Shown here: piece after piece, positions 1 to 64,000 of the stretch
Layout of the letters: the number at the start of each line of letters is the position of its first letter
Numbering within the stretch: position 1 is the stretch's first letter
Source of the DNA: Kiloniellaceae bacterium
GTDB lineage: Bacteria; Pseudomonadota; Alphaproteobacteria; Kiloniellales; J153
DNA length: 64,000 bases
Direction of reading: 5' to 3'
Assembly: GCA_021776135.1 (NCBI GenBank)
Contig: JAJFGL010000035.1
Location: 1 to 64,000, forward strand
The notes under the pieces: model-generated
Seen by the model: the letters and a program-made list of their open reading frames with translations, nothing else
Told to the model about the DNA's origin: nothing
The model's database searches: none
Made by a program: the position numbers and the translations under genes

Positions 1-1
1 T

Positions 2-124
2 GTCATCGAACGCTTGTTCTGCAAACTCAAAAACTGGCGGCGCATCGCAACCAGATACGACCGCCACGCTCAAAACTACCTCTCGGGCCTCGCTCTCGCC
101 GCTCTCATAATCGAGTGGACCTGA
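2..124 (+). CDS. IS5-family transposase, C-terminal 40 residues (cut by window edge)
   Basis: Reading from base 2, the frame encodes a transposase tail containing VIERLFCKLKNWRR and ending in IIEWT before TGA. This is the C-terminal signature of IS5-family (IS427/IS1031-like) DDE transposases, with the final catalytic glutamate in the VIER motif. The rest of the element lies left of the window. The DNA just after the stop (about 125-136) should hold the terminal inverted repeat, and the element abuts the 3' end of the hemerythrin gene on the other strand, which it appears to have truncated. Family call is from motif recognition; the exact IS name cannot be given. Confidence 0.85.
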   Translation, partial: VIERLFCKLKNWRRIATRYDRHAQNYLSGLALAALIIEWT

Positions 125-132
125 ATGAGTCC

Positions 133-519
133 TCAACCTAGCCAATCCTTCAAGAAACTCATTAACTTGTTCGGATCGATTTTTGCCGGCTGCGAGATTT
201 GAATCTTCCTAATTGCGTAAACTTTCCGAATCAAGTCTCGGTGACTTTCCTGGTGTTTAGGGAGACCCGGATAGCAGTACTCTCTCATCAGATCTTCTTC
301 GCGCTCGAAATGCTCATCCACATAACGCGCCAATCCCGCGATGGCTATGCCGATTTGGCTGGTGGATAGTCCTCGCTGAATGCCATCATGTAGCGTATTG
401 ATGATCTCGAACAGATTTTTGTGATCGGTATCAATAAGACGCACGCCAACGCTGTATTTTTTTTTCCAGGGGAAGAAATTTACTGTGCTGCTTTGCGATG
501 AACTTTTTGAAGATACCAT
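133..519 (-). CDS. Bacteriohemerythrin, 3' end truncated by IS insertion
   Basis: A 128-residue hemerythrin-like protein, a family that binds O2 reversibly at a non-haem di-iron site. Visible ligand motifs are the first His in DTDHKNLF (about residue 33), HxxxE in HFERE and HxxxH in HQESH. Family members normally continue past FLKDWL with a last helix carrying HxxxxD (His plus bridging Asp). Here the frame reads FLKDWLG and stops exactly where the IS5 end lies, so the last two iron ligands are missing. The start has a good Shine-Dalgarno (AAGGA). It lies 61 bp downstream of a second hemerythrin gene on the same strand and is probably cotranscribed with it. It is likely non-functional or altered in iron binding. 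Confidence 0.88.
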   Translation of the reverse strand: MVSSKSSSQSSTVNFFPWKKKYSVGVRLIDTDHKNLFEIINTLHDGIQRGLSTSQIGIAIAGLARYVDEHFEREEDLMREYCYPGLPKHQESHRDLIRKVYAIRKIQISQPAKIDPNKLMSFLKDWLG

Positions 520-580
520 TGACAGTTCCTTCTTCTACTTTTTAGCGATGATCTCCTCACGCTGTTGTGGTGCTTAGTTT

Positions 581-997
581 CTAGCGCTTGGCCAATTTGT
601 AGTCGTTCTCTATTAGAAACTCGTCAAACATCATATCAGCTTTGGCAATATCCATAATAATTTTATCAAACATGGATATCAAAATATGCCGTTTAGTTTC
701 AATTGAATCGCGATTCGACTTGCACATCTCGCGAAGATTTACGAGTGCAGCCAGGTGATGGTCCCTGTGCGTTTCAAGATCGTCATAATCGACGGCAGAC
801 ATCAACGCTTCTTCATACCGAAAATGGGAGGCAATTAGCGGGTAGAATGTTTTTATTTCTTCTTCAAATTTATTGAAGGAATTGCTCGATAGCGCATCAT
901 CGCAACGGTTGATGACATCTACGAGTCCCTGGTGATCCTTATCAATTTTCTTAAATCGCAATAAGAACGCGTCCGGTAGGTGGAATTTCGAAACCAT
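581..997 (-). CDS. Hemerythrin-like domain protein with altered last ligand motif
   Basis: A 138-residue single-domain hemerythrin-like protein. Seen motifs: DKDHQGL near the N-terminus, HFRYE (HxxxE) and HRDHH (HxxxH). At the place where HxxxxD is expected, the sequence reads DIAKAD, so the usual histidine is an aspartate while the downstream Asp is kept. This may change the di-iron site from an O2 carrier to another role; that is inference. The start is preceded by AGGAACG. It precedes the truncated hemerythrin on the same strand, probably as one operon. GC is lower than in most of the window. Confidence 0.85.
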   Translation of the reverse strand: MVSKFHLPDAFLLRFKKIDKDHQGLVDVINRCDDALSSNSFNKFEEEIKTFYPLIASHFRYEEALMSAVDYDDLETHRDHHLAALVNLREMCKSNRDSIETKRHILISMFDKIIMDIAKADMMFDEFLIENDYKLAKR

Positions 998-1109
998 ATA
1001 AGACGTTCCTAAAATCTAACTGGCCGCAGAATACCTAAAAGTGTACGGCTTGAGTCGAGATACATTCAACCCTGAATTATTTGTGTATATACGTTCGGAG
1101 GTACAACTG

Positions 1110-1335
1110 GCTAGTAAAATGGGCGCGCAGTAATGATGCTCGCGATACTCCCACTAGGAATCCTCGTTATAGCGATAGGAACGGCATTTCCAGCAGACGG
1201 GCCACAAATCGAAGCCGTTCTTCCATTACCGAACTCTCCTTCCACGGCATCGACACCTCCTGCCAAATGGCGAAAAGTGTTACCCATGTGTCCGGTACAA
1301 ATCGTCACCTATGTCTCGAGTCGCTCATCCGACTA
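1110..1335 (-). mobile_element. Decayed 5' fragment of an IS481-family element
   Basis: On the minus strand an ATG at 1250 starts a frame reading MPWKESSVMEERLRFVARLL, the hallmark N-terminus of IS481-family transposases. The frame hits a stop at 1167-1169 after 27 codons, and beyond it only scraps resembling the helix-turn-helix are legible in shifted frames. The approximately 85 bp upstream, with ACACATGGGTAAC-type sequence and a GGAGG before the ATG, looks like the left end of such an element. The fragment lies between the hemerythrin genes and the sensor kinase and fills the only gap there. Outer limits are approximate. Confidence 0.7.
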
Positions 1336-1336
1336 T

Positions 1337-2899
1337 TTAACCCACTAGGCGGGCCTTGTCCGGGGCTTGGTTTCCAGGCGCCAGGGTCTCTTCCTCAAGC
1401 GGCGGCTCGATGCAGGCGCCGAAGCGCACGGTCACGGTCGTGCCGGCGCAGAGGCTGCTTTCGATATCCAATGTCGCGCCATGCAAATCCGCGAAACGCT
1501 TGGCCAGGGGCAGGCCGAGGCCGGTACCCTCGAATTGCCGGGCCAGGCTGCTATCGACCTGGCCAAAGACCGCCAGCGCCTTGGGTATGTCGGCCGGGGA
1601 CATGCCGATGCCGTTGTCGGATACCTGAACGACGCAACCGCCTGGTGTGCTACTCCAGGCCATAATCTTAACCGCGCCCCCGGAAGGCGTGAACTTGATG
1701 GCGTTGGAAACCAGGTTTAGGAGGATTTGCCTGAATTTTCGCGCGTCGGCCCGGATTTCGATGGGTTCTTCCGGCATCTCCGCTTTCAGGGTGATGCCTG
1801 CTTTCTCCGCCCAGTTTCGCACCAGCGCCATGCAGGACGAAATATTTTCGCCGACTTCGATATCGCTTTCGTCCAGTTCCTCCTCGCCGGCGTCGATCTT
1901 GGAAAGATCGAGGATGTCGTTGATGATCGCCAGAAGATGCCGTCCGGCGCCGCCAATGTCGCGGATATAATCGGTATATTTTTCGTTGCCGATCGGACCC
2001 AGTATTTCCTGCTCTATGGTTTCTGAAAATCCGATCACGGCATTTAGCGGCGTCCGCAATTCATGACTCATGTTGGCCAGGAATTCCGATTTGGCCTTGC
2101 TCGCGACCTCGGCGGCCTCGTTGGCGGATATCAACGCCTTTTCGACACGGATGCGCTCCGTAATCTCTTCCTGAAGCTCATGGTTGCGGGCCTGAATACT
2201 CTCGCGGCTACGCAGCAGGTCTTGATATTGTTCCTTCATGATTCCGTCGGCGCGGCGCACGATCAGGAAGAGGGCGCCGTACAACGAAACGAAAGCGAGC
2301 AGGATCGCGATCACCATGCCAGAGATGGTCTCTAAAATCCGCACCATCAGGTCGGTGACGTCGGTATGCAGCTCGAAAATACCCAGAACCTCGTTATCCT
2401 CACCCAAAATCGGCAATTGGGTCTCGACCAGATAGCGGTCCTCGGGGTTGCCTGACGGCATTATGTAGTCTTCCCGGCGCAAGAAGGCGCTGGACACGGT
2501 TCCGGACAAGGCTTCGGAAATCGCTCCTTCGTGCGCCGCCTTCGAAGCGCCGATTTCATCGATCGCGGTGGAGAACGCGAGGTCTCCCGCCGCGGTATAA
2601 ATCCTAACTTTCAGGACCGGCAGGCCCCGAGTCAGACTCTCCAGCGATATTTGCAGTGCGGTCGTCTCGACGCTGGTTCGCAAGCCTTCCAGACCGGCGC
2701 CGTCGACGGAGGCGAAATGAGAGGCGAAGGCGGGCCAAATCTGATCGGCGAAAGATTGCGCCAAGCCGGTATTCTCGATCTCCGCGGATTCCACGATGTC
2801 GTCGATCGCGATCTGACGGTACAGGGTAATCACGGCTATGGTCGCGATCACCACCACCACGGCGCTGGTCAGAGAAAAGTACCGTTGCAAATTGAACAT
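1337..2899 (-). CDS. Membrane sensor histidine kinase
   Basis: A 520-residue transmembrane histidine kinase. Membrane segments lie at about 10-28 and 191-214 and flank a periplasmic sensing region of about 160 residues. A short coiled coil leads to the HisKA domain with the phospho-acceptor His279 in MSHELRTPLN, then the HATPase with N box (LLNLVSNAIKF), G1 (DNGIGMS) and G2 (GTGLGLP). There is no receiver domain and no adjacent response regulator. Its kinase core is closely similar to that of the kinase at 47263-49068, so the two are paralogues. The C-terminus beyond the ATPase fold is short, and the IS481 fragment starts right after the stop, so the last residues could derive from the insertion. 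Confidence 0.9.
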   Translation of the reverse strand: MFNLQRYFSLTSAVVVVIATIAVITLYRQIAIDDIVESAEIENTGLAQSFADQIWPAFASHFASVDGAGLEGLRTSVETTALQISLESLTRGLPVLKVRIYTAAGDLAFSTAIDEIGASKAAHEGAISEALSGTVSSAFLRREDYIMPSGNPEDRYLVETQLPILGEDNEVLGIFELHTDVTDLMVRILETISGMVIAILLAFVSLYGALFLIVRRADGIMKEQYQDLLRSRESIQARNHELQEEITERIRVEKALISANEAAEVASKAKSEFLANMSHELRTPLNAVIGFSETIEQEILGPIGNEKYTDYIRDIGGAGRHLLAIINDILDLSKIDAGEEELDESDIEVGENISSCMALVRNWAEKAGITLKAEMPEEPIEIRADARKFRQILLNLVSNAIKFTPSGGAVKIMAWSSTPGGCVVQVSDNGIGMSPADIPKALAVFGQVDSSLARQFEGTGLGLPLAKRFADLHGATLDIESSLCAGTTVTVRFGACIEPPLEEETLAPGNQAPDKARLVG

Positions 2900-3086
2900 T
2901 TGGAATAAGCGTCCCCAAGGGCCTAGCCGCCATTTCGGGAAATAACGATATAAAAATCGAGATTTAGTTAATCAATTCTATCTTAATAATAATATAACAA
3001 ATAAAGATAACAAGCATGACAAAGTAAATAATTGATGAATTATTTAAGGTGATAAAGTATTTTCTAATAAAAAAACCCCAATACTG

Positions 3087-3980
3087 TCACGGTCTTCGTG
3101 GCCGGCGCCCGCGCGCGGCGGCCACGCCAAGCAGAATGATGGCCAGGGCGCCATAGGCGTTCGGGGGCGGCCGCTCGAGCAGGATCGAGGCGCCGAACAA
3201 GACCCCGAACAGAGGCACCATGAAATTGATCTGAGAAAAGAACGACGCACCCTGGCGGCGCACCAGGGCCAGCATGATCAAGGTTCCCAGGGCCGTGTGC
3301 AGGATACCCAGAACCGCGAGCACGGCCAGGGAATCGGCGCCCAAGGATAGCTTCCAGGGCTGGTCCAGAAACAGACTGAAGGGCAGCAGCATGGCGGCAG
3401 CGGCCGCCATGAGCGCCGCCGCCAGGGCCCGGCGGGGCAGGCCGATCAGGTGCTTGGTGACGATGGCATTGACGCCATAGCAAAACGCGGCCCCGGCGAC
3501 CGCCAGTTGGCGCAGCGTATCGTCGCCCAACCGGGACAATTTCTCAGGCCCGATTAGAACCGCCAGTCCGGCGATGCCGAGGGCGACCCCCAAGGCCTTG
3601 CGGGGCGTCATCTTTTCGTCCTTGGTGAATATGTGGGCGAGCAACACCGTGGTCAGCGGCATGACCGCCATCAGGATCGCCGCCAGGCCGCTATCGATGC
3701 TTTCCTCGCCCCAGGCGATCAGGGTGAAGGGCAGGGCGTTCCCGGTCAGGGCGGCCAGGACAATGAAACCCCAGGTGCGCAAACCCCTCGGCATGGCTTG
3801 CCCGGCCATGCGCGCCACGATGGCGAGGAAAATCGCCGCGAGAACCAGACGCGCCAGGGTCAGGGTCGCGGCCGGCACCGCCTCGACCCCAAGCTTGATA
3901 AACAGAAAACTACTGCCCCAAATCGCGGACAAAAGTATCAGCAAGGCATAATCGCGGATACCGGGCGGCGTTTGGGTCAC
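3087..3980 (-). CDS. EamA/DMT-superfamily permease
   Basis: A polytopic inner-membrane protein of about 297 residues with two EamA repeats of five helices each, the architecture of drug/metabolite exporters. The first repeat opens with YALLILLSAIWGSSFLFIKL, a typical start of the family. An upstream in-frame ATG would overlap hutI by over 130 bp and add a low-quality N-terminus. I place the start at the GTG at 3978-3980, just 7 bp after the hutI stop, suggesting translational coupling. Cotranscription with hutI suggests export or uptake of a small amino-acid-like solute, but the substrate cannot be read from sequence. An AT-rich gap separates it from the sensor kinase. Confidence 0.85.
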   Translation of the reverse strand: MTQTPPGIRDYALLILLSAIWGSSFLFIKLGVEAVPAATLTLARLVLAAIFLAIVARMAGQAMPRGLRTWGFIVLAALTGNALPFTLIAWGEESIDSGLAAILMAVMPLTTVLLAHIFTKDEKMTPRKALGVALGIAGLAVLIGPEKLSRLGDDTLRQLAVAGAAFCYGVNAIVTKHLIGLPRRALAAALMAAAAAMLLPFSLFLDQPWKLSLGADSLAVLAVLGILHTALGTLIMLALVRRQGASFFSQINFMVPLFGVLFGASILLERPPPNAYGALAIILLGVAAARGRRPRRP

Positions 3981-3987
3981 GCCCGCT

Positions 3988-5214
3988 TCAAACCGTTCCG
4001 CGTGCTGTCCCGGCCTTGACCGCGCCGGCCAGGGGGTTGAAACCCATGCGGTAGGCCAGTTCCGCCGGGTGCTCGATGTCCCAGATGGCGAAGTCGGCGG
4101 CTTTTCCAACTTCCAGGGTGCCATGGCTCGCGCCCAGGCCGAGGGCTTTCGCGCCTTGGCGGGTGACGCCGAGCAAAGCTTCCTCGGGGGTCATGCGAAA
4201 CAGGGTGCAGGCCATGTTCATGGTCAGCAGCAGGGAGGTGAGAGGGGCGCTGCCGGGATTGCTGTCGCTCGCCAGGGCGATCGGCACGCCGGCCTTGCGC
4301 AGGGCCTCCAGAGGCGGCTGCTTGGTTTCGCGCAAGGTGTAAAAGGCGCCGGGTAAAAGCACCGCGGCGGTGCCCGCCTTGGCCAGGGCCGCGACCCCCG
4401 CCTCGCTCGTGTATTCCAAGTGATCCGCTGAGAGGCCGCCATAGCGGGCCACCAGGGCGGCGCCGCCCAGGTCCGATAGCTGATCCGCATGCAGCTTGAC
4501 CGGCAGGCCTTGCGCCCGCGCCGCCTCGAAAACCCGCGCGGTTTGCGCGGCGGAAAAGGCGATGTTCTCGCAAAACCCGTCAACCGCGTCGGCCAGGCCG
4601 GAGGCCGCGACCGCCGGTATCATGGCCACCACGGCGTCGATGTAGCCGTCCGAGCGGTCCTTGTACTCCGGCGGCACGGCGTGGGCGCCCAGGAAGCTCG
4701 TTCTTACGGTAACCGGCAGATCCTCGCCCAGGCGCCGCGCCACGCGAAGCTGTTTCAGTTCGTTTTCCAGGTCCAGACCGTAACCGGACTTGATCTCGAC
4801 GACGCTCACCCCCTCGGCCAGCAAGGTCAGGAGGCGGCGCTTGGCGGCCGCGGTCAGGGTATCTTCGTCCGCCGCGCGGGTCGCCTGGACTGTCGAGACA
4901 ATGCCGCCCCCGGCGCGGGAGATTTCCTCGTAGCTGGCGCCTTCAAGGCGTTGCTCGAATTCCCGCGCCCGGTCGCCGCCATAGACCAGATGGGTGTGGC
5001 AGTCGATCAGGCCCGGGGTCAGCCAGCGCCCGTCCAGGCGATGGACCGTCCGGGCCAGGCTCTCCGCTGGGCCGGAGAGCTCATGGCGGGCGCCGAGCCA
5101 CGCGATCTTGCCGTCCTTGGCCGCGACCGCGCCGTCCTCGATCGCCCCGTAGGGCGCGGCCCGCGCATCCGCCATGGTCGCCAAGCGGCCGCCGATCCAA
5201 AGCGCGTCCCACAT
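3988..5214 (-). CDS. hutI: Imidazolonepropionase
   Basis: A 408-residue cytosolic amidohydrolase that opens 4-imidazolone-5-propionate to N-formimino-L-glutamate, the third step of histidine breakdown. The metal motif [17 protein letters not shown] is characteristic of HutI, as are VEIKSGYGL and the conserved [11 protein letters not shown] near the end. Length is normal for the family. It is divergent from hutF across 87 bp, so both can share a control region. hutH, hutU and hutG are not in the window, so the pathway must be completed elsewhere on the genome. Confidence 0.95.
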
Positions 5215-5301
5215 GAATCCAGAATTCCCAAGACCTATACAAGCTTCGTCTTAGTGCATAAGCTCAGGCGCAGAAACCCTTCAATCGAATATGCGAATTC
5301 C

Positions 5302-6684
5302 ATGATGGAAACCTCCCTGTTCGCCGCCCAGGCGCTTCTGCCCGGGGGCTGGGCGCGCGATGTGCTGTTCCAGATCGGGCCCGATGGGGGCCTGAGCGCC
5401 GTGACCCCCGAGTCTAAACCGGGGGACGCGCCGCGCGCGGCCGGCCCGGTCCTGCCCGGCATGGCCAACCTGCACAGCCACGCCTTCCAGCGCGCCATGG
5501 CCGGGCTGAGCGAACGCGCCGGTCCCCAAGAAGATAGTTTCTGGACCTGGCGCGGCCTGATGTACGCTTTCGTCCAGCGTCTGACCCCGGAGCAGAGTGA
5601 AGCGATCGCGGCCCAGTTGTATGTCGAGATGCTGAAAGCCGGTTACACGGCGGTTGGTGAATTCCACTACCTGCACCACGATCCCCAAGGGGCGCCCTAC
5701 GGCGATCCCGCGGAGATGTCGCACCGCGCCATCGCCGCCGCCGCCGCCGCCGGTATTGGCATTACGCACTTGCCCGTGTTGTACGGCTACAGCGACTTCG
5801 GCGGCCAGGCGGCCAACGAGGGGCAGCGCCGCTTCGTCCACCAACCCGATGCCTTCCTGCGCCTGGCCGAGAGCTTGATCGCCGCCCATCGCGGCGATCC
5901 CCAGGTGCGTATCGGCATCGCGCCCCATTCCCTGCGCGCGGTCACGGCGGATACCTTGAACGCGGCGCTTGAGGGTTTGAACGCCTTGGACGATTCCGCG
6001 CCGGTTCACATCCACGTCGCCGAGCAGCAAAAAGAAGTCCACGACTGCATCGAGTGGTGCGGCGAGCGCCCGGTCGAATGGCTGGTGCGCCGCGCCTTGC
6101 CCGATGCGCGCTGGTGCCTGATCCATGCCACCCACGTAACCGGGGAGGAAGCGGTGCGCATGGCGGAAAGCGGCGCCGTCGTGGGCCTCTGCCCGACCAC
6201 CGAGGCGAACCTGGGCGACGGGATATTTCCCGCCCCCGATTTCCTGGCCGCCGGCGGCAAGTTCGGCATCGGGTCCGATAGCCATATTTCGGTCAGCCCG
6301 GTCGAGGAACTGCGCTGGCTTGAGTACGGGCAGCGTTTGACCCTGCGGCGGCGCAATGTCTTGTCGGGCGGCGCGGATGCGCCCTCCGTCGGTGCCTTTT
6401 TGTACCAGCGGGCCCTGGCGGGCGGGGCCCAAGCCCTGGGCCGGTCGATCGGCCGCTTGGCGCCGGGATGCCGCGCCGATCTCGTGGTGCTCGACGCTAC
6501 GCAGGCGGCGCTGACCGGCAAACCGGGCGATACCCTCCTCGACGCCATGATATTCGCCGGCAACGAAAATCCGGTCCGCGACGTCATGGCCGGCGGCCGC
6601 TGGACGGTGAAGGAGGGGCGCCATAGGGATGAAGTGGATATTTTGCGGCGCTACCGGGCTGTGCTCGGCCAGCTAACGGCATAA
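5302..6684 (+). CDS. hutF: Formimidoylglutamate deiminase
   Basis: About 460 residues; converts N-formimino-L-glutamate to N-formyl-L-glutamate and ammonia, the branch used by organisms with the five-step histidine pathway. The amidohydrolase signature GMANLHSHAFQRAMAG gives the two metal His, followed by HIHVAEQ and GIGSDSHISV with the metal Asp. The open frame extends far upstream but that part is antisense to hutI; the ATG at 5302 (or 5305) gives the usual length and N-terminus. It faces hutI and is followed after 9 bp by an ornithine-cyclodeaminase-family gene in the same direction. Confidence 0.95.
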   Translation: MMETSLFAAQALLPGGWARDVLFQIGPDGGLSAVTPESKPGDAPRAAGPVLPGMANLHSHAFQRAMAGLSERAGPQEDSFWTWRGLMYAFVQRLTPEQSEAIAAQLYVEMLKAGYTAVGEFHYLHHDPQGAPYGDPAEMSHRAIAAAAAAGIGITHLPVLYGYSDFGGQAANEGQRRFVHQPDAFLRLAESLIAAHRGDPQVRIGIAPHSLRAVTADTLNAALEGLNALDDSAPVHIHVAEQQKEVHDCIEWCGERPVEWLVRRALPDARWCLIHATHVTGEEAVRMAESGAVVGLCPTTEANLGDGIFPAPDFLAAGGKFGIGSDSHISVSPVEELRWLEYGQRLTLRRRNVLSGGADAPSVGAFLYQRALAGGAQALGRSIGRLAPGCRADLVVLDATQAALTGKPGDTLLDAMIFAGNENPVRDVMAGGRWTVKEGRHRDEVDILRRYRAVLGQLTA

Positions 6685-6693
6685 GGCTTCGGT

Positions 6694-7695
6694 ATGAACC
6701 AGATCGACTTCACCTATCTGTCGGGGCCGGATATCGAGCGCCTGGCCATGAGCGACCGGGAAATCCTCGATGCGGTCGAGGCCGGCCTGCGCGCGCAGGG
6801 TCAGGGGCAGACCGTGATAGAGCCCCGCGTGCACCTGGAACCCGATCCGGCCTTCAAGGGGCATTTCAACGTCTTGCGCGGCTATATCGCGCCACTGGGC
6901 CTGGCGGGCGTCAAGATCGTTGGCGATTACCTGGACAACTATAAGCTCGGCCTGCCGTCGGAGATGGCCTTGCTCAACCTCTTCGATCCGCGCACCGGCA
7001 TGCCGCGCGCCCTGGTCGACGCCACCGCGATCACCGAGATGCGCACCGGCGCCATGACCGCGTTGGGCGCGAAATACCTGGCGCGCGAATCGTCGAAGGT
7101 GCTGGGCCACATCGGCGCGCGCGGCACGGCCTATTGGAATGTGCGCTTGCTCGACAGCCTGTTCGATTTCGACGAGATTCGTGTTCATTCGCGCCGGCGC
7201 GAAAGCCGCGAGCCCTTCGCGGCGCGCCTCTCTCGCGACCTGGGCAAGGAGGTGCGCGCGGTCGATACCTGGCAAGCCTGTCTGGAGGGCGCGGATATAC
7301 AAGTCGAAGCGTCGCGCCTTCTGGCGCCCGAGCCCCTATTCAAGACCGAGTGGGTCAAGCCAGGGAATTTCGTTGTTCCCTACGGCACCATGAGCGCGGT
7401 CGAGGTGTCGCTGACCGATATCGTGGACAAGCTCGTGGTCGACGATTGGGGGCAATGCCAGGGCGGCAAGCTGGGCAGCCTGCGCGCCCATGTCGAGGCC
7501 GGTAAATTGAGCGCGGAAACCCTGCACGCGGAGATGTGCCAGATCGTAACCGGTGAACGTCCGGGCCGCGAAAACGACGGCGAGACCATCTTGTTCTGGC
7601 ACCGTGGCCTCTCCTTGTCGGATATCGCCCTTGGCGCGGCGATGTTGGAAAAGGCCCGGACGCGCGGCCTGGGACAAGACCTGCGTTACGCGTGA
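6694..7695 (+). CDS. Ornithine cyclodeaminase / mu-crystallin family protein
   Basis: A 333-residue Rossmann-fold NAD-dependent enzyme of the OCD/mu-crystallin family. The family hallmarks AGVKIVGDY, LFDPRTGMPRALVDAT and TEMRTGA are present. The nucleotide-binding loop reads GHIGARGTAYWN rather than the common GxGxQA pattern, so cofactor use may be atypical. Family members act on ornithine, alanine, ketimines or delta-pyrroline carboxylates, and the substrate cannot be chosen from sequence. It follows hutF by 9 bp, so it is probably in the histidine-degradation transcript. It may act on a related imino or amino acid. Confidence 0.85.
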   Translation: MNQIDFTYLSGPDIERLAMSDREILDAVEAGLRAQGQGQTVIEPRVHLEPDPAFKGHFNVLRGYIAPLGLAGVKIVGDYLDNYKLGLPSEMALLNLFDPRTGMPRALVDATAITEMRTGAMTALGAKYLARESSKVLGHIGARGTAYWNVRLLDSLFDFDEIRVHSRRRESREPFAARLSRDLGKEVRAVDTWQACLEGADIQVEASRLLAPEPLFKTEWVKPGNFVVPYGTMSAVEVSLTDIVDKLVVDDWGQCQGGKLGSLRAHVEAGKLSAETLHAEMCQIVTGERPGRENDGETILFWHRGLSLSDIALGAAMLEKARTRGLGQDLRYA

Positions 7696-7818
7696 TGTCC
7701 TAAAACAGCGGTCGTTCGGCTGGCCCTGCACAACAACACCTGCTAGGATAAGCAGCGGCCTAAAGAGAACTTGTTAACTATTTAAAAGTTCCTGGGATTT
7801 TTCTAATTTATTTGTGAA

Positions 7819-7837
7819 GTGTAGAATTATTCTATAC
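7819..7837. promoter_or_regulatory. Palindromic operator-like site upstream of TAXI protein gene
   Basis: A near-perfect palindrome centred on base 7828: TAGAAT-T-ATTCTA, extended by GT and AC after one mismatch on each side. It lies 47 bp before the ATG of the TAXI solute-binding gene, in an AT-rich leader with TATACT-like sequence overlapping its right half. The arrangement suggests a repressor site over the promoter. The regulator is unknown. Confidence 0.45.
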
Positions 7838-7883
7838 TTTTAATTCAGAAGATTCTAACGGCAACCGGGCAGGGAGGATTGCC

Positions 7884-8858
7884 ATGATTAGCAAAAAATT
7901 GGGTACCATAGCCGCGTTTGCTTTCGCCGCGATGTCTTTCAGCGCCGGGACGGCGGTAGCCCAGCAGGCCTTGGAATACCGGGATACCATAAACAAGGGC
8001 ACCGTCTCGATCATCTCCGGCGGCATCAGCGGGACTTATATCCGCATCGCCGGTGACTTGGCGAATGTCTTGGACGACGGCAACGATCTTCGGATCCTCG
8101 CCATCATGGGCAAGGGTTCGGTACAGAACATCGACGATATTCTGTATCTACGCGGGATCGATATTGGGATCGTCCAATCGGATGTCTTCGCCTTCGTGAA
8201 AAGCCAGAACAAGCATCCAACCATCGATCAAAGAATTCGATATATAACAAAGCTGTATAACGAAGAGTTCCATTTGCTCGCCAGCGGTGGGGTGGCCCGT
8301 GTCGAGGATCTGGCCGGCAAGCGGGTTAACTTCGGCCGCCAAGGAAGCGGCACCGCCATGACCGCCAGCGTGGTCTTCGACACCTTGGGAATCGCGGTCG
8401 TCCCCGTCTTCCACGACCAGCGCCTGGCCATGGAAAAAATCAAGTCCGGCGAAGTCGCCGCCACGGTTTATGTCGCCGGTAAGCCGGCCTCCGTGTTCGA
8501 GAGCGTCCGTAAGGACGACGGGATGCACTTTCTGAGCATGCCCCTCTCGCCGACGCTTCTGGAGACCTACTTGCCGTCGCGTCTGACTCCTGAGGATTAT
8601 CCGGGCATGGTTCCCGCCGGCACGGAAGTGCGGACCCTGGCCGTCGGCGCGGTCATGGCCGTGTACAACTGGCCGCAAGACCATTCGCGGCAGGTCAAGG
8701 TGTCGCGTTTTATCGAAGCCTTCTTCGGCCGGTTCGACGAGTTTCAAAAACCGCCCCGCCATAAAAAATGGCGTGAAGTCAGCCTAAATGCGACGGTTCC
8801 GGGCTGGACCCGCTATGGCCCCGCGGCCGACTGGCTGACACGCAACGCGGCGAACTAG
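7884..8858 (+). CDS. TAXI-family TRAP transporter solute-binding protein
   Basis: A 324-residue periplasmic binding protein. Residues 1-26 form a Sec signal peptide with AVA before the cut. The mature part has the TAXI pattern, with SGGISGTYIRIAGDL near the N-terminus, GIVQSDVF, and LAGKRVNFGRQGSGT. TAXI proteins capture small acids (glutamate-like or dicarboxylates) for a DctM-type permease. No TRAP membrane subunit is nearby, so this is an orphan binding protein here. A strong GGGAGG ribosome site precedes the ATG. The gene is preceded by a palindrome and followed tail-to-tail by the coiled-coil gene with 10 bp between. Confidence 0.9.
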   Translation: MISKKLGTIAAFAFAAMSFSAGTAVAQQALEYRDTINKGTVSIISGGISGTYIRIAGDLANVLDDGNDLRILAIMGKGSVQNIDDILYLRGIDIGIVQSDVFAFVKSQNKHPTIDQRIRYITKLYNEEFHLLASGGVARVEDLAGKRVNFGRQGSGTAMTASVVFDTLGIAVVPVFHDQRLAMEKIKSGEVAATVYVAGKPASVFESVRKDDGMHFLSMPLSPTLLETYLPSRLTPEDYPGMVPAGTEVRTLAVGAVMAVYNWPQDHSRQVKVSRFIEAFFGRFDEFQKPPRHKKWREVSLNATVPGWTRYGPAADWLTRNAAN

Positions 8859-8868
8859 AGAATCGGAC

Positions 8869-11800
8869 TTAAGACTTCCGCCAGGCGCGAAGGGCCTTTA
8901 AGTGCTGACTAGCTTCTTCGTCGCCCGCGGATATGGCGCGTTCGTACCACCGGATCGCGGTCTCGGGGTCGGCGAAGGCGCCGAGCACGCCTAGTTCGTT
9001 TAAGATGCGCGGGTCGTAGGTTCGTCCCAGGGCCGTCAAGGCGGCGCCGGCGCCTTGCTCGGCGGCCTGCTCGAAGAACAAACGCGCCGAGGCGATGTCG
9101 CCGTGGCCCAGGTATTCCTCGCCGCGCGTTATCATGAGGTTCGCCGCCCCGTTCCCTTTGGCGGTTTGCCGCGCCGCCGGTTCGCCGCCCTCTGTCTGGC
9201 TCGCCACAAGCACCGCGCTGGCTTTGGGCGCCACATCGAGCTTGCGATCGCCGCTTGAGGGAAGCGCTAGCGCGCCAATCAAGCTCTCCTTGGGTGGCTC
9301 CGCTTGAGGTAGTTTGCCGCTGGCGGTCAGTTTGGCTGCTTGCGCTACGGCTTCCGCCTTTAAGCTGGCGAGCGTTTCCTCCAGACGATCCGATTTATCT
9401 TCGGCCTTTCGCGTCCTTGTTCTCAGGTTCAGAACTTCAGCATTCGCGGCGGCCAGGCTTACAGCCAGAGATTCGACCCGTTTCTGCGCCGCGATCCGCG
9501 CGGCGTCCTGCTTGGCCGTGGCTTGTTTCGCCGTTTCCAGATCCTTGGCCAAGGTATCGGCGCGCGTCCCGGCCTCCTGGCGATCCGCGCTTAGGGTCGA
9601 TGCCCGGCGTTCTGCCGCCGCCAAGCGGATCGCGAGTTGTGCCGAAGCGCCCTGGGTGCCGTCCAGGGAAGCGCGCAAGGTGTCCGCCTCGTCCTGGGCG
9701 CCGTTCAAGCCGCGTTCCAGGTCTTTGGCCTTGGCGATGGCGGAATCCCGCTCCGCCGCGAGGGTCTTGGTATCCTCGCGCGTTGTGGCGAGAAGCTCGG
9801 ATAGCTGGGCGGCTTTGGTGTCGAGGCCCTTCGCCTCCGCGCGCAAGTCCGTGTTTGCCGCCTGGGCGCGGGCGAGGTCGTTCGTCAGTCCTTGGTTTTT
9901 CTCCGCCGCCGCCGTTACTTGATCGCGTATCCGGAGCGCGGTAAGGCGCTCCGCGTCGAGACTGGATGTCAGCGCGGCGATTTCAAGCTTGGCGATGTCC
10001 AAGTTGGCGTTCAAGGTCTCGACGTGGCTCAATGCCTCGGTCCGCGCCGTATCCTGTTTGGTGGCGGCAATCTTTCCTGCTTCAAGTTCCTGGACCAAGG
10101 TATCGATGCGTGCTTCGGCCGACTGGCGGTCCGCGCTTAGAGCCGCGGCTTGACGCTCGGCGGCGGCCAAGCGGAGCGTGAGCTGTGCCGAGGCGCTATT
10201 GGTGCCTTCGAGAGAGGCGCGCAGCGTGTCCGCCTCACCCTGGGCGCCGCTCAAGTCACGCTCCAGGTTCCTGGCTTTGGCGACGGCGGTATCCCGCTCC
10301 GCCGCGAGGGCCTTGGCATCTTCGCGCGTTGTGGCGAGAAGCTCGGATAGCTGGGCGGCTTGGGTGTTGAGGCTCTCCGCTTCCGCGCGCAAGTCCGTGT
10401 TTACCGCCTGGGTGCGGGCGAGGTCGTTCGTCAGTCCTTGGATTTTCTCCGCCGCCGCCGTTACTTGATCGCGTATCTGGGCCGTGGCTTGGCGCTCCGC
10501 GTCGAGGGTTTGGCGCTCCGCGTCGAGGCTGGATGTGAGCGCGGCGATTTCTACTCCGGCGGTGTCAAAGGCGGCGCTCAGGCGGCCGGTTTCCTTTTCC
10601 GCCGCCGCAAGTTGACCGGCGCGCGCGCGCGTGTCCGTGAGTTCCTCATTCCGCGCGGCCAAGAGGGTCTGGAGTTTATTCCGATCCTGGTCCAGCGCTT
10701 GAAGGTCTTGCCTGGAAGCCGTCAGTTCATTTTCAAGGCGTTGAACGACCGCATTGGCCGCCGTACCGGAAAGGACAAGATTCTCGATCTCGGTATTCGC
10801 CTCCGCCAGGGCGCCGGTTAGGCTCTCCGTGTCATTCCGGGCGGCTTGGGTGTCGGCCTTCGCTTGGTTCAGGGCTTCGCGTGCCGATGACAATTCCTCT
10901 TCAATGGCCCGCACCGCGGCGCCGCCGCCCTCGCGCGCGGCATTCAGGTCGGCGGTCAAGGTACTGAGCGTGCGCCGCAGCCCGGCGTTCGATTCTTGGG
11001 ATTCCGTCAGGCGCGGGCCCAAGGCGCCGATATCTTCGATCCGCGCCAGAAGGGTGTCGTTTCGGCGCCGCGACTCGTTTAGCTGGCCTAGCAAGCGTTC
11101 GTTTTCCTCGCTCGCCTTGGCGGCGCGCGCGGCCAAATCGCCGGCACGCTGCTTCGTCTTGGCAAGCTCCGCTTGGGGCGCCTTTTCACCCCGCAGGAAA
11201 GCCTCTAGCCCAGGTCCCTGGAACTCAAGCCAAGCGGCGCCGCCCACGGCCGCCATGAGCGTGCCCCCGAGAAAGCCGGCGGCGATCATGGATAGCGGCG
11301 CGGGCGCGGTGCGCGCCGGGGGCGCGGCGGCAAACGCCGGGGCCGGCCTCATCACCTTAACCGGGACGTCCGATGTCCGGGGCGCGGCGCCGCGCAACGG
11401 GCCGCCATTTGGTTTATGCTTCGACTCCGGGGTCCGGTTCGCCGTGGGGGTTTTTTCCGCGGTGCGAATTTCTTTGTCCGCTGACGCCGGTTCGACGCCG
11501 GGTTTTCGCCCTGGGCTATCTAACTCCCCGGCGCCGGCGGCAACTTGATTTGCGGTTACGCTGGACGGCGCCGGTTTCGTCGGACCGGTATCGCGCGGCT
11601 CCCGCCGCGATGCGGCGCTACGGGGGGAGGCGCCCATCCGGTCCATGGCCCTGACCACCAGCCTGGAAATATCGCGTTCTTGGCTCGGCGGTTCGTCATC
11701 GCCTTGGTCCGGCGCGTCGGGCCAGATGTGAGGCAGCAGCCGGTCGCTCTCCCGGCAAAAGGTTTCCAGATCCTCCAGGCACAGCTCACGCCGCGGGTCC

Positions 11801-12000
11801 GGCTCAATCTTTAGTTTCGCCGGGGCCTCTTCGTCCGTACTGGATTCCGTGCCGATCCGCGCGCCGTCGCTCGAAGCGGCATAGGCCCACTCCGCCAAGT
11901 CGCGCTCTATCTCCTTGGCGCTGTCGCCGGTTTCCGCGCTCCACAGATGAGCGATCTTCGCGATGCTCAACTGTTGCGGCCGTACGTCCTGTTCGGCCAT
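8869..12000 (-). CDS. Large membrane-anchored coiled-coil protein with C-terminal Sel1-like repeats
   Basis: A 1043-residue protein of unknown function. Residues 1-230 are a cytoplasmic, charged, Pro/Ala-rich low-complexity part; one membrane helix lies at about 234-258 (PLSMIAAGFLGGTLMAAVGG). Residues about 275-880 are a long heptad-rich coiled coil full of LDAERQ, ELLATTRED and AAAERQ units. The last 90 residues contain Sel1/TPR-like units (EYLGHGDIASARLFFEQAAEQGAGAALTALG). The coiled coil includes a duplicated 182-residue block. Sel1 repeats usually bind partner proteins in envelope or division complexes, so a scaffold role is plausible; this is inference. It is monocistronic, convergent with the TAXI gene. 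Confidence 0.8.
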   Translation of the reverse strand: MAEQDVRPQQLSIAKIAHLWSAETGDSAKEIERDLAEWAYAASSDGARIGTESSTDEEAPAKLKIEPDPRRELCLEDLETFCRESDRLLPHIWPDAPDQGDDEPPSQERDISRLVVRAMDRMGASPRSAASRREPRDTGPTKPAPSSVTANQVAAGAGELDSPGRKPGVEPASADKEIRTAEKTPTANRTPESKHKPNGGPLRGAAPRTSDVPVKVMRPAPAFAAAPPARTAPAPLSMIAAGFLGGTLMAAVGGAAWLEFQGPGLEAFLRGEKAPQAELAKTKQRAGDLAARAAKASEENERLLGQLNESRRRNDTLLARIEDIGALGPRLTESQESNAGLRRTLSTLTADLNAAREGGGAAVRAIEEELSSAREALNQAKADTQAARNDTESLTGALAEANTEIENLVLSGTAANAVVQRLENELTASRQDLQALDQDRNKLQTLLAARNEELTDTRARAGQLAAAEKETGRLSAAFDTAGVEIAALTSSLDAERQTLDAERQATAQIRDQVTAAAEKIQGLTNDLARTQAVNTDLRAEAESLNTQAAQLSELLATTREDAKALAAERDTAVAKARNLERDLSGAQGEADTLRASLEGTNSASAQLTLRLAAAERQAAALSADRQSAEARIDTLVQELEAGKIAATKQDTARTEALSHVETLNANLDIAKLEIAALTSSLDAERLTALRIRDQVTAAAEKNQGLTNDLARAQAANTDLRAEAKGLDTKAAQLSELLATTREDTKTLAAERDSAIAKAKDLERGLNGAQDEADTLRASLDGTQGASAQLAIRLAAAERRASTLSADRQEAGTRADTLAKDLETAKQATAKQDAARIAAQKRVESLAVSLAAANAEVLNLRTRTRKAEDKSDRLEETLASLKAEAVAQAAKLTASGKLPQAEPPKESLIGALALPSSGDRKLDVAPKASAVLVASQTEGGEPAARQTAKGNGAANLMITRGEEYLGHGDIASARLFFEQAAEQGAGAALTALGRTYDPRILNELGVLGAFADPETAIRWYERAISAGDEEASQHLKALRAWRKS
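9430..10560. repeat. Two 546-bp tandem copies within the coiled-coil gene
   Basis: Long matching tracts recur exactly 546 bp apart: CGTTGTGGCGAGAAGCTCGG at 9781 and 10327, and the tract beginning CTCCGCCGCCGCCG at 9901 and 10447. The unit encodes 182 residues. The upstream copy carries an extra 21-bp repeat encoding the heptad LDAERQT. The copies have diverged by scattered substitutions, so the duplication is not brand new. Outer edges are estimated. Confidence 0.85.
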
Positions 12001-12153
12001 GACAAAGGTATTCCCTGTAACCCTCTCGGTTAAGGGAATATTACAACATTTAGCAGGAAAGCGCTATTGCCGAGATGACATGGACAAGAAATAAACGGCC
12101 GCCGCAGTCGCTATGGTTAATAAAACACAACCACTGTGCAATACCCGGAAGAC

Positions 12154-13107
12154 CTATCCAAGGCGATGGACCGGGGATTCCTTGGGCCGGAATAGGTAAT
12201 GCAGAAATATCCACCGGTATCCGGGAAGAAGATAACCGCCATTATGTTCGAGTATTGCCTCCCGGTATTCGCGGTAGCGGCCGGGCAAGCGATACCAGGG
12301 TGTTCCGGGCTCCAAGTGATGCAGGGTATGGAGGTTGTTGTTCAAGAACAGCAGCGACATGATCGGGCCGGATTCGACGATGGCGGTGCGTTCCCGGACC
12401 TCGCGCCGCGCCTGGTGCTCCAGAAACGAGCGCACAAGGTTAAGGGCGGCGCCTGAATAGGCGAAAAAGACCAAGTATTCCAGGACCGGTATGCCGCAGA
12501 TCCCCACGGCCCAGCCCAGAACCAGGGCGCAGCCAAGAGCATGTAAAGCCCAGGTTTTCTGATGGCCGCGATCGCCGGCGGCGACCCGCCTAATCTCGCT
12601 GCTGGCGACCCGCCACACCGAAACCAGCGGCATAAAGGCCAAGCGCCCCGCCAGGGTGCAGAGAAGCCACAACCAGGCGCGCGACAGAGGCCCCCGGCGG
12701 GCCCAGTCCTGGGGCGTGACATAGTTCGATTCCGGGTCTTCGTCCGGGTCGGTCAAGGCGACGTCGTTGTGATGGGCCAGGTGGGTTTCCCGATAGAGCC
12801 GAAACGGCAACCATAGCCAGAGCGAGGGAAAGACCAACAACTCGTTTACCCAGGGCCAGGGCGTGGGATGGCCGTGGACGACCTCATGTTGAAGCGCCCC
12901 ATGCCAGGCGACAAGATAAGCGCCCAAAGGCAGGACCAGCCACCAAGGCAGGGCCGCATAAAACCAGGTTACAAGGCCGAAACCGCCGTAAATGGCGCCG
13001 GCCACCGCCATGGTCGGCCATTCGATCCTGCCAAGGCTTAGCGTCGATGCTGATTCTAAGGCCAAAACTCCCAATCCTGAAGGCGTACTTAGAGTGGACC
13101 TTTCCAT
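12154..13107 (-). CDS. Fatty acid desaturase family protein
   Basis: A 317-residue integral membrane di-iron desaturase. The three histidine clusters are visible: H69-GALQ-H74-EVV-H78, H109-LA-HH112-113, and H260-TL-HH263-264, plus His231 in SFLEHQ. About four membrane helices surround them. The family introduces double bonds into acyl chains or modifies carotenoid/sphingolipid-like substrates; the short form here does not fix the substrate. It is divergent from an XRE regulator across a 162-bp AT-rich gap holding an inverted repeat, suggesting control by that regulator. Confidence 0.88.
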   Translation of the reverse strand: MERSTLSTPSGLGVLALESASTLSLGRIEWPTMAVAGAIYGGFGLVTWFYAALPWWLVLPLGAYLVAWHGALQHEVVHGHPTPWPWVNELLVFPSLWLWLPFRLYRETHLAHHNDVALTDPDEDPESNYVTPQDWARRGPLSRAWLWLLCTLAGRLAFMPLVSVWRVASSEIRRVAAGDRGHQKTWALHALGCALVLGWAVGICGIPVLEYLVFFAYSGAALNLVRSFLEHQARREVRERTAIVESGPIMSLLFLNNNLHTLHHLEPGTPWYRLPGRYREYREAILEHNGGYLLPGYRWIFLHYLFRPKESPVHRLG

Positions 13108-13131
13108 GAATTGAGAGTAATTATTCTAATC

Positions 13132-13177
13132 GTTGACAACAATGATAGAATGTGAATTATCCAAGATTGTTGTAAAC
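13132..13177. promoter_or_regulatory. Inverted repeat between desaturase and XRE regulator genes
   Basis: GTTGACAACAA at 13132-13142 and TTGTTGTAAAC at 13167-13177 are inverted copies matching at 10 of 11 positions, 24 bp apart. TTGACA inside the left arm could serve as a -35 element toward the XRE gene. The site lies between two divergent start codons, as expected for an autoregulatory operator. Confidence 0.4.
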
Positions 13178-13269
13178 AAAATATTCAGAATGGTGATAAT
13201 CTACATATATAAGTGATATAAGGCACAGGGATCCATAAGGAAACCAAGTAGCAACAAAGGTGAGACGGC

Positions 13270-14154
13270 ATGAAAAAACGCCAAACGGTTGAAGTCTTTC
13301 GCGAGCGATTGAGCGTTGTAATCGAGAATTCCGGTTTGAGCCGCGCCGCCTTCGCGGCCCGCGCGGGCTTGGATCGCTCCACCTTGTCGCAGCTTCTTTC
13401 GCCCAACGCCGACCGGCTGCCGCGCGCGGAGACCATCGCGGCGATCGCGACGCGCGAGCAGGTGAGCGTCGATTGGCTGCTGGGCATCAGCCAGGAGGGT
13501 CAGCTTGGGGCCGGGGTCATGGCCAAGGTTTTGGAGATCGAATCCGGCGCCGGATCGCCGGCCGATGCGCGGCTGGCGCACTGGCGGGCGGAGGCGGCGG
13601 GCTACAAGATTCGCTATGTGCCGACAACCTTGCCCGATGTTCTTAAAACCGAGGAGGTCATACGCTACGAATACCTTGAGCAGAACCCCAGGCTGCCAGA
13701 GGTCCGGATCGAGCAGGCCGAAAACGAACTTGCCTATACCCGCTCGCCCGAAACCGATGTCGAGGTTTGCAGCTCGATCCAATCCTTGCACGATTTCGCG
13801 CGCGGCTATGGCATTTGGGGCGGTCTGCCGGTCGCCAGCCGCATAGCGCAGCTCGACAAGATCGTTGCTTTGCTGGACGAACTCTATCCGACCTTCAGAT
13901 GGTTTTTATTCGATGGTTTGCGGAACTACTCGGTGCCGGTGACCGTCTTTGGGCGGCACCGGGCGGCGATCTATTTGGGCGATATGTACTTCGTATTCAA
14001 CTCGACCGAACACATACACGCCTTGATACGCAACTTCGACGATCTTATTCGCGGCGCCGTGGTGCAGCCGCCGGACGTGATCGCCCTGGTGCGCGGGCTG
14101 CGCAAGGAAGTCGCCGCCGCGGGGGCGGACGAAGGAAAGGAAATTGCCCGATGA
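13270..14154 (+). CDS. XRE-family transcriptional regulator with unknown C-terminal domain
   Basis: A 294-residue protein. Residues about 8-70 form a Cro/CI helix-turn-helix (FRERLSVVIENSGLSRAAFA, then GLDRSTLSQLL with two leucine caps). The remaining 220 residues match no domain I can name and likely sense a ligand or oligomerise. It is divergent from the desaturase gene and its stop overlaps the start of the GFA protein (ATGA), so it heads a regulator-GFA-PhnD-like operon. A clear GGTGAGA precedes the ATG. Confidence 0.88.
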   Translation: MKKRQTVEVFRERLSVVIENSGLSRAAFAARAGLDRSTLSQLLSPNADRLPRAETIAAIATREQVSVDWLLGISQEGQLGAGVMAKVLEIESGAGSPADARLAHWRAEAAGYKIRYVPTTLPDVLKTEEVIRYEYLEQNPRLPEVRIEQAENELAYTRSPETDVEVCSSIQSLHDFARGYGIWGGLPVASRIAQLDKIVALLDELYPTFRWFLFDGLRNYSVPVTVFGRHRAAIYLGDMYFVFNSTEHIHALIRNFDDLIRGAVVQPPDVIALVRGLRKEVAAAGADEGKEIAR

Positions 14155-14570
14155 GCGAAACTAAAACAGTGCGGCGGGCCAGCGGCCGGTGTCTTTGCGG
14201 CGCGGTCGCTTACGAGATCGACGGTCCCTTGCGCGATGTCGTCAACTGCCACTGCGGCCAGTGCCTGCGCACCCATGGCAATTTCGCCAGCTACACCAAT
14301 GCCGCGCGCGGCGATTTGTCCCTGACCGAGAGCCGGGGCTTGACCTGGTACGAGTCTTCGCGGCTCGCGCGCCGGGGTTTTTGCGCGACTTGCGGCGCCA
14401 GTCTATTTTGGGAACGCAAGGACAGCGGCACCATATCCGTCGCCGCCGGAACACTGGACCCGCCGACGAATTTGAACACCGCCGCGCACATCTTCGTCGC
14501 CGACAAGGGCGACTACTACGAGATCGCCGACGGCTTGAAGACGTATCCCGCCAGCATGAGCAAGGTATAG
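14151..14570 (+). CDS. GFA-family (CENP-V fold) zinc protein
   Basis: A 139-residue GFA-family protein, named after glutathione-dependent formaldehyde-activating enzyme. Zinc-binding cysteines are seen in RCLCGAVAYEI, NCHCGQCLR and FCATCGASLFW, the standard pattern of the beta-tent fold. Most members have no proven activity, so a substrate cannot be given. Its ATG overlaps the XRE stop codon by four bases and the next gene begins 3 bp after its stop, so the three are translated together. Length is typical. Confidence 0.9.
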   Translation: MSETKTVRRASGRCLCGAVAYEIDGPLRDVVNCHCGQCLRTHGNFASYTNAARGDLSLTESRGLTWYESSRLARRGFCATCGASLFWERKDSGTISVAAGTLDPPTNLNTAAHIFVADKGDYYEIADGLKTYPASMSKV

Positions 14571-14573
14571 CTC

Positions 14574-15380
14574 ATGACCGCAGCCAGCTTACCCATGTAC
14601 GACCTGCCCGAAGTCACCCTGGCGACCGATTCCTGGTGGCGCGGCCTGGCCGGCGCCATGACCCGGGAGGGCATAGCGGAGGTGCCCCACAGCCTGACAC
14701 GCGGCGCCGAATTCGTGGACCTTTGGCGCGATCCGGGTTTATTGATCAGCCAGACCTGCGGTTATCCCCTGACTCATGAATACAAGGACGACCTTCGCTT
14801 GATCGCGACGCCGGCATTTTCGGCGCCGGGATGCGGCGGCCCGGCCTATCGCAGCTTTATCGTGGTGCGCGAAGACGATCCGGCTAAGGAACCGGCCGAT
14901 CTGAAAGGGCGTGTCATCGCCTTTAACGGCCCGGAGTCTCAGTCCGGTTACAGCGCCCCGCGCGCCGTCTTCGCGCCGCTGAGCCAGGACGGAAAGTTTT
15001 TTTCCCGCGCGGCCGAAAGCGGCGGTCATGCCAACAGCTTGGATATGGTCGCGAAGGGTAAGGCCGATGTTTGCGCGGCCGACTGCGTGACCTATGCGCT
15101 TCTGGCCCGCTACCGCCCGGACACCGTGCGCGGCTTGCGGGTTCTGGCCGAAAGCCCCAGCGCTCCCGGTCTGCCCTACGTCACGCGCGCGTCCTTGGAC
15201 GAAGATATCCTTGCCCGCCTGCGCGCCGCCCTAGGCGCGGCGGCCCAAGACCCCGGCTTGGCGGAGACGCGGGCCGCGTTGTTCATCGCCGGCTTCGAGG
15301 TTCTGCCGGATTCGGCTTACGCGCGCATCGTGGAAATCGAAAATACGGCGCGGGACCTCGGTTATCCTAAACTCGCCTGA
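14574..15380 (+). CDS. PhnD-like substrate-binding-fold protein without signal peptide
   Basis: A 268-residue protein with the fold of phosphate/phosphonate binding proteins (PhnD type). It shows SQTCGYPLTH, FIVVREDDPAKEPADLKGRVIAFNGP and SGYSAPRA, followed by the usual SGGHANSLDMVAKGKADV. No signal peptide is visible: the N-terminus MTAASLPMYDLPEV is not hydrophobic, and no ABC permease or ATPase is nearby. It may be a cytoplasmic sensor or enzyme rather than a transporter part. It starts 3 bp after the GFA gene and overlaps the opposing kinase gene tail-to-tail by 19 bp. Confidence 0.85.
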   Translation: MTAASLPMYDLPEVTLATDSWWRGLAGAMTREGIAEVPHSLTRGAEFVDLWRDPGLLISQTCGYPLTHEYKDDLRLIATPAFSAPGCGGPAYRSFIVVREDDPAKEPADLKGRVIAFNGPESQSGYSAPRAVFAPLSQDGKFFSRAAESGGHANSLDMVAKGKADVCAADCVTYALLARYRPDTVRGLRVLAESPSAPGLPYVTRASLDEDILARLRAALGAAAQDPGLAETRAALFIAGFEVLPDSAYARIVEIENTARDLGYPKLA

Positions 15381-16906
15381 CTAAGACACTCACGGGCCGC
15401 CGCCGCGACGCGGTCGATATCTCCGGTGGCGTCGATGCGTTCCCAGGTCATGGGTCCGAGGTCGTAGTCCTGCTGGGCTCGCACCACCGCGGCCGTGGCA
15501 TCCGAGGCATCGTCTTTGCGCCCGGTCACGCGCTTTTGCAGCACGTCCTTGGGCGCCTCCAGCCACAGTCCCGTGAAGGCCACGCCTAAATCCCCGGCCA
15601 GGGTTTCAATGGCCGCGCGCTCGTCCGGCTTGGCATGGACGGCATCGGCGATGACCGAGTGCCCGGCGGCGAGGGCGGCGCGGGCCTGGGCCAAGACAGC
15701 CTGATAGACCTTGTTGCTTGCTTGGGCTGTATAAGCGCTGCTTGGCAGGCGGATTAAATCGCCGACCCCGGCCAAGGCTTTGCGCAGGATGTCGCTACGC
15801 ACATGAAGAGCGCCGGGCGCGGCGCCTAGATCGGGTGCCAGGGCCCGCGCCAGGCGGGTTTTTCCGCTTCCCGACAAACCGCCGACGGCGACCAGGCGTG
15901 GCGGCTCGGGCTTCAGGTACCCGTGCGCCGCGGCGCCATAGGTTCGCGCATCTTCCAGCAAGGCGGCCTTGGCCTCGGCGCCGCTTTGGCTTTCCGCCAT
16001 GCTGACGCTGACCTTGGCGCGCACCGCGGCGCGCACCGATAGGAACAGCGGCAGGGCGGCGAGACCTTCGAGGTCGGCGCGGCGTTGCAGATAGCGGTTC
16101 AGCACCAAGTTGGCGAAGGACCGCAGGCCGCGCCGATCCAAGTCCATCAAGAGAAAAGCCAGGTCGTAGAACACGTCGATGCAGGCGATGGCGTCGTTAA
16201 ATTCTATGCAGTCGAACAGCGTCGGCCGGCCCTCGATCACACAGATGTTGCGTAAGTGCAAATCGCCGTGGCAGCGGCGCACCAAGCCCGCCGCCAACCT
16301 GTCATCGAGCTGCCGCGCGAGCCGATCAAGGCTGCGCAGGGTGTCCGATTCCAATTGAAGCGCCTCTGGAAAGAGTTCGAGGCGTTCGGCCATCTCGCTT
16401 GCGTTTTCCTCGATCACCGCGCGCAAACCATCCGTGCCGCCGCCTTTATCGAAGACGGTTTCGGCCACGTCGTGCAGGGCGGCGATCTCGTCGGCCAAGG
16501 CCATCATCAGTTCGGCCGTGAGTTCGCCGGCCTCGGCCAAGCGGTCGCAGAGGCCCGCCTGGTCGAAGCGGCGCATGACAACGGCCCACTCCAGCGCCTC
16601 GCCCTCGCCGCCGAAGGCCAGGGCGCCATCGGCCTTGCGAACGATCGCCTCGGCCCGCAGGTAAATCTCCGGCGCCGTACGCCGGTTCAGGGCCACTTCC
16701 CGCTCGCAGGCGGCGCGTCGCCGTTCCAGGGTCGAAAAATCCATGTAGGGATAGCGCACCGCGCGCTTGATCTTGTAGGCGTGGGTGCCGGCCAGAAACA
16801 CCATGGCGCCGTGGGTATCGATACGCTCGACCGCCGCGATACCGGACCTGAAGCTCCGGGGATCGCCCAGCCAGGCCGCGACTTCGCTTTGATCGTTCAT
16901 TTCCAT
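15362..16906 (-). CDS. Aminoglycoside-phosphotransferase-like/AAA kinase fusion protein
   Basis: A 514-residue two-domain cytosolic protein. The N-terminal half is an APH/choline-kinase-like domain, with the catalytic loop in RRCHGDLHLRNICV and DCIEFND providing the metal Asp. The C-terminal third is a P-loop kinase-like domain with Walker A GGLSGSGKTRLA. This fused pair is a conserved uncharacterised family (COG2187/COG0645 type). The substrate is not known and resistance should not be inferred from the name. A second ATG two codons in is an alternative start. It ends overlapping the PhnD-like gene. Confidence 0.88.
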   Translation of the reverse strand: MEMNDQSEVAAWLGDPRSFRSGIAAVERIDTHGAMVFLAGTHAYKIKRAVRYPYMDFSTLERRRAACEREVALNRRTAPEIYLRAEAIVRKADGALAFGGEGEALEWAVVMRRFDQAGLCDRLAEAGELTAELMMALADEIAALHDVAETVFDKGGGTDGLRAVIEENASEMAERLELFPEALQLESDTLRSLDRLARQLDDRLAAGLVRRCHGDLHLRNICVIEGRPTLFDCIEFNDAIACIDVFYDLAFLLMDLDRRGLRSFANLVLNRYLQRRADLEGLAALPLFLSVRAAVRAKVSVSMAESQSGAEAKAALLEDARTYGAAAHGYLKPEPPRLVAVGGLSGSGKTRLARALAPDLGAAPGALHVRSDILRKALAGVGDLIRLPSSAYTAQASNKVYQAVLAQARAALAAGHSVIADAVHAKPDERAAIETLAGDLGVAFTGLWLEAPKDVLQKRVTGRKDDASDATAAVVRAQQDYDLGPMTWERIDATGDIDRVAAAARECLSQASLG

Positions 16907-16939
16907 GACCAGAGGTTATACACGCCATGCCGCGCCGGT

Positions 16940-16982
16940 TTGATCCAAATCAAGGCGGGAGTTCGGTTCCGGCGGCTAAAAT
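16940..16982 (+). promoter_or_regulatory. FNR/Anr box and -10 element of hemN
   Basis: TTGATCCAAATCAA at 16940-16953 is a perfect match to the FNR consensus TTGAT-N4-ATCAA. A good -10 hexamer TAAAAT lies at 16977-16982. A start site about 7 bp on, near 16989, would put the box centre about 42 bp upstream, the spacing of a class II FNR-activated promoter. The predicted start site is only about 3 nt before the hemN ATG. Confidence 0.85.
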
Positions 16983-16991
16983 CCCCCCATC

Positions 16992-18341
16992 ATGCGGGAC
17001 CGAATCGGCACCCTTTTATCCAAATACGACCGGCGGGTGCCTCGTTACACGAGCTATCCCACGGCGCCTCATTTCGGCCCGCAGGTTGGGCCCGGCGATT
17101 ACCGGCGCTGGCTGGCGGAACTCGATCCCGAAGCGCCGCTGTCGCTGTACCTTCATATCCCATTTTGCGACAGCCTGTGCTGGTTCTGCGGCTGTCATAC
17201 CAAGGTCGTGCAGAGGCGGCGGCCCATCGCCCAGTATCTCGAGGTACTGGCCCAGGAAATCGATTTGGCCGCCGAGGCCCTGGGGCCCCGGCGCCGGGTC
17301 TGCCATGTGCATTTCGGCGGCGGCTCGCCAAGTATCCTGAGCCCGGATGAGATCGAGGCTGTTTTCGCCCGGTTGAACGCCTGTTTCGACATTACCGGCG
17401 ATGCCGATATCGCGATTGAGATCGACCCGCGCGATCTGGACTTGGCGGTGATTCCGGCCTTGGCGCGGGGCGGCGTCAATCGGGCCAGCATCGGCTTGCA
17501 GGATCTCAGCCGCAAGGTTCAGGCCGCCGTGAACCGCATGCAGTCTTTCGAGGAAACCGAGGAGGCGGTCGAGACTTTGCGCGCCGCCGGCATCGGCGCC
17601 ATCAACATCGATCTTATGTACGGCCTGCCTCATCAGGACGTGGCCGCCGTGGAGGAGACCATAGACGGCGCCCTGGCGCTGGAACCGGACCGGCTGTGTT
17701 TGTTCGGTTACGCCCACGTTCCCTGGATGAAAAAGCATCAGCGCCTGATCGACGAAGCCGCCCTGCCGGGGCCGGAAGCGCGCTTCGCCCAGTACATGGC
17801 GGCGTCTAGCCGCTTGGTGGGCGCGGGCTATCGCTGGATCGGTATCGATCACTTCGCCAGGCCGGAGGATCCTTTGGCGGTGGCGGCGGAGGCCGGCGCC
17901 CTAAGACGTAATTTCCAGGGCTATACCACCGATGACGCGGTGGCGCGGATCGGTTTCGGCCCTTCCGCCATAGGGGTCATGCCGCAAGGCTTTATCCAAA
18001 ATACGACGGCCATGGCCGCGTACCGGGATGGGATCGGACGCGGCGATTTGCCGATCGCGCGCGGCCGGGCCTTGAGCGCAGACGACCGTCTTCGCGGGGC
18101 GGTCATAGAGCGCCTGATGTGCGATCTGAAGGTCGATCTGGGCCACTTTGGGGGCGATTTTACGGCCGAAGCCGCGGCCCTGGACGAGATGCGCGCCGAC
18201 GGCCTGGTCGAGATAGACCGGGGCGCGGCCGGGCCTGTTATTCGCGTCACCGCGAAAGGACGGCCCTTCGTGCGCGCCGCCTGCGCGGTTTTCGATTCTT
18301 ATCTAACCCCCAGCGAAACCCGCCACGCCCGCGCGGTTTAG
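16992..18341 (+). CDS. hemN: Oxygen-independent coproporphyrinogen III oxidase
   Basis: A 449-residue radical SAM enzyme that decarboxylates coproporphyrinogen III to protoporphyrinogen IX without O2 in haem synthesis. The cluster motif is C59xxxC63xxC66 followed by Cys68, as in true HemN, and the N-terminal PRYTSYPTAPHF is diagnostic against HemW-type relatives. FGGGSPSIL and the C-terminal HemN domain are present. Expression under low oxygen is indicated by the FNR box 39 bp before the ATG. No Shine-Dalgarno is visible and the predicted transcript start is almost at the ATG, so the mRNA may be leaderless. Confidence 0.95.
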   Translation: MRDRIGTLLSKYDRRVPRYTSYPTAPHFGPQVGPGDYRRWLAELDPEAPLSLYLHIPFCDSLCWFCGCHTKVVQRRRPIAQYLEVLAQEIDLAAEALGPRRRVCHVHFGGGSPSILSPDEIEAVFARLNACFDITGDADIAIEIDPRDLDLAVIPALARGGVNRASIGLQDLSRKVQAAVNRMQSFEETEEAVETLRAAGIGAINIDLMYGLPHQDVAAVEETIDGALALEPDRLCLFGYAHVPWMKKHQRLIDEAALPGPEARFAQYMAASSRLVGAGYRWIGIDHFARPEDPLAVAAEAGALRRNFQGYTTDDAVARIGFGPSAIGVMPQGFIQNTTAMAAYRDGIGRGDLPIARGRALSADDRLRGAVIERLMCDLKVDLGHFGGDFTAEAAALDEMRADGLVEIDRGAAGPVIRVTAKGRPFVRAACAVFDSYLTPSETRHARAV

Positions 18342-18353
18342 ATCGCTTAGCCT

Positions 18354-19085
18354 TTAAGACCTCATGCGCCGGGCGAGATCGACCATATCGGCTGCGATAA
18401 CGTCCCAGTCGGCATCGGGCGCCAGGTCGCTGGTCTGGCCGGCGCCGTGCTCGCTTGGGCGGGGGACGAAGGCGGTCTTCAACCCCACCGCGCGGGCGGC
18501 GGCCAGATCGCTATTATGGGCGGCGACCATCATGACCTCGTTCGGGGCCAGACCCAGGGCCGCGGCCGAGGCCAGGTACACCGCCGGTTGCGGTTTGTAG
18601 GCGCGGGCGATTTCGGCGCCCAGGATCGCGTCCCAGGGCAAACCGGCGTACTTGGCAAGCCAGGTCATAAGGGCGATGGAACCGTTGGAGCAGGGGGCGA
18701 TGACGTAATCGGGCTTGAGGGCGTTTAATCCCGCCACGCAGTCGGGCCAGGGCGGCAACTTTTCCCAGGCCCGGTTCAAGACCTCGCGCGCCGCCGCGTC
18801 GATGGACCCCTCCAGGCCGAATTCCAGAAGCGTGGCGTCCAGATTTTCCCGGTGCAGCAGGTCCAGGGCGACATAGCCGCGCCCGCCGCCGCGTACCGCC
18901 TCCATGGCCGGTTGGTACTTCGCCCGCCAGCTATCGGCGAAGGCAAGCCCATCGATGGCAAGGCCGCGCGCGTTACAAAATGCCTCGGATTCCCGCGCCA
19001 CGCCCGACCGCCAATCGACCAGCGTTCCGAAGACATCGAAGATCAAGGCCCTAACCAAAGGCGCCTCCCACGAGATAGTTTGCAT
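18354..19085 (-). CDS. Haloacid dehalogenase type II (HAD superfamily)
   Basis: A 243-residue HAD hydrolase of the (S)-2-haloacid dehalogenase group. Nucleophile Asp lies in IFDVFGTLVDW, motif II Ser in APCSNGSIALM, motif III Lys in RAYKPQPAVY, and the acidic motif is MMVAAHNSDLAAA. The AAHNSDLAAARAVGL pattern is characteristic of type II enzymes, which hydrolyse short 2-haloalkanoates; many relatives have other substrates. It is convergent with hemN (12 bp between stops). The first residues MQTISWEAPL are poorly conserved, so the start could be slightly internal. Confidence 0.87.
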   Translation of the reverse strand: MQTISWEAPLVRALIFDVFGTLVDWRSGVARESEAFCNARGLAIDGLAFADSWRAKYQPAMEAVRGGGRGYVALDLLHRENLDATLLEFGLEGSIDAAAREVLNRAWEKLPPWPDCVAGLNALKPDYVIAPCSNGSIALMTWLAKYAGLPWDAILGAEIARAYKPQPAVYLASAAALGLAPNEVMMVAAHNSDLAAARAVGLKTAFVPRPSEHGAGQTSDLAPDADWDVIAADMVDLARRMRS

Positions 19086-19155
19086 AGAACGGTCAATATC
19101 TTTATTGGCGAGCGCACGGACAGACCTATTACAGCAATCAGCCTCAAATCATTTC

Positions 19156-20316
19156 ATGCCGGATAAGATTATGAAGCAACTTCTATTCGCCACGCGCACA
19201 AAATTAAACATTCCCAACTGGTTAATCGGTGTGGCTCTTATTGGGGTTCTACTTTTAATTTCCCACGGGATAAGAGACCACAGAGAGAATTTCGAGGTTT
19301 TCCTCTTCGATTATGAATTTGGCCTTATGAGGCGGGGGCTTCCTGGCGCGCTAGTAAATTTAATCCCGTTCAATATAGAGAAATATTTTATCTACAATGC
19401 GTTCTACGGAACCGTTTCGATCTTTTTGTATTTCTTTATCTTGGTCCTGTTTTGGAAAGCGCTACGCTTGAAACACGACCAAGACATGTCGAGTAAAATC
19501 TTGTTTTGCTTAGTCATCTTGATGAGCCCCCTGTTTTTCAAAAACCTCATGCTCGATTTCGGGCGTGTTGATCTCTTGGGTTTCATGGGATTGTTTTTGT
19601 TCGCGGCCGCCTCGACTCGTGTTCAACGCATTTTGATAATATTACTGCCGCCGGTTCTTATTTTATCCCATGAAGCGCAGATTATTTTCACGGTCGCACC
19701 CATGATGGCGATTTTCATGATTGGCGCCTTGCACGATCAAGCTCTCTTCAAGATCCGCAATTTAGGGCCCTTGGTTTTGTCGCTCGCCCTGTCTTTGGGT
19801 GTGACGCTGTATTTTCTTCTACATCCCGTTCCCGACGTGGATCGTCATGTGCTTAACACCTATCTGGCGAATCAGAGCCCCTACACCGTTAATGGGCGGT
19901 CATGGCTTTTATATGAAAATTTCGAAGCGAATATGCGCGCTGCGCTGGATAGTAAGAACCTGGCCCGCCAACTAAACGCCAGTCCGTTGTATGTCTTAGC
20001 GCTGATTTTGCACTGGCCCGTGATCGTGGTTCTGAAACGCATTTATGAGCGCGTGGACAGCCGTAATCTCAGATTCTCATGCGTCCTGATTTGCCTTTGC
20101 GTCGCGGCGCAATGCTTCGTTTATATCCTCGGGATCGATTTCTCGCGCTGGATGGCGAACATATTCACGTCTTTTGTGGCCATGCTGCTATATCTGATCC
20201 ATCGCTATGACTTGGACGATGTGCTCGTGGATCATGTCTCGCGTCACCGCAACCTGTTTATCGCGCTGGTATTCATATTATTGCCGATTCCGAAGTTTGG
20301 TATTGTCGTGCCTTGA
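19156..20316 (+). CDS. Polytopic membrane protein of unknown function, AT-rich
   Basis: About 386 residues with roughly nine to ten predicted membrane helices (for example LIGVALIGVLLLISHGI, FYGTVSIFLYFFILVLFW, ILIILLPPVLILSHEA). A conserved-looking short stretch after the first helix reads FLFDYEFGLMRRGLPGAL. The layout recalls polysaccharide polymerase or GT-C-like glycosyltransferase membrane proteins but no catalytic motif can be assigned. Start chosen at ATG 19156; ATG 19171 is equally possible. Base composition is clearly richer in AT than the genes on both sides, hinting at transfer. There is no companion sugar gene nearby. Confidence 0.7.
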   Translation: MPDKIMKQLLFATRTKLNIPNWLIGVALIGVLLLISHGIRDHRENFEVFLFDYEFGLMRRGLPGALVNLIPFNIEKYFIYNAFYGTVSIFLYFFILVLFWKALRLKHDQDMSSKILFCLVILMSPLFFKNLMLDFGRVDLLGFMGLFLFAAASTRVQRILIILLPPVLILSHEAQIIFTVAPMMAIFMIGALHDQALFKIRNLGPLVLSLALSLGVTLYFLLHPVPDVDRHVLNTYLANQSPYTVNGRSWLLYENFEANMRAALDSKNLARQLNASPLYVLALILHWPVIVVLKRIYERVDSRNLRFSCVLICLCVAAQCFVYILGIDFSRWMANIFTSFVAMLLYLIHRYDLDDVLVDHVSRHRNLFIALVFILLPIPKFGIVVP

Positions 20317-20334
20317 TTTCGCCTCGCGTGCCGG

Positions 20335-21153
20335 TTATCGCAACAAGGTGTCGAGGCCGCCGCTTAGGAGGGCGTCGAGGAGGCGCAAGGAATCCAGGGC
20401 GCCGTGGGCGTCGCCTTTTTCGAAGTCCACTTCCGTGACCGCCATGGTGTTGGTCACATGGGCGAAGCACAGGACCGGGTGCGCCTTGGCCGCCGCGAAG
20501 GCATAGAGGGCGGCGGTTTCCATTTCGATCGCCGCCAGGCCCAGGGCCCGGCCTTCCTCGATCACCGCCTGGGTCTCGCGAAACGGCGCGTCCGTGGTCC
20601 AGGTACGGCCCTTATGGACGCGCAGGCCCCCGTCCGCATGGACGCTCAGACCCCCGTCCGCCAAGGCGCGCCAGGCGGCGTCGATCAGCTTTGGATCGGC
20701 GGCGGCGAAGTCGGCGGGCGGCAGGTAATGATAGCTGGTGCCCTCGTCGCGCCAGGCTTCCTCGGCGAGCACGTAATAGGGGGTCTCGCCCAGGGACTTG
20801 AGCTGGCCGGACGAAGTGATGCTGATTAGAAGGCGGCACCCGCTGGCGAACATCTGTTCGGCGAGAAGCACCGCATAGGGGGCGCCGACGGCGTTGCCGA
20901 CAATGCCGATCCTCTGGCCCCGCCGCTCGAATTCGAACATCTCGGAATGATAACAGGCCCAGGCCGCCGCCGGCCTCGCCTGACTGGTATCGCGCAGATA
21001 GCTAAGGATATCGCCATCGGGATCGAGCAGGCAAAGCTCCGGCACCTCGGCCGCGGCCAGGCCTTTCTGGCGCCGCGCCTCGCGCAACAGGTTCCCGGCC
21101 TGGAACACCGAGGGCGCGCCGTGTTGCTTATGGCGAAGGATGGGCGGTTTCAT
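20335..21153 (-). CDS. Nucleoside phosphorylase family protein (uridine/AMP nucleosidase type)
   Basis: A 272-residue PNP/UDP phosphorylase-fold protein. The family signatures ACYHSEMFEFERRGQRIGIVG, LISITSSGQLK and the substrate loop AIEMETAALYAFA are present. IEMETAALY is the ribose/base-binding motif of uridine phosphorylases. Substrate preference is not certain. Start chosen at ATG 21153 (MKPPILRHKQHG); the longer frame adds 57 poor residues. It contains a 24-bp in-frame duplication at 20614-20661, repeating eight residues (SVHADGGL/RVHKGR region). It is divergent from the response regulator. Confidence 0.85.
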   Translation of the reverse strand: MKPPILRHKQHGAPSVFQAGNLLREARRQKGLAAAEVPELCLLDPDGDILSYLRDTSQARPAAAWACYHSEMFEFERRGQRIGIVGNAVGAPYAVLLAEQMFASGCRLLISITSSGQLKSLGETPYYVLAEEAWRDEGTSYHYLPPADFAAADPKLIDAAWRALADGGLSVHADGGLRVHKGRTWTTDAPFRETQAVIEEGRALGLAAIEMETAALYAFAAAKAHPVLCFAHVTNTMAVTEVDFEKGDAHGALDSLRLLDALLSGGLDTLLR

Positions 21154-21235
21154 ACGGGTTTCATACCGGCGTGAGGCTTTCGTGATACAATGAGCATAGC
21201 TTATTAGGCGGGGAACATACTGGACCGTGGCCGGA

Positions 21236-21943
21236 ATGACGAACAAGATTCTAGTGATCGAGGACAGCGTGGATATCGCCGATCTGGTGGCCTTGCACCT
21301 GGGCGATCTGGGCTGCGAGGTCAAGGTGGCGGGGGACGGTGCGTCCGGCCTGCAATTGGCGCGCGCCGGCGGTTACGATCTCATCGTCCTCGATCTCATG
21401 CTGCCCGGTCTCGACGGGCTGGAGATCTGCCGCCGCTTGCGCGCGGAGGCAGATACCACGCCGATCCTGATGCTGACCGCTAAATCCGCCGAGATCGACC
21501 GGGTTCTGGGTCTGGAGATCGGCGCCGACGACTATCTGACCAAGCCCTTCAGCATCCGCGAACTGGTCGCGCGGGTGAAAGCGATCCTGCGCCGCAGCGA
21601 GATGCTGGCCAAGAATCCGCCCAAGGAAGCCCCCCGGATCGACATCGGCGGCATGACCATCGACGCCGCCCGGCGCAGCGTGCATGTGGCCGGGAACCCG
21701 GTCGAGCTAACCGCCAAGGAGTTCGACCTTCTGGTCCAGTTCGCGCGCAATCCGGGCCGGGTTTATAGCCGCCAGCACTTGCTCGATCTGGTCTGGGGGA
21801 GTGGGCACCTGGGCTACGAACATACGGTCAATTCCCATATCAACCGCCTGCGCGGCAAGATCGAAGCCGATCCGGCCAATCCGCGCTTCGTCCTGACCGT
21901 CTGGGGCGTGGGTTACAAATTCAGCGACCGGCTTTCGCCGTGA
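21236..21943 (+). CDS. OmpR-family response regulator
   Basis: About 235 residues: receiver domain with phospho-acceptor Asp53 in LIVLDLMLPG, acidic pair in VIEDS, Lys in LTKPFS, followed by a winged-helix DNA-binding domain (LTAKEFDLLVQFARNPGRVYSRQHLLDLVWG). The ATG at 21236 is chosen; a GTG at 21227 sits closer to GGGGAAC and is also possible. Its last codon overlaps the start of the kinase gene (GTGA), so the pair is translationally coupled. The downstream spondin-domain gene could be a target, which is only inference. Confidence 0.93.
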   Translation: MTNKILVIEDSVDIADLVALHLGDLGCEVKVAGDGASGLQLARAGGYDLIVLDLMLPGLDGLEICRRLRAEADTTPILMLTAKSAEIDRVLGLEIGADDYLTKPFSIRELVARVKAILRRSEMLAKNPPKEAPRIDIGGMTIDAARRSVHVAGNPVELTAKEFDLLVQFARNPGRVYSRQHLLDLVWGSGHLGYEHTVNSHINRLRGKIEADPANPRFVLTVWGVGYKFSDRLSP

Positions 21944-23424
21944 CCCTGGCCCCGCGCAGCCTGCACGGTAAACTGGTGGCCGCCCTGGTGGTGCTGATCG
22001 GGGCGATCGGCGTGTCGTCCGTGATCCTGACTCTGGGCACGACCCGAATGTACCTGGAAGAGGTCAATCAGAAGCTCCATCGCTCCCTGGCCGAAAGCCT
22101 GGTCGCCGACAGCGACTTGGTGCGCGGCACGACCATCAACCACGCGGCCCTGGAAAAAGCCTTCCGTAGCCTGATGATCGTCAACCCGGCGATCGAGGTC
22201 TATCTGCTGGACGCGAAGGGGGCGATCCTGGCGTTCTCCGCGCCGCCGGGAAAGGTCAGGCGCACGCACATCGGCCTGGCGCCCGTGGCCGCGTTCCTGA
22301 AAGGCGGCGAAGCTTTTCCCATTCGCGGCGAGGATCCGAGAGACCCGGCGGGGTACAAGGTATTCTCCGTGGCCCCGGTTATGGATGGCGGGGTCTTGTC
22401 CGGTTACCTCTATGTTGTGCTGGGGGGCCAAGCCTACGATTCCGTGGTCCGTGTTTTTCAGGGCAGTTACATCCTGCGCCTAGCCGCCGGCGTGGCGGCG
22501 GCGGGTCTGGTCTTGGCCCTGGCCGCCGGGGCCTTGTCCTTCGTCTGGCTGACCCGGCGCCCGCGCCGTCTATCAGCCGCGCTCGAAGCCTTCAAGAAGA
22601 GCGATTTCCAGGAACCCTTGAGGCTTGAAGGCTGGCGCCCGAGCCCGCACGGCGACGAGGTCGACAATCTGGGCCTGACCGTCGAGAGCATGTCGCGGCG
22701 CATGGTCCGGCAGATCGCGCAGCTGCGCCAGGCGGATTCGGCGCGCCGCGACATGGTCGCCAACATCTCCCACGATTTGCGCACGCCCCTGACCTCGCTT
22801 CAGGGCTATCTGGAAACCGTCTTAATGAAGGGCGGGGACTTGGCCCCGGAACGGCGCGAGCACTATATCGAGCTGGCCTTGAAGCACTGCCAGCGCCTGG
22901 GCCAACTGACCGAGGAATTGTTCGAGCTCGCCAAACTGGAGAGCGACCGGCCGCCCATGCACATCGAATCTTTTTCTCTGGAGGAATTAGCGCAGGATGT
23001 GGTGCAGAAGTTCCGGCTCGAAGCGGAAAAGCGCGGCATAACCCTGGACATGCAAATCCCGGGCGATGCCTCGGCGGTGGCCGGCGACATCGCCTTGATC
23101 GAAAGGGTGTTGGAAAACCTGATCGAGAACGCCCTGCGCTATACCCCGGCCGGCGGCCGTATTTGTGTTTCGCTGATTCACGGCGACGGGCAGGTCGCGG
23201 CGCAAATAACCGATACCGGACGCGGGATCGAGCACGCGGAGTTGCCGCATATTTTCGAACGATTCTACCGGGTCGAGAAGGCGCGCGGCGACGCCGCCGA
23301 AGGCGCCGGCTTGGGTCTGGCCATCGTGCGGCGGATATTACAGCTTCACGACAGCGCCATTGAGGTCGAGAGCGAACCGGGAGTCGGCACCAGTTTTCGC
23401 TTTGCCCTGCCGGCCAGCGGCTGA
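21940..23424 (+). CDS. Sensor histidine kinase with HAMP domain
   Basis: A 494-residue membrane kinase. Helices lie at about 11-33 and 178-204, enclosing a periplasmic sensor domain of roughly 145 residues; a HAMP linker follows, then HisKA with His278 in NISHDLRTPLTSL and a HATPase with NLIENALRYTP, DTGRGIEHAEL and GAGLGLAIV. The GTG start overlaps the response regulator stop by four bases, making an orthodox two-component pair. The NISHDLRTPLTSLQGYLET stretch is typical of BaeS/PhoR-like kinases that watch envelope or metabolite state; the signal is unknown. Confidence 0.93.
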   Translation: MTLAPRSLHGKLVAALVVLIGAIGVSSVILTLGTTRMYLEEVNQKLHRSLAESLVADSDLVRGTTINHAALEKAFRSLMIVNPAIEVYLLDAKGAILAFSAPPGKVRRTHIGLAPVAAFLKGGEAFPIRGEDPRDPAGYKVFSVAPVMDGGVLSGYLYVVLGGQAYDSVVRVFQGSYILRLAAGVAAAGLVLALAAGALSFVWLTRRPRRLSAALEAFKKSDFQEPLRLEGWRPSPHGDEVDNLGLTVESMSRRMVRQIAQLRQADSARRDMVANISHDLRTPLTSLQGYLETVLMKGGDLAPERREHYIELALKHCQRLGQLTEELFELAKLESDRPPMHIESFSLEELAQDVVQKFRLEAEKRGITLDMQIPGDASAVAGDIALIERVLENLIENALRYTPAGGRICVSLIHGDGQVAAQITDTGRGIEHAELPHIFERFYRVEKARGDAAEGAGLGLAIVRRILQLHDSAIEVESEPGVGTSFRFALPASG

Positions 23425-23559
23425 ATCGAACTTCACGCTAACGTGTACCGAATCAGGTCCGGCGCGATCTTTGCGTGATATTCGCGGGATCACCGCGTGA
23501 CGAATGGCGGCAATGCTTCCGGCTTCAACTCAGACTCACATGCTAGGGAGCCCAGCATA

Positions 23560-24252
23560 ATGAATGTTTTATTTCGTGGCCTCGGACTCGGCCTCATGGT
23601 GGCCGGTTTGTCCGCTGGCGCTGTTCTTTCCGCCGCCGCCGACGGCGACGGCAGGACATACGCGGTTAGCATCACCAACTTGCACAAGTTTCAAGTCGTC
23701 ACGCCGCCGGCGGTAATCGCCCATAAAGGCGGCTACGCCTTGTTCCAGATCGGCCACGCCGCCAGCGATGGCCTTGCCGAGCTGGCCGAGACCGGGAGCC
23801 CCGCGGGTGTCGCCGACGAGGCGTCGCTCGATCTTAATGTAGCGGCGGTGGCGACCGGCGGCGGCCCGATCCTGCCGGGCCACACCCAGGTCATCGAGAT
23901 CGCGGTTCCCGAGGGGGCTGGTTTGCTCAGCGTCGCCGCCATGTTGGCGGGCACCAACGATGCTTTCGCGGCGGTTCGCGCTTTACGCCTGCCCCGTGGC
24001 AGGCGCACCGCCCAGGCGCGCGGCACGGTCTACGATGCCGGCAGCGAAGCCAACAACGAAGACTGCGATTTCATTCCCGGTCCTCCTTGCGGCAACGGCA
24101 ATAACGAGCGCGCCACGGAGGGCGCCGAGGGTTTCGTTCATGTCCATAACGGCGTTCATGGCGGTGCGGGCTTGAACCCGGCCGATTCGGATTGGCGCAA
24201 TCCGGGTATCGATATTTCGGTTCGGCGGGTGCGCGGAGGCGACGACGGCTAA
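23560..24252 (+). CDS. Secreted spondin-domain protein
   Basis: A 230-residue exported protein. Residues 1-27 form a signal peptide ending near LSAAADG. The mature part matches the Spondin_N domain found in marine and environmental bacteria: YAVSITNLHKFQVVTPP, a GHASDGLAELAETG-like stretch, MLAGTNDAFAAV, YDAGSEANNEDC, and EGFVHVHNGVHGG. In animals this fold binds metal and matrix; bacterial roles are unproven. The C-terminus has a cysteine pair in DCDFIPGPPCGN. The start MNVLFRG follows an upstream frame that lacks a signal. It sits 135 bp after the two-component pair. Confidence 0.85.
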   Translation: MNVLFRGLGLGLMVAGLSAGAVLSAAADGDGRTYAVSITNLHKFQVVTPPAVIAHKGGYALFQIGHAASDGLAELAETGSPAGVADEASLDLNVAAVATGGGPILPGHTQVIEIAVPEGAGLLSVAAMLAGTNDAFAAVRALRLPRGRRTAQARGTVYDAGSEANNEDCDFIPGPPCGNGNNERATEGAEGFVHVHNGVHGGAGLNPADSDWRNPGIDISVRRVRGGDDG

Positions 24253-24271
24253 GACCGTTTCCCCGCCCAGG

Positions 24272-24303
24272 ACACCGGCTGCCGGGAGGGCGGTGGCCGG
24301 TGT
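24272..24303 (+). terminator. Possible hairpin terminator after spondin-domain gene
   Basis: ACACCGGC at 24272-24279 and GCCGGTGT at 24296-24303 form a perfect 8-bp stem with a 16-nt loop 20 bp after the stop codon. No T-run follows (only TTTAGC), so this is a weak intrinsic terminator or serves both converging genes. Confidence 0.35.
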
Positions 24304-24325
24304 TTAGCGATTCCAGAGCACCGGC

Positions 24326-24502
24326 TCAGCCGGTCATCTTCATGTCTTCAAGCACCTGATCGCGGTATTCTGGATCCCAGACGATCCGGTCCAGATCGAT
24401 GGCCTTCGCCACGCCCCTTGCCATCGGCGCGTCTTGCCGCTGGACATTCAGGCGCCCGGGTTCGGTTTTACGCCGCAAACCCATTGTCTTCCTCTGTTTC
24501 AT
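24326..24502 (-). CDS. Small conserved-looking protein of unknown function
   Basis: A 58-residue protein (70 if the upstream ATG at 24538 is used). The N-terminus is basic (MKQRKTMGLRRKTEPGRLN); the C-terminal half reads AIDLDRIVWDPEYRDQVLEDM, with the look of a real amphipathic helix. I choose ATG 24502 because GGGGGAAC lies about 9 bp upstream; the 24538 ATG has no proper ribosome site. No known domain. It is divergent from the MFS transporter and convergent with the spondin gene, filling an otherwise empty gap. Confidence 0.55.
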   Translation of the reverse strand: MKQRKTMGLRRKTEPGRLNVQRQDAPMARGVAKAIDLDRIVWDPEYRDQVLEDMKMTG

Positions 24503-24681
24503 CGCACGGTTCCCCCGCAAGGCGGTTTCCTCTTCCATCCCCTATAACTTGGGCACTAATCCAGGCGGGATAGGGGCGGGGGCGGTATATTCTTGAGGCA
24601 ATTGTGAGGCGGTTTTGAGGCAGAATCTCCCTGGACGGACCTCCCTTGCCGGTTTTCGCCTCCGGGTGTAAACCGGAAGCC

Positions 24682-25884
24682 ATGCAGCAGACTTCGGCAC
24701 GCTTGGCCCTGGTGTTTTCATGCCTCGGTCATGCTTACATGCACATGTTCACGGCCTTCTACTTCGTTATCGTGCTTTCTCTCGAGGATGTGTGGCAGCG
24801 GCCTTATCACGAGTTGATCGAACTCTGGACCCTGGGTTCGCTACTGGTCGGTCTGGCCGCTTTACCCGCCGGTTGGCTGGGCGACCGCTTGGGCGCCGCC
24901 AAGATGATGATCGTGTTTTTCGTCGGTCTTGGTCTCGCGGGCATGGCTTGCGGTTTCGCCGAGGATACGGACGCGCTGCTCATCGGACTTTCGGCGCTTG
25001 GTTTGTTCAGCGCCATCTATCACCCGGTAGGCATTGCCTGGGTCGTGCGCAACGCCCGTATGCGCGGCAAGGCGCTTGGTATCAACGGCGTGTTCGGAAG
25101 CATCGGTATCGCCATCGCGGGCCTAGTCGCGGGCGGCTTGATCGACGCCTTTAGTTGGCGCGCGGCTTTTATCGTGCCGGGGACGGTTTGCCTTGTTACG
25201 GGGTTGGCTTTGTGGCTTTGCCTGCATCTGGGCCTGATCGGCGAAGGGACGCAAGTTGTCCGCGAAGCCAAGCCGGAAAGCCGGCACGACATGTTGCGCG
25301 CGATCCTGATCCTGCTCTTGACCATGACCATCATGGGGATCGTGTTTCAGGCAACCCAGGCGGCAATTCCCAAGGTCTTCGATCTGCGTCTGCGCGATAT
25401 CGCCGGGGAGGGCGCCTTGGGTATCGGTTTGCTGGTTGCCGGGGTTTATGCGATCGGCGGCGTGACCCAACTCATTGGCGGGTTTCTGGCGGACAAGTTT
25501 CCACTCAAGCCTGTCTATCTGCTGTCGTTTCTTTTGCAGGCTTTCGCCCTTGCCGCCGTGGCCACCCTGGTCAGCCTGCCCTTGATCGCGGTCACCGCGC
25601 TGGTGGTTCTGCTCAGCGTCGTGGCCCTGCCGGCGGAAAACATGATGTTGGCCCGCTACACGCCCGAGCGTCACCATAGCCTCATGTACGGCGTGAAGTT
25701 CGTTCTCGCCTTCGGCACCGCGCCGCTGTCGATTTTGCTGGTATCGCGCATTCAGGCGCAAACCGGCGAGTTCGTGGTTCTGTTCCTGGCACTCGCCGCC
25801 CTGACCCTGGCCGCGACCCTGGCCGCGCTTCTGCTCCCCGGCGAATGGCGCCGCGCCCGCGCCCTGCCCGTGGCGGCGGAGTAG
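24682..25884 (+). CDS. MFS transporter
   Basis: About 400 residues with twelve predicted membrane helices. The MFS loop signature between helices 2 and 3 appears as PAGWLGDRLGAAKMM, and the matching loop in the second half as GFLADKFPLKPVY. N-terminal LGHAYMHMFTAFYFVIVLSL resembles the fosmidomycin-resistance/oxalate-formate-like branch, but substrate is not assigned. The ATG at 24682 is used because CCGGAAG precedes it; the upstream ATG adds a polar stretch. A VOC-family gene follows after 13 bp in the same direction. Confidence 0.9.
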   Translation: MQQTSARLALVFSCLGHAYMHMFTAFYFVIVLSLEDVWQRPYHELIELWTLGSLLVGLAALPAGWLGDRLGAAKMMIVFFVGLGLAGMACGFAEDTDALLIGLSALGLFSAIYHPVGIAWVVRNARMRGKALGINGVFGSIGIAIAGLVAGGLIDAFSWRAAFIVPGTVCLVTGLALWLCLHLGLIGEGTQVVREAKPESRHDMLRAILILLLTMTIMGIVFQATQAAIPKVFDLRLRDIAGEGALGIGLLVAGVYAIGGVTQLIGGFLADKFPLKPVYLLSFLLQAFALAAVATLVSLPLIAVTALVVLLSVVALPAENMMLARYTPERHHSLMYGVKFVLAFGTAPLSILLVSRIQAQTGEFVVLFLALAALTLAATLAALLLPGEWRRARALPVAAE

Positions 25885-25897
25885 GGGCGTACAAGCC

Positions 25898-26305
25898 ATG
25901 ACCGGGATTGTCATAGGCCGCCTCGATCACCTGGTTTTAACGGTTCGCGACGTCGAGGCGAGCTTGAGGTTCTACGAAACCGTGTTGGGAATGCGCCGCG
26001 AAAGCTTTGGCGCCGGCCGGGTGGCGCTTCGTTTCGGAAGTCAGAAAATCAACCTCCACCCCTATCCCAGCGATGTCGAGATCGTGGCCAAAGATCCACG
26101 ACCCGGCACCGCAGATATTTGCTTCATCGCCGAAACGCCGCTTGAAGACGCGGCGGCGCACATCGCGGCATGTGGAGTCGAGATCGAAATGGGGCCGATA
26201 AACCGCACCGGCGCGCAAGGCCCCGTACGCTCGATTTACATCCGCGACCCCGACGGCAATCTGATCGAGGTTTCGAACTACGAGGCGGCGCGCCTCAAGG
26301 CCTGA
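25898..26305 (+). CDS. VOC-family (glyoxalase/dioxygenase fold) protein
   Basis: A 135-residue single VOC domain. It begins with the typical RLDHLVLTVRDVEASLRFYETVLGM and ends with SIYIRDPDGNLIEVSNYE, giving the metal-binding His near residue 8 and the terminal Glu. Relatives of this length include fosfomycin-type thiol transferases and lactoylglutathione lyase-like proteins; function is not decided. It follows the MFS gene by 13 bp, so it is probably in the same transcript, and overlaps metY tail-to-tail by 28 bp. Confidence 0.88.
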   Translation: MTGIVIGRLDHLVLTVRDVEASLRFYETVLGMRRESFGAGRVALRFGSQKINLHPYPSDVEIVAKDPRPGTADICFIAETPLEDAAAHIAACGVEIEMGPINRTGAQGPVRSIYIRDPDGNLIEVSNYEAARLKA

Positions 26306-27576
26306 TCCAGATCGCTCGTGATGTCGTCCAGGGTTTCCAGCCCGATGGACAGGCGCACCACGTCCGGGCCGGCGCCGGCGGCGGCGCGCTGCTCCTCGGT
26401 TAATTGCCGGTGGGTGGTCGAGGCCGGGTGCAGGATCAGCGAGCGGGTGTCGCCGATGTTGGCCAGGTGGGAAAATAGTTCGCAAGCCTCGACCGTCTTG
26501 ACGCCGCTCTCGTAGCCGCCCTTGACCCCGAAGGTGAAGACCGAGCCCGCGCCCTTGGGCAGGTATTTTTTCGCTAGATCCCGGTAGGGACTGGACTCGA
26601 GCCCGGCATAGGAAACCCAGGCAACCAACTCGTGATTTTCCAGGAAGCGGGCGACGGCAAGGGCGTTGGCGCAATGGCGTTCCATGCGCAGGGACAGGGT
26701 TTCGATGCCGAGCAAGGTCTGGAAGGCGTTCATGGGCGCCATGGTCGCGCCCAGGTCGCGCAGAGCCACGGCGTGACTGTGCAGGGTGTAGGCCATGTCG
26801 CCGAAGGATTCGGCGAAGCGCAGACCGTGATAGGCCGGCTCCGGCGCCGAGAGGCTGGGGAATTTATCGTTGGCCGCCCAATCGAAGGTGCCGCTATCGA
26901 CCACGCAGCCGCCGGTGGAGGTGCCGTTGCCCGAGAGAAACTTGGTGGTCGAGTGAACGATGAGGTCGGCGCCATATTGAAACGCCGGGCACAGGTAGGG
27001 CGTGGCCATGGTGTTATCAACGATCAGCGGGATACCGGCCTCGCGGGCGATGGCGGACAGGCTTTCCAGGTCGCTGACCACGCCGCCCGGATTGGCCAGG
27101 CTCTCCACGAAAATGGCCTTGGTCTTGGGGGTCAGGGCCCGGCGCACGTTTTCCGTCTCGTCCACGTCGGCGAAGGTGCAGCGCCAGTCGAATTTCTTGA
27201 AGGTCTTGCCGAACTGGGTGATGGAGCCGCCATAAAGCCGGTTCGAGGCGATGAAATCGTCGCCGGGGTCCATCAAGGGAAACAGCGCCATGATTTGGGC
27301 CGCGTGGCCCGAGGCGCAGGCGGTGGCGCCCCGGCCGCCTTCGAGACTGGCGATGCGTTCCTCCAGCACCGCCACAGTGGGGTTGGTCAGGCGCGAATAG
27401 ATGAAGCCGAAAGTCTGCAGGTTGAACAGCGAAGCCGCGTGATCTGTGTCGTGAAACACATAGGAGGTGTTCTGGTGAATCGGCGTCTGGCGCGCGCCGG
27501 TGACCGGTTCCGGCTGGCTGCCGGCGTGAATCATGCGGGTTTCGAAACCGAAGCCTTCCTTGCGGTCTTTACTCAT
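26278..27576 (-). CDS. metY: O-acetylhomoserine sulfhydrylase (PLP-dependent)
   Basis: A 432-residue PLP enzyme of the Cys/Met metabolism class that makes homocysteine from O-acetylhomoserine and sulfide. The N-terminus GFETRMIHAGSQPEPVTGARQTPIHQNTSYVF is diagnostic of MetY; the PLP Lys is about residue 212 in HSTTKFLSGNG. C-terminal LRLSIGLE-type motif (VVRLSIGLETLDDI) is present. Its start overlaps the stop of the CoA-binding protein gene by four bases. No SAM-II riboswitch was recognised in the leader. It ends inside the VOC gene. Confidence 0.95.
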   Translation of the reverse strand: MSKDRKEGFGFETRMIHAGSQPEPVTGARQTPIHQNTSYVFHDTDHAASLFNLQTFGFIYSRLTNPTVAVLEERIASLEGGRGATACASGHAAQIMALFPLMDPGDDFIASNRLYGGSITQFGKTFKKFDWRCTFADVDETENVRRALTPKTKAIFVESLANPGGVVSDLESLSAIAREAGIPLIVDNTMATPYLCPAFQYGADLIVHSTTKFLSGNGTSTGGCVVDSGTFDWAANDKFPSLSAPEPAYHGLRFAESFGDMAYTLHSHAVALRDLGATMAPMNAFQTLLGIETLSLRMERHCANALAVARFLENHELVAWVSYAGLESSPYRDLAKKYLPKGAGSVFTFGVKGGYESGVKTVEACELFSHLANIGDTRSLILHPASTTHRQLTEEQRAAAGAGPDVVRLSIGLETLDDITSDLDQALRRAAS

Positions 27577-28076
27577 AGGATACGGACCCTGCGGCGCCGG
27601 CTTGAGACGATACCGGAATTAAAGCCGCCCCAGGAAAGCTCGGCATGAAGGCGTCCGTACTCGATCTTGGGACAGCGGTCCATGACCACGCTCAGGCCGG
27701 CGGCCTCGGCGCGGGCGGCGGCGGCATCGTCGCGCACCCCAAGCTGCATCCAGATGACGCGGATGTTTTTGTTGTCTTTCAAGGCCAGCGCCTCGTCCAC
27801 GCTTTCCCCGGCGGCGTCGGAGGCGCGGAAAATATCGACCATGTCGAAGTCGCCCGGCACCTCCGCCAGGGTCGCGTGACAGGTCTCGCCAAGTATGTCC
27901 TGTCCGGCCGCGCGCGGGTTGACCGGAATCACCCGGTAGCCCTTTTCCTGAAGATATTTCATGGCAAAATAGCTGGGCCGGGTCCATTTAGGGCTGGCGC
28001 CAACCATGGCGATGGCGCGAACCCCGGCCAGTATGCCGCGCAGAAACTCGTCGCTGTAGGTCAGGGGCTCGCTCAT
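27573..28076 (-). CDS. CoA-binding domain protein (YccU family)
   Basis: A 167-residue cytosolic protein with a Rossmann CoA-binding fold: IAMVGASPKWTRPSYFAMKYLQEKGYRVIPVNP, then WMQLGVRDDAAAARAEAAGLSVVMDRCPKIEY. The Cys in MDRCPKIE is conserved in the family. Start set at ATG 28076, which has AGAAGG upstream; the longer frame has no ribosome site. It is translationally coupled to metY, a pairing often seen in proteobacteria, and may link CoA or acyl-CoA status to sulfur amino acid synthesis (inference). Confidence 0.9.
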   Translation of the reverse strand: MSEPLTYSDEFLRGILAGVRAIAMVGASPKWTRPSYFAMKYLQEKGYRVIPVNPRAAGQDILGETCHATLAEVPGDFDMVDIFRASDAAGESVDEALALKDNKNIRVIWMQLGVRDDAAAARAEAAGLSVVMDRCPKIEYGRLHAELSWGGFNSGIVSSRRRRVRIL

Positions 28077-28207
28077 GGGGCCTTCTATCTCCGGTCTTGG
28101 TTTGTATCCAAGCATCCCGCAGATTACGGCGCGGGGAAAGCCCCTTGGGCACTTGACAACTGTGACCCAACCCCAAGCAAGCAAAGTAAGCTACCGTATC
28201 TGACGAT

Positions 28208-30079
28208 TTACTTCTCGGGCAGCCCGGCCTTGCGTAGCGATTCCAGAATCGCCTCGCGCTCGGCCGCGTCCCGATAGGGCAGATACCGCCCAGCAATCTG
28301 CAGCGTCAGCCAGGCCGCGCCTTTGCGCGCCTTGGCCATCAGGGCCTCGGCGTCCTCCTGGCGGCCAAGCACGGCGTAAAGTCCGGCGAGCCACATCTTC
28401 GCGAAGGTGGATTTCGGAGCCCGCTCGACCCGCTTCTCGAAGGCCGCGAGCGCGTCGTCCATACGGCCCGCCATGCGATAGGCGTTTCCCGCCACGAACA
28501 GATACCAGGGCGAATAGTACGGGCTCAGGCGCATGGCCCTCTCAATCTGCTCCACGGCCTCGGCGCCCCGGCCCGCGTAAACCAGCGCCTCGGCGTAGCC
28601 CGCGACATTGGCGGAGTAGTTGGGTTCGAGCTCGAGCGATTTTTGGAACTGGTCGATCGCCAAATCGCTGTTGTTGTCCCAAGTCGCGATTGCGCCCAGC
28701 AGTGCGTAGGCGTGGGGATAGTCCGGGTTGAGTGCGATGGCCTGCTCAGCCAGTTCACGGCCCTTGCCGAAGGCTTCGCCGCGCGGCCTTTCCCAGCCGT
28801 TGATTCCGGCCCGGAAGTAGGTGAAGCCCAAATTGCAGGTGGCATCCGCGAAATTGGGGTCGGCCGCCGCGGCCGCCGTGAACAGCCGGCGCGCTTCCTG
28901 GTTGTCCGCCTTGTTGCGGTGGCGGTACATAACGAGCGCCTTGCGGAATAACTCGTAAGCCTTCTGGTTGTCGGTCTGGCGGCGCCAAATGCGCGCCTGC
29001 TCGCCCTCCGTGAGTTCGACTTCGAGGGCGGTGACCACCTCGCGCTTGAGGTCGTCCTGTAGGGCGAAGAGGTCGTCGAAGGTGCGGTCGAACTGCTCGG
29101 CCCAGACGTGGCGGCCGGAGAGCCCGTCGATGAGCTGGGCATTGACCCGCACGCGATCGCCGGTGCGTTGGATGCTGCCCTCCAGTACGTAGCGAACGCC
29201 GAACTCCTCGGCGATCTCGCGCACCTTCACCGCCTGGCCCTTGTAGGTGAAGGTCGAGTTGCGCGCGATGACGAAAAGGTTCGGAGTCTTGGAGAGCGCC
29301 GTGATGATCGCCTCAGTTGTGCCGTCGATCCAGTAGTCCTGCTCAGGGTCGCCCGAGAGGTTGTCGAAGGCTAGCACCGCGATCGACGGCTTCTCGGGCA
29401 GGGGAAAGGCATAACGCTCGATGGACGCGGGTACGATATCGGGCGACCAGGGCCGCCACCATGTAGCGATGCCGACGGCGATGAACAGCACGGCCAGGGC
29501 GGCGCCGATGGTCCGCGGGCGCGTCAAGCCCCAGCGGCGGCGCGCGGCGGCGGCGGGTGGGCGGCCGTCGATCAACACCCGGTAGGCGCGCACCGGACGC
29601 GCGATGTTCTTGACCTGCTGCTCGCCCAAGTTTTCGTAGGCCAGGTCGAGCTTGGTCTCGATCTGGTCGTAAGCCTGTTGCGAAATACAGATTCCACCTG
29701 GTTCGGCCAGGCCCTCGAGGCGCGCCGCTACGTTGACCCCGTCGCCGTAGAGGTCCTCGCCATCGATCATCACGTCTCCGAGGTGGACACCGATCCGCAA
29801 TTCGATCCGCCGATCCTTGGGTACCTCGCGATTGCGCACATGCATTTCGCGCTGGATCTCGGCCGCGCACGCGACCGCGTCCACGACGCTGGCGAACTCA
29901 ACCAGCGTCCCATCGCCCATCAGCTTAACGATACGTCCGTGACGATCGGCGATCGCCGGATCGATCAATTGCTCGCGGTGGGTCTTGAGCGCGGCCAAGG
30001 TTGCCGCCTCGTCTTGTTCCATGATGCGGCTGTAACCGACCACGTCGGCGGCAAGGATCGCAGTGAGGCGACGTTCCAT
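28208..30079 (-). CDS. Class III adenylate/guanylate cyclase with TPR domain
   Basis: A 623-residue protein. Residues 1-170 form a class III nucleotide cyclase domain (MERRLTAILAADVVGYSRIM with the metal Asp, and VKLMGDGTLVEF with the second). One membrane helix lies at about 190-206 (IGAALAVLFIAVGIATWW). Next comes a TolB-like domain (PSIAVLAFDNLSGDPEQDYWIDGTTEAIITAL), and residues 380-600 are TPR repeats. This architecture is common in alphaproteobacteria. The product nucleotide is probably cAMP but not proven. The gene is alone on its strand with a long non-coding upstream stretch. Confidence 0.92.
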   Translation of the reverse strand: MERRLTAILAADVVGYSRIMEQDEAATLAALKTHREQLIDPAIADRHGRIVKLMGDGTLVEFASVVDAVACAAEIQREMHVRNREVPKDRRIELRIGVHLGDVMIDGEDLYGDGVNVAARLEGLAEPGGICISQQAYDQIETKLDLAYENLGEQQVKNIARPVRAYRVLIDGRPPAAAARRRWGLTRPRTIGAALAVLFIAVGIATWWRPWSPDIVPASIERYAFPLPEKPSIAVLAFDNLSGDPEQDYWIDGTTEAIITALSKTPNLFVIARNSTFTYKGQAVKVREIAEEFGVRYVLEGSIQRTGDRVRVNAQLIDGLSGRHVWAEQFDRTFDDLFALQDDLKREVVTALEVELTEGEQARIWRRQTDNQKAYELFRKALVMYRHRNKADNQEARRLFTAAAAADPNFADATCNLGFTYFRAGINGWERPRGEAFGKGRELAEQAIALNPDYPHAYALLGAIATWDNNSDLAIDQFQKSLELEPNYSANVAGYAEALVYAGRGAEAVEQIERAMRLSPYYSPWYLFVAGNAYRMAGRMDDALAAFEKRVERAPKSTFAKMWLAGLYAVLGRQEDAEALMAKARKGAAWLTLQIAGRYLPYRDAAEREAILESLRKAGLPEK

Positions 30080-30574
30080 GAATCGTCTCCTTCGATCGGA
30101 AGCCTAGCAGTTGAGGATTGGAAAATCCATGTGTTCCAAAACGATCGGCATGCCGCCTTTAGCCCGGGAAGCGAGATTGGGCGCCCAGGGGCTACGCGGC
30201 CTGGCGCCCTGCATCCTAGGCTTCATTGGGACCGGGCCGGACCGCATAAGTCCGGGGACCGGGCACCAGGATGGCTGGGCCTCGGGGGATGAGCTGAAGT
30301 AGATCAGGCGATAGAGCAAAAAAAGATCATAACAGATTGTTATAATTATATTATTTTACATGTCTTTAGGTTAACCCCATGGCAAGCAGACAGGGGGATA
30401 ATGTAATAGTCGCAGATAATGCGGCAGGCCCCGTGCGAATGGAACCCCCCGTCCATTGGCCGTCACTGGCCCTCCTCCCGCGAGCGCGCGGGGCCACTCT
30501 TCACGGTGCTGGGAACGGCAGGCATTTGCTGATAAAAACAAGAAGAAAACTCTATAACATATTGATATATAATT
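30080..30574. other. Non-coding stretch with hairpins and an AT-rich core
   Basis: I see no credible gene here. GGGCGCC at 30179-30185 pairs with GGCGCCC at 30203-30209, and CCGGAC at 30237-30242 with GTCCGG at 30250-30255. The stretch at about 30310-30365 is AT-rich and could hold a promoter. From 30380 to 30530 the sequence returns to high GC with no recognisable protein in any frame; it may be remnant DNA. Confidence 0.5.
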
Positions 30575-31390
30575 TTATTCGTGACGCCAATTGGGATCGC
30601 GTTTTTCGATAAAGGCATCGATGCCTTCCTCGGCGTCGTGAAAGCCCATGTTGTGGGCCATGGCTTCGCTGGCGAAATCGTAAGCCTCCGTCAGTCCCAT
30701 CTCGATCTGCTTGTAGAAGGCGCGCTTACCGGTTGCGATCGCGGCCGCTGATTTGTCCAGAATCGCGGCGGCGAGTTCGGCCACGGCGGCGTCCAGTTCC
30801 GCGGCCGGGACGACCCGGTTGACCAGGCCGTAGGTTAAGGCCCGTTCGGCCGGGATGATCTCGCCCGTGAGCAGCATCTCCAGGGCGTGCTTGCGCGCCA
30901 GGTTGCGGCTCAAGGCCACGCCGGGGGTGGTGCAGAACAGGCCGGCCTTGATGCCCGAAGTGCCGAATCTGGCGTCCGCGGCGGCCACCGCCAAATCGCA
31001 AGTGGCGGTCAATTGGCAGCCCGCCGCCGTGGCGATACCATGGACCCTGGCGATCACCGGCTGGGGCAGGCGGGTCATGGAAACCATCATGCGGCTGCAG
31101 GTCTTGAACAGGGTCTCATAGTACGCCGGGCGCGGGTTGGCGCGCATCTGTTTCAGATCGTGGCCGGCGCAAAAGGCCTTACCCGCCCCGGCCAGAACCA
31201 CGACCCGGACCGAGCGGTCGGCCGCGGTTTCGTCTAAGGCCGCCTGAAGGGCCGCCATAAGCTCCTCCGACAGGGCGTTGTATTGCCTTGGGCGATTCAG
31301 GGTCAGGGTCCGGACCCCGCCTGAATCCTCGCTTAACAAGACCGGCGGCGTGGCGCTCTCGGCCGGGAGTTGCTGGGTAGTGGCGCTCAT
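30575..31390 (-). CDS. Enoyl-CoA hydratase/isomerase family protein
   Basis: About 271 residues of the crotonase fold. CoA-binding and oxyanion-hole segments are visible as VLAGAGKAFCAGHDLKQM and RVHGIATAAGCQLTATCDLAVAA, with FGTSGIKAGLFCTTPGVALSR following. The GHDL plus CTTPG form resembles ECHDC3-like members, in which the usual catalytic glutamates are not all kept, so hydratase activity is not certain. ATG 31390 has AAGGA upstream; an earlier ATG is less likely. It is divergent from a thioesterase gene, hinting at shared acyl-CoA metabolism. Confidence 0.88.
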   Translation of the reverse strand: MSATTQQLPAESATPPVLLSEDSGGVRTLTLNRPRQYNALSEELMAALQAALDETAADRSVRVVVLAGAGKAFCAGHDLKQMRANPRPAYYETLFKTCSRMMVSMTRLPQPVIARVHGIATAAGCQLTATCDLAVAAADARFGTSGIKAGLFCTTPGVALSRNLARKHALEMLLTGEIIPAERALTYGLVNRVVPAAELDAAVAELAAAILDKSAAAIATGKRAFYKQIEMGLTEAYDFASEAMAHNMGFHDAEEGIDAFIEKRDPNWRHE

Positions 31391-31509
31391 GGGATCGATC
31401 CTTATTGGGAAACACAAGTTTGGGCCTGGTGTGGCTGAACTTCAAGGGCCTGGGCGGCATGGTGCTCAGGCGCTATGAAGAAGCTTGACGGACATAAGGA
31501 CCGGCGCCC

Positions 31510-31935
31510 ATGCCCCGTATCACCAAGGCTGAAATCGACGAGATGTGCGCGCGGGCCTTGCCCTGGGTGGGGATTATGGGCCTGACCATCGAGGAGATCG
31601 GCAAGGGCACCTGCCGGGTGCGCATGGCGGGCAAGGAAGAATTCCTGCGTCCCGGCGGCACGGTCAGCGGCCCGGCGCTCATGAGCCTGGCCGACTACGC
31701 CATGTATGTGGCCGTGCTTTCGGCCATCGGGCGGGTCGAGTTGGCGGTCACCATCAACCTGAACGCCAACTTCCTGCGCCGGCCCAAGCCGGGAGATATT
31801 TTCGCCGAGAGCCGCCTGATCAAGCTGGGCAAGCGCCTGGCCTATGGCGAGGTTTCGCTTTATTCGGAGGGCGAGGCGGAGGCCGGCCCGGTCGCCCATG
31901 TCACCGCGACCTATTCGATTCCGCCGGGTGACTAG
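31510..31935 (+). CDS. PaaI-type hotdog-fold thioesterase
   Basis: A 141-residue hotdog-fold protein of the PaaI group, which hydrolyses acyl- or aryl-CoA esters. The central helix region VSGPALMSLADYAMYVAVLSAIG carries the conserved Asp, followed by TINLNANFLRRPKPGDI typical of the family. Translation starts at ATG 31510 with AAGGACC upstream. It is divergent from the enoyl-CoA hydratase gene and is followed by a 20-bp palindrome and then the ribosomal promoter. Confidence 0.9.
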   Translation: MPRITKAEIDEMCARALPWVGIMGLTIEEIGKGTCRVRMAGKEEFLRPGGTVSGPALMSLADYAMYVAVLSAIGRVELAVTINLNANFLRRPKPGDIFAESRLIKLGKRLAYGEVSLYSEGEAEAGPVAHVTATYSIPPGD

Positions 31936-31942
31936 AATGGCT

Positions 31943-31962
31943 TGCGGTATTATAATACCGCA
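31943..31962. promoter_or_regulatory. Perfect 20-bp palindrome upstream of rplM promoter
   Basis: TGCGGTATTATAATACCGCA is a perfect palindrome, 8 bp after the thioesterase stop and 34 bp before the rplM -35 element. It could be an operator or a hairpin ending the thioesterase transcript; no T-run follows on either strand, which favours a protein-binding site. Confidence 0.5.
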
Positions 31963-31996
31963 CACTTAAACACTTCATAAAAATACGCTTTTGAGA

Positions 31997-32058
31997 TTGA
32001 CAGCCCGAAGACCCTGCCTTAGAACCCGCGTGTCCGGCGCCGCCTTGGCGGCTCCGGA
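31997..32058 (+). promoter_or_regulatory. Sigma-70-type promoter and leader hairpin of rplM-rpsI
   Basis: TTGACA at 31997-32002 and TAGAAC at 32020-32025 are separated by 17 bp, a near-ideal housekeeping promoter. The transcript would start near 32032. It would immediately form a strong hairpin: TCCGG-C-GCCGCC (32033-32044), two-base loop region, GGCGGC-T-CCGGA (32047-32058), one mismatch in the stem. A leader hairpin before rplM could be an L13 autoregulatory element; that is inference. Confidence 0.65.
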
Positions 32059-32086
32059 ATGAATTCTCACAGCCTGGGTTTAAACC

Positions 32087-32551
32087 ATGAAGACCTATAG
32101 CGCCCGCCCGGCGGATATCGAGAAGAAATGGATTCTGATCGACGCCGAGGAGGTGGTTCTGGGCCGCCTGGCGGTTCAGGTCGCCAATCTTCTGCGCGGC
32201 AAGCACAAGACCACCTACACCCCGCACATGGATTGCGGCGACAACGTCATTGTCATCAACGCCGGCAAGGTCAAGCTGACCGGCAAGAAGTTGACCGACA
32301 AGATCTATTACAGGCACACCGGCCATCCGGGCGGCATCAAGCAGCGCACCGCCGGGCAAATCCTGGAGGGCAAGCAGCCCGACCGGGTGGTGCGCAAGGC
32401 GGTCGAACGCATGGTGCCCAGCGGCCCCCTGGGCCGCCAGCAGATAAAAAATCTGCGGGTTTACGCCGGCGCCGAACACCCCCACGAGGCGCAGAACCCG
32501 AGTGTTCTCGACTTCGCCGCCCAGAACCCCAAGAACCGGAGGAGCGCCTAA
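32087..32551 (+). CDS. rplM: 50S ribosomal protein L13
   Basis: A 154-residue L13 of the large ribosomal subunit. Hallmarks are [38 protein letters not shown], and the signature region [20 protein letters not shown], followed by [13 protein letters not shown]. Length is normal for alphaproteobacteria. rpsI follows 3 bp after its stop, the usual L13-S9 operon. A sigma-70 promoter and hairpin leader lie directly upstream. No strong Shine-Dalgarno is visible before ATG 32087, consistent with structured-leader control. Confidence 0.98.
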
Positions 32552-32554
32552 ATC

Positions 32555-33052
32555 ATGGCCGAGGAAACCCAAACTCTTTCGGATCTGAGCGATCTTGGCG
32601 AGGCCGGCGGCGCGATTCCGCAGCCCCAGGCCGAGACGGAGGCGCCCGAGCCCAAGCGCGATTCCCTGGGGCGCTCCTACGCCACGGGTAAGCGTAAGGA
32701 CGCGGTCGCGCGGGTCTGGATCAAGCCCGGCTCCGGCCGAATCACCGTCAACGGCCGCGACCAGACCACGTATTTCGCCCGCCCGGTTTTGCGTATGCTC
32801 ATCGGCCAGCCCTTTTCCGCCGCCAACCGCAACGATCAATTCGATGTGGTCTGCACGGTCAAGGGCGGCGGGCTTTCCGGCCAGGCCGGCGCGGTGCGCC
32901 ACGGCATCTCCAAAGCCCTGACCTTGTACGAGCCAGAACTGCGCCCGGTACTCAAGAAGGGCGGTTTCCTGACCCGCGATTCGCGTATTGTGGAGCGCAA
33001 GAAGTACGGCAAGGCCAAGGCCCGACGAAGCTTCCAATTCTCCAAACGTTAA
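32555..33052 (+). CDS. rpsI: 30S ribosomal protein S9
   Basis: A 165-residue S9 of the small subunit; the conserved C-terminal tail ends in RRSFQFSKR, the tail that contacts P-site tRNA. The core reads [21 protein letters not shown] and [19 protein letters not shown]. The N-terminal 40 residues (rich in acidic and Pro residues) form an extension common in alphaproteobacterial S9. It ends the rplM operon before a strong terminator. Confidence 0.98.
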
Positions 33053-33079
33053 CCCGATTAGGGATAACCTCTGTTAAGA

Positions 33080-33108
33080 GGGGCGCCCGGACCGGGGCGC
33101 CCCTTTTT
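33080..33108 (+). terminator. Intrinsic terminator of the rplM-rpsI operon
   Basis: GGGGCGCCC at 33080-33088 pairs perfectly with GGGCGCCCC at 33095-33103 across a 6-nt loop, followed by TTTTT at 33104-33108. It lies 27 bp after the rpsI stop codon and separates it from argC. Confidence 0.92.
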
Positions 33109-33139
33109 CTTTGGCGGACGGCAAACAAGGAACGCGACC

Positions 33140-34090
33140 ATGACGGCAAAGGTATTCATCGACGGCGAGGCCGGTACCACGGGTCTGCAAATTCGCGCGC
33201 GGTTGGAACGGCGCCGCGATTTAACCCTGCTGCGCTTGGCCGATGACGCGCGCAAGGATGCGGCCGCGCGCGCCGAGATGCTGAACGCGGCCCAGGTCTC
33301 GATTCTTTGCTTGCCAGACGCGGCGGCGCGTGAGGCGGTTGCCTTGATCGAAAACCCGGATGCCCGGGTGATCGATGCCAGCTCCGCGCACCGGACCCAT
33401 GCCGATTGGGTTTACGGCCTGCCGGAATACGATACCGGGCAAGTCCGGCGCATCGCCGAGGCGAAGCGGATGACCAATCCGGGATGCTACGCCCTGACCT
33501 CGGTGGCGCTTCTTCATCCGCTGATCGCGGGCGGCCTGATACCTGCGGATCATCCAATAACTATCAATGCCGTCTCGGGATACAGCGGCGGCGGCAAGCC
33601 CTTGATCGCGCGCTTCGAAGACAAGCAAGCGCCGGACCGCATCGAGGCTGGTATCCAGGTTTACGGTCTGGGCCTCGAACACAAGCATGTGCCGGAGATA
33701 CAGGCCCATGCGGGCCTGACCCAGCGGCCCTTGTTCGTGCCCAGCGTCGGGCGCTATCGCCAGGGCATGATCGTGCAGATTCCGCTGCATCTTGGGGCGC
33801 TGCCTAGCAAGCCGGGCGCCCGCGACCTGCACGCCGCCCTGGCCCGGCATTACCAGGGCCAGCGCTTCGTCACCGTCGCGCCCCTGGCGGAGACCCTGGC
33901 CATGACCCATCTGGAGCCGGAGCTGCTAAACGGCACCAACGAACTTCGCCTGATGGTCTGCGCGAACCAAGAGGCGGGACACGCGGTGCTGATCGGTCTG
34001 GTGGATAATCTCGGCAAGGGCGCCTCCGGCCAGGCGGTGCAGAACCTGAACCTGATGCTCGGTTTGCCCGAGGCGGCGGGCCTGGAATAA
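33140..34090 (+). CDS. argC: N-acetyl-gamma-glutamyl-phosphate reductase (short type)
   Basis: A 316-residue ArgC of the shorter, type 2 form; it reduces N-acetylglutamyl phosphate to the semialdehyde in arginine synthesis. The N-terminal VFIDGEAGTTGLQIRARL is the NADP-binding region of this type, and catalytic Cys116 lies in MTNPGCYAL. His in GLEHKHVPEI completes the active site. It follows the ribosomal operon terminator, a common order in this class, and is followed after 17 bp by a carbonic anhydrase-like gene. Confidence 0.95.
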   Translation: MTAKVFIDGEAGTTGLQIRARLERRRDLTLLRLADDARKDAAARAEMLNAAQVSILCLPDAAAREAVALIENPDARVIDASSAHRTHADWVYGLPEYDTGQVRRIAEAKRMTNPGCYALTSVALLHPLIAGGLIPADHPITINAVSGYSGGGKPLIARFEDKQAPDRIEAGIQVYGLGLEHKHVPEIQAHAGLTQRPLFVPSVGRYRQGMIVQIPLHLGALPSKPGARDLHAALARHYQGQRFVTVAPLAETLAMTHLEPELLNGTNELRLMVCANQEAGHAVLIGLVDNLGKGASGQAVQNLNLMLGLPEAAGLE

Positions 34091-34107
34091 CCCCATAGGA
34101 GCGGTTC

Positions 34108-34653
34108 ATGTCCGGACACATACGGCCCTTTCGGGGATTAGTGCCGAAGATCGCCCCAGATGTCTTTATCGCCGAGACGGCGGCGGTGATCGGCGATGTT
34201 GAAATCGGCGCCGGTTCGTCCATCTGGTACGGCTGTGTCTTGCGCGCCGACATCAACAAGATCCGCATTGGCCGCAACACCAACATACAGGACGGCACCG
34301 TCATCCATTGCAATCACGACCGCCATGGCGACTACCGGGAAACCGGGGGCGGGGAGCCGGCGCTCATCGGCGACAACGTGGTGGTCGGGCACATGGCCCT
34401 CCTACACGCCTGCACGCTCGAGGATAACGCCTTCATCGGCATGAGAGCCGTGGTCATGGACCGCGCGACGGTGGAGACCGGCGCCATGGTCGCCGCCGGG
34501 GCCGTCGTCACGCCGGGCAAGCGCGTGCCCGCGGGCGAACTCTGGGCCGGCATGCCGGCGCGCCGGGTGCGCATACTGAGCGAAGAGGACCGGGCGCTAG
34601 GGCCCTATATCGCCGATCACTACAAGATGCTGGCCGCCGAGCATGGCCGCTAA
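34108..34653 (+). CDS. Gamma-class carbonic anhydrase family protein
   Basis: A 181-residue left-handed beta-helix protein with hexapeptide repeats. Metal ligands are visible in VIHCNHDRHGDY and VVGHMALLHAC, giving the three histidines of the Cam/YrdA group. Many such proteins bind zinc and some hydrate CO2; activity here is inferred. The gene has a good AGGAG before the ATG. Its last codons overlap a short basic gene by 11 bp. Confidence 0.93.
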   Translation: MSGHIRPFRGLVPKIAPDVFIAETAAVIGDVEIGAGSSIWYGCVLRADINKIRIGRNTNIQDGTVIHCNHDRHGDYRETGGGEPALIGDNVVVGHMALLHACTLEDNAFIGMRAVVMDRATVETGAMVAAGAVVTPGKRVPAGELWAGMPARRVRILSEEDRALGPYIADHYKMLAAEHGR

Positions 34654-34804
34654 TCCGGGCAAAAAAAGCAAGCGCATCAAAGCACGCAATCCCGTGGCGC
34701 CGGCGGTGCGCCGCTTGCGCCCCAAGGTGGAACCCTCCGAACGTACCTATAAGCGAAAACCGAAACACAAACCGGCCGGTGCCAAAGACGATACCGAATC
34801 CTAA
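34643..34804 (+). CDS. 53-residue basic protein, possibly ArfA-like ribosome rescue factor
   Basis: A small ORF starting in the last codons of the carbonic anhydrase gene. It encodes a very basic protein beginning MAANPGKKSKRIKARNP and containing RPKVEPSERTYKRKPKHK before a short acidic tail. The layout, a hydrophobic/basic segment followed by R-x-(K/R)-V then (S/T)Y-x-RK-x-KH, resembles the C-terminal part of ArfA, which recruits release factor to stalled ribosomes. The resemblance is by eye only. Overlap upstream and a 4-bp overlap with the phaC stop downstream indicate a packed real gene rather than chance. Confidence 0.6.
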   Translation: MAANPGKKSKRIKARNPVAPAVRRLRPKVEPSERTYKRKPKHKPAGAKDDTES

Positions 34805-36588
34805 TCCTTGGCCTTGACCGCGACGTAGGCGCCGGGGGCGTCCTCGGTGACCCTGAGTTTACCGTCGCCGGGTACGCGCGCCGGTACTTTCACGCCCGAG
34901 TGCTTAGCCAACCACTTAGACCATTCCGGCCACCAGGAGCCAGGGTGTTCAACGGCGGCGCTGAGCCAGTCTTCCGGTTCTTTCGGGTTCTTGGCATTGG
35001 TCCAATAGTTGTACTTGCCGCTGGCCGGCGGATTGACCACGCCGGCGATATGGCCGGAGGCGGCAAGGACGAAACGCACCGGGCCGGAGAACAGTTGCGT
35101 CGCCGCGTAGGTCGAGGCCCAGGGCGCGATATGATCCTCCTTGGTCGAGAGCATGAAGGACGGGGTCTTGATTTTTGTCAGGTCGATCGGCACACCCTTC
35201 AACTCGATGCCGCCCGCTTTGGCCAGCAGATTCTCCTGGTACATCTTGCGCAGATAGAAGCTGTGCATGGCCGCCGGCATGCGGGTTGAATCCGAATTCC
35301 AATACAGCAGGTCGAAGGGGAAGGGGTCCTTGCCCAGAAGATAGTTGTTGACCACGAAAGACCAGATCAGGTCGTTGGCGCGCAGCATGTTGAAGGTCGT
35401 CGCCATGTGCGCGCCCTCCAGGTAGCCGGTCTTGTTCATCTTGTCCTCGAGGGCGGTGAGCTGCTCCTCGTCGATGAAGATGCCCAGCTCTCCGGCCTCG
35501 GTGAAATCGATCATGGTGGTGAGGAAGGTCGCGCTCTTAATGCGATTATCCTTCTTGGCCTCCATGTACGATAGAGCGCAGGACAGAAGTGTGCCGCCGA
35601 GGCAATAGCCGACAACGTTGGCCTCTTTCTCGCCGGTTGCCTTTTCGATCGCGTCGAGCGCCGCGAGCGGCCCTTCGACCATATAGTCCTCGAAGGACTT
35701 CTTGGCTAATTTCGTGTCGGGATTGACCCAGGAAATAATGAATACGGTGAAGCCCTGTGCGACCGCCCATTTTACGTAGGAATTCTTTTCGCGCAGATCG
35801 AGGATGTAATACTTGTTGATCCAAGGGGGCATGATCAGCAAGGGCCGCTTGTAAACCTGTTTGGTCGAGGGCTCGTATTGGATCAACTGGATCAGGTCGT
35901 TCTGATAGACGACCTTGCCGGGGGTGAGGGCGATGTTTTCACCAAGCTCGAAAGCTTCGGTATCGGTCATGCTGATTGCCAGCTTGCCCTCGCCGCGCTC
36001 AAGATCGCCCAGGAGGTTCTCCAGTCCCTTGACCAGGTTTTCGCCCCGGCTCGCCAGCGTCGCCTCGAGAACTTCCGGATTGGTCATGACGAAGTTGGAC
36101 GGCGCCATGGCATCGGCGAACTGGCGGGTATAAAAATCGACCTTCTTGGAGGTCTTGTCGTCCATGCCCTCGACATCGCTAACGGTCGATTGCATCCAGC
36201 GCGCGCTGAGCAGATACGATTGCTTGATGAAGTCGAAGACCTGATTTTCGTCCCAGGCGTCGTGCTTGAAGCGCCGGTCGCCTTGTTCCGGCTCGATCAC
36301 CGGTTCGGCTTCCGCGCCCATCATGCGGCGAGTGGTCGACTGCCACAGGTTCATGTAGTCCTGCCACAGATTTACCTGGGCCTGCATCATCTTGGCCGGG
36401 TCGCTCATCATCTGAGTCGTCATCTCAAGGAACGCGCCGCCGATATTCAGCGGATCGAGATTGGGTTTATGTTCGCCGTCGTGGCGCTCCAAGAAATCGG
36501 AAACCAGTTTCTGGCTGCGTTCCGCGATATTCGCCATCTTTTGCGACATCTCGACCGGATCGGGCAGACTGGCCTGTTGCTCAGCCAT
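34801..36588 (-). CDS. phaC: Class I polyhydroxyalkanoate synthase
   Basis: About 595 residues; polymerises (R)-3-hydroxyacyl-CoA into PHA granules. The lipase-like box GYCLGG carries the catalytic Cys329, with the downstream Asp and His in the expected places (KEDHIAPWAS and ASGHIAGVVNPP). The N-terminal PhaC_N domain includes NLWQDYMNLWQS. Start set at ATG 36588, after AAGG; the upstream ATG at 36684 adds an unrelated basic stretch. No phasin, phaA, phaB or phaR gene is adjacent here. It converges with the small basic gene. Confidence 0.95.
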   Translation of the reverse strand: MAEQQASLPDPVEMSQKMANIAERSQKLVSDFLERHDGEHKPNLDPLNIGGAFLEMTTQMMSDPAKMMQAQVNLWQDYMNLWQSTTRRMMGAEAEPVIEPEQGDRRFKHDAWDENQVFDFIKQSYLLSARWMQSTVSDVEGMDDKTSKKVDFYTRQFADAMAPSNFVMTNPEVLEATLASRGENLVKGLENLLGDLERGEGKLAISMTDTEAFELGENIALTPGKVVYQNDLIQLIQYEPSTKQVYKRPLLIMPPWINKYYILDLREKNSYVKWAVAQGFTVFIISWVNPDTKLAKKSFEDYMVEGPLAALDAIEKATGEKEANVVGYCLGGTLLSCALSYMEAKKDNRIKSATFLTTMIDFTEAGELGIFIDEEQLTALEDKMNKTGYLEGAHMATTFNMLRANDLIWSFVVNNYLLGKDPFPFDLLYWNSDSTRMPAAMHSFYLRKMYQENLLAKAGGIELKGVPIDLTKIKTPSFMLSTKEDHIAPWASTYAATQLFSGPVRFVLAASGHIAGVVNPPASGKYNYWTNAKNPKEPEDWLSAAVEHPGSWWPEWSKWLAKHSGVKVPARVPGDGKLRVTEDAPGAYVAVKAKD

Positions 36589-36805
36589 CTTTATATACCT
36601 TAATATTGTTGCATCGCTTGGCCGCGTCACGGGCGCGGGCAGATTCCTGCCTATGCGCCGCGTGGGCGGAATTGGGCGCGTCAAGGTAATCGGCGAAGGC
36701 CAGGGTTACAATAGGCAAATCTTGCCGCCACCCCGGCGGTTGACCCAGCCCCGCTCCATGAGATACTGCATCGGCGTGTAGGCTTGATAAACACGCGGGG
36801 GCGGC

Positions 36806-37759
36806 ATGAAACGATCCTTGGACTTGACGGAATTAACCTTCGGTGCCCCCGCCAAGGCGCGTGGGCGGGCCGGGCTGGTTTTAGCCGCGGGCCTGCTCGT
36901 GTCGGCCTGTTCGTCCTTGCCTGAGTGGACCGACCCGGGCGGCTGGTTTTCGGAGGAAACGCCGGCGCCCAGCAAGATTTCGGCAGCGAAAGACCTGGAG
37001 CAGGCAAAATCCGGCGAATTTCCGAACCTGGCCAGCGTCCCGGATCAACCACGCCCGGCGACCGGGCAGGGTGAGCGCGCCGCCATCGCCAAGTCCTTGA
37101 CGGCGGATCGCGCGAACGCGCAATACAGCAGCGAGCGCCTGGTCGCGGGCGGGACGGGAACGCCCGAAGCCCCGGCGGCGCCGGCCATCGCCCAGAGCCT
37201 GGGCGCGGCCGCGCCCCAGGCGCCGCCGCCAAGGCCGGCGCCGATTCCCGCGCCGATTCCGAGCGCGGCAAGCATCGCCCCGGCCCCGGCCCCGGTCCTC
37301 CCGAGTCCCGCCAGGGCAAAGACGGAAATCGCCAAACCGGCGCCAAGGGCGCAAAGCGCGGCCAAGCCGGCCGTGACCGCGCCGCCACCGGCGCAACCGC
37401 GGGCCAGCGAACTGGCCGGGATCATTTACTTCGCCCACGGCTCGGACGCGCTGAACGCCAACGACCGGGATGTGTTGCGCGATATCGTGGCGCTTAGCCA
37501 GGAACGCAATGCCCGTATCAGGGTGATCGGCCATGCCAGCGCGCGCACCGGTACGGTGGATGCGGTGGCCCACCGCATCGCCAACCTGGAGGCCTCTCAG
37601 CGCCGGGCGGAAGCCGTGACGGCGGCCTTGGTTGCCATGGGGGCGCGGCGCGATAGCATCCGCACCGAGGCCCGTGCCGATTCGCTCCCAGTCTATCACG
37701 AGTTCATGCCGACCGGGGAAGCCGGCAACCGGCGGGCCGAAATATTCCTGGAATATTGA
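36806..37759 (+). CDS. OmpA-family outer membrane lipoprotein
   Basis: A 317-residue envelope protein. A lipobox LVSAC puts the lipidated Cys at 35 after a rather long N-region. Residues about 110-205 are an Ala/Pro-rich linker able to span the periplasm. The C-terminal 110 residues are an OmpA-like peptidoglycan-binding domain (IYFAHGSDALNANDRDVLRDI, VIGHASARTG, NRRAEIFLEY) with Asp and Arg of the diaminopimelate site. It likely tethers the outer membrane to the wall. It stands alone, divergent from phaC. Confidence 0.9.
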   Translation: MKRSLDLTELTFGAPAKARGRAGLVLAAGLLVSACSSLPEWTDPGGWFSEETPAPSKISAAKDLEQAKSGEFPNLASVPDQPRPATGQGERAAIAKSLTADRANAQYSSERLVAGGTGTPEAPAAPAIAQSLGAAAPQAPPPRPAPIPAPIPSAASIAPAPAPVLPSPARAKTEIAKPAPRAQSAAKPAVTAPPPAQPRASELAGIIYFAHGSDALNANDRDVLRDIVALSQERNARIRVIGHASARTGTVDAVAHRIANLEASQRRAEAVTAALVAMGARRDSIRTEARADSLPVYHEFMPTGEAGNRRAEIFLEY

Positions 37760-37855
37760 TCCACCACACTAGGTAAGAAACGTGGGCGGTGTCGCGATGC
37801 CTTGCTTGAATTATCCGCCGTTCAATGCCGGGGCCGTTTTTAACCGGGCGGTCTC

Positions 37856-39148
37856 GTGAACGGCCCGCTAAGAATTGGGGTCGCGGGACTTGGCACCGTC
37901 GGGGTGGGGGTTCTGCAATTGCTGGACCGCCACGGCGGCTTGATCGCGGCCCGGGCCGGGCGGCCCATTGTCGTGTCGGCGGTATCCGCGCGCGACCGGG
38001 GCAAGAAACGCCCGGCCGATATATCCGGCTTGCGCTGGTTCGGCGACCCCGCCGCCATGGCCCGCGACCCGGAGATCGATGCGGTGCTGGAATTGATCGG
38101 CGGCGCCGATGGCGTGGCCAAGGATGTGACCGAAGCAGCGATAGCGGCTGGACGCCATGTGGTTACCGCCAACAAGGCGCTGCTCGCCGTGCATGGCGCC
38201 GGCTTAGCGCGGGCGGCGGAATCGGCCGGCGTGACCCTGGCCTACGAGGCGGCGGTCGCCGGCGGCATCCCCATCATCAAGACCCTGCGCGAAGGCTTGG
38301 CGGCGAACGGTATTTCACGGGTCTATGGGATTTTGAACGGGACTTGTAACTATATCCTGACCTCCATGCGCGACACGGGACGCGATTTCGCCGAGGTGCT
38401 CGCGGAGGCGCAAGAACTTGGCTATGCCGAAGCGGATCCCGGCTTCGATATCGACGGCGTGGACGCGGCCCATAAGCTGGCCATACTGACGGCACTGGCA
38501 TTCGGCTGCGAGGTCGATTTCGGTGGCGTCTACATCGAAGGCATTCGCGAGGTATCGGCGCTCGATATCGCTTTTGCCGAGGAGTTGGGATACCGCATCA
38601 AGTTGCTTGGCATCGCGACCCAGGGCGAAGATGGTATCGAGCAGCGGGTGCATCCCTGCATGGTGCCCCAGGGTACGCCCATCGCCCATGTCGATGGGGT
38701 GTTCAACGCGGTCGTGGCCGAGGGCGATTTCGCCGGCCGGGTTCTGGTCGAGGGCCAAGGCGCCGGGGCGGAACCGACGGCCTCGGCCGTGGTCGCCGAC
38801 CTGATCGACATCGCCCGCGGCATAGCCTTGCCCACATTCGCGATTCCGGCGGCCGAATTGCGGCGCCTGCCCGCCTTGCCGGCCGAGCGTCATGTGGGGG
38901 GGCAGTATATCCGCCTCATGGTTCTCGATCGCCCCGGTGTCATGGCCGATGTGACGGCGGCGCTGCGCGATGAAGACATCTCGCTCGAAGCCCTGTTGCA
39001 GCATGGACGCAGCCCGGACGGGGCCGTGCCTGTGGTCATAACCACCCACGAAACTACCGGGGCGGCCATGGACCGGGCCTTGGCCCGGATCGCGGACCTG
39101 AAGGCGGTACTGGAACCGCCGCGCCGAATTCGAATTGAGCTGTTATAG
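37856..39148 (+). CDS. hom: Homoserine dehydrogenase
   Basis: A 430-residue enzyme reducing aspartate semialdehyde to homoserine for threonine and methionine. N-terminal GVAGLGTVGVGVLQLL binds NAD(P); the conserved core includes GGIPIIKTLREGLAANGI and GILNGTCNYILT. A C-terminal ACT domain (YIRLMVLDRPGVMADVTAALRDEDISL) suggests feedback control by threonine. The start is GTG 37856. It heads a hom-glpX-recJ run with short gaps, a known alphaproteobacterial arrangement. Confidence 0.95.
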   Translation: MNGPLRIGVAGLGTVGVGVLQLLDRHGGLIAARAGRPIVVSAVSARDRGKKRPADISGLRWFGDPAAMARDPEIDAVLELIGGADGVAKDVTEAAIAAGRHVVTANKALLAVHGAGLARAAESAGVTLAYEAAVAGGIPIIKTLREGLAANGISRVYGILNGTCNYILTSMRDTGRDFAEVLAEAQELGYAEADPGFDIDGVDAAHKLAILTALAFGCEVDFGGVYIEGIREVSALDIAFAEELGYRIKLLGIATQGEDGIEQRVHPCMVPQGTPIAHVDGVFNAVVAEGDFAGRVLVEGQGAGAEPTASAVVADLIDIARGIALPTFAIPAAELRRLPALPAERHVGGQYIRLMVLDRPGVMADVTAALRDEDISLEALLQHGRSPDGAVPVVITTHETTGAAMDRALARIADLKAVLEPPRRIRIELL

Positions 39149-39227
39149 TAGGGCTCAATATCGGGAATTGAACCCGTGCTTTTCGATAGAGGCATTAACG
39201 AGAAACAATAAGAGGCGTGAAAAACAC

Positions 39228-40214
39228 ATGAGTAAATCGCGTGATATGGACCGTAACCTAGCCTTGGAATCGGTTCGGGTAACGGAGGCGGCCGCGCTCG
39301 CCGCGTCCCGCCTGATGGGCCGGGGCGACGAAAAGGCTGCCGACCAGGCCGCCGTCAACGCCATGCGCGATGCCCTCAATAGCCTGGATATCTCCGGCAC
39401 CGTTAGGATCGGCGAGGGCGAGCGCGACGAGGCCCCCATGCTTTATATCGGCGAGGAAGTCGGGTCCGGCGGCCCCGCCATAGATATCGCCCTGGACCCG
39501 CTCGAAGGCACGACCATAACCGCGAAGGGCGGGCACAATTCCATGGCCGTTATCGCCATGGCCGAGGAGGGCGGGTTTCTCAATGCGCCCGATACCTACA
39601 TGGATAAGATCGCGGTCGGCGGCGGCCTGCCGGAAGGGGTCGTCGATCTGGATGCGGAGCCGGCGGAGAATCTGAAAAACCTGGCCAAGGCCATGGGCAA
39701 GGATTTATCCGATCTGGTGGTCTGCATTCTCGACCGGCCGCGCCACAGCGAGGTCGTCGCCAAGGTGCGCGCGGCCGGCGCCCGCATCATGATGATCGGC
39801 GATGGCGATGTATCGGGGGTCATGGCGACCAGCCGCCCGGAAAGCGGTGTCGATATGTATGTCGGCATTGGCGGCGCCCCTGAAGGCGTGCTCGCCGCCG
39901 CCGCCTTGCGCTGCATCGGCGGGCAATTTCAAGGCCGCTTGGTGTTCCGCAACGACGATGAAAAAGCCCGGGCCCGGCGCTGCGGTATCGAGGATTTCGA
40001 CCGCAAATACGATTTGCTCGAACTGGCCAATGGCGATGTCATGTTCGCGGCGACCGGGGTGACCGACGGCAGCATGCTGCGCGGCGTCCGGCGGTTTCAG
40101 GGTGGCGCCAGCACCCATTCCATGGTCATGCGCTCCAAGTCCGGGACCGTGCGCATGATCGAGGCCTCCCATAACTTCGACCGCAAGACCTGGTACCGCA
40201 AGCTCGACCAATAG
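39228..40214 (+). CDS. glpX: Class II fructose-1,6-bisphosphatase
   Basis: A 328-residue GlpX-type phosphatase of gluconeogenesis (and sedoheptulose bisphosphate in some relatives). Metal-binding motifs appear as IGEGERDEAPMLYIGEEVG and DPLEGTTITAKG, the class II signature. C-terminal RSKSGTVRMIEASHNF is also typical. Start set at ATG 39228 with AGAGG upstream; the longer frame adds residues from the intergenic gap. It lies between hom and recJ, with 4 bp before recJ. Confidence 0.95.
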   Translation: MSKSRDMDRNLALESVRVTEAAALAASRLMGRGDEKAADQAAVNAMRDALNSLDISGTVRIGEGERDEAPMLYIGEEVGSGGPAIDIALDPLEGTTITAKGGHNSMAVIAMAEEGGFLNAPDTYMDKIAVGGGLPEGVVDLDAEPAENLKNLAKAMGKDLSDLVVCILDRPRHSEVVAKVRAAGARIMMIGDGDVSGVMATSRPESGVDMYVGIGGAPEGVLAAAALRCIGGQFQGRLVFRNDDEKARARRCGIEDFDRKYDLLELANGDVMFAATGVTDGSMLRGVRRFQGGASTHSMVMRSKSGTVRMIEASHNFDRKTWYRKLDQ

Positions 40215-40218
40215 TGCC

Positions 40219-42027
40219 ATGACGTCGCGTTCCTGTTTCCTGGGGGTCGAGCGCTCTCTGACCGGCAAGCGGTGGGAAGAACGCTTGCGCGACCCGCGTC
40301 AGGCCCTGGCCCTGGCCCAGCGTTTGGGCGTGGCGGAGATCGTCGGGCGTATCATGGCCGGGCGCGGTATCGGTTTGGAGGACGCCCAAGCCTTCCTGGA
40401 GCCGAGCCTGCGCGAGGCCCTGCCCGATCCCCTGTGCCTCAAAGACATGGCCGTGGCCATCGAACGCTTGGTCCGGGCCATGGAGAGCGGCGAAAAGATC
40501 GCCATCTTTGGCGATTACGACGTGGACGGGGCGACGTCCTCGGCGGTGCTGACCCGGTTTCTGCGCGCCGCCGGCTGCGAGGCGGCTGTCTATATCCCGG
40601 ATCGGATTCACGAAGGCTACGGCCCCAACGCGCCGGCCCTGCTGCGCCTGCGCGAAGCGGGCGCTAAGGTGGTCATTACCGTCGATTGCGGCATTACCGC
40701 CTTCGCGCCCCTCGAGGCGGCGGCCGAGGCCGGTCTGGACGTGATCGTTATCGATCACCATGCCGCCGAAGCGCGCTTGCCGCGCGCGGCGGCGGTGGTC
40801 AATCCCAACCGCATGGATGAAACCCCCGCCCATGAGGATCCCCACAGGTTGGGTTCCCTGGCCGCCGTGGGGGTCGTCTTCCTGCTGGTCGTCGGGCTCA
40901 ACCGGGCGCTGCGAGAGGTGGGTTGGTACAAAGCTAGAAACTTGGCCGAGCCGGACCTTCTGTGCCTGCTTGACCTGGTGGCGCTGGGCACCGTGTGCGA
41001 TGTGGTGCCCCTGGCCGGGCTCAACCGGGCGCTGGTGACCCAGGGCCTCAAGGTCATGGCCAGGCGCGCCAATGCCGGGCTGACGGCGCTCTGCGACGTG
41101 GCCCGGGTCGAGGCCAAGCCCGATGCCTTTCACGCCGGGTTTTTATTGGGGCCGCGGGTGAATGCCGGCGGGCGCGTGGGCGAATCCAGCCTGGGCGCGC
41201 GGTTGTTGACCAGCGACGACCCGGCGGAGGCCCGGCGGATCGCCCAGCAGCTCGATGCCTATAACGATGAACGCCGGGAGATCGAGGTGAGCGTTCTCGA
41301 TCAAGCCCTGGAACAAGCAGAGGCCGCCGGTCAAGACCGCCGGGGCGTGGTCATGGTTGTGGGCGAGGGCTGGCATCCCGGGGTCATTGGAATCGTCGCC
41401 AGCCGCCTGAAGGAACGGACGAATTTACCGGCGCTGGTTATCGCCCTCGACCCCGAGACCGGAATCGGCAAGGGCTCGGGACGTTCGGTTCCTGGGGTCG
41501 ATCTCGGCGCCGCCGTCATCGCTGCGCGCCAGGCCGGCCTGCTCATCAATGGCGGCGGCCATCCCATGGCGGCCGGCTTGAGCGTCGAGGCGGCGAAGCT
41601 CGACGCCTTGCGTGGGTTCCTGGGCGAACGGATAGAGGCGGCGCTCCAAGCCGCCGATTACCGTGCCGCCCTCGGCTTCGACGGCGCGATCCAACCCGAA
41701 GGGGCCAACGCCGCCTTGGTCGGCGAAATCGAACGCTGCGCCCCCTTCGGCGCGGGCAACGCGCAACCGCGTTTCGCTATCGCCGCTGCCAGGATACAGC
41801 GCGCCGACACGGTCGGGGACGGTCACGTCCGTTGTTATCTGAGCGGCGCCGGGGGCGGGCGCTTGAAAGGTATCGCGTTCCGGGCCCTCGACGGTCCCCT
41901 GGGCCCGGCGCTTCTGCAAACCGCGGGCCGGCCCCTGCATCTCGCCGGCAAGCTGCGCCTGGACGCCTGGGCGGGCCGGGAGTCGGTTCAATTCATTATC
42001 GAAGACGCGGCGGCCGTGAACGGTTAG
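40219..42027 (+). CDS. recJ: Single-stranded-DNA-specific exonuclease RecJ
   Basis: A 602-residue 5'-3' exonuclease acting on single-stranded DNA in recombination and mismatch repair. DHH-family motifs are visible: DYDVDG (99-104), DCG (156-158), DHH (179-181), followed by the DHHA1 motif NGGGHPMAAGLSV and a C-terminal OB-like domain. Length is usual. It starts 4 bp after glpX and is followed after 1 bp by a DUF1194 gene, so it is deep in an operon. Confidence 0.96.
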   Translation: MTSRSCFLGVERSLTGKRWEERLRDPRQALALAQRLGVAEIVGRIMAGRGIGLEDAQAFLEPSLREALPDPLCLKDMAVAIERLVRAMESGEKIAIFGDYDVDGATSSAVLTRFLRAAGCEAAVYIPDRIHEGYGPNAPALLRLREAGAKVVITVDCGITAFAPLEAAAEAGLDVIVIDHHAAEARLPRAAAVVNPNRMDETPAHEDPHRLGSLAAVGVVFLLVVGLNRALREVGWYKARNLAEPDLLCLLDLVALGTVCDVVPLAGLNRALVTQGLKVMARRANAGLTALCDVARVEAKPDAFHAGFLLGPRVNAGGRVGESSLGARLLTSDDPAEARRIAQQLDAYNDERREIEVSVLDQALEQAEAAGQDRRGVVMVVGEGWHPGVIGIVASRLKERTNLPALVIALDPETGIGKGSGRSVPGVDLGAAVIAARQAGLLINGGGHPMAAGLSVEAAKLDALRGFLGERIEAALQAADYRAALGFDGAIQPEGANAALVGEIERCAPFGAGNAQPRFAIAAARIQRADTVGDGHVRCYLSGAGGGRLKGIAFRALDGPLGPALLQTAGRPLHLAGKLRLDAWAGRESVQFIIEDAAAVNG

Positions 42028-42028
42028 A

Positions 42029-42787
42029 ATGGAACGCATGTTCCCAATAACGAAGAACGCTCTAGCCTGTGCCGCCTTTATCGGCGGATTTATCGCCCTA
42101 TCCAATCCCGCTTCCGCGCTGGAAGAGGTGGTCGATCTGGAACTGGTGCTGGCGGTCGATGCGTCGTCCAGCGTCTCGGCCCAGGAGTTCGATCTGCAGA
42201 TCAAGGGTTTGGCGGAGGCCTTTCGGACCCAGGAGGTTCTGGCCGCGGTCCAGGCGAGCGGCGATCTGGGTATCGCCGTGTCCATGGTGCAATGGTCGGA
42301 CAACCGCAAGCAGACCATGGCGGTGGACTGGTCGCTGATTCGCAGTGAAGCCCAGGCCTTGGCTTTGGCCGATGCCATAGAGGCGACGCCACGCTACCTG
42401 GTCGGCGGCGGCACGGCCATCGGCGGGGCGCTGAAATATGCCATCCGCCAGTTCGAAAACAACGGTTTCGCGGGCCGCCGTCAGGTCATTGACGTGTCCG
42501 GAGACGGCCGCACCAACCAGGGGTCGCAACCCAAGCATCAACGCGACCGGGCGGTCGAACTGGGCATTACCATCAACGGCCTGGCGATCCTCAATGAAGA
42601 CCCGACAATCGATAATTATTATTATCTGAATGTCATCGGCGGGACCGGGGCCTTCGTTCTGACCGCGAACGACTATGAGTCCTATGCTCTGGCCATTCTC
42701 TCCAAGCTCATTCGCGAAATCGCCGCCGTGCCCGTCGCCGCCGTGCCTGGGGTAGTCAAGCTCAGGCTGGCCAAGGCGGTTCCCTGA
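42029..42787 (+). CDS. DUF1194 secreted vWA-like protein
   Basis: A 252-residue exported protein. Residues 1-30 are a signal peptide (cut after NPASA). The mature part is a DUF1194 von Willebrand A-type domain with the MIDAS motif DASSS in VLAVDASSSVSAQEFDLQ, plus GGTAIGGALKYAIRQF and VIDVSGDGRTNQG. DUF1194 proteins are common in alphaproteobacteria and probably bind metal and a partner; no activity is established. It begins 1 bp after the recJ stop and is cotranscribed. Confidence 0.9.
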   Translation: MERMFPITKNALACAAFIGGFIALSNPASALEEVVDLELVLAVDASSSVSAQEFDLQIKGLAEAFRTQEVLAAVQASGDLGIAVSMVQWSDNRKQTMAVDWSLIRSEAQALALADAIEATPRYLVGGGTAIGGALKYAIRQFENNGFAGRRQVIDVSGDGRTNQGSQPKHQRDRAVELGITINGLAILNEDPTIDNYYYLNVIGGTGAFVLTANDYESYALAILSKLIREIAAVPVAAVPGVVKLRLAKAVP

Positions 42788-42850
42788 GGCGCCGGAGCGC
42801 GCACAGGGGCTTGAATCCCGGCCCAGGAACCGCTACACCGCTGGCGCGCC

Positions 42851-42926
42851 GACCCCATCGTCTAGAGGCCTAGGACACTGCCCTTTCAAGGCGGCAACAC
42901 GGGTTCGAATCCCGTTGGGGTCACCA
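42851..42926 (+). tRNA. tRNA-Glu (anticodon TTC)
   Basis: A complete 76-nt cloverleaf with encoded CCA. Acceptor stem GACCCCA pairs with TGGGGTC, D-arm GTCTAGAGGCCTAGGAC, anticodon stem CTGCC/GGCGG with loop CTTTCAA (anticodon TTC reads GAA), and T-arm CGGGTTCGAATCCCG. One T-G pair is seen in the anticodon stem. An inverted repeat ATTTTAC-N13-GTAAAAT directly follows (42926-42952). The tRNA marks the left edge of a low-GC segment, as expected for an integration site. Confidence 0.97.
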
Positions 42927-43317
42927 TTTTACTTGAACTTTCACTGTAAAATAGTCCTGTAATATATTGAAATCATAACGATAATTATAATGGCTTGATT
43001 GATACGCGGTCCGCTTGCCCAGAATGTGTGATACATTTTGGGATACAGAGTGCGGTACAATCGGAATATTTGAAGGGTAAGGGTACTGTTTTTCAGTACT
43101 ACCGACAGTTGTTAAAAGCAGTATCTGCACACAGATAGACAGGTGTTAACGAAAATAACAATAGAAACAAAAGGTTATAGGAAAAATTGCCTTGCGAATC
43201 GGGAGTCCGTCCAACTCTTGGCTAATATGGTATTTTTGATTTCCACAGAAAATTATTCACTTTTCGCAACTTGTTTTGTTGCTTCTTAACGCAACATGAG
43301 TAGTCTGGTTGGTATAA
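42927..43317. other. AT-rich non-coding stretch behind tRNA-Glu with an operator-like repeat
   Basis: No convincing gene. It holds a hairpin GTACTG-TTTTT-CAGTAC at 43083-43099, and an inverted repeat GCAAC (43266-43270) / GTTGC (43278-43282) with a further GCAAC at 43291-43295, close before the first gene of the three-gene module. The latter may be its autoregulatory operator. A minus-strand frame at 42921-43130 is not recognisable as a protein family. No integrase gene is seen. Confidence 0.5.
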
Positions 43318-43806
43318 ATGGCAACCATCAATGACCTGGTTACTCAAAGACAGCTTGAAAAATTTCAACCCCTTCTTGATCCAGGCGAGCAGCCTCTGCG
43401 GGCCGTGTATATGGATCCGGTTGCCCACGAATGGTGTTTTTCAAGTGCGCAGCTTGGGAAAGCTACTCCGTGTCCGTTTTCATTTGATCGGACCCATGCG
43501 GTCCTGGACGAGTTCTGCTCTGGCGCGCTTCTTTACGAGGGGGCGCATATTCGGCGTCTCGGACCTAAACGAGAGGGAATATGGGAACTCAAAACTGTTC
43601 CACCAGAACACCATTCTGTTCGGATATTCGGATGGTTCTATCGACCGGGCATACTTATTGTGTGTCTATGCAAATATAAGAACGATGTATCAAAAAGATG
43701 CGCTTCAGAGATTAAATTTGTCATCGATTTTAGAGATGGCCTAGCTCTTAGTGAGCCAAAGTTGGCCAAAGGGAAAGACTATGAATCACTCATGCAAATT
43801 GACTGA
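43318..43806 (+). CDS. HigB/RelE-like putative toxin
   Basis: A 162-residue protein. Residues 75-125 contain GIWELKT followed by SVRIFGWFYRPGILIVCL, a pattern like the core of HigB/Gp49-type RelE-fold toxins, in which a Trp/Glu-rich strand is followed by RxF. Residues 1-70 are an N-terminal extension without a known match. The gene order, putative toxin first and XRE protein second with a 26-bp overlap, is the HigBA order. Its base composition is lower in GC than surrounding core genes. The identification is weak by sequence alone; the context carries most of the weight. Confidence 0.55.
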   Translation: MATINDLVTQRQLEKFQPLLDPGEQPLRAVYMDPVAHEWCFSSAQLGKATPCPFSFDRTHAVLDEFCSGALLYEGAHIRRLGPKREGIWELKTVPPEHHSVRIFGWFYRPGILIVCLCKYKNDVSKRCASEIKFVIDFRDGLALSEPKLAKGKDYESLMQID

Positions 43807-44176
43807 GGAAGAAAAGAAGATCCTCAGAGCTCGGTTCGTCATGCACGTGCATCGCGAGCTTTTAAGCGCATTTTATATACGCGAAGCGGAAGGTATGACA
43901 CGAGCGCAGCTAGCCGAGAATCTCGGCATTGATAAGTCAGTCATAAGTCGCAGGCTGAATGGTACCAGCAATATGACACTCGAGGTTATCTCCGATCTGG
44001 CAAGAGGCATGGGCTTCAGACCTGAAATGCAGCTGTTGCCTTATGAAGAACTTGCAGGTGGAAACTCCGTCGCCGTGCCTACGCGTGAGCAGCTATCTTG
44101 CGCCTCTACCCCGGGTGGAGATTATTCGAGCGACTCAGTCGGCACTGTGAATGCAGGAAATTTGTTATCTCTATGA
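43781..44176 (+). CDS. XRE-family antitoxin-like regulator
   Basis: A 131-residue protein. Residues about 40-85 form a Cro/CI helix-turn-helix (GMTRAQLAENLGIDKSVISRRLNGTSNMTLEVISDLARGMGF), like HigA-type antitoxins that bind their own promoter. An N-terminal helix (LTEEEKKILRARFVMHVHRELL) precedes it and the C-terminal 45 residues are disordered. ATG 43781 is chosen with GGGAAAG upstream. It overlaps the upstream gene by 26 bp and the downstream one by 4 bp (ATGA), so the three genes form one coupled unit. Confidence 0.8.
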   Translation: MNHSCKLTEEEKKILRARFVMHVHRELLSAFYIREAEGMTRAQLAENLGIDKSVISRRLNGTSNMTLEVISDLARGMGFRPEMQLLPYEELAGGNSVAVPTREQLSCASTPGGDYSSDSVGTVNAGNLLSL

Positions 44177-44520
44177 GAAAAATCATTTCGACTGAAGTGG
44201 ACGGCAAGACGCTGGAGCTGTATGGGAGTGATGATGACGATCTCGAGCTTTTCTGTGAGGGAGTTCATGGAATCGCGAGCACGGGAGCATCCGTCAAATT
44301 CAACCTTCATACGGTCCTTCCCTGGGAAAGTGATTCTTCAACTCAGAAAAGACGCGTTGTTGCTCGAATCGTGATACCGGCAGCAGATTTCGTTTCTACT
44401 GCTGAATTACTCCAGCGGTTTGCAGATAAAATTCGTGAACCAGGTGCGGTCGTAAATGGTGATGAAGCTGATGAATCTGATGAGGCTGCAAGTCCTGCAG
44501 ACGAGTCGGACGAGGGGTGA
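44173..44520 (+). CDS. Small acidic protein, DUF3467-like
   Basis: A 115-residue protein of unknown function. A beta-rich middle (VKFNLHTVLPWESDSSTQKRRVVARIVI) is followed by a helix (TAELLQRFADKI), the layout of DUF3467 proteins, whose typical ending is an arginine-rich strand then a helix of the AKxLxxxLxxNI type. The last 20 residues are strongly acidic. It is translationally coupled to the XRE gene. A third gene of this type is unusual for a two-gene toxin-antitoxin operon and may be a chaperone or a further toxin-neutralising part (inference). Confidence 0.55.
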   Translation: MRKIISTEVDGKTLELYGSDDDDLELFCEGVHGIASTGASVKFNLHTVLPWESDSSTQKRRVVARIVIPAADFVSTAELLQRFADKIREPGAVVNGDEADESDEAASPADESDEG

Positions 44521-44739
44521 AATCTAAATTAGATAAATCCCACACCCACGCCGAGACTTTTGTGCTGTCATGATCTGTTTAACGAGCCTGTCAGGGCGTG
44601 GGCAACACTTGGATTGTTCTGCTCTGGCCGGCAAAGGACAGCGCCTGCTGGTTTAGAAATAAGTGCTGTTTCCCTGGCAGCAACCTTTAGAATCATCACT
44701 AGTAGCCATACTGGCGCCAACTCAATCCAAGGAGCCCGT

Positions 44740-45078
44740 GTGACTGACGAGTGCTTGCCGAGCGATGTCTGGGTCATGGCCCATGTCCGGCGCTGTAACG
44801 ACAACGGCATCCCGGCCATGGTCGTGCGCAGGGGAGAGGCCAAGGGCGGCGCCGTTCTGTTAAAAATCAATCTACTGACGGAGGGCTGCCGGATTCTGTC
44901 CCAGGCGCGCGGTCTCGACGGCGATTTGGGCTGGCTGGCGGCCTTCAAGGGCGCCCTGGTGTCCGAAGCCGAAGCCGACGACTACCTCACCCGCGCGGCC
45001 GCGCGCGACCCGGATGTCTGGGTTATAGAGATTGAGGACCGAAGCGGGCATAACCCCTTCGAGGGTAAAGTTTTTTAA
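44740..45078 (+). CDS. DUF1491 family protein
   Basis: A 112-residue protein of the alphaproteobacterial DUF1491 family. Seen motifs are DVWVMAHVRRCNDNGIPAMVVRRGEAKGG, then a run of DPDVWVIEIEDRSGHNPF at the end. The GTG at 44740 is chosen because AAGGAG lies at ideal spacing; the longer frame starts in non-coding DNA. GC returns to the genome norm here, so the right edge of the low-GC insert lies in 44520-44740. It converges with a small gene on the other strand. Confidence 0.88.
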   Translation: MTDECLPSDVWVMAHVRRCNDNGIPAMVVRRGEAKGGAVLLKINLLTEGCRILSQARGLDGDLGWLAAFKGALVSEAEADDYLTRAAARDPDVWVIEIEDRSGHNPFEGKVF

Positions 45079-45107
45079 CCCGCTCCCGCCGCTTATACCG
45101 AGTCCCG

Positions 45108-45368
45108 TCAATCGAGCCGGACGTGTTTTTTACCGGCCCAGTTTTCCAGCTTACCGCTTTCCAAGAGGCAATCGCAGGCGGCTTCGAGATCGCGTTTGCT
45201 GTGGCCGAGCGCCACCCAGGCCTCCTCGATCGCGACCATGGCGGCATTGGCGATCTGGGCCAGCTTATCCTCGGAAAAAAGCTCCGGCATTTCGCGGATG
45301 GCCTCCGCGTCGTGCCAGGCGGCAACCAGGCGCTTCAGGATCGGGTCCAGGGCATCTTTGGGGGCCAT
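45108..45368 (-). CDS. Small helical protein of unknown function
   Basis: An 86-residue protein, probably all-helical and cytosolic. The sequence has amphipathic stretches (PILKRLVAAWHDAEAIREM, LAQIANAAMVAIEEAWVALG) but no recognised domain. A good purine-rich ribosome site (AGAGAGGGATGG) precedes the ATG. Codon use fits the neighbours. It converges with DUF1491 and its start faces an inverted repeat. Confidence 0.6.
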   Translation of the reverse strand: MAPKDALDPILKRLVAAWHDAEAIREMPELFSEDKLAQIANAAMVAIEEAWVALGHSKRDLEAACDCLLESGKLENWAGKKHVRLD

Positions 45369-45456
45369 GATCCATCCCTCTCTCTCAAGTAGCTCAAGTC
45401 ATTCGACCGGGCGATGTTAAAAGGTTACGGCATAATTGTGTCGGTTAGAAGGCCCC

Positions 45457-45502
45457 AGAGCATGTTCCGGTCAAATGGGTCAATATGAACGGAACATGCT
45501 CT
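45457..45502. repeat. Inverted repeat with 13-bp perfect arms
   Basis: AGAGCATGTTCCG at 45457-45469 is an exact reverse complement of CGGAACATGCTCT at 45490-45502, with a 20-nt spacer. Many alphaproteobacteria carry scattered palindromic elements with an AGCATG(A/T)TCCGG-like arm; this fits that type in size and sequence. It lies in a gap between the small helical gene and mlaC-like gene. No second copy was noticed in this window. Confidence 0.75.
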
Positions 45503-45583
45503 AGCGCTATCAATTGACCTGGAGGCGGCATGGTTGCACCCTATGGCAGTTCGTATTCAATAAATAAAAACTAGCGGGGGCAT

Positions 45584-46234
45584 TTGATGCTGGGGTTTTT
45601 TGGGGTGGCGGCAGGAGGTGGCCGGGCCAGGGGAGGGGCGTTCGTCATCGCCTTTACGATCATGGCGCTGAGCAGCATCGAGCTATCGGCGGCGCAAACG
45701 CCGGGCGATGCGGTCGCATTTCTCACGGACCTTAGCCAGCGTGCCAAGACCCAGCTCAACGAGCCCGGTCTACCCCAAGTGGAGAAAGAGCGGCGATTCC
45801 GGGTTCTGCTGCACCAGGGATTCGATATCGAGGCTATATCGCGATTTATTCTCGGCCGTTATTGGCGCCGGGCGAAAGAGCCAGACCGGCTGGATTTCAT
45901 CCAGGTATTCGAAGATTCCCTGGTGTTTCGATTCTTGCCGGTCTTTGGCGACTACGCCGAAGACGCGCTTCTGTTCGGTAAGGTCCGGCCTTTTGGTAAC
46001 AGGGCCGATCTGTTCAACGTCGAATCCGAGTTGACGCGCTCCCAAGGACCGCCCTTGCATCTAAATTGGCGCGTACACAAGGGATCCAAGGGATACCGGA
46101 TTCTGGATATTCTGGCCGAAGGGGTCAGTGTCGCGGTGACCCTGCGCTCGGAATACGGTTCCGTCCTGAAGCAGAACGGTGGCAGCGTATCCGCCTTGAA
46201 TGAAACCCTGCGCGACAAGTTTACGGGGCTTTAG
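45584..46234 (+). CDS. MlaC-like phospholipid-transport substrate-binding protein
   Basis: A 216-residue periplasmic protein of the MlaC/Ttg2D family. It starts with a signal-anchor-like stretch (residues 1-36, ending SAAQT). The body shows FRVLLHQGFDIEAISRFILGRYWRRA, YAEDALLFG and LDILAEGVSVAVTLRSEYGSVL, the family pattern for shuttling phospholipids between membranes. The other Mla genes (ABC, MlaA) are not adjacent, so it is an isolated paralogue. It overlaps the following gene on the other strand by 4 bp. Confidence 0.9.
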   Translation: MMLGFFGVAAGGGRARGGAFVIAFTIMALSSIELSAAQTPGDAVAFLTDLSQRAKTQLNEPGLPQVEKERRFRVLLHQGFDIEAISRFILGRYWRRAKEPDRLDFIQVFEDSLVFRFLPVFGDYAEDALLFGKVRPFGNRADLFNVESELTRSQGPPLHLNWRVHKGSKGYRILDILAEGVSVAVTLRSEYGSVLKQNGGSVSALNETLRDKFTGL

Positions 46235-46758
46235 GGCGCCCGGTAGAAGATGTGCCGCCCTATCTTGGGACCCAGGCTGAGCTTGCCGCGCCAGGACGGG
46301 ACCGCGTAATCCGCGTGATACCAGAGTGCGCCTTGTGTCGGATCTTTCGTGCCTTCCCAAAATACACGCCGGGCCAAGGCTTTACTGCGTTTCCAAGCGC
46401 TCCACTCCTGGGGCTGGTCACTGCGTCCGTCGCACCACCATGAGAACTGGCAGCGATACCGCTTGATGCCCCCCTGACGCACGACCCCGCATATCTTCGC
46501 CGGGAAAAGGGGATTCTGCGCGCGGTTCATGACCACATGACCGACCGCTATCTTGCCCTCGTCGGGCTCGCCCCTGGCCTCGAAGTAGATCGTCAGGGCC
46601 AGGCATTCGATTTCTTCCGCGACGTTCAACCCGGAATTCGCCAAAACCGAGGGCGCCGGACCGATGAGAAATGCGGCGATAACAGCCAAAACCGCGCTTA
46701 TGCGGCCGATCAGCTCCACACGCCGCCAGGATGGCGAAGAAAAGACACGCATACGCAT
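46231..46758 (-). CDS. SleB-type cell wall hydrolase
   Basis: A 175-residue exported Hydrolase_2 (SleB/CwlJ-like) protein. A signal or membrane anchor lies at about 15-41. The catalytic Glu lies in LTIYFEARGEPDEGKIAVGHVVMNRA, followed by FSWWCDGR and WYHADYAVPSW. These enzymes cleave peptidoglycan glycan strands; outside spore-formers they act in wall remodelling. The start has no strong Shine-Dalgarno. It converges with the mlaC-like gene. Confidence 0.9.
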   Translation of the reverse strand: MRMRVFSSPSWRRVELIGRISAVLAVIAAFLIGPAPSVLANSGLNVAEEIECLALTIYFEARGEPDEGKIAVGHVVMNRAQNPLFPAKICGVVRQGGIKRYRCQFSWWCDGRSDQPQEWSAWKRSKALARRVFWEGTKDPTQGALWYHADYAVPSWRGKLSLGPKIGRHIFYRAP

Positions 46759-47262
46759 TTAGACAGAATCCCCAACCCAAAACCCGATCGGCCATCTCGA
46801 GGGCCGAAAATACCTTGAGGCCTCAGGGCCCGTGGCTAGATTCACTGGCTTTTTGGCCAGGATCTTGCCGGAAACGCGCTGGAAATCCGAGTCTACCGTG
46901 CGCGCGGCCGCGAGCCTACGAGATTAACCGGCCCCTGTGAAGCCCTGGTATTTACCGCGGTAGGGGCCTCCAAATCAGGGCTCCTGACGATGGTTTTGAA
47001 AGTGAAAAATATTTCAAGGCGTTGGTTAATTTAATTAACGCTTGGATGCAAATAAGTCCTCAAAAATGGCCATTTTTATCCCCAGGACATTAGCCGCCGC
47101 ACCAGGTGTTAGCCAGATATTAAGCGAAAGAGCCTAGCAAGAAAGCATCGCCTCGCTTGTGGGAGCGGCGATGTGGCGTGGCCGATTCGGCATGGAAAAT
47201 TCTTGTCGGCTCCCGTCGTAATTTTTGAGGCCATGCTTGACTGGATCTGAAGTCTTCTGACC
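46759..47262. other. 504-bp non-coding stretch with several palindromes
   Basis: No gene is supported. Perfect or near-perfect palindromes are GTTAATT-T-AATTAAC at 47025-47039, AAAAATGGCCATTTTT at 47062-47077, and TTGAAA (46996-47001) / TTTCAA (47012-47017). The left part is GC-rich; the part after about 46990 is AT-rich. The stretch is the leader of the sensor kinase at 47263 and upstream region of the SleB-like gene, so the sites may be operators for both. Confidence 0.55.
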
Positions 47263-49068
47263 ATGAAATCGCCTCTTCGCGTTGCCTCGTCACGCCAGAT
47301 TGCCCTTCTCACCGGCGCGGTTCTTGGCGGCTCCCTTGCCTTTTTGATTTACGTCGCGGTCAGCATAGGCGACCTCAAAGACGATTTGCCGTACGAATTG
47401 CTCGACCGGCAACAGGCGCATTATCGAATCTTCGAAGATCTGGTTGCCCTGCACCGCATGGTTCAGTCCGCGGCCTATGAACAGGGAACGCCGCGTCTGG
47501 GCCCCATTCGCGAACAAGTCGCGATTGCCCGGCTACATCTTGCCGGGATCGAGGGTGAAGCGGCGCGTGGCGGCGAGGAAGACACCGCAGGCATCCATGC
47601 CCAGATAATCCCGGTCCTCGACGATATGGATCTCTGGTTGGAAAACGGATTATCGGGATTGGCGCCCGATTCGCCGACGGTGTTGAAGGCGATGACGTTT
47701 CGCACCTTGGATGCTTCCGGCACCATTGAAACCCTGCTGGTCAAGGTGCACGATGAGGCACTTGAGGCCCTGGAGCGCAACGTTTCTTTCTTGGATAAAT
47801 TCAGGGCGACGCTGGTTCCCATCGTGGCTCAAATATTGATTTTCGGTGGCCTTCTGGTTTTTTTCGCGTTACGGGCGCAACGAATGGCGGAGGCCAATCG
47901 TCTTGCTCAAGCCCGCCTCAGGGACGCGATCGAATCTCTTCCCGTTACCTTCAGCCTCTTCGACAATAACGCGAAGCTTGTGCTGTTCAACGAAAAGCAT
48001 CGCGAGATTTATCCCGGCCCTAAAGAGGTCATGGCCGTTGGGTCTTCATACTCCGACATGGTTAAAGGCGCCGCTGAAAGCGGAAAGCTCGACTTAGGGC
48101 CAATGGAGGCGAAGGATTGGTGCGCGGTGCGCGAGGCCGCGTTTCGCAATTCGGCCGGTCCGATCGAAATCACCTTCGCCGATGGCAAAATATTCGAGCT
48201 TGACGAGTGGCCGACCGCCGAAGGTGGACTTGTCACCTTCGGTACGGACGTCACGAAGGTTCGCGCGCGCGAATCCGAGCTCTTACGCATTGGCGGGGAA
48301 TTGCGTATGGCCAAGGAAGAAGCGGAAATGGCGAGCCGATCCAAGTCGGAATTCCTAGCCAATGTCAGCCACGAGCTCCGCACACCCTTGAACGCTATTA
48401 TCGGTTTCTCCGAAATCATCGAGACCGAGCTGTTCGGGCCCATCGCGCCTGAACAGTATCGGGAATACGCGGGCGATATTCATTCGAGTGGGCGCCATCT
48501 TTTAAGTTTGATAAATGACATTCTGGACCTGTCGAAAGTCGAGGCCGGTAAATTTGAATTGATCGAATCCGATATTGATATCGCGGAAGCGGTTGAAGCC
48601 ATGATGCGCCTGGTGCGAGACCGGGCGCACCAAGGTCAGGTCAAATTGATCAACGCCCTGCCGCCGGTCATGCCGGTTCTAATCGGCGATCTGCGCGCGT
48701 TTAAGCAGATTCTCCTTAACCTATTGTCCAATGCGGTGAAATTCACCGAGGCCGGCGGCACGGTCACGCTCGAAGCGGTTATCGTTTCCGATGGGTCGCT
48801 TGAACTGAGCGTCGCGGATACCGGCATTGGCATGAGCCCAAGCGATCTGGCGTTGGCACTAACGCCCTTCGGCCAAGTCGATACCGCCTTCTCCAGGCGG
48901 GCCGATGGAACCGGTTTGGGTCTTCCATTATCCGAACGTTTGGTCGTGGCCCACGGCGGGACTCTCGATGTTAAAAGCAAGTTAGCGACCGGCACCCGCG
49001 TTACGGTGCGCTTTCCCGCGAATCGCTTGCTGACTGGCCCCAAGCTGTCGGCGGCCCGTGGCCGGTAA
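47263..49068 (+). CDS. Membrane sensor histidine kinase with PAS domain
   Basis: A 601-residue kinase. Helices lie at 15-34 and 184-204 with a periplasmic helical sensor between. A PAS fold (about 218-335; LPVTFSLFDNNAKLVLFNEKHREIYPG) leads to HisKA with His370 in NVSHELRTPLNAIIGF and a HATPase (LLNLLSNAVKFTEAGG, DTGIGMSPSD, GTGLGLPLSE). No response regulator is adjacent. Its kinase core is close to that of the kinase at 1337-2899. An FNR box begins 2 bp after its stop. Confidence 0.92.
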   Translation: MKSPLRVASSRQIALLTGAVLGGSLAFLIYVAVSIGDLKDDLPYELLDRQQAHYRIFEDLVALHRMVQSAAYEQGTPRLGPIREQVAIARLHLAGIEGEAARGGEEDTAGIHAQIIPVLDDMDLWLENGLSGLAPDSPTVLKAMTFRTLDASGTIETLLVKVHDEALEALERNVSFLDKFRATLVPIVAQILIFGGLLVFFALRAQRMAEANRLAQARLRDAIESLPVTFSLFDNNAKLVLFNEKHREIYPGPKEVMAVGSSYSDMVKGAAESGKLDLGPMEAKDWCAVREAAFRNSAGPIEITFADGKIFELDEWPTAEGGLVTFGTDVTKVRARESELLRIGGELRMAKEEAEMASRSKSEFLANVSHELRTPLNAIIGFSEIIETELFGPIAPEQYREYAGDIHSSGRHLLSLINDILDLSKVEAGKFELIESDIDIAEAVEAMMRLVRDRAHQGQVKLINALPPVMPVLIGDLRAFKQILLNLLSNAVKFTEAGGTVTLEAVIVSDGSLELSVADTGIGMSPSDLALALTPFGQVDTAFSRRADGTGLGLPLSERLVVAHGGTLDVKSKLATGTRVTVRFPANRLLTGPKLSAARGR

Positions 49069-49070
49069 AT

Positions 49071-49084
49071 TTGATCCAAATCAA
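49071..49084. promoter_or_regulatory. FNR/Anr box behind sensor kinase gene
   Basis: TTGATCCAAATCAA, identical to the hemN box over 15 bp including the preceding T. A -10-like TACTCT at 49107-49112 puts the box centre about 41.5 bp before a start near 49119. A second possible promoter overlaps it (TTGACA at 49091-49096). It is followed by a short transcript ending at a terminator. Confidence 0.75.
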
Positions 49085-49118
49085 TCCCTCTTGACAATAC
49101 GTGCCGTACTCTCTGGAT

Positions 49119-49216
49119 TGGTCGAGCGATGCGATAATCGTCGTTCGCCCGGTTGAGACGACTCTTTCCCCCATACCACTTGCCGCTACCAGGATTGGGA
49201 AGCGGCTTCTTTTTTT
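49119..49216 (+). ncRNA. Candidate FNR-controlled small RNA
   Basis: Between the FNR box/promoter and an intrinsic terminator lies a stretch of about 98 nt. The only open frame across it runs through the terminator into the downstream YcaQ gene and its N-terminus there is not family-like. The 3' end is GCCGCT (49182-49187), spacer, AGCGGC (49201-49206), then TTCTTTTTTT, a poly-U tail as in Hfq-type sRNAs. Anaerobic induction is predicted from the box. No known sRNA family is recognised and the exact 5' end is inferred. Confidence 0.45.
49182..49216 (+). terminator. Intrinsic terminator of the small transcript
   Basis: Six-base-pair stem GCCGCT (49182-49187) / AGCGGC (49201-49206) with 13-nt loop and a TTCTTTTTTT tail to 49216. 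It may also terminate readthrough from the sensor kinase gene. Confidence 0.7.
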
Positions 49217-49298
49217 GTGGCTGGCGATATATTTTGACGGCCTGCGGTATCGAGGGTTACGATTTTGGCCGAAAACGAGGCCAAATCACCATGCTCTT

Positions 49299-50522
49299 TT
49301 GAGTAAATCGGCAAGTCTGTCCAAGAGCGAGGCGCGGCGCATGGCCTTGGTGGCGCAGGGCTTCGGCGTCCGGCGCACCCGCCAGCCCTCGGCTTGGGCG
49401 CGGGTTGCGCGGGCGGTCGAAACCATGGGCCTCTTGCAAATCGATTCCGTCAACGTCCTGATTCGCTCACATTACCTGCCGGCCTATTCGCGCCTCGGGC
49501 CCTATGACCGTTCCGCGCTCGACCGGCGCGCCTTCGGGTTCAAGCGCAAGGCCATGTTCGAATACTGGGCCCATGAAGCTTCGTTGCTGCCCATGGCCCT
49601 GCATCCTTTGTTCCGTTGGCGCATGGCGCGCGCCCAGCGTCATGCCGGCATCTACAGCGGCCTGGCCCGTTTCGCGCGTGAGAAACGAGGATTTGTGCGC
49701 GAGGTTCTCGCCGAGGTGCGCGTCGGCGGTCCCCTGACGGCGCGGGAGCTTTCACGCCCTGGCGCGCGCAAGGGGCCGTGGTGGGGCTGGACCGACGGCA
49801 AGGCGGCGCTGGAATATCTGTTCTGGACCGGGGAGGTGACCACGGCGGCCCGGCGCGGGGGATTCGAGCGGGTTTACGATCTCAGTGAGCGGGTCATCCC
49901 ACCGGCGGTTTGGAACGCGCCGGAACCGGACGAAGCCGAGGCGGTGCGCGAACTCCTGCGCCTCGCCGCCCGGGCTCTGGGGGTCGCGACCGAGACCGAC
50001 CTGCGCGATTATTTTCGCTTGCCCGTCGCCGCTACCCGCATGGCCCTGGGCGAGTTGGCCGAGGCCGGCGAGCTGATGCCCGTGGACATCAAAGGCTGGC
50101 GCCAAGGCGCCTATCTCGATCCCCAGGCGCGCTGTCCCGGCCAGGTTTCGGCGACCGCCTTGCTATCGCCCTTCGATCCCCTGGTCTGGGCCCGGGCGCG
50201 GGCCGAACGCCTATTCGATTTCAAGTACCGGATCGAGATCTATACCCCGGCGGCCAAGCGGCAATATGGGTACTATGTCTTGCCCTTCCTGCACCGGGGC
50301 CGTCTGGTCGCGCGGGTCGACCTCAAGGCCGAGCGGGCCAAGGGGCGCTTGCGGGTTCCCGCCGTGCATCTCGAGCCGCGTTGCGATCCGGGCGCCACAG
50401 CCGAGGCCCTGGCCGGGGAACTGGTCATGCTCGCCGCATGGCTCGGCCTGGACGACATCGTGCTGGGCCGGCGCGGTAACCTGGCAACTAACTTGAGGGC
50501 CGCGTTAAAGCACGCAAACTGA
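49299..50522 (+). CDS. Winged-helix protein of the YcaQ/HTH_42 family
   Basis: About 407 residues of the YcaQ (AlkX-like) family, winged-helix DNA glycosylases implicated in unhooking interstrand crosslinks. Motifs seen are [34 protein letters not shown] and [22 protein letters not shown], typical for the family. The start is uncertain: TTG 49299 gives the family-like N-terminus [23 protein letters not shown] 49341 is shorter, and the GTG at 49101 adds 66 unlike residues. A hairpin TTTGGCC-N8-GGCCAAA lies at about 49264-49287. Confidence 0.85.
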
Positions 50523-50593
50523 GCCGATTTAGCGGGCCATATCCGGGGATTGACGCTAGAGTGCGCCGCGACAAAAAAAGGGGCATGGAACGC

Positions 50594-51235
50594 ATGGCTG
50601 ACACGCCGGACAACGTCACGGTCATCGATCATCCGCTGGTTCAGCACAAGCTGGGCCTGATGCGGCGCAAGGAAACCAGCACCGTGGACTTCCGGCAATT
50701 GCTGCGCGAGATCGCGCTGCTGATCGGTTATGAGGTAACCCGCGATCTGCCCATGACTCGGGTCGAGATCGAAACCCCGCTGACCAAGATGATGGCGCCG
50801 CGGATCGACGGCAAGAAGCTGGTCTTCATCTCGATCCTGCGGGCGGGAAATGGCTTGCTGGAAGGCTTGCTGGATTTAGCGCCCTCGGCGCGGGTCGGTC
50901 ATATTGGCCTCTACCGTGACCCCAAGACGCTGGAGCCGGTGGAATACTACTTCAAGGTTCCTCAGGACTTGGCCGAACGCCAGGTTATCGTGGTCGATCC
51001 CATGCTCGCGACCGGCAATTCCGCCGCCGCCGCGATCTCGCGGATCAAGGATAGGGGCGCCCGCGATATCAAGTTCGTCTGTCTTCTGGCGGCGCCGGAA
51101 GGCCTCAAGACCATGCACGAAAAACATCCGGAGTTGCCGATTTATACCGCATCGATCGATGAGTACCTGAACGATCATGGGTATATCGTGCCCGGCCTGG
51201 GCGACGCGGGCGACCGCATTTACGGCACCAAGTAG
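50594..51235 (+). CDS. upp: Uracil phosphoribosyltransferase
   Basis: A 213-residue enzyme making UMP from uracil and PRPP. Key motifs are [15 protein letters not shown] (PRPP loop), [15 protein letters not shown], and the uracil-binding C-terminus [20 protein letters not shown] 50594 is chosen (AAGGGG at good spacing), with ATG 50585 possible. It is followed after 13 bp by a cytosine deaminase-like gene, giving cytosine to UMP salvage in one unit. Confidence 0.96.
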
Positions 51236-51248
51236 AAGTGGCCAAGAC

Positions 51249-51713
51249 ATGCCGATCGTGAAAGCAAACGACCAGGACCGCGCCTTCATGCGCGCCGCCT
51301 ACGCCGAGGCCAAGGCGGGTTTTGACGAAGGCGGCCTGCCCATCGGCGCGGTCCTGACCGAGAACGGGGAGATTATCGGGCGCGGCCACAATCGCCGGGT
51401 CCAGGAAGGCGATCCCATCGCCCACGGGGAAATGGATTGCCTGCGCCGCGCCGGGCGCCGGCGTAGCTATGGCGCCACGGCCCTATACACGACCCTTAGT
51501 CCCTGCATGATGTGTACGGGCACCATCCTTCAGTTCGGCATCCCGCGCGTGGTCGTGGGCGAGGACAAGAATTTCGACGGCAATATCGGTTTCTTGTCGG
51601 AGCGCGGGGTCGAGGTTGCCTTGTTGCAAGATCCCGATTGCATCGAACTCATGGGCCGCTTTATTCGCGAACACCCGGAAATCTGGAACGAAGACATCGC
51701 CGAGGACGATTAA
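51249..51713 (+). CDS. Cytosine deaminase-like nucleobase deaminase (cytidine deaminase fold)
   Basis: A 154-residue zinc deaminase. The zinc motifs are HGE in IAHGEMDCLRRAGR and PCMMC in LSPCMMCTG. HGE plus short length matches the fungal-type (FCY1-like) cytosine deaminase subgroup rather than bacterial CodA, and also resembles other nucleoside deaminases. Given upp upstream and a nucleoside importer downstream, conversion of cytosine to uracil is the likely role. It ends overlapping the ABC permease gene of the opposite strand by 4 bp. Confidence 0.87.
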   Translation: MPIVKANDQDRAFMRAAYAEAKAGFDEGGLPIGAVLTENGEIIGRGHNRRVQEGDPIAHGEMDCLRRAGRRRSYGATALYTTLSPCMMCTGTILQFGIPRVVVGEDKNFDGNIGFLSERGVEVALLQDPDCIELMGRFIREHPEIWNEDIAEDD

Positions 51714-52663
51714 CGCTCGCCCTTGCGGTACGGCACCATGAGGGCCTTGGGGTAGGCGGCCCGGCGCGACATGACGATCAGCGCCAAGATGCTGAACGCA
51801 TAAGGCAGCATCAGGAATATCTGATAGGGGATATCGCCGCCGAGCGCTTGCTGAAGGCGCACTTGGAAGGCGTCGAAGGCGCCGAACAGCAGGGCCCCCA
51901 GCAAGGCCTTTCCCGGCCGCCAGGACGCGAAGACGACGAGCGCGATGCAGATCCAGCCGCGCCCGGCGATCATTTCGAAGAAAAAGGCGTTGAAGGCCGA
52001 CATGGTCAAAAACGCGCCGCCGATGGCCATGAAGCCACTGCCGATCATGACCGCGCCGATGCGCATGACATAGACATCGATGCCTTGCGCTTCGGCGGCG
52101 GCCGGGTTCTCGCCGACCGCGCGCAGAGCCAGGCCGAGCGGCGTTTTGTAAAGCACCAGCCCAACAACGGCGACCGAGACGAAAGCCAGATAGGTTAGCG
52201 CCGTTTGCTTGAACAAGGCCGGGCCGATGAAAGGTATTTCAGAAAGGATGGGAATCGCGAAAGGCTGAAAGGCCTCGATCCGGGGCGGGCTCGGCACGTC
52301 CGGCAGGATCATGCGGTAAGTGAAGTAGGCCAGGCTGGTGGCGAGCAGGGTCAGGCCGAGGCCGGTCACATGCTGCGACAAGCCGAGCGGCACCGTGAAG
52401 AGGCCGTGTATAAAGCCGAAGATCATGCCAATGGCGAAGGCAAAGACGACGCCGGTCCACAAATCCGCGCCCTGATAGACCGCCATCCAGCCGGCCATGG
52501 CGCCGGCGGTCATGATGCCCTCGATCCCCAGGTTCAAAACGCCGGCGCGCTCGCAGATCAACTCCCCCAGAGTGCCGAAGATCAAGGGTGTAGCGATCCG
52601 GGTCGCGGCGGCCCAGAAACTAACGGTGAAAAGGATTTCGACGATTTCCATGTCTAGCGCCAT
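51710..52663 (-). CDS. Nucleoside ABC transporter permease (second subunit)
   Basis: A 317-residue inner-membrane permease of the BPD_transp_2/YufQ type, about nine to ten helices. The conserved cytoplasmic loop PLGLALRAVGENPAAAEAQGIDVYVMRIGAVMIG is the family ATPase-coupling region. It overlaps the other permease gene by 10 bp. It is the last gene of a BMP-ATPase-permease-permease operon, the standard layout for purine/pyrimidine nucleoside uptake. Confidence 0.94.
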   Translation of the reverse strand: MALDMEIVEILFTVSFWAAATRIATPLIFGTLGELICERAGVLNLGIEGIMTAGAMAGWMAVYQGADLWTGVVFAFAIGMIFGFIHGLFTVPLGLSQHVTGLGLTLLATSLAYFTYRMILPDVPSPPRIEAFQPFAIPILSEIPFIGPALFKQTALTYLAFVSVAVVGLVLYKTPLGLALRAVGENPAAAEAQGIDVYVMRIGAVMIGSGFMAIGGAFLTMSAFNAFFFEMIAGRGWICIALVVFASWRPGKALLGALLFGAFDAFQVRLQQALGGDIPYQIFLMLPYAFSILALIVMSRRAAYPKALMVPYRKGER

Positions 52664-53703
52664 CTCAAGCGATAGCGCGTCGCCAGCGACGCCAGGAGCA
52701 TGGTCAGGAGCGAGGTCGCGACCACCAGGTTCGCCAGGTAGTTGGAAACGCCGATGGCGCGGCTCATGAAGTCGGCGCCGACGAAAACTATGGCCACGAA
52801 CAGCGCCGCGACGATCACCGCCAGGGCGTTGAGCTGCGCCAACATGGCGACGACAATGCCGCTGTACCCGAAGCCGGGGGAGAGGTCGAGGGTCAGGTAG
52901 CCTTTCAATCCGGCCACTTCGCCGACCCCGGCGAGACCGGCGAGGGCGCCGGAGATCAGGCCGACCCGGATCATCACCCGCGGTACCGGCATGCCGGCGA
53001 AACGGGCGGCGGCGGGGCTGGCGCCGACGGCCCTGGCTTCGAAGCCCCAGGTCGTGCGCTGCATCATGATCCAGACCGCGATCCCGGCCAGGATCGCCAG
53101 AATGAGCCCGGCATGTACCCGGGTGCGCGCGACCAGCTTGGGTAGCGTGGCCGCCTCGACAATCGGTTCGCTTTGCGGCCAGCCCATGCCCATGGGGTCT
53201 TTCATGGGGCCTTCAATCATCATGGAGACGAAAAGAAGCACCACGAAGTTGAGCAGCAGGGTGGTCACGACCTCATCCACGCCCAGGCGCAGCTTCAGGA
53301 TCGTGGGGATCAGCATGAGCAGGGCCCCGGCCAAGGCGCCCACGATCAGAACCAGGGGAATCATGGCGAAGCCGGGCAGGGTGACGGCGCCGGTGCCGAC
53401 CGCGGCGGCGGTCAGGGCGCCAAGATACAACTGCCCCTCGGCGCCGATATTCCATAGCTTGGCGCGAAACGCGACCGCCGCCGCCAGGCCGGTGAAGATC
53501 AGCGGCGTTGCCCGCGCCAGGGTTTCCGTGACCGCGAAGCGCGATCCCAGCGCGCCCTTGAAAATCAGGCCATAGGCTTCCAGGACCGAGACCTCGGCCC
53601 AGAGCAGCGGAATAGCCGCCAGCAGCAGGGCCAGCACGATCGCACTGGCGGGGGCGGCGATGGCCAGGGCCAGGGGAACCTGGGTGCGCGGTTCAAGCCG
53701 CAT
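52654..53703 (-). CDS. Nucleoside ABC transporter permease (first subunit)
   Basis: A 349-residue permease of the YufP type. Coupling-loop motif TTWGFEARAVGASPAAARFAGMPVPRVMIRVGLISGALAGLAGVGEV and the family stretch SRFAVTETLARATPLIFTGLAAAVAFRAKLWNIGAEGQ are present. Its start overlaps the ATPase stop by 11 bp and its stop overlaps the next permease start, so the operon is translationally coupled. Confidence 0.95.
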   Translation of the reverse strand: MRLEPRTQVPLALAIAAPASAIVLALLLAAIPLLWAEVSVLEAYGLIFKGALGSRFAVTETLARATPLIFTGLAAAVAFRAKLWNIGAEGQLYLGALTAAAVGTGAVTLPGFAMIPLVLIVGALAGALLMLIPTILKLRLGVDEVVTTLLLNFVVLLFVSMMIEGPMKDPMGMGWPQSEPIVEAATLPKLVARTRVHAGLILAILAGIAVWIMMQRTTWGFEARAVGASPAAARFAGMPVPRVMIRVGLISGALAGLAGVGEVAGLKGYLTLDLSPGFGYSGIVVAMLAQLNALAVIVAALFVAIVFVGADFMSRAIGVSNYLANLVVATSLLTMLLASLATRYRLRWR

Positions 53704-55258
53704 CGTGAGCCGGTTCTTGACGGTCGTGTCCGGCCATCATCAGGCCCAGTTGGCGTATCGTAACCTCTTCGGTCGCCATAGACGCGCTCAGGACGCCCCG
53801 GTGCAGAACCGCGACCCGGTCCGACAAAGCCAACAACTCGTCCAGATCCTCGGAAATGAGAATAATTCCGGCGCCGCGCGCGCGGGCATCCAGGAGGCGC
53901 CGGTGAACCTCGGTCACGGCGCCGATATCGAGGCCGCGCGAAGGTTGATTGGCCAGGATGACCATGGGCGCGCGGGTCAAGACCCTGGCCAGGATCAGTT
54001 TCTGCACATTGCCGCCCGACAGCAGGCGGGTCGCCGCTTCGGGGCCCGGACAGCGCACGTCGAAGTCTTCAATGGATTGCCGGGCATGGGCGCGGGCGGC
54101 GTCCCGGCGCAGGAAGCTGGCGCGGCTGAAGGCGGGTTTGCGGTAATCTTCCAGGGCCAGATTCTCCCATACCGCCATGTCGCCGACGACGCCGTCGTGA
54201 AGACGGTCTTCGGGTATCCGGCCGACGCCCGCCGCGACCATGCCCGCCGGCGATCCCAAGGCCACGGCTTGGCCGTGCAGGCTCACGGCGCCGCCTTCCG
54301 GCGCCTGCAAGCCGCAAATCAGATTGGAAAGGGCGACCTGGCCGTTGCCGGACACACCCGCTATGCCAAGGATTTCATGGGCGCGCAGGCTCAGGCTCGC
54401 GTCCTTGAGGGCGGGCCGGCCATGGACGCCGGCGACCCGGACCTTGTCGAGTTCCAGTATGACCGCGCCGGGCGCCATGGCCGTGCGCACGGTTTTTGGG
54501 ATCGCGCGCCCGACCATGGTTTCGGCCAGGTGCGCGGCATCGGTCTCCGCCGTGGCCAGGTCGGCGACTACCTTGCCCTTGCGCAGGACCACGACCCGCT
54601 GGGATACCGCCATGACCTCGGCCAGCTTGTGTGAGATGAAGACGATGGACAGCCCTTGGGCGACCAGGCGTCGCAGGGTTTCGAACAGGCGCTCGGCTTC
54701 CTGCGGAGTCAGGACCGCGGTCGGTTCGTCGAGGATCAGGATCCGGGCGCCCCGGTACAGGGCCTTCAGGATTTCAATCCGCTGGCGTTCGCCGACCGAC
54801 AACACGCCGACCGCCGCGTCGAGATCGACGTTGAGACCGGACCCCGCCATCAGCTTCTCCAGCTTGCGCCGCGCGGAACCGCGATCCAGCCACGGCCGGA
54901 ACAGGGATTGGGTGCCGAGGATGATGTTCTCGAAGGCGCTGAGGTTATCCGCCAGGGTGAAATGCTGATGCACCATGCCGATGCCCGCGTCCAGGGCGGC
55001 GCTCGGCGAACCGGCGCGCAAGGGGGCGAGTCCGCCGCCAAGACCGGCGACCAGAACCTCGCCCCGGTCGGCCAGGTAGTGGCCGAAAAGGATATTCATG
55101 AGGGTGGTTTTTCCGGCGCCGTTCTCGCCCAGAAGCGCCAGGATCGCACCGCGGCGCAATTCCAGATCGATGGCGTCGTTGGCCAGAAGCGCGCCGAAAC
55201 GCTTGGTAATACCGCGCAGCCGGAGGACAAAGTCCTCCGGCGCCCGGTTATCCTTCAC
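53693..55258 (-). CDS. Nucleoside ABC transporter ATPase with two nucleotide-binding domains
   Basis: A 521-residue double ABC ATPase of the YufO/RbsA type. The first domain has Walker A GENGAGKTTL, signature LSVGERQRIEILKAL and Walker B ILILDEPTAVLTP. The second has a degenerate loop GVSGNGQVAL and signature LLSGGNVQKLILARVL, as usual for this family. It powers two-subunit permeases for nucleosides or sugars. It begins 10 bp after the binding protein gene. Confidence 0.95.
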   Translation of the reverse strand: MKDNRAPEDFVLRLRGITKRFGALLANDAIDLELRRGAILALLGENGAGKTTLMNILFGHYLADRGEVLVAGLGGGLAPLRAGSPSAALDAGIGMVHQHFTLADNLSAFENIILGTQSLFRPWLDRGSARRKLEKLMAGSGLNVDLDAAVGVLSVGERQRIEILKALYRGARILILDEPTAVLTPQEAERLFETLRRLVAQGLSIVFISHKLAEVMAVSQRVVVLRKGKVVADLATAETDAAHLAETMVGRAIPKTVRTAMAPGAVILELDKVRVAGVHGRPALKDASLSLRAHEILGIAGVSGNGQVALSNLICGLQAPEGGAVSLHGQAVALGSPAGMVAAGVGRIPEDRLHDGVVGDMAVWENLALEDYRKPAFSRASFLRRDAARAHARQSIEDFDVRCPGPEAATRLLSGGNVQKLILARVLTRAPMVILANQPSRGLDIGAVTEVHRRLLDARARGAGIILISEDLDELLALSDRVAVLHRGVLSASMATEEVTIRQLGLMMAGHDRQEPAHDAA

Positions 55259-55268
55259 AATGACGTGC

Positions 55269-56267
55269 CTACTTGGACGAGCGCGGCTCGGAATCGTTCA
55301 CGTTGACACGGAACAACCCATCGCGAATTTCGTCCTCGCGGGCCTTGATCGCGGCCATGGTCTTGGCGTTGACAAGCTTGGCGTCCATGGGCGCGAGCGA
55401 GGCGCCGCCGTGGCTCATGTAGCTATAGCTGCCGTAGTCCTCGGCCGCGAAACTACCGCCCGCGACCGCCGCGATGGCGCGGTCCACGGTCGGCTCCATA
55501 TGCCACAAGGCGCTGGCGACGACGGTCCCAGGGTATTCGTTCTGGGTGTCGATCACATTGCCGATGGCCAGAACCTTGCGCTCCTTGGCGGCGTCGGAAA
55601 CGCCGTAGCGCTCGGCATACATAATGTCGGCGCCGCCATCCATCATGGCGAAGGCGGCTTCCTTGGCTTTCGGCGGGTCGTACCAGGAGCCGATGAAGGA
55701 GACCGTGAACTTAACGTCGGGATTGACCTCGCGCGCGCCATCCATGAAGGCGTTCATAAGGCGGTTGACCTCGGGAATCGGATAGCCGCCGACCATGCCT
55801 ATCTTGTTGGACTTGGTCAGGCTGCCTGCGACCATGCCGGTCAGGTACGACGGCTCGTGGATCCAATTATCGAAGACCGAAAAATTTTCGCCCGAGGGGC
55901 CGAAGCTGGAGCCCATGAGGTACGCGGTCTTGGGATAATCCTTGGCGACCTTGCGCGCCGCCCGCTCAACCCCGAAGACCTCGCCGAGGATCAGGTTGTT
56001 ACCGGCTTCGGAATATTCGCGCATAACCCGCTCGTAGTCGGTGTTGGCGACGTTCTCGGAATAGATGTAGTCGATGTCGCCGCGCGCCGCGGCCGCGTTC
56101 AAGGCCTTGTGGATGCGGCTGATCCATTGCTGCTCGACCGGAAGTGTGAAGATCGCGGCGACCTTGATCTTGGCCGCGAGGGCCGGTGCCGCACCGCTCA
56201 AGGCCGTGGTCCAGGCGATGGCGGCGAGGGCCAGGATACCTAGGCCCCTACGAAGGGTGGTTTTCAT
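55269..56267 (-). CDS. BMP-family nucleoside-binding lipoprotein-like substrate-binding protein
   Basis: A 332-residue periplasmic binding protein of the BMP (PnrA-like) family. Residues 1-32 are a Sec signal peptide (cut ALA/AKI); no lipobox Cys is present, so it is soluble rather than lipidated. Family segments are KVAAIFTLPVEQQWISRIHKAL, NTDYERVMREYSEAGNNLILGE and MMDGGADIMYAERYGVSDAA. PnrA-type proteins bind nucleosides. It heads the four-gene importer operon and is divergent from the type II secretion locus. Confidence 0.93.
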   Translation of the reverse strand: MKTTLRRGLGILALAAIAWTTALSGAAPALAAKIKVAAIFTLPVEQQWISRIHKALNAAAARGDIDYIYSENVANTDYERVMREYSEAGNNLILGEVFGVERAARKVAKDYPKTAYLMGSSFGPSGENFSVFDNWIHEPSYLTGMVAGSLTKSNKIGMVGGYPIPEVNRLMNAFMDGAREVNPDVKFTVSFIGSWYDPPKAKEAAFAMMDGGADIMYAERYGVSDAAKERKVLAIGNVIDTQNEYPGTVVASALWHMEPTVDRAIAAVAGGSFAAEDYGSYSYMSHGGASLAPMDAKLVNAKTMAAIKAREDEIRDGLFRVNVNDSEPRSSK

Positions 56268-56493
56268 TTTACGGTGTCTCCCTGTGTTTTCGTGTGCGGA
56301 ACACTTTATGCTTTTTTCGCCGGCGCGTTAACGCCGATTAATTCTGACTGTTTGGTCAAATAATAGGTAGCGCAAAGAATACCGGCCAATCAAGCGGCTT
56401 GTGGGTATTACGGCCGCGCTTTACCGGCTGTGGCGCGGCGCGGCGGCGCGGTGTATCAAGACTTTTTGGCGTCCGGGTCCGGAATCGCGGGGC

Positions 56494-57258
56494 ATGGCCG
56501 AAGTCTTGGCTTATCATTGGGTTTTTCTTTTGCTTGCCGCGCCTTGCGTCGGCAGTTTCCTGGGGCTGGTCGCCAAGCGTCTGCCGGAAGGGCGGGCGAT
56601 CGCGTGGGCGCGCTCCCGCTGCCCCCATTGCGATGCGGTTCTGGCTTGGCGCGACCTGATCCCGATCTTGTCCTGGGCGGTCCAGAGGGGCGCCTGCCGG
56701 ACCTGCGGCCACCGCTTGTCCTGGCGCTATCCGGCGGTCGAGATAGCGGCGCTTGGGATCGCGGTCTGGAGCCTGGCGGTCACGCCGGGAATCCTGGCCT
56801 GGGCCAGCGCCGTCTTGGGCTGGAACCTCCTGGTCTTGGCCATGATCGATCTACGCCACCTTATTTTACCCGACGAAATCACCCTGCCGCTGATTCCGGC
56901 GGGCTTGGCGGTCACTTGGAGCCTGAACCCGGACCTCTTGCCCCATCACGCCGCCGGGGCCGTGGGTGGCTTCCTGTTCGTGGTGCTTCTACGTTGGGCC
57001 TATGGCCGGATACGCGGGCGCGAGGGCATCGGTCTTGGCGACGCCAAGCTGCTGGCCGCGGCCGGCGCTTGGGTCTCCTGGCAGGGCTTGTCCGGAATCG
57101 TCTTGATCGCCGCCGCCCTGGCCCTGGCCGGCCATGTCATCTGGAATGCCCTGATTCAACCTAGGGATTTGACGAGAGAGATACCTTTCGGGCCGTACTT
57201 GGCGGCCGGGTTTTGGCTGACCTGGCTGTATGGGCCGATCGCCATAGGGCCGCCATAA
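56494..57258 (+). CDS. Prepilin peptidase (type IV leader peptidase)
   Basis: About 254 residues. An aspartic membrane protease that cuts and methylates pseudopilins. A zinc-finger-like pair CPHC and CRTCGHRL lies in the cytoplasmic loop, and catalytic Asp residues are in DLRHLILPDEITL and GIGLGDAKLLAA. Start set at ATG 56494 (AYHWVFLLLAAPCVGSFLGLV is the usual N-terminus); a GTG at 56401 would add 31 basic residues. It precedes gspE, serving the pseudopilins of this locus. Confidence 0.92.
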   Translation: MAEVLAYHWVFLLLAAPCVGSFLGLVAKRLPEGRAIAWARSRCPHCDAVLAWRDLIPILSWAVQRGACRTCGHRLSWRYPAVEIAALGIAVWSLAVTPGILAWASAVLGWNLLVLAMIDLRHLILPDEITLPLIPAGLAVTWSLNPDLLPHHAAGAVGGFLFVVLLRWAYGRIRGREGIGLGDAKLLAAAGAWVSWQGLSGIVLIAAALALAGHVIWNALIQPRDLTREIPFGPYLAAGFWLTWLYGPIAIGPP

Positions 57259-57386
57259 ACTCAAGGAATCTTAGGTATAAGTCATTTCCAGCCTGTTTTG
57301 GACGTTTGTGTTGTTTTAAGGTTCTTGTAACAAAGTAGTTCGTTTTCACGCCATCCGTCGCGGGACGGATTTGCTCGGGAAATTGC

Positions 57387-59114
57387 ATGACCGTGAAAGT
57401 ACAAGCCGTGGCCGGCCGGGAGACCGATTTCGAGCAGGCGCTTGGGGAGCGCTTGATCGAGGGCGGCAAGCTGGACACTAGCGGCCTGGACCGGGCCAAG
57501 CGGGTGCGCGCGGATTCCGGAGAACGCCTGAGCGTTTTGTTGCCGAAACTAGGTTTGGTTGGCGAACGCGACATGGCCGAGGCGGTCGCGGCGCTGCTCA
57601 ATCTGGAAATGGCCGGCCCCGGCGATTTTCCCGACGAAGCGTTGTTTCAGGAAAAATTAAGCCCGCGCTTCCTGCGTGAAGCGCAGGTCTTGCCGTTATC
57701 GCAAAGCGAGGACGGTTTGGTGGTCGCCATGGCCGACCCCCTGGACAGCTTCGCCAGCGACGCCTTGCGCTTGGTTGCCGGGGGCCAGGTCTTGCCCCGG
57801 GTCGCGGTTCCGGGCGAGTTGGAAGCGGCCATCGAGCGTCTTTACGGCCAAAAAACCGGAACGGCGGGGACAAGCGGCGAGGCGGCGCTCGAAGACGACA
57901 GCCAAGGCTTGGAGCTCGATGTTGAGCGTTTGCGCGACCTGGCGAGCGAAGCGCCGGTGATCCGCCTGGTCAATCAGGTCATCACCAAGGCGGTCGAGGC
58001 ACGGGCCTCCGATATCCATATCGAAGCCTTCGAGAATGAATTGCGGGTGCGCTTTCGTATCGACGGCGTCTTGCGCGAAGCCGAATCCCCGCCCAACCGA
58101 TTCCGGGCCGCCATCGTTTCGCGCATCAAGATCATGGCCAAGATGAACATCGCCGAACGCCGCCTGCCCCAAGACGGCCGGATCAAGCTCGCCATACGCG
58201 GCACGCCCATCGATTTGCGCGTGTCCACCATACCGACCATGCACGGGGAAGGGGTGGTCATGCGGGTTCTCGACCGTAAGGGGGTGGCCCTCGACTTCGC
58301 CGCGCTTGGGGTCAGCGACTTCGCCTTGGAGACCTTGGTGAAGATTTTGGAACGGCCGCACGGGATCGTCTTAGTCACCGGCCCAACCGGAAGTGGTAAG
58401 ACAACAACGCTCTATACCTCATTGGTAAGATTGAATAGCCCGGATAAGAAAATCCTGACGGTTGAAGATCCGATTGAATACGAGCTGGACGGCATCAACC
58501 AAATCCAGGTCCAACCCAGTATCGGCCTCAGCTTCGCCAATGTTCTGCGCTCGATCCTGCGCCAGGATCCCGACATAGTCATGATCGGCGAGATCAGGGA
58601 CGTCGAAACCGCGGAGATCGCCATTCAAGCGGCGCTAACCGGCCATTTGGTTCTTTCGACCCTGCACACCAACGATGCCGCCAGCACGATTTCCCGGCTG
58701 CTCGACATGGGAGCGGAAGACTTCTTGTTGACCACGACCCTGAACGGTATCGCCGCGCAGCGGCTGGTGCGGACCCTGTGCCGCCACTGCAAGACCAAGG
58801 CGCCCGCGCTGCCGGAGCTGGTGGAGCAACTCAATTTAAAACGCTACACGCGCGACGCGGAAATCCACCTGTACCGCGCGGTCGGCTGCGGTCACTGCAA
58901 CGGTACCGGGTACTTCGGCCGCAGCAGCTTGATCGAGGTGCTGGTGGTGACCGACCCGATCCGCCGCCTCATTCTGAAACGTGCCGAATCCATGGAATTG
59001 CGCCGCGCCGCGGTTGAGGAAGGCATGCGCACCATGTACGACGACGGCATGCAGAAAGCCCTGGCCGGTCTGACCACGGTCGAGGAAGTTCTGCGGGTCA
59101 CGCGGGACGTATAA
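57387..59114 (+). CDS. gspE: Type II secretion ATPase GspE
   Basis: A 575-residue hexameric cytoplasmic ATPase that drives pseudopilus assembly. An N-terminal GspE_N domain (1-150) is followed by Walker A GPTGSGKTT (about residue 331), Asp box and Walker B IVMIGEIRD. Zinc-binding CxxC pairs (CRHCK, CGHCNGTG) lie near the C-terminus. The stop and the gspF start share one base (TAATG), so the genes are coupled. It is the first gene of a gspEFGHIJ run. Confidence 0.96.
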   Translation: MTVKVQAVAGRETDFEQALGERLIEGGKLDTSGLDRAKRVRADSGERLSVLLPKLGLVGERDMAEAVAALLNLEMAGPGDFPDEALFQEKLSPRFLREAQVLPLSQSEDGLVVAMADPLDSFASDALRLVAGGQVLPRVAVPGELEAAIERLYGQKTGTAGTSGEAALEDDSQGLELDVERLRDLASEAPVIRLVNQVITKAVEARASDIHIEAFENELRVRFRIDGVLREAESPPNRFRAAIVSRIKIMAKMNIAERRLPQDGRIKLAIRGTPIDLRVSTIPTMHGEGVVMRVLDRKGVALDFAALGVSDFALETLVKILERPHGIVLVTGPTGSGKTTTLYTSLVRLNSPDKKILTVEDPIEYELDGINQIQVQPSIGLSFANVLRSILRQDPDIVMIGEIRDVETAEIAIQAALTGHLVLSTLHTNDAASTISRLLDMGAEDFLLTTTLNGIAAQRLVRTLCRHCKTKAPALPELVEQLNLKRYTRDAEIHLYRAVGCGHCNGTGYFGRSSLIEVLVVTDPIRRLILKRAESMELRRAAVEEGMRTMYDDGMQKALAGLTTVEEVLRVTRDV

Positions 59115-60334
59115 TGCCACGCTTTGTTTACAAGGCCGTATCGCCGGACGGCGAGGTTATCGAGGGCGAAACCCAGGCGTCTAGCCGCCAAGCCGTCATC
59201 GACCGTCTGCACGCCGATGGACATGTCCCGATCAAGGCCGAGGAAAGCCGCCGGGCGGCGGCGAATACAACCGGTCTGCCGGAATTTTTTCGGCCGCGCC
59301 ATGTGCGCCCGGAGGATCTCCTGTTGATCACCCGTGAGCTTGCGACCTTGCTTCAGGCCGGCCTGCCCCTCGACCGGGGCATGTCGGTGATGCTGGAACT
59401 GGCCCCGGCGGGACCGGTCCGCGACTTGCTCGAAGAGGTTCGCGAAAGAGTACGCGGCGGCGCCACCCTGGCCGATGCCATGGCTGAGCACCAAAATGTG
59501 TTTCCCAATTATTACGTCGGCATGGTCCGCGCGGGCGAGGCGGGCGGAACCCTGGAAGCGGTTTTGACCCGCCTGGCCGATACCCTGGAGCGGGCGGCGG
59601 CGCTGCGCGACAGCGTGCGGGCGGCCCTGCGTTATCCGGCCCTGGTCGTGATCATGGCGATCATATCGCTCATGGTTCTGATGACCGTGGTTATCCCTGA
59701 GTTCCGTCCCTTGTTCGAGGATGCGGGGGCGGCCATGCCGGTCTCCACTCAGTTGGTCATTGGGGTGTCGGATTTCCTGGCCGCCTATTGGTGGTTGATC
59801 GCCCTTGCCGCCGTGGCCGCGGGTCTCATGCTGCGCCAGCACAACCGCACGGCCGAGGGCCGTCTGCGCTGGGATGCTTGGGTTATCCGCTCGCCGGTCT
59901 TTGGCGATCTTCTGACGAAAATCGAGGTCGCGCGGTTCAGCCGCACACTGGGAACTCTCTTAAGCAATGGCGTTTCGGTGCTGAACGCCATGACCATGAC
60001 CAACGAAACCCTGGACAACCGCGCTTTCGCGGCAGCGGCGGCGCAAGCCCAAAACCGCTTGGCGAAGGGCGAGGGCTTGGCCGAGCCGCTGGCGGAAACC
60101 GGCGTGTTTCCGGGCCTGGCCTTGCAGCTCATCCGGGTCGGCGAAGAAACCGGCCGCCTCGATTCCATGCTGCTCAAGATCGCGGATATTTACGATGGCG
60201 AGGTGAAGAGCGCGATCCAGAAAATGCTGTCGCTTCTGGTGCCCCTGGTCACCCTTGGGCTCGGGATTCTCATCGCCGGTATCATCGGGTCCATGATCTC
60301 CGCCATCATGAGTACCTACGATCTTCCGTTTTGA
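59114..60334 (+). CDS. gspF: Type II secretion inner-membrane platform protein GspF
   Basis: A 406-residue polytopic protein. Two GspF cytoplasmic domains (LLLITRELATLLQAGLPLDRGM and RFSRTLGTLLSNGVSVLNAM) flank three membrane helices. The first 55 residues form the usual cytoplasmic start MPRFVYKAVSPDGEVIEGE. It bridges the ATPase and the pseudopilus. It overlaps gspE by one base. Confidence 0.96.
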   Translation: MPRFVYKAVSPDGEVIEGETQASSRQAVIDRLHADGHVPIKAEESRRAAANTTGLPEFFRPRHVRPEDLLLITRELATLLQAGLPLDRGMSVMLELAPAGPVRDLLEEVRERVRGGATLADAMAEHQNVFPNYYVGMVRAGEAGGTLEAVLTRLADTLERAAALRDSVRAALRYPALVVIMAIISLMVLMTVVIPEFRPLFEDAGAAMPVSTQLVIGVSDFLAAYWWLIALAAVAAGLMLRQHNRTAEGRLRWDAWVIRSPVFGDLLTKIEVARFSRTLGTLLSNGVSVLNAMTMTNETLDNRAFAAAAAQAQNRLAKGEGLAEPLAETGVFPGLALQLIRVGEETGRLDSMLLKIADIYDGEVKSAIQKMLSLLVPLVTLGLGILIAGIIGSMISAIMSTYDLPF

Positions 60335-60382
60335 GATGAGTAAGAATAAACAAGTAATTGTTAAAAAACGAAAGGTTAGTCA

Positions 60383-60832
60383 GTGTTGTCGATAACCTCG
60401 CGCCAAACGCCCATGCAAGTCCGCCGTTTCCAGGGCGGCTTCACATTGATCGAGCTCCTGGTCGTGCTGGTCATTTTGGGCTTGATCGTCGCCTTCGCCG
60501 CGCCCCAGGTCATCAAGTACGTCGGCGGCGCCAAGTCCGACGCCGCCAAGATTCAAATCGAGCGGCTATCCGGCGTGCTCGATTTGTACCGCCTGGAGCT
60601 TGGCCGCTACCCAACCCAGGAAGAAGGCTTGGCGGCCCTGATCGAAGCGCCGGGGGACGCGGAAAATTGGAACGGGCCCTATGTCCGCAAGGCCGACGCC
60701 CTAATCGATCCCTGGCGCCAACCCTACATTTATGCGATTCCGGGGGAGCATGGCGACTTCGACCTATCGTCGCTCGGCGCCGACGGGCAGGAGGGGGGCG
60801 AAGGCGAGGACAAGGATCTGACAAGCTGGTGA
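60383..60832 (+). CDS. gspG: Major pseudopilin GspG
   Basis: A 149-residue pseudopilin. The prepilin cut site lies in GG-FTLIELLVVL (Gly before Phe, Glu at +5). The C-terminus has the calcium-site pattern DPWRQPYIYAIPGEHGDFDLSSLGADGQEGGEGEDKDLTSW of GspG. The start is GTG 60383 with AAAGG upstream; ATG 60413 is an alternative that gives a shorter leader. It overlaps gspH by 4 bases (GTGA). Confidence 0.94.
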   Translation: MLSITSRQTPMQVRRFQGGFTLIELLVVLVILGLIVAFAAPQVIKYVGGAKSDAAKIQIERLSGVLDLYRLELGRYPTQEEGLAALIEAPGDAENWNGPYVRKADALIDPWRQPYIYAIPGEHGDFDLSSLGADGQEGGEGEDKDLTSW

Positions 60833-61284
60833 CGCCGCGCGCCTATACCGGCCACGCCGGTTTTACCCTGATCGAACTCCTGGTGGTTCTGGCCGTCATG
60901 GGGTTGCTTGTGAGTCTGGGCCCCATCGCTTTTCAAAAGGTCGTGCCGGGCATGGCGCTAAAGTCGTCGGCGCGTGCGGTCATGGCCGCCTTTCACGAGG
61001 CACGCGGCATCGCCATAAGCGACAACAGGCAAGCAGTTGTCATTATCGATGTCGATGCCCGCACCTATCGCTTGGGGGCCAAGGCGCCGGCGCGGGAAGT
61101 GGAGTCCGGGGTTGGGCTTCAACTTGTCACCGCGGAATCCGAACGGATCGACGACAGCCAAGGCCGGATACGATTTTATCCCGATGGCACCTCCACCGGC
61201 GGGCGCCTGACACTGACGCGGAACGAGCGGAATTACCATGTTGTCGTGGATTGGATCACGGGCCGGGCCAAGCTTGAAGAATAG
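60829..61284 (+). CDS. gspH: Minor pseudopilin GspH
   Basis: A 151-residue pseudopilin beginning at GTG 60829, inside the gspG stop. The leader TPRAYTGHAG precedes FTLIELLVVLAVMGLL; the globular part reads FHEARGIAISDNRQAVVIIDV and GRIRFYPDGTSTGGRLTL, as in GspH/FimT. The tip complex H-I-J-K starts pseudopilus formation. It overlaps gspI. Confidence 0.9.
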   Translation: MTPRAYTGHAGFTLIELLVVLAVMGLLVSLGPIAFQKVVPGMALKSSARAVMAAFHEARGIAISDNRQAVVIIDVDARTYRLGAKAPAREVESGVGLQLVTAESERIDDSQGRIRFYPDGTSTGGRLTLTRNERNYHVVVDWITGRAKLEE

Positions 61285-61657
61285 GGGCCGCGCGCGCGGC
61301 TTTACCCTGCTTGAAGTCATTGTCGCCTTCACGATTCTGTCGGTGGCCCTGATCGGCTTGCTTCAGGCCTTCACCACCGGGATGCGCGGCTTAAGCGCGG
61401 CGCAGGCAAGCGCCGCCGCGGTCATGCACGCGCGCTCCAAGATGGATGAGATCGGCCAAGTCATAGCGCTGGAAGAAAGCGAGCTGTCGGGCGAGTTCGG
61501 CGACGGCTACCGCTGGGAAGTCCGCATTACCAGGATCGAGAGCGAAGATGACGAGGCCGAGGCCATGGCGGTTCCCTTCGATGTCGAGGTGACGGTTACC
61601 GGCGATCGCGGCAACGCCTTCACGCTCGACACCCTGCGCCTGGGCGCCGTGCGATGA
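61238..61657 (+). CDS. gspI: Minor pseudopilin GspI
   Basis: A 139-residue pseudopilin with cut site in RG-FTLLEVIVAFTILSVAL. ATG 61238 gives a 21-residue leader and a 47-bp overlap with gspH; TTG 61274 (reading LKNRGRARG) gives the shorter leader usual for the family and is a strong alternative. The rest contains AVMHARSKMDEIG typical of GspI. It overlaps gspJ by 4 bases. Confidence 0.92.
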   Translation: MLSWIGSRAGPSLKNRGRARGFTLLEVIVAFTILSVALIGLLQAFTTGMRGLSAAQASAAAVMHARSKMDEIGQVIALEESELSGEFGDGYRWEVRITRIESEDDEAEAMAVPFDVEVTVTGDRGNAFTLDTLRLGAVR

Positions 61658-62307
61658 CCGGAAAGGGCTCTAAAGGCTTCACGTTTATCGAACTGTTGGT
61701 CGCCTTGACCTTGTTCGGCTTGATCTCGATCGTCGTCATGGGCGGCTTGCGCTTCGGTACCCGGGTCTGGGAAACCGGCGAAACGCGCGCGCAAGCGGCG
61801 GCGGAAGTTGAAGCGGTGCAAGGAATATTGCGGCGCTATCTGGTGCAGGCGAGGGTGCCGCTTCTTGTCGGCCGCGAGGCCCAGGACGTGTCTTTGTTTG
61901 CCGGCGATGACGAGTCTTTGCGTTTCGTTACCCTTGTCCCTTCGCATATCGGTGTTGGCGGGCTGTACCAAGTCCGGATCGCGAAAGTCGAGGGTTCTGG
62001 CGATGAGGACGCAAGCCTTGAAATGACCTGGCGAATATTCCGGCCGGACGATCCGCGGGCCTTAGAGGAGGAAGCCGGCGGGGAGGTTACCCTGGCGGGC
62101 GGGCGGCGCACCCTTTTAACCGGCGTGAAGGCCGTGAATTTCGCCTATCTTCAATCCGAGGGGCCGGGCTTTGGCGAACCGGAGTGGGAAGAGTCTTGGG
62201 AGGAGGACGTGCCGGGCGCCATCGCGTTGGGGGTTGAATTCACCCCAGGGTCGGGGCGCGTTTGGCCGCTTTTCGTGGTCCAGACCCGGATCGCCGGTTT
62301 CAGATGA
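61654..62307 (+). CDS. gspJ: Minor pseudopilin GspJ
   Basis: A 217-residue pseudopilin. Cut site at KG-FTFIELLVALTLFGLISI, followed by the GspJ beta domain including RFGTRVWETGETRAQAAAEVEAVQ and the C-terminal WPLFVVQTRIAGF. Coupled to gspI (ATGA). In the usual order gspK should follow; here a gene on the other strand begins 10 bp after the stop. Confidence 0.93.
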   Translation: MTGKGSKGFTFIELLVALTLFGLISIVVMGGLRFGTRVWETGETRAQAAAEVEAVQGILRRYLVQARVPLLVGREAQDVSLFAGDDESLRFVTLVPSHIGVGGLYQVRIAKVEGSGDEDASLEMTWRIFRPDDPRALEEEAGGEVTLAGGRRTLLTGVKAVNFAYLQSEGPGFGEPEWEESWEEDVPGAIALGVEFTPGSGRVWPLFVVQTRIAGFR

Positions 62308-62317
62308 CGAGCGCGCT

Positions 62318-62959
62318 CTAATCCGGCGTTTGAACGAACATAACCCCAAGCTTACCGTCGTGCCGCCAGCATACATGACACCGGTGGGAATCGCCGTTTT
62401 CAAGCTTCAGCACGAATATATCGGGAATTTCGCCGTCGCCGGTGAGCTTCAAGGCGCAGCCGCCAGCCGACATATTGATGACAATGCAATTGCTGACCAG
62501 GCCCGAATCGTCGCGGACGATCTTACCGGATTTGATGGTCGTCACCCGCTTATGCCGGCGGCGCGAAATATCGCCCTCCCGATGCTCCCCGGCCTCTTGC
62601 TCGCTGCCGGCCCGCGCCAGAATCGCGGATACGCAGTCGTGTAGATCGGCGCCGTTGAAGGGCTTGACCAAGCAGTCCATGACGCCGAGGTTTTCCGGCC
62701 CGCCCTCATTCCCGTCCAGCGCGGTTTGGATTATGACAGGGGTATTCACATCCCCGTCCCGGAGCCGGCGCAGAACCTCGTAGCCGTCGATGTCCGGCAG
62801 CATGATATCCAGGAGTATCAGGTCATATTTATTTACGGTTGCGAGGTCTATGGCTTCCTCGCCCAAATTGGTGGTATCGCACGAGAATCCTTGGATGTTT
62901 AGGGCCCGAGCCACCATCTGCGCGGTTGCCTCATCGTCCTCGACCTGTAAAACACGCAT
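62318..62959 (-). CDS. Response regulator with CtrA-like receiver and PilZ output domain
   Basis: A 213-residue protein. The receiver (1-118) has Asp51 in LILLDIMLPDIDGYEVLRRLR and Lys99 in VKPF; RVLQVEDDEATAQMVARALNIQGF...TTNLGEEAIDL is strikingly like the CtrA receiver. The output is not CtrA's DNA-binding domain but a PilZ domain with RxxxR (Arg134-Arg138) and NxSxxG (Asn162-Gly167), the cyclic-di-GMP-binding motif. It joins phosphorelay input with cyclic-di-GMP sensing. It sits between gspJ and gspL on the opposite strand. Confidence 0.9.
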   Translation of the reverse strand: MRVLQVEDDEATAQMVARALNIQGFSCDTTNLGEEAIDLATVNKYDLILLDIMLPDIDGYEVLRRLRDGDVNTPVIIQTALDGNEGGPENLGVMDCLVKPFNGADLHDCVSAILARAGSEQEAGEHREGDISRRRHKRVTTIKSGKIVRDDSGLVSNCIVINMSAGGCALKLTGDGEIPDIFVLKLENGDSHRCHVCWRHDGKLGVMFVQTPD

Positions 62960-63064
62960 CCATTGATCCTCAAAAGACGTAAATCGGACACATACATGGG
63001 ACGATATTCTGTGATAATTGTTAAGATATAGGCACCATGATTGGTTTGTACGGTCGTAAAGGCA

Positions 63065-63104
63065 GCCCCGGAGGTTCAGGGACGAGGTGCTTAGGTGCCG
63101 GGGC
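63065..63104. promoter_or_regulatory. Stem-loop in the leader of gspL
   Basis: GCCCCGG at 63065-63071 pairs perfectly with CCGGGGC at 63098-63104 across 26 nt, ending 26 bp before the gspL start. AT-rich TGATAATTGTTAAGATATAG lies at about 63011-63031 and could hold divergent promoters. Either a structured leader or an operator. Confidence 0.4.
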
Positions 63105-63130
63105 GCAAAAATATGGTTAATGGCTGAACG

Positions 63131-64000
63131 ATGGGCTCGATCTTAATTCCGAACGCTCTGCGTCTGGGCGCGGCGCGGTTCTGGCGCTGGTGGAGCGGTG
63201 AGCTGCTGGCGCTGCTTCCGGCGCGCCTGCGCGGCCGCTTGACCCCGGCGAGCCAACGCCTCGTGGTCGATTTCGCCAATGGCAAGGCCCACTTTCTGCG
63301 CGGTAAAGGGGAGACGTTAAAGCGGGTCGGCTCGATCTTCCTGGACGATCCCGACATGATCGCCTTGCCTCAAGAGGTGCAGATCAAAGCCGCGCGAAAG
63401 ATTATCGACCGGGCCGGACTGCGCGGCGCCGGCGGCCTGGTCCGCCTGCCGCGCGACAAGGTTTTACGCCGGGTTGTCGATTTGCCGGCCGCCGCGGCCG
63501 AAAACCTCCGCGAGGTTTTGGGCTTCGAGATGGACCGCCAGACCCCCTTCAAGGCCGACGAGGTGTATTTCGATTTTCGTATTAGCGGTCAGGATCCGCA
63601 AAGAAAGCGGATCGAGGTCGATTTAGTCGTGGTCCCGCGCGAAGTGGTGGATCGTGCCATGCGCTTGGCCGATGCCTGGGGCGTCGACTTAGACCGCGCC
63701 GATATGGGCGGCAAGACGCTGCGCGAGGATCAGTTGTTCTACCTTCTGCCCGGGGCCGGGCGCGCGGCCCGGGGCCGGTTGCGGCGGCGGCTGATCTTCG
63801 CCTCCGCTATCCTGTGCGTGGCCATGTTCAGTGCCGCGGTTTACTTGCCGCTGCAGGTCAAGAACAACGAGCTAATCGCGCTGGAGGTCAACTTGGCGCG
63901 CGCGCGCGCCGATGCCGGTAAGGTTGAGGAGATACGCCAGCAGGTTGAAAACCTGACCACGCAAAGCAGTTATGTGGTCGAGCTAAAAGGCAAGCGGCGC
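63131..64000 (+). CDS. gspL: GspL/PilN-type secretion protein (partial, runs off the window)
   Basis: The first 290 residues of a bitopic assembly protein. Residues about 40-210 show a weak actin-like fold, with LPRDKVLRRVVDLPAAAAENLREVLGFEMDRQTPF, the GspL/PilM-type stretch, then VDLVVVPREVVDRAM. A membrane helix lies at about 222-242 (LIFASAILCVAMFSAAVYLPL) and a coiled coil follows. In the secretion system it links GspE to the membrane with GspM. ATG 63131 has no strong ribosome site. Downstream genes are out of view. Confidence 0.85.
   Translation, partial: MGSILIPNALRLGAARFWRWWSGELLALLPARLRGRLTPASQRLVVDFANGKAHFLRGKGETLKRVGSIFLDDPDMIALPQEVQIKAARKIIDRAGLRGAGGLVRLPRDKVLRRVVDLPAAAAENLREVLGFEMDRQTPFKADEVYFDFRISGQDPQRKRIEVDLVVVPREVVDRAMRLADAWGVDLDRADMGGKTLREDQLFYLLPGAGRAARGRLRRRLIFASAILCVAMFSAAVYLPLQVKNNELIALEVNLARARADAGKVEEIRQQVENLTTQSSYVVELKGKRR

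Follow-up and report, generated by a model that had tools for sequence, protein, structure and literature searches.

The low-GC segment behind the tRNA-Glu gene of the window (the whole 64,000-nucleotide stretch of DNA that was analyzed) carries three short genes on one strand, of which ORF1 overlaps ORF2 by 26 bp and ORF2 overlaps ORF3 by 4 bp (ATGA) (Table 1). Its GC content (46.4% for 42927 to 44739, against 61.9% for the whole window) is the lowest among 622 equal-sized windows. The operon with its two overlaps, the tRNA-Glu neighbor, and the GC dip had all been reported in a preliminary description made from the sequence alone, and the coordinates and GC values confirmed them. In all three congeners (G020, G021, and G022), the tRNA-Glu gene is followed by the DUF1491 gene after about 50 to 75 bp, and here the same two genes are 1,813 bp apart. 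The tRNA gene insertion thus has its empty site in 3 of 3 relatives, from which it follows that the three genes arrived as an islet: the segment is a small islet of foreign DNA adjoining tRNA-Glu.

We searched the whole window for a second copy of the tRNA 3' end (26 bp with up to 3 mismatches, 15 bp with up to 2 mismatches) and found none, and no integrase match was obtained for ORF1, ORF2, or ORF3 in Pfam, NCBIfam, PHROGs, or PADLOC. The earlier remark that no integrase is seen therefore holds for the three genes, and neither the integrase nor the flanking tRNA-end repeat of a tRNA-targeted integrative element was found within these scopes. Promoter- and terminator-like sites were no more numerous than in shuffled sequence. 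The closest relative (L002, which belongs to a different family of the order and has an ORF1 55% identical) also lies behind a tRNA-Glu gene, with the anticodon CTC; the spacing from the tRNA gene to ORF1 is 405 bp there and 391 bp here, and the intervening DNA is dissimilar. No tRNA gene was detected in the 6.2 kb of L039, the third locus with a P0003-type third gene.

Table 1. Features of the islet and its borders (window coordinates)
Feature	Position	Strand	Evidence
tRNA-Glu (TTC), left border of the islet	42851..42926	+	ARAGORN; empty site directly 3' in 3/3 congeners
Low-GC islet without counterpart in congeners, borders approximate	42927..44739	.	GC 46.4%
Candidate operator: repeated half-sites, direct repeat CTTTTCGCAACTTG / CTTAACGCAACATG, inverted repeat TGTTGC-N8-GCAACA	43260..43298	.	
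ORF1 (P0001), predicted HigB/RelE-fold toxin with ~25-residue N-terminal extension, 162 aa	43318..43806	+	AlphaFold2 pLDDT 91; HigB toxins matched by Foldseek and VIA
ORF2, XRE helix-turn-helix protein, predicted antitoxin/repressor, long C-terminal tail, 131 aa	43781..44176	+	HTH_3 E=4e-10; XRE behind ORF1 in 94/102 loci
ORF3 (P0003), accessory third protein, 115 aa; slot of DUF6941 in most relatives	44173..44520	+	Homologues in same slot in L002, L039
DUF1491 gene, right flank; adjoins tRNA-Glu in congeners	44740..45078	+	PF07372 E=1.9e-30

Predicted toxin, XRE protein, and candidate operator

ORF1 has no family match in Pfam, NCBIfam, PHROG, or PADLOC, the sole line being a Pfam hit at E=0.2. 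Using 58 sequences, AlphaFold2 gave a model with a pLDDT of 91 and a pTM of 0.88. When this model was submitted to Foldseek, chains of an S. pneumoniae toxin-antitoxin module came out on top, with a best E value of 0.011 and none at or below 0.001. VIA-align superposed ORF1 residues ~26 to 146 on 6af4 (Z 10.9, 108 residues, 2.8 Å) and 6af3 (Z 10.8), which we take to be S. pneumoniae HigBA, and on HigB1, the toxin component of a toxin-antitoxin-chaperone (TAC) module in M. tuberculosis (7awk, Z 9.7; 7nbu, Z 9.2); the superposition on HigB toxins amounts to 2.8 Å over 107 to 108 residues, and the remaining rows among the 50 matches listed are mostly RelE, YoeB, ParE, and HigB chains with Z below 8. 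The ORF1 profile matched nothing in the PDB by hmmsearch, the kinship to HigB being visible by structure only, and the curated PF05973 (Gp49/HigB) model matched 1 of the 58 relatives, below its cut-off, and not ORF1 itself. ORF1 is thus predicted to have the HigB/RelE (BECR) toxin fold. The preliminary description had called the first gene HigB-like, and structure prediction supports this, the RelE-type fold being present in the model, though the family models are silent. In the model, ORF1 consists of an ordinary HigB-like core, about 25 extra N-terminal residues that set it apart from the Gp49/HigB-like toxins, and a short C-terminal tail, and these additions account for the unusual length remarked on earlier.

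E66, R68, R77, and K95 are the residues proposed as catalytic in M. tuberculosis HigB1, according to the accessible text of PMC9098466. By spacing, E90, K92, R102, and K121 are their plausible counterparts in ORF1. W89, E90, T93, R102, and GWF are constant in all 58 aligned ORF1 rows, which says little because 57 of these rows were fetched by a pattern demanding most of these letters. K121, which is matched to K95 of HigB1, is a lysine in only 11 of the 58 relatives, so that the catalytic residues of HigB1 map partly onto this family.

The XRE identity that had been assigned to the second gene was confirmed by the HTH_3 match. Among the PHROGs, ORF2 also matched a transcriptional regulator family (E=9.8e-14), and its PADLOC lines (best PDC-M64C, E=1.8e-5) span the helix-turn-helix only. 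The overlapping downstream XRE antitoxin gene of HigBA modules is found here with the 26-bp overlap. The tail of ORF2, counted to the C terminus from an alignment anchor placed where the helix-turn-helix ends, measures 55 residues.

Upstream of ORF1, the inverted repeat GCAAC-N7-GTTGC, which had been put forward as the operator, is present at 43266 to 43282. It is not distinctive on its own, because the 391 bp of intergenic DNA contain three pairs of 5-bp arms with a spacer of 7 (0.5 expected from shuffling). By comparison, three GCAAC/GTTGC half-sites fall within the 120 bp before ORF1 (P ~0.0006 by mononucleotide shuffling), a direct repeat has its copies 25 bp apart, and an overlapping inverted repeat, TGTTGC-N8-GCAACA, lies at 43277 to 43296. 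The latter is kept in part upstream of ORF1 in L039 (GTTGACTTTTAACGCAA), where the equivalent stretch reads TTGTTTTGTTG..T.TTAACGCAA and the second pair is partly retained, and the upstream DNA of L002 retains GTTGC only. Judging from the half-site clustering and from L039, the overlapping GTTGC-N8-GCAAC is a better-supported candidate operator than the repeat first proposed. Since neither half-site was found in the 120 bp before ORF1 in 76 of the 102 ORF1 loci collected below, the candidate operator may be particular to the branch of the window at best.

Relatives of the module and exchange of the third gene

Within the order, 4 of 61 genomes have a relative of ORF1, and a profile search of the class found one in 11 of 386 genomes; both counts include the genome of the window. 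With a motif pattern, we retrieved 19 stretches from viral contigs and 69 from a public genome set, of which 68 bear alphaproteobacterial names and one (L068) is labeled Proteobacteria only. An ORF1 sequence search of genome contigs and viral contigs found no relatives, tblastn of ORF1 and of two L103 proteins (its ORF1 and its DUF6941) against an annotated phage collection gave no match, and a few ORF1 relatives compared with PADLOC and PHROGs were not recognized there either. ORF1 was present in 105 of 106 loci, or 102 after removal of three second copies; L007 (not an ORF1 locus) and L008, L009, and L020 (second copies of L001, L005, and L004) were dropped before counting, and near-identical loci, such as L032/L089, L057/L098, L012/L055, and several Rhizobium strains, were kept in the counts.

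Among the 102 ORF1 loci, 94 have an XRE gene, which is accompanied by DUF6941 in 77, by a P0003-type gene in 3, and by no recognized third gene in 14; DUF6941 without a scored XRE gene occurs in 2, and neither in 6. The eight loci without a recognized XRE gene comprise L013 and L025, where DUF6941 is present, L029, L061, and L082, where the DNA is present and nothing was recognized in it, and L019, L073, and L091, where the sequence is cut off. As to the 14 XRE-only loci, L010, L014, L017, L079, and L090 have less than 160 bp of DNA left. A true DUF3467 gene (PF11950 E=1.7e-9) sits directly behind the XRE gene in L051, and L068 has an unrelated ORF. In two Bradyrhizobium loci (L046 and L064), DUF6941 lies 1.5 to 2 kb away on the opposite strand in a curli-like region, and the XRE-only loci L024 and L043 belong to the same clade. 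Nothing was recognized in the 1.2 to 1.7 kb available for the third gene in L011, L050, and L071, which suggests that the third gene is not always needed.

The gene arrangement is tightly kept. ORF1 and XRE overlap in all 93 scored loci, the most upstream start being taken (L017 was left out because its XRE ORF is 498 aa), and in all 80 loci with a third gene this gene has a possible start between -16 and +26 bp relative to the XRE stop. The 4-bp overlap recurs in 36 of the 80, a figure flattered by our picking, among the first 12 possible starts, the one nearest to a 4-bp overlap. The three-part system suggested from the sequence is supported by this conserved order, with both XRE and DUF6941 behind ORF1 in 77 of the 102 loci.

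Tail length of the XRE protein was compared as well. Where a third gene is present (80 loci), the tails measure 44 to 91 residues, with a median of 60; they are 29 to 31 residues long in L011, L050, and L071 and 42 in four Bradyrhizobium loci. A tie between tail length and the presence of a third gene is a lead only, because L068, with a tail of 94 residues and no recognized third gene, and L046 and L064, with DUF6941 still nearby, go against it.

For P0003 itself, the searches of Pfam, NCBIfam, PHROGs, and PADLOC gave no E value below 0.1, and by Pfam it is a member neither of DUF6941 (PF22091), the usual third gene of ORF1 relatives, nor of DUF3467 (PF11950), the third gene of L051. Its family comprises 17 rows and is present in 14 of the 386 class genomes, own genome counted. 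Co-occurrence with ORF1 and ORF2 relatives, on which the preliminary description had made its reading depend, was found at two further loci (L002 and L039). At the 15 P0003-family loci outside the three triplets, no ORF1 or XRE relative was found in the surrounding DNA (mostly ~1.5 kb on each side), which means that the family is not tied to toxin-antitoxin modules; five of these loci adjoin type I secretion genes, encoding an ABC protein with a C39-like domain (L007, L111, L114, and L119) or HlyD (L115). Three scans of viral contigs for P0003-like motifs yielded no P0003 relative.

The third gene had also been described as DUF3467-like. The curated PF11950 model did not match P0003, and one of the 17 family members reached E=0.057. 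In hhalign, the P0003 family against DUF3467 gave P 0.0054 and a probability of 6.7%, ranking first of the 15 pairings of six families, where split-family controls reached 99 to 100%; against only two DUF3467 rows nothing was found (P 0.12). The kinship of P0003 to DUF3467 is therefore only hinted at by these profile comparisons, and the DUF3467 label, not established for P0003, applies to the gene in the same slot of L051. AlphaFold2 on P0003, with two sequences, gave six strands followed by a helix at a pLDDT of 55, too poor for a fold search. The DUF6941 profile showed no kinship to DUF3467 or to the P0003 family in hhalign, so that the common feature of the three is their position behind the XRE gene.

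According to these comparisons, the third slot behind the ORF1-XRE pair exchanges its occupant, which is DUF6941, a P0003-type protein, or DUF3467. In a quick, unrooted maximum-likelihood tree of 79 ORF1 rows (motif-search rows first cut at 90% identity), the DUF3467-bearing L051 is nested in DUF6941-bearing rows (supports 97 and 94), and a weakly supported branch (58) has all three P0003-type rows on one side. The simplest reading would be two separate third-gene exchanges, the unrooted tree giving no direction.

We also traced DUF6941 by itself. A DUF6941 profile, which favors triplets because it was built mostly from them, had 10 matches in 289 genomes, and an XRE gene stands upstream in all nine with readable upstream DNA; L148 is a match at a contig edge. 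Seven of the nine have XRE with an ORF1-type toxin (L140 and L141 are the places of L009 and L016), L149 has XRE with a ParE-superfamily toxin, the same toxin gene in L109 matching PF05016 at E=7.5e-7, and L145 has XRE with an unclassified 142-aa ORF without a Pfam match. The independent Pfam DUF6941 model matched twice in 191 class genomes: the strongest match (L108, E=3.3e-20) stands alone, and the other (L109) lies inside a toxin-XRE operon. In 334 phylum genomes, this model had a single match, below its cut-off (L203), where no ORF1 or XRE relative was found. A search of plasmids returned seven DUF6941 records, three of which were opened; Rhizobium and Bosea plasmids carry the triplet, annotated as a hypothetical protein, an HTH or XRE regulator, and a hypothetical protein. 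The DUF6941 gene of Burkholderia pBVIE01 adjoins an annotated restriction endonuclease. Its annotation as a stand-alone gene was dropped, for two unannotated ORFs lie upstream, one XRE (E=2.7e-4) and one RelE-like by eye. That DUF6941 also stands behind the XRE genes of other RelE-like toxins supports a genuine three-part system.

Possible action of the third protein on the antitoxin

The known system closest in layout is the M. tuberculosis TAC (HigB1-HigA1-SecB(TA)), with which the islet shares the order of toxin, XRE antitoxin with a long variable C-terminal extension, and third gene, and whose HigB1 is among the nearest solved folds to ORF1. In TAC antitoxins, a variable C-terminal extension is bound by a SecB-like chaperone, as stated in the portions available of PMC5105189 and PMC6377645, and in the CmdTAC system the toxin is released through degradation of the antitoxin once a phage capsid protein has drawn off the chaperone (PMC11618068, in excerpt). 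In contrast to TAC, the third gene here (P0003, DUF6941, or DUF3467) is not SecB-like by sequence: P0003 has no SecB match in Pfam, and the P0003 family, DUF3467, and DUF6941 each gave ~0.1% probability against SecB in hhalign. The S. pneumoniae module of 6af3 and 6af4, named as HigBA in the accessible text of PMC9098466, is the best structural match to ORF1, whereas its structure listing mentions no third gene.

On balance, we favor reading the islet as a HigBA-type toxin-antitoxin module (type II) that would resemble TAC modules in having a third, translationally coupled, here non-SecB protein that acts on the antitoxin. ORF1 would be a HigB/RelE-fold toxin, probably a ribosome-dependent mRNA interferase, whose toxicity would be neutralized within the module. 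ORF2 would bind ORF1 and would use its helix-turn-helix to contact the repeated half-sites in front of the ORF1 gene. ORF3 would most likely act on ORF2, folding or stabilizing it through the long C-terminal tail, and its loss or titration, for example by a protein of an invading phage, could free the toxin.

A different division of labor, in which ORF3 is the direct (or a second) antitoxin and ORF2 mainly a transcriptional repressor, would resemble regulator-antitoxin-toxin operons, one of which has reportedly been described for a cryptic prophage. It would suit an ORF3 that is small, acidic at its end, and ATGA-coupled, and three-part operons with other divisions of labor exist, HipBST being an example in the accessible parts of PMC10627512 and PMC9325769. 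However, a direct antitoxin should co-evolve with its toxin, whereas the third gene is swapped for unrelated families and the toxin and XRE gene stay constant, a pattern that fits a partner of the XRE tail better; L011, L050, and L071, lacking a recognized third gene, also speak against it, and we consider a direct antitoxin rather unlikely. The same three loci, together with the usual occurrence of P0003-family genes in other contexts, would agree with a plain two-gene HigBA module followed by a passenger. A passenger is nevertheless improbable in view of the repeated XRE-DUF6941 order (77 of 102 loci), the closeness of the third gene to XRE in 80 of 80 loci, and the presence of DUF6941 behind other toxin-XRE pairs.

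Relatives in Rhizobium, Bradyrhizobium, and Bosea adjoin curlin-like or CsgG genes (partly by eye, partly annotated), the basic residue equivalent to K95 is lost in most of the ORF1 family, and some ORF1 relatives have no recognized XRE gene. These observations would suit a module that is no longer a toxin and has been domesticated as a regulator, e.g., of surface genes. But relatives are found on plasmids and in predicted viral contigs, the copy described here sits in an islet, and its ORF1 keeps E90, K92, R102, and K121 in plausible places; among the readings weighed here, we give domestication the least credence.

Beyond the preferred reading, in which the third protein acts on the antitoxin, we tentatively suggest that XRE antitoxins may have a set of interchangeable partners other than SecB, namely DUF6941, DUF3467-type, and P0003-type proteins, each of which would be dedicated to minding the antitoxin and to sensing. 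Three-part systems of this kind would then make up a general class, with sensors moving from one toxin family to another, probably to detect different phage triggers. If the third proteins are antitoxin minders, chaperone-like toxin control would not be limited to SecB, and third-gene swapping would be a natural experiment on the gain of new triggers. DUF6941 and DUF3467, families without an assigned function, gain a testable role.

The ORF1-XRE pair is a widespread and apparently undescribed family, and its predicted toxin escapes Pfam, NCBIfam, PHROGs, and PADLOC. As for three-gene modules, TAC and ptuXYZ are named in the available part of Gerdes 2025 (PMC11980606), the XRE-protease kind and MNT-HEPN in that of Makarova 2009 (PMC2701414), and PMC13236601, in its available part, concerns another system. 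Titles and abstract openings in the literature on tripartite and three-component toxin-antitoxin systems included TAC, HipBST, and CmdTAC and no ORF1-XRE-third gene triplet. DUF6941 was not named in the literature searched, whose scope left out subscription papers and preprints, and the sole mention of DUF3467 was unrelated, by its title and the start of its abstract.

Carriage by phages fits the proposed mechanism. In L092, the one protein tried gave no family. Terminase or capsid genes occur in the same stretch as the triplet in L103, L105, and L106, and in L095 the triplet lies between tail genes, with DUF2460 and a baseplate hub gene before it and an Rcc01698-like tail protein gene behind.

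Surroundings of the module in its relatives

The nearest relative of the module (L002), from another family of the same order, has a tRNA-Glu gene about 400 bp ahead, as in the window, but the anticodons differ (CTC in L002, TTC in the window) and the DNA between tRNA-Glu and module is unrelated. At another locus, L095, the triplet of toxin, XRE and third gene lies within a phage tail gene cluster, flanked by hub genes and an Rcc01698-like tail protein, placed like a phage moron. In Rhizobium, Bradyrhizobium and Bosea, curlin-like or CsgG genes adjoin the toxin-XRE(-DUF6941) genes (L006, L024, L043, L046, L064 and L205; judged by eye, annotated in L205). At three loci (L029, L061, L082), neither an XRE gene nor a third gene was recognized although the DNA behind the ORF1 relative is there; these are possibly decayed copies.

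Coordinates of the features
Feature	Locus
tRNA-Glu gene ahead of nearest relative	L002:2395-2470; L207
Triplet among phage tail genes	L095:4131-5477
ParE-superfamily toxin, XRE and DUF6941 operon	L109:1417-2691 (= L149)
RelE-like (by eye) and XRE ORFs with DUF6941 gene, plasmid pBVIE01	L206:2019-3414
Second P0003-family gene in the window's genome	L124, G000:C8:14351-14584

DUF6941 behind other toxins

In the operon of L109/L149, DUF6941 stands behind a different toxin family. On the Burkholderia vietnamiensis G4 plasmid, the DUF6941 gene is overlapped by the XRE ORF; this ORF and the RelE-like one (by eye) are both unannotated, and a restriction endonuclease gene adjoins.

P0003-family genes away from triplets

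The window's own genome carries a second, distant member of the family of P0003, the third protein; within the DNA fetched around it, toxin or XRE relatives were not found. Type I secretion genes adjoin family members in 5 of the 15 non-triplet loci, encoding either an ABC protein with a C39-like domain (L007, L111, L114, L119) or HlyD (L115), and the family proteins there may be small secretion helpers.
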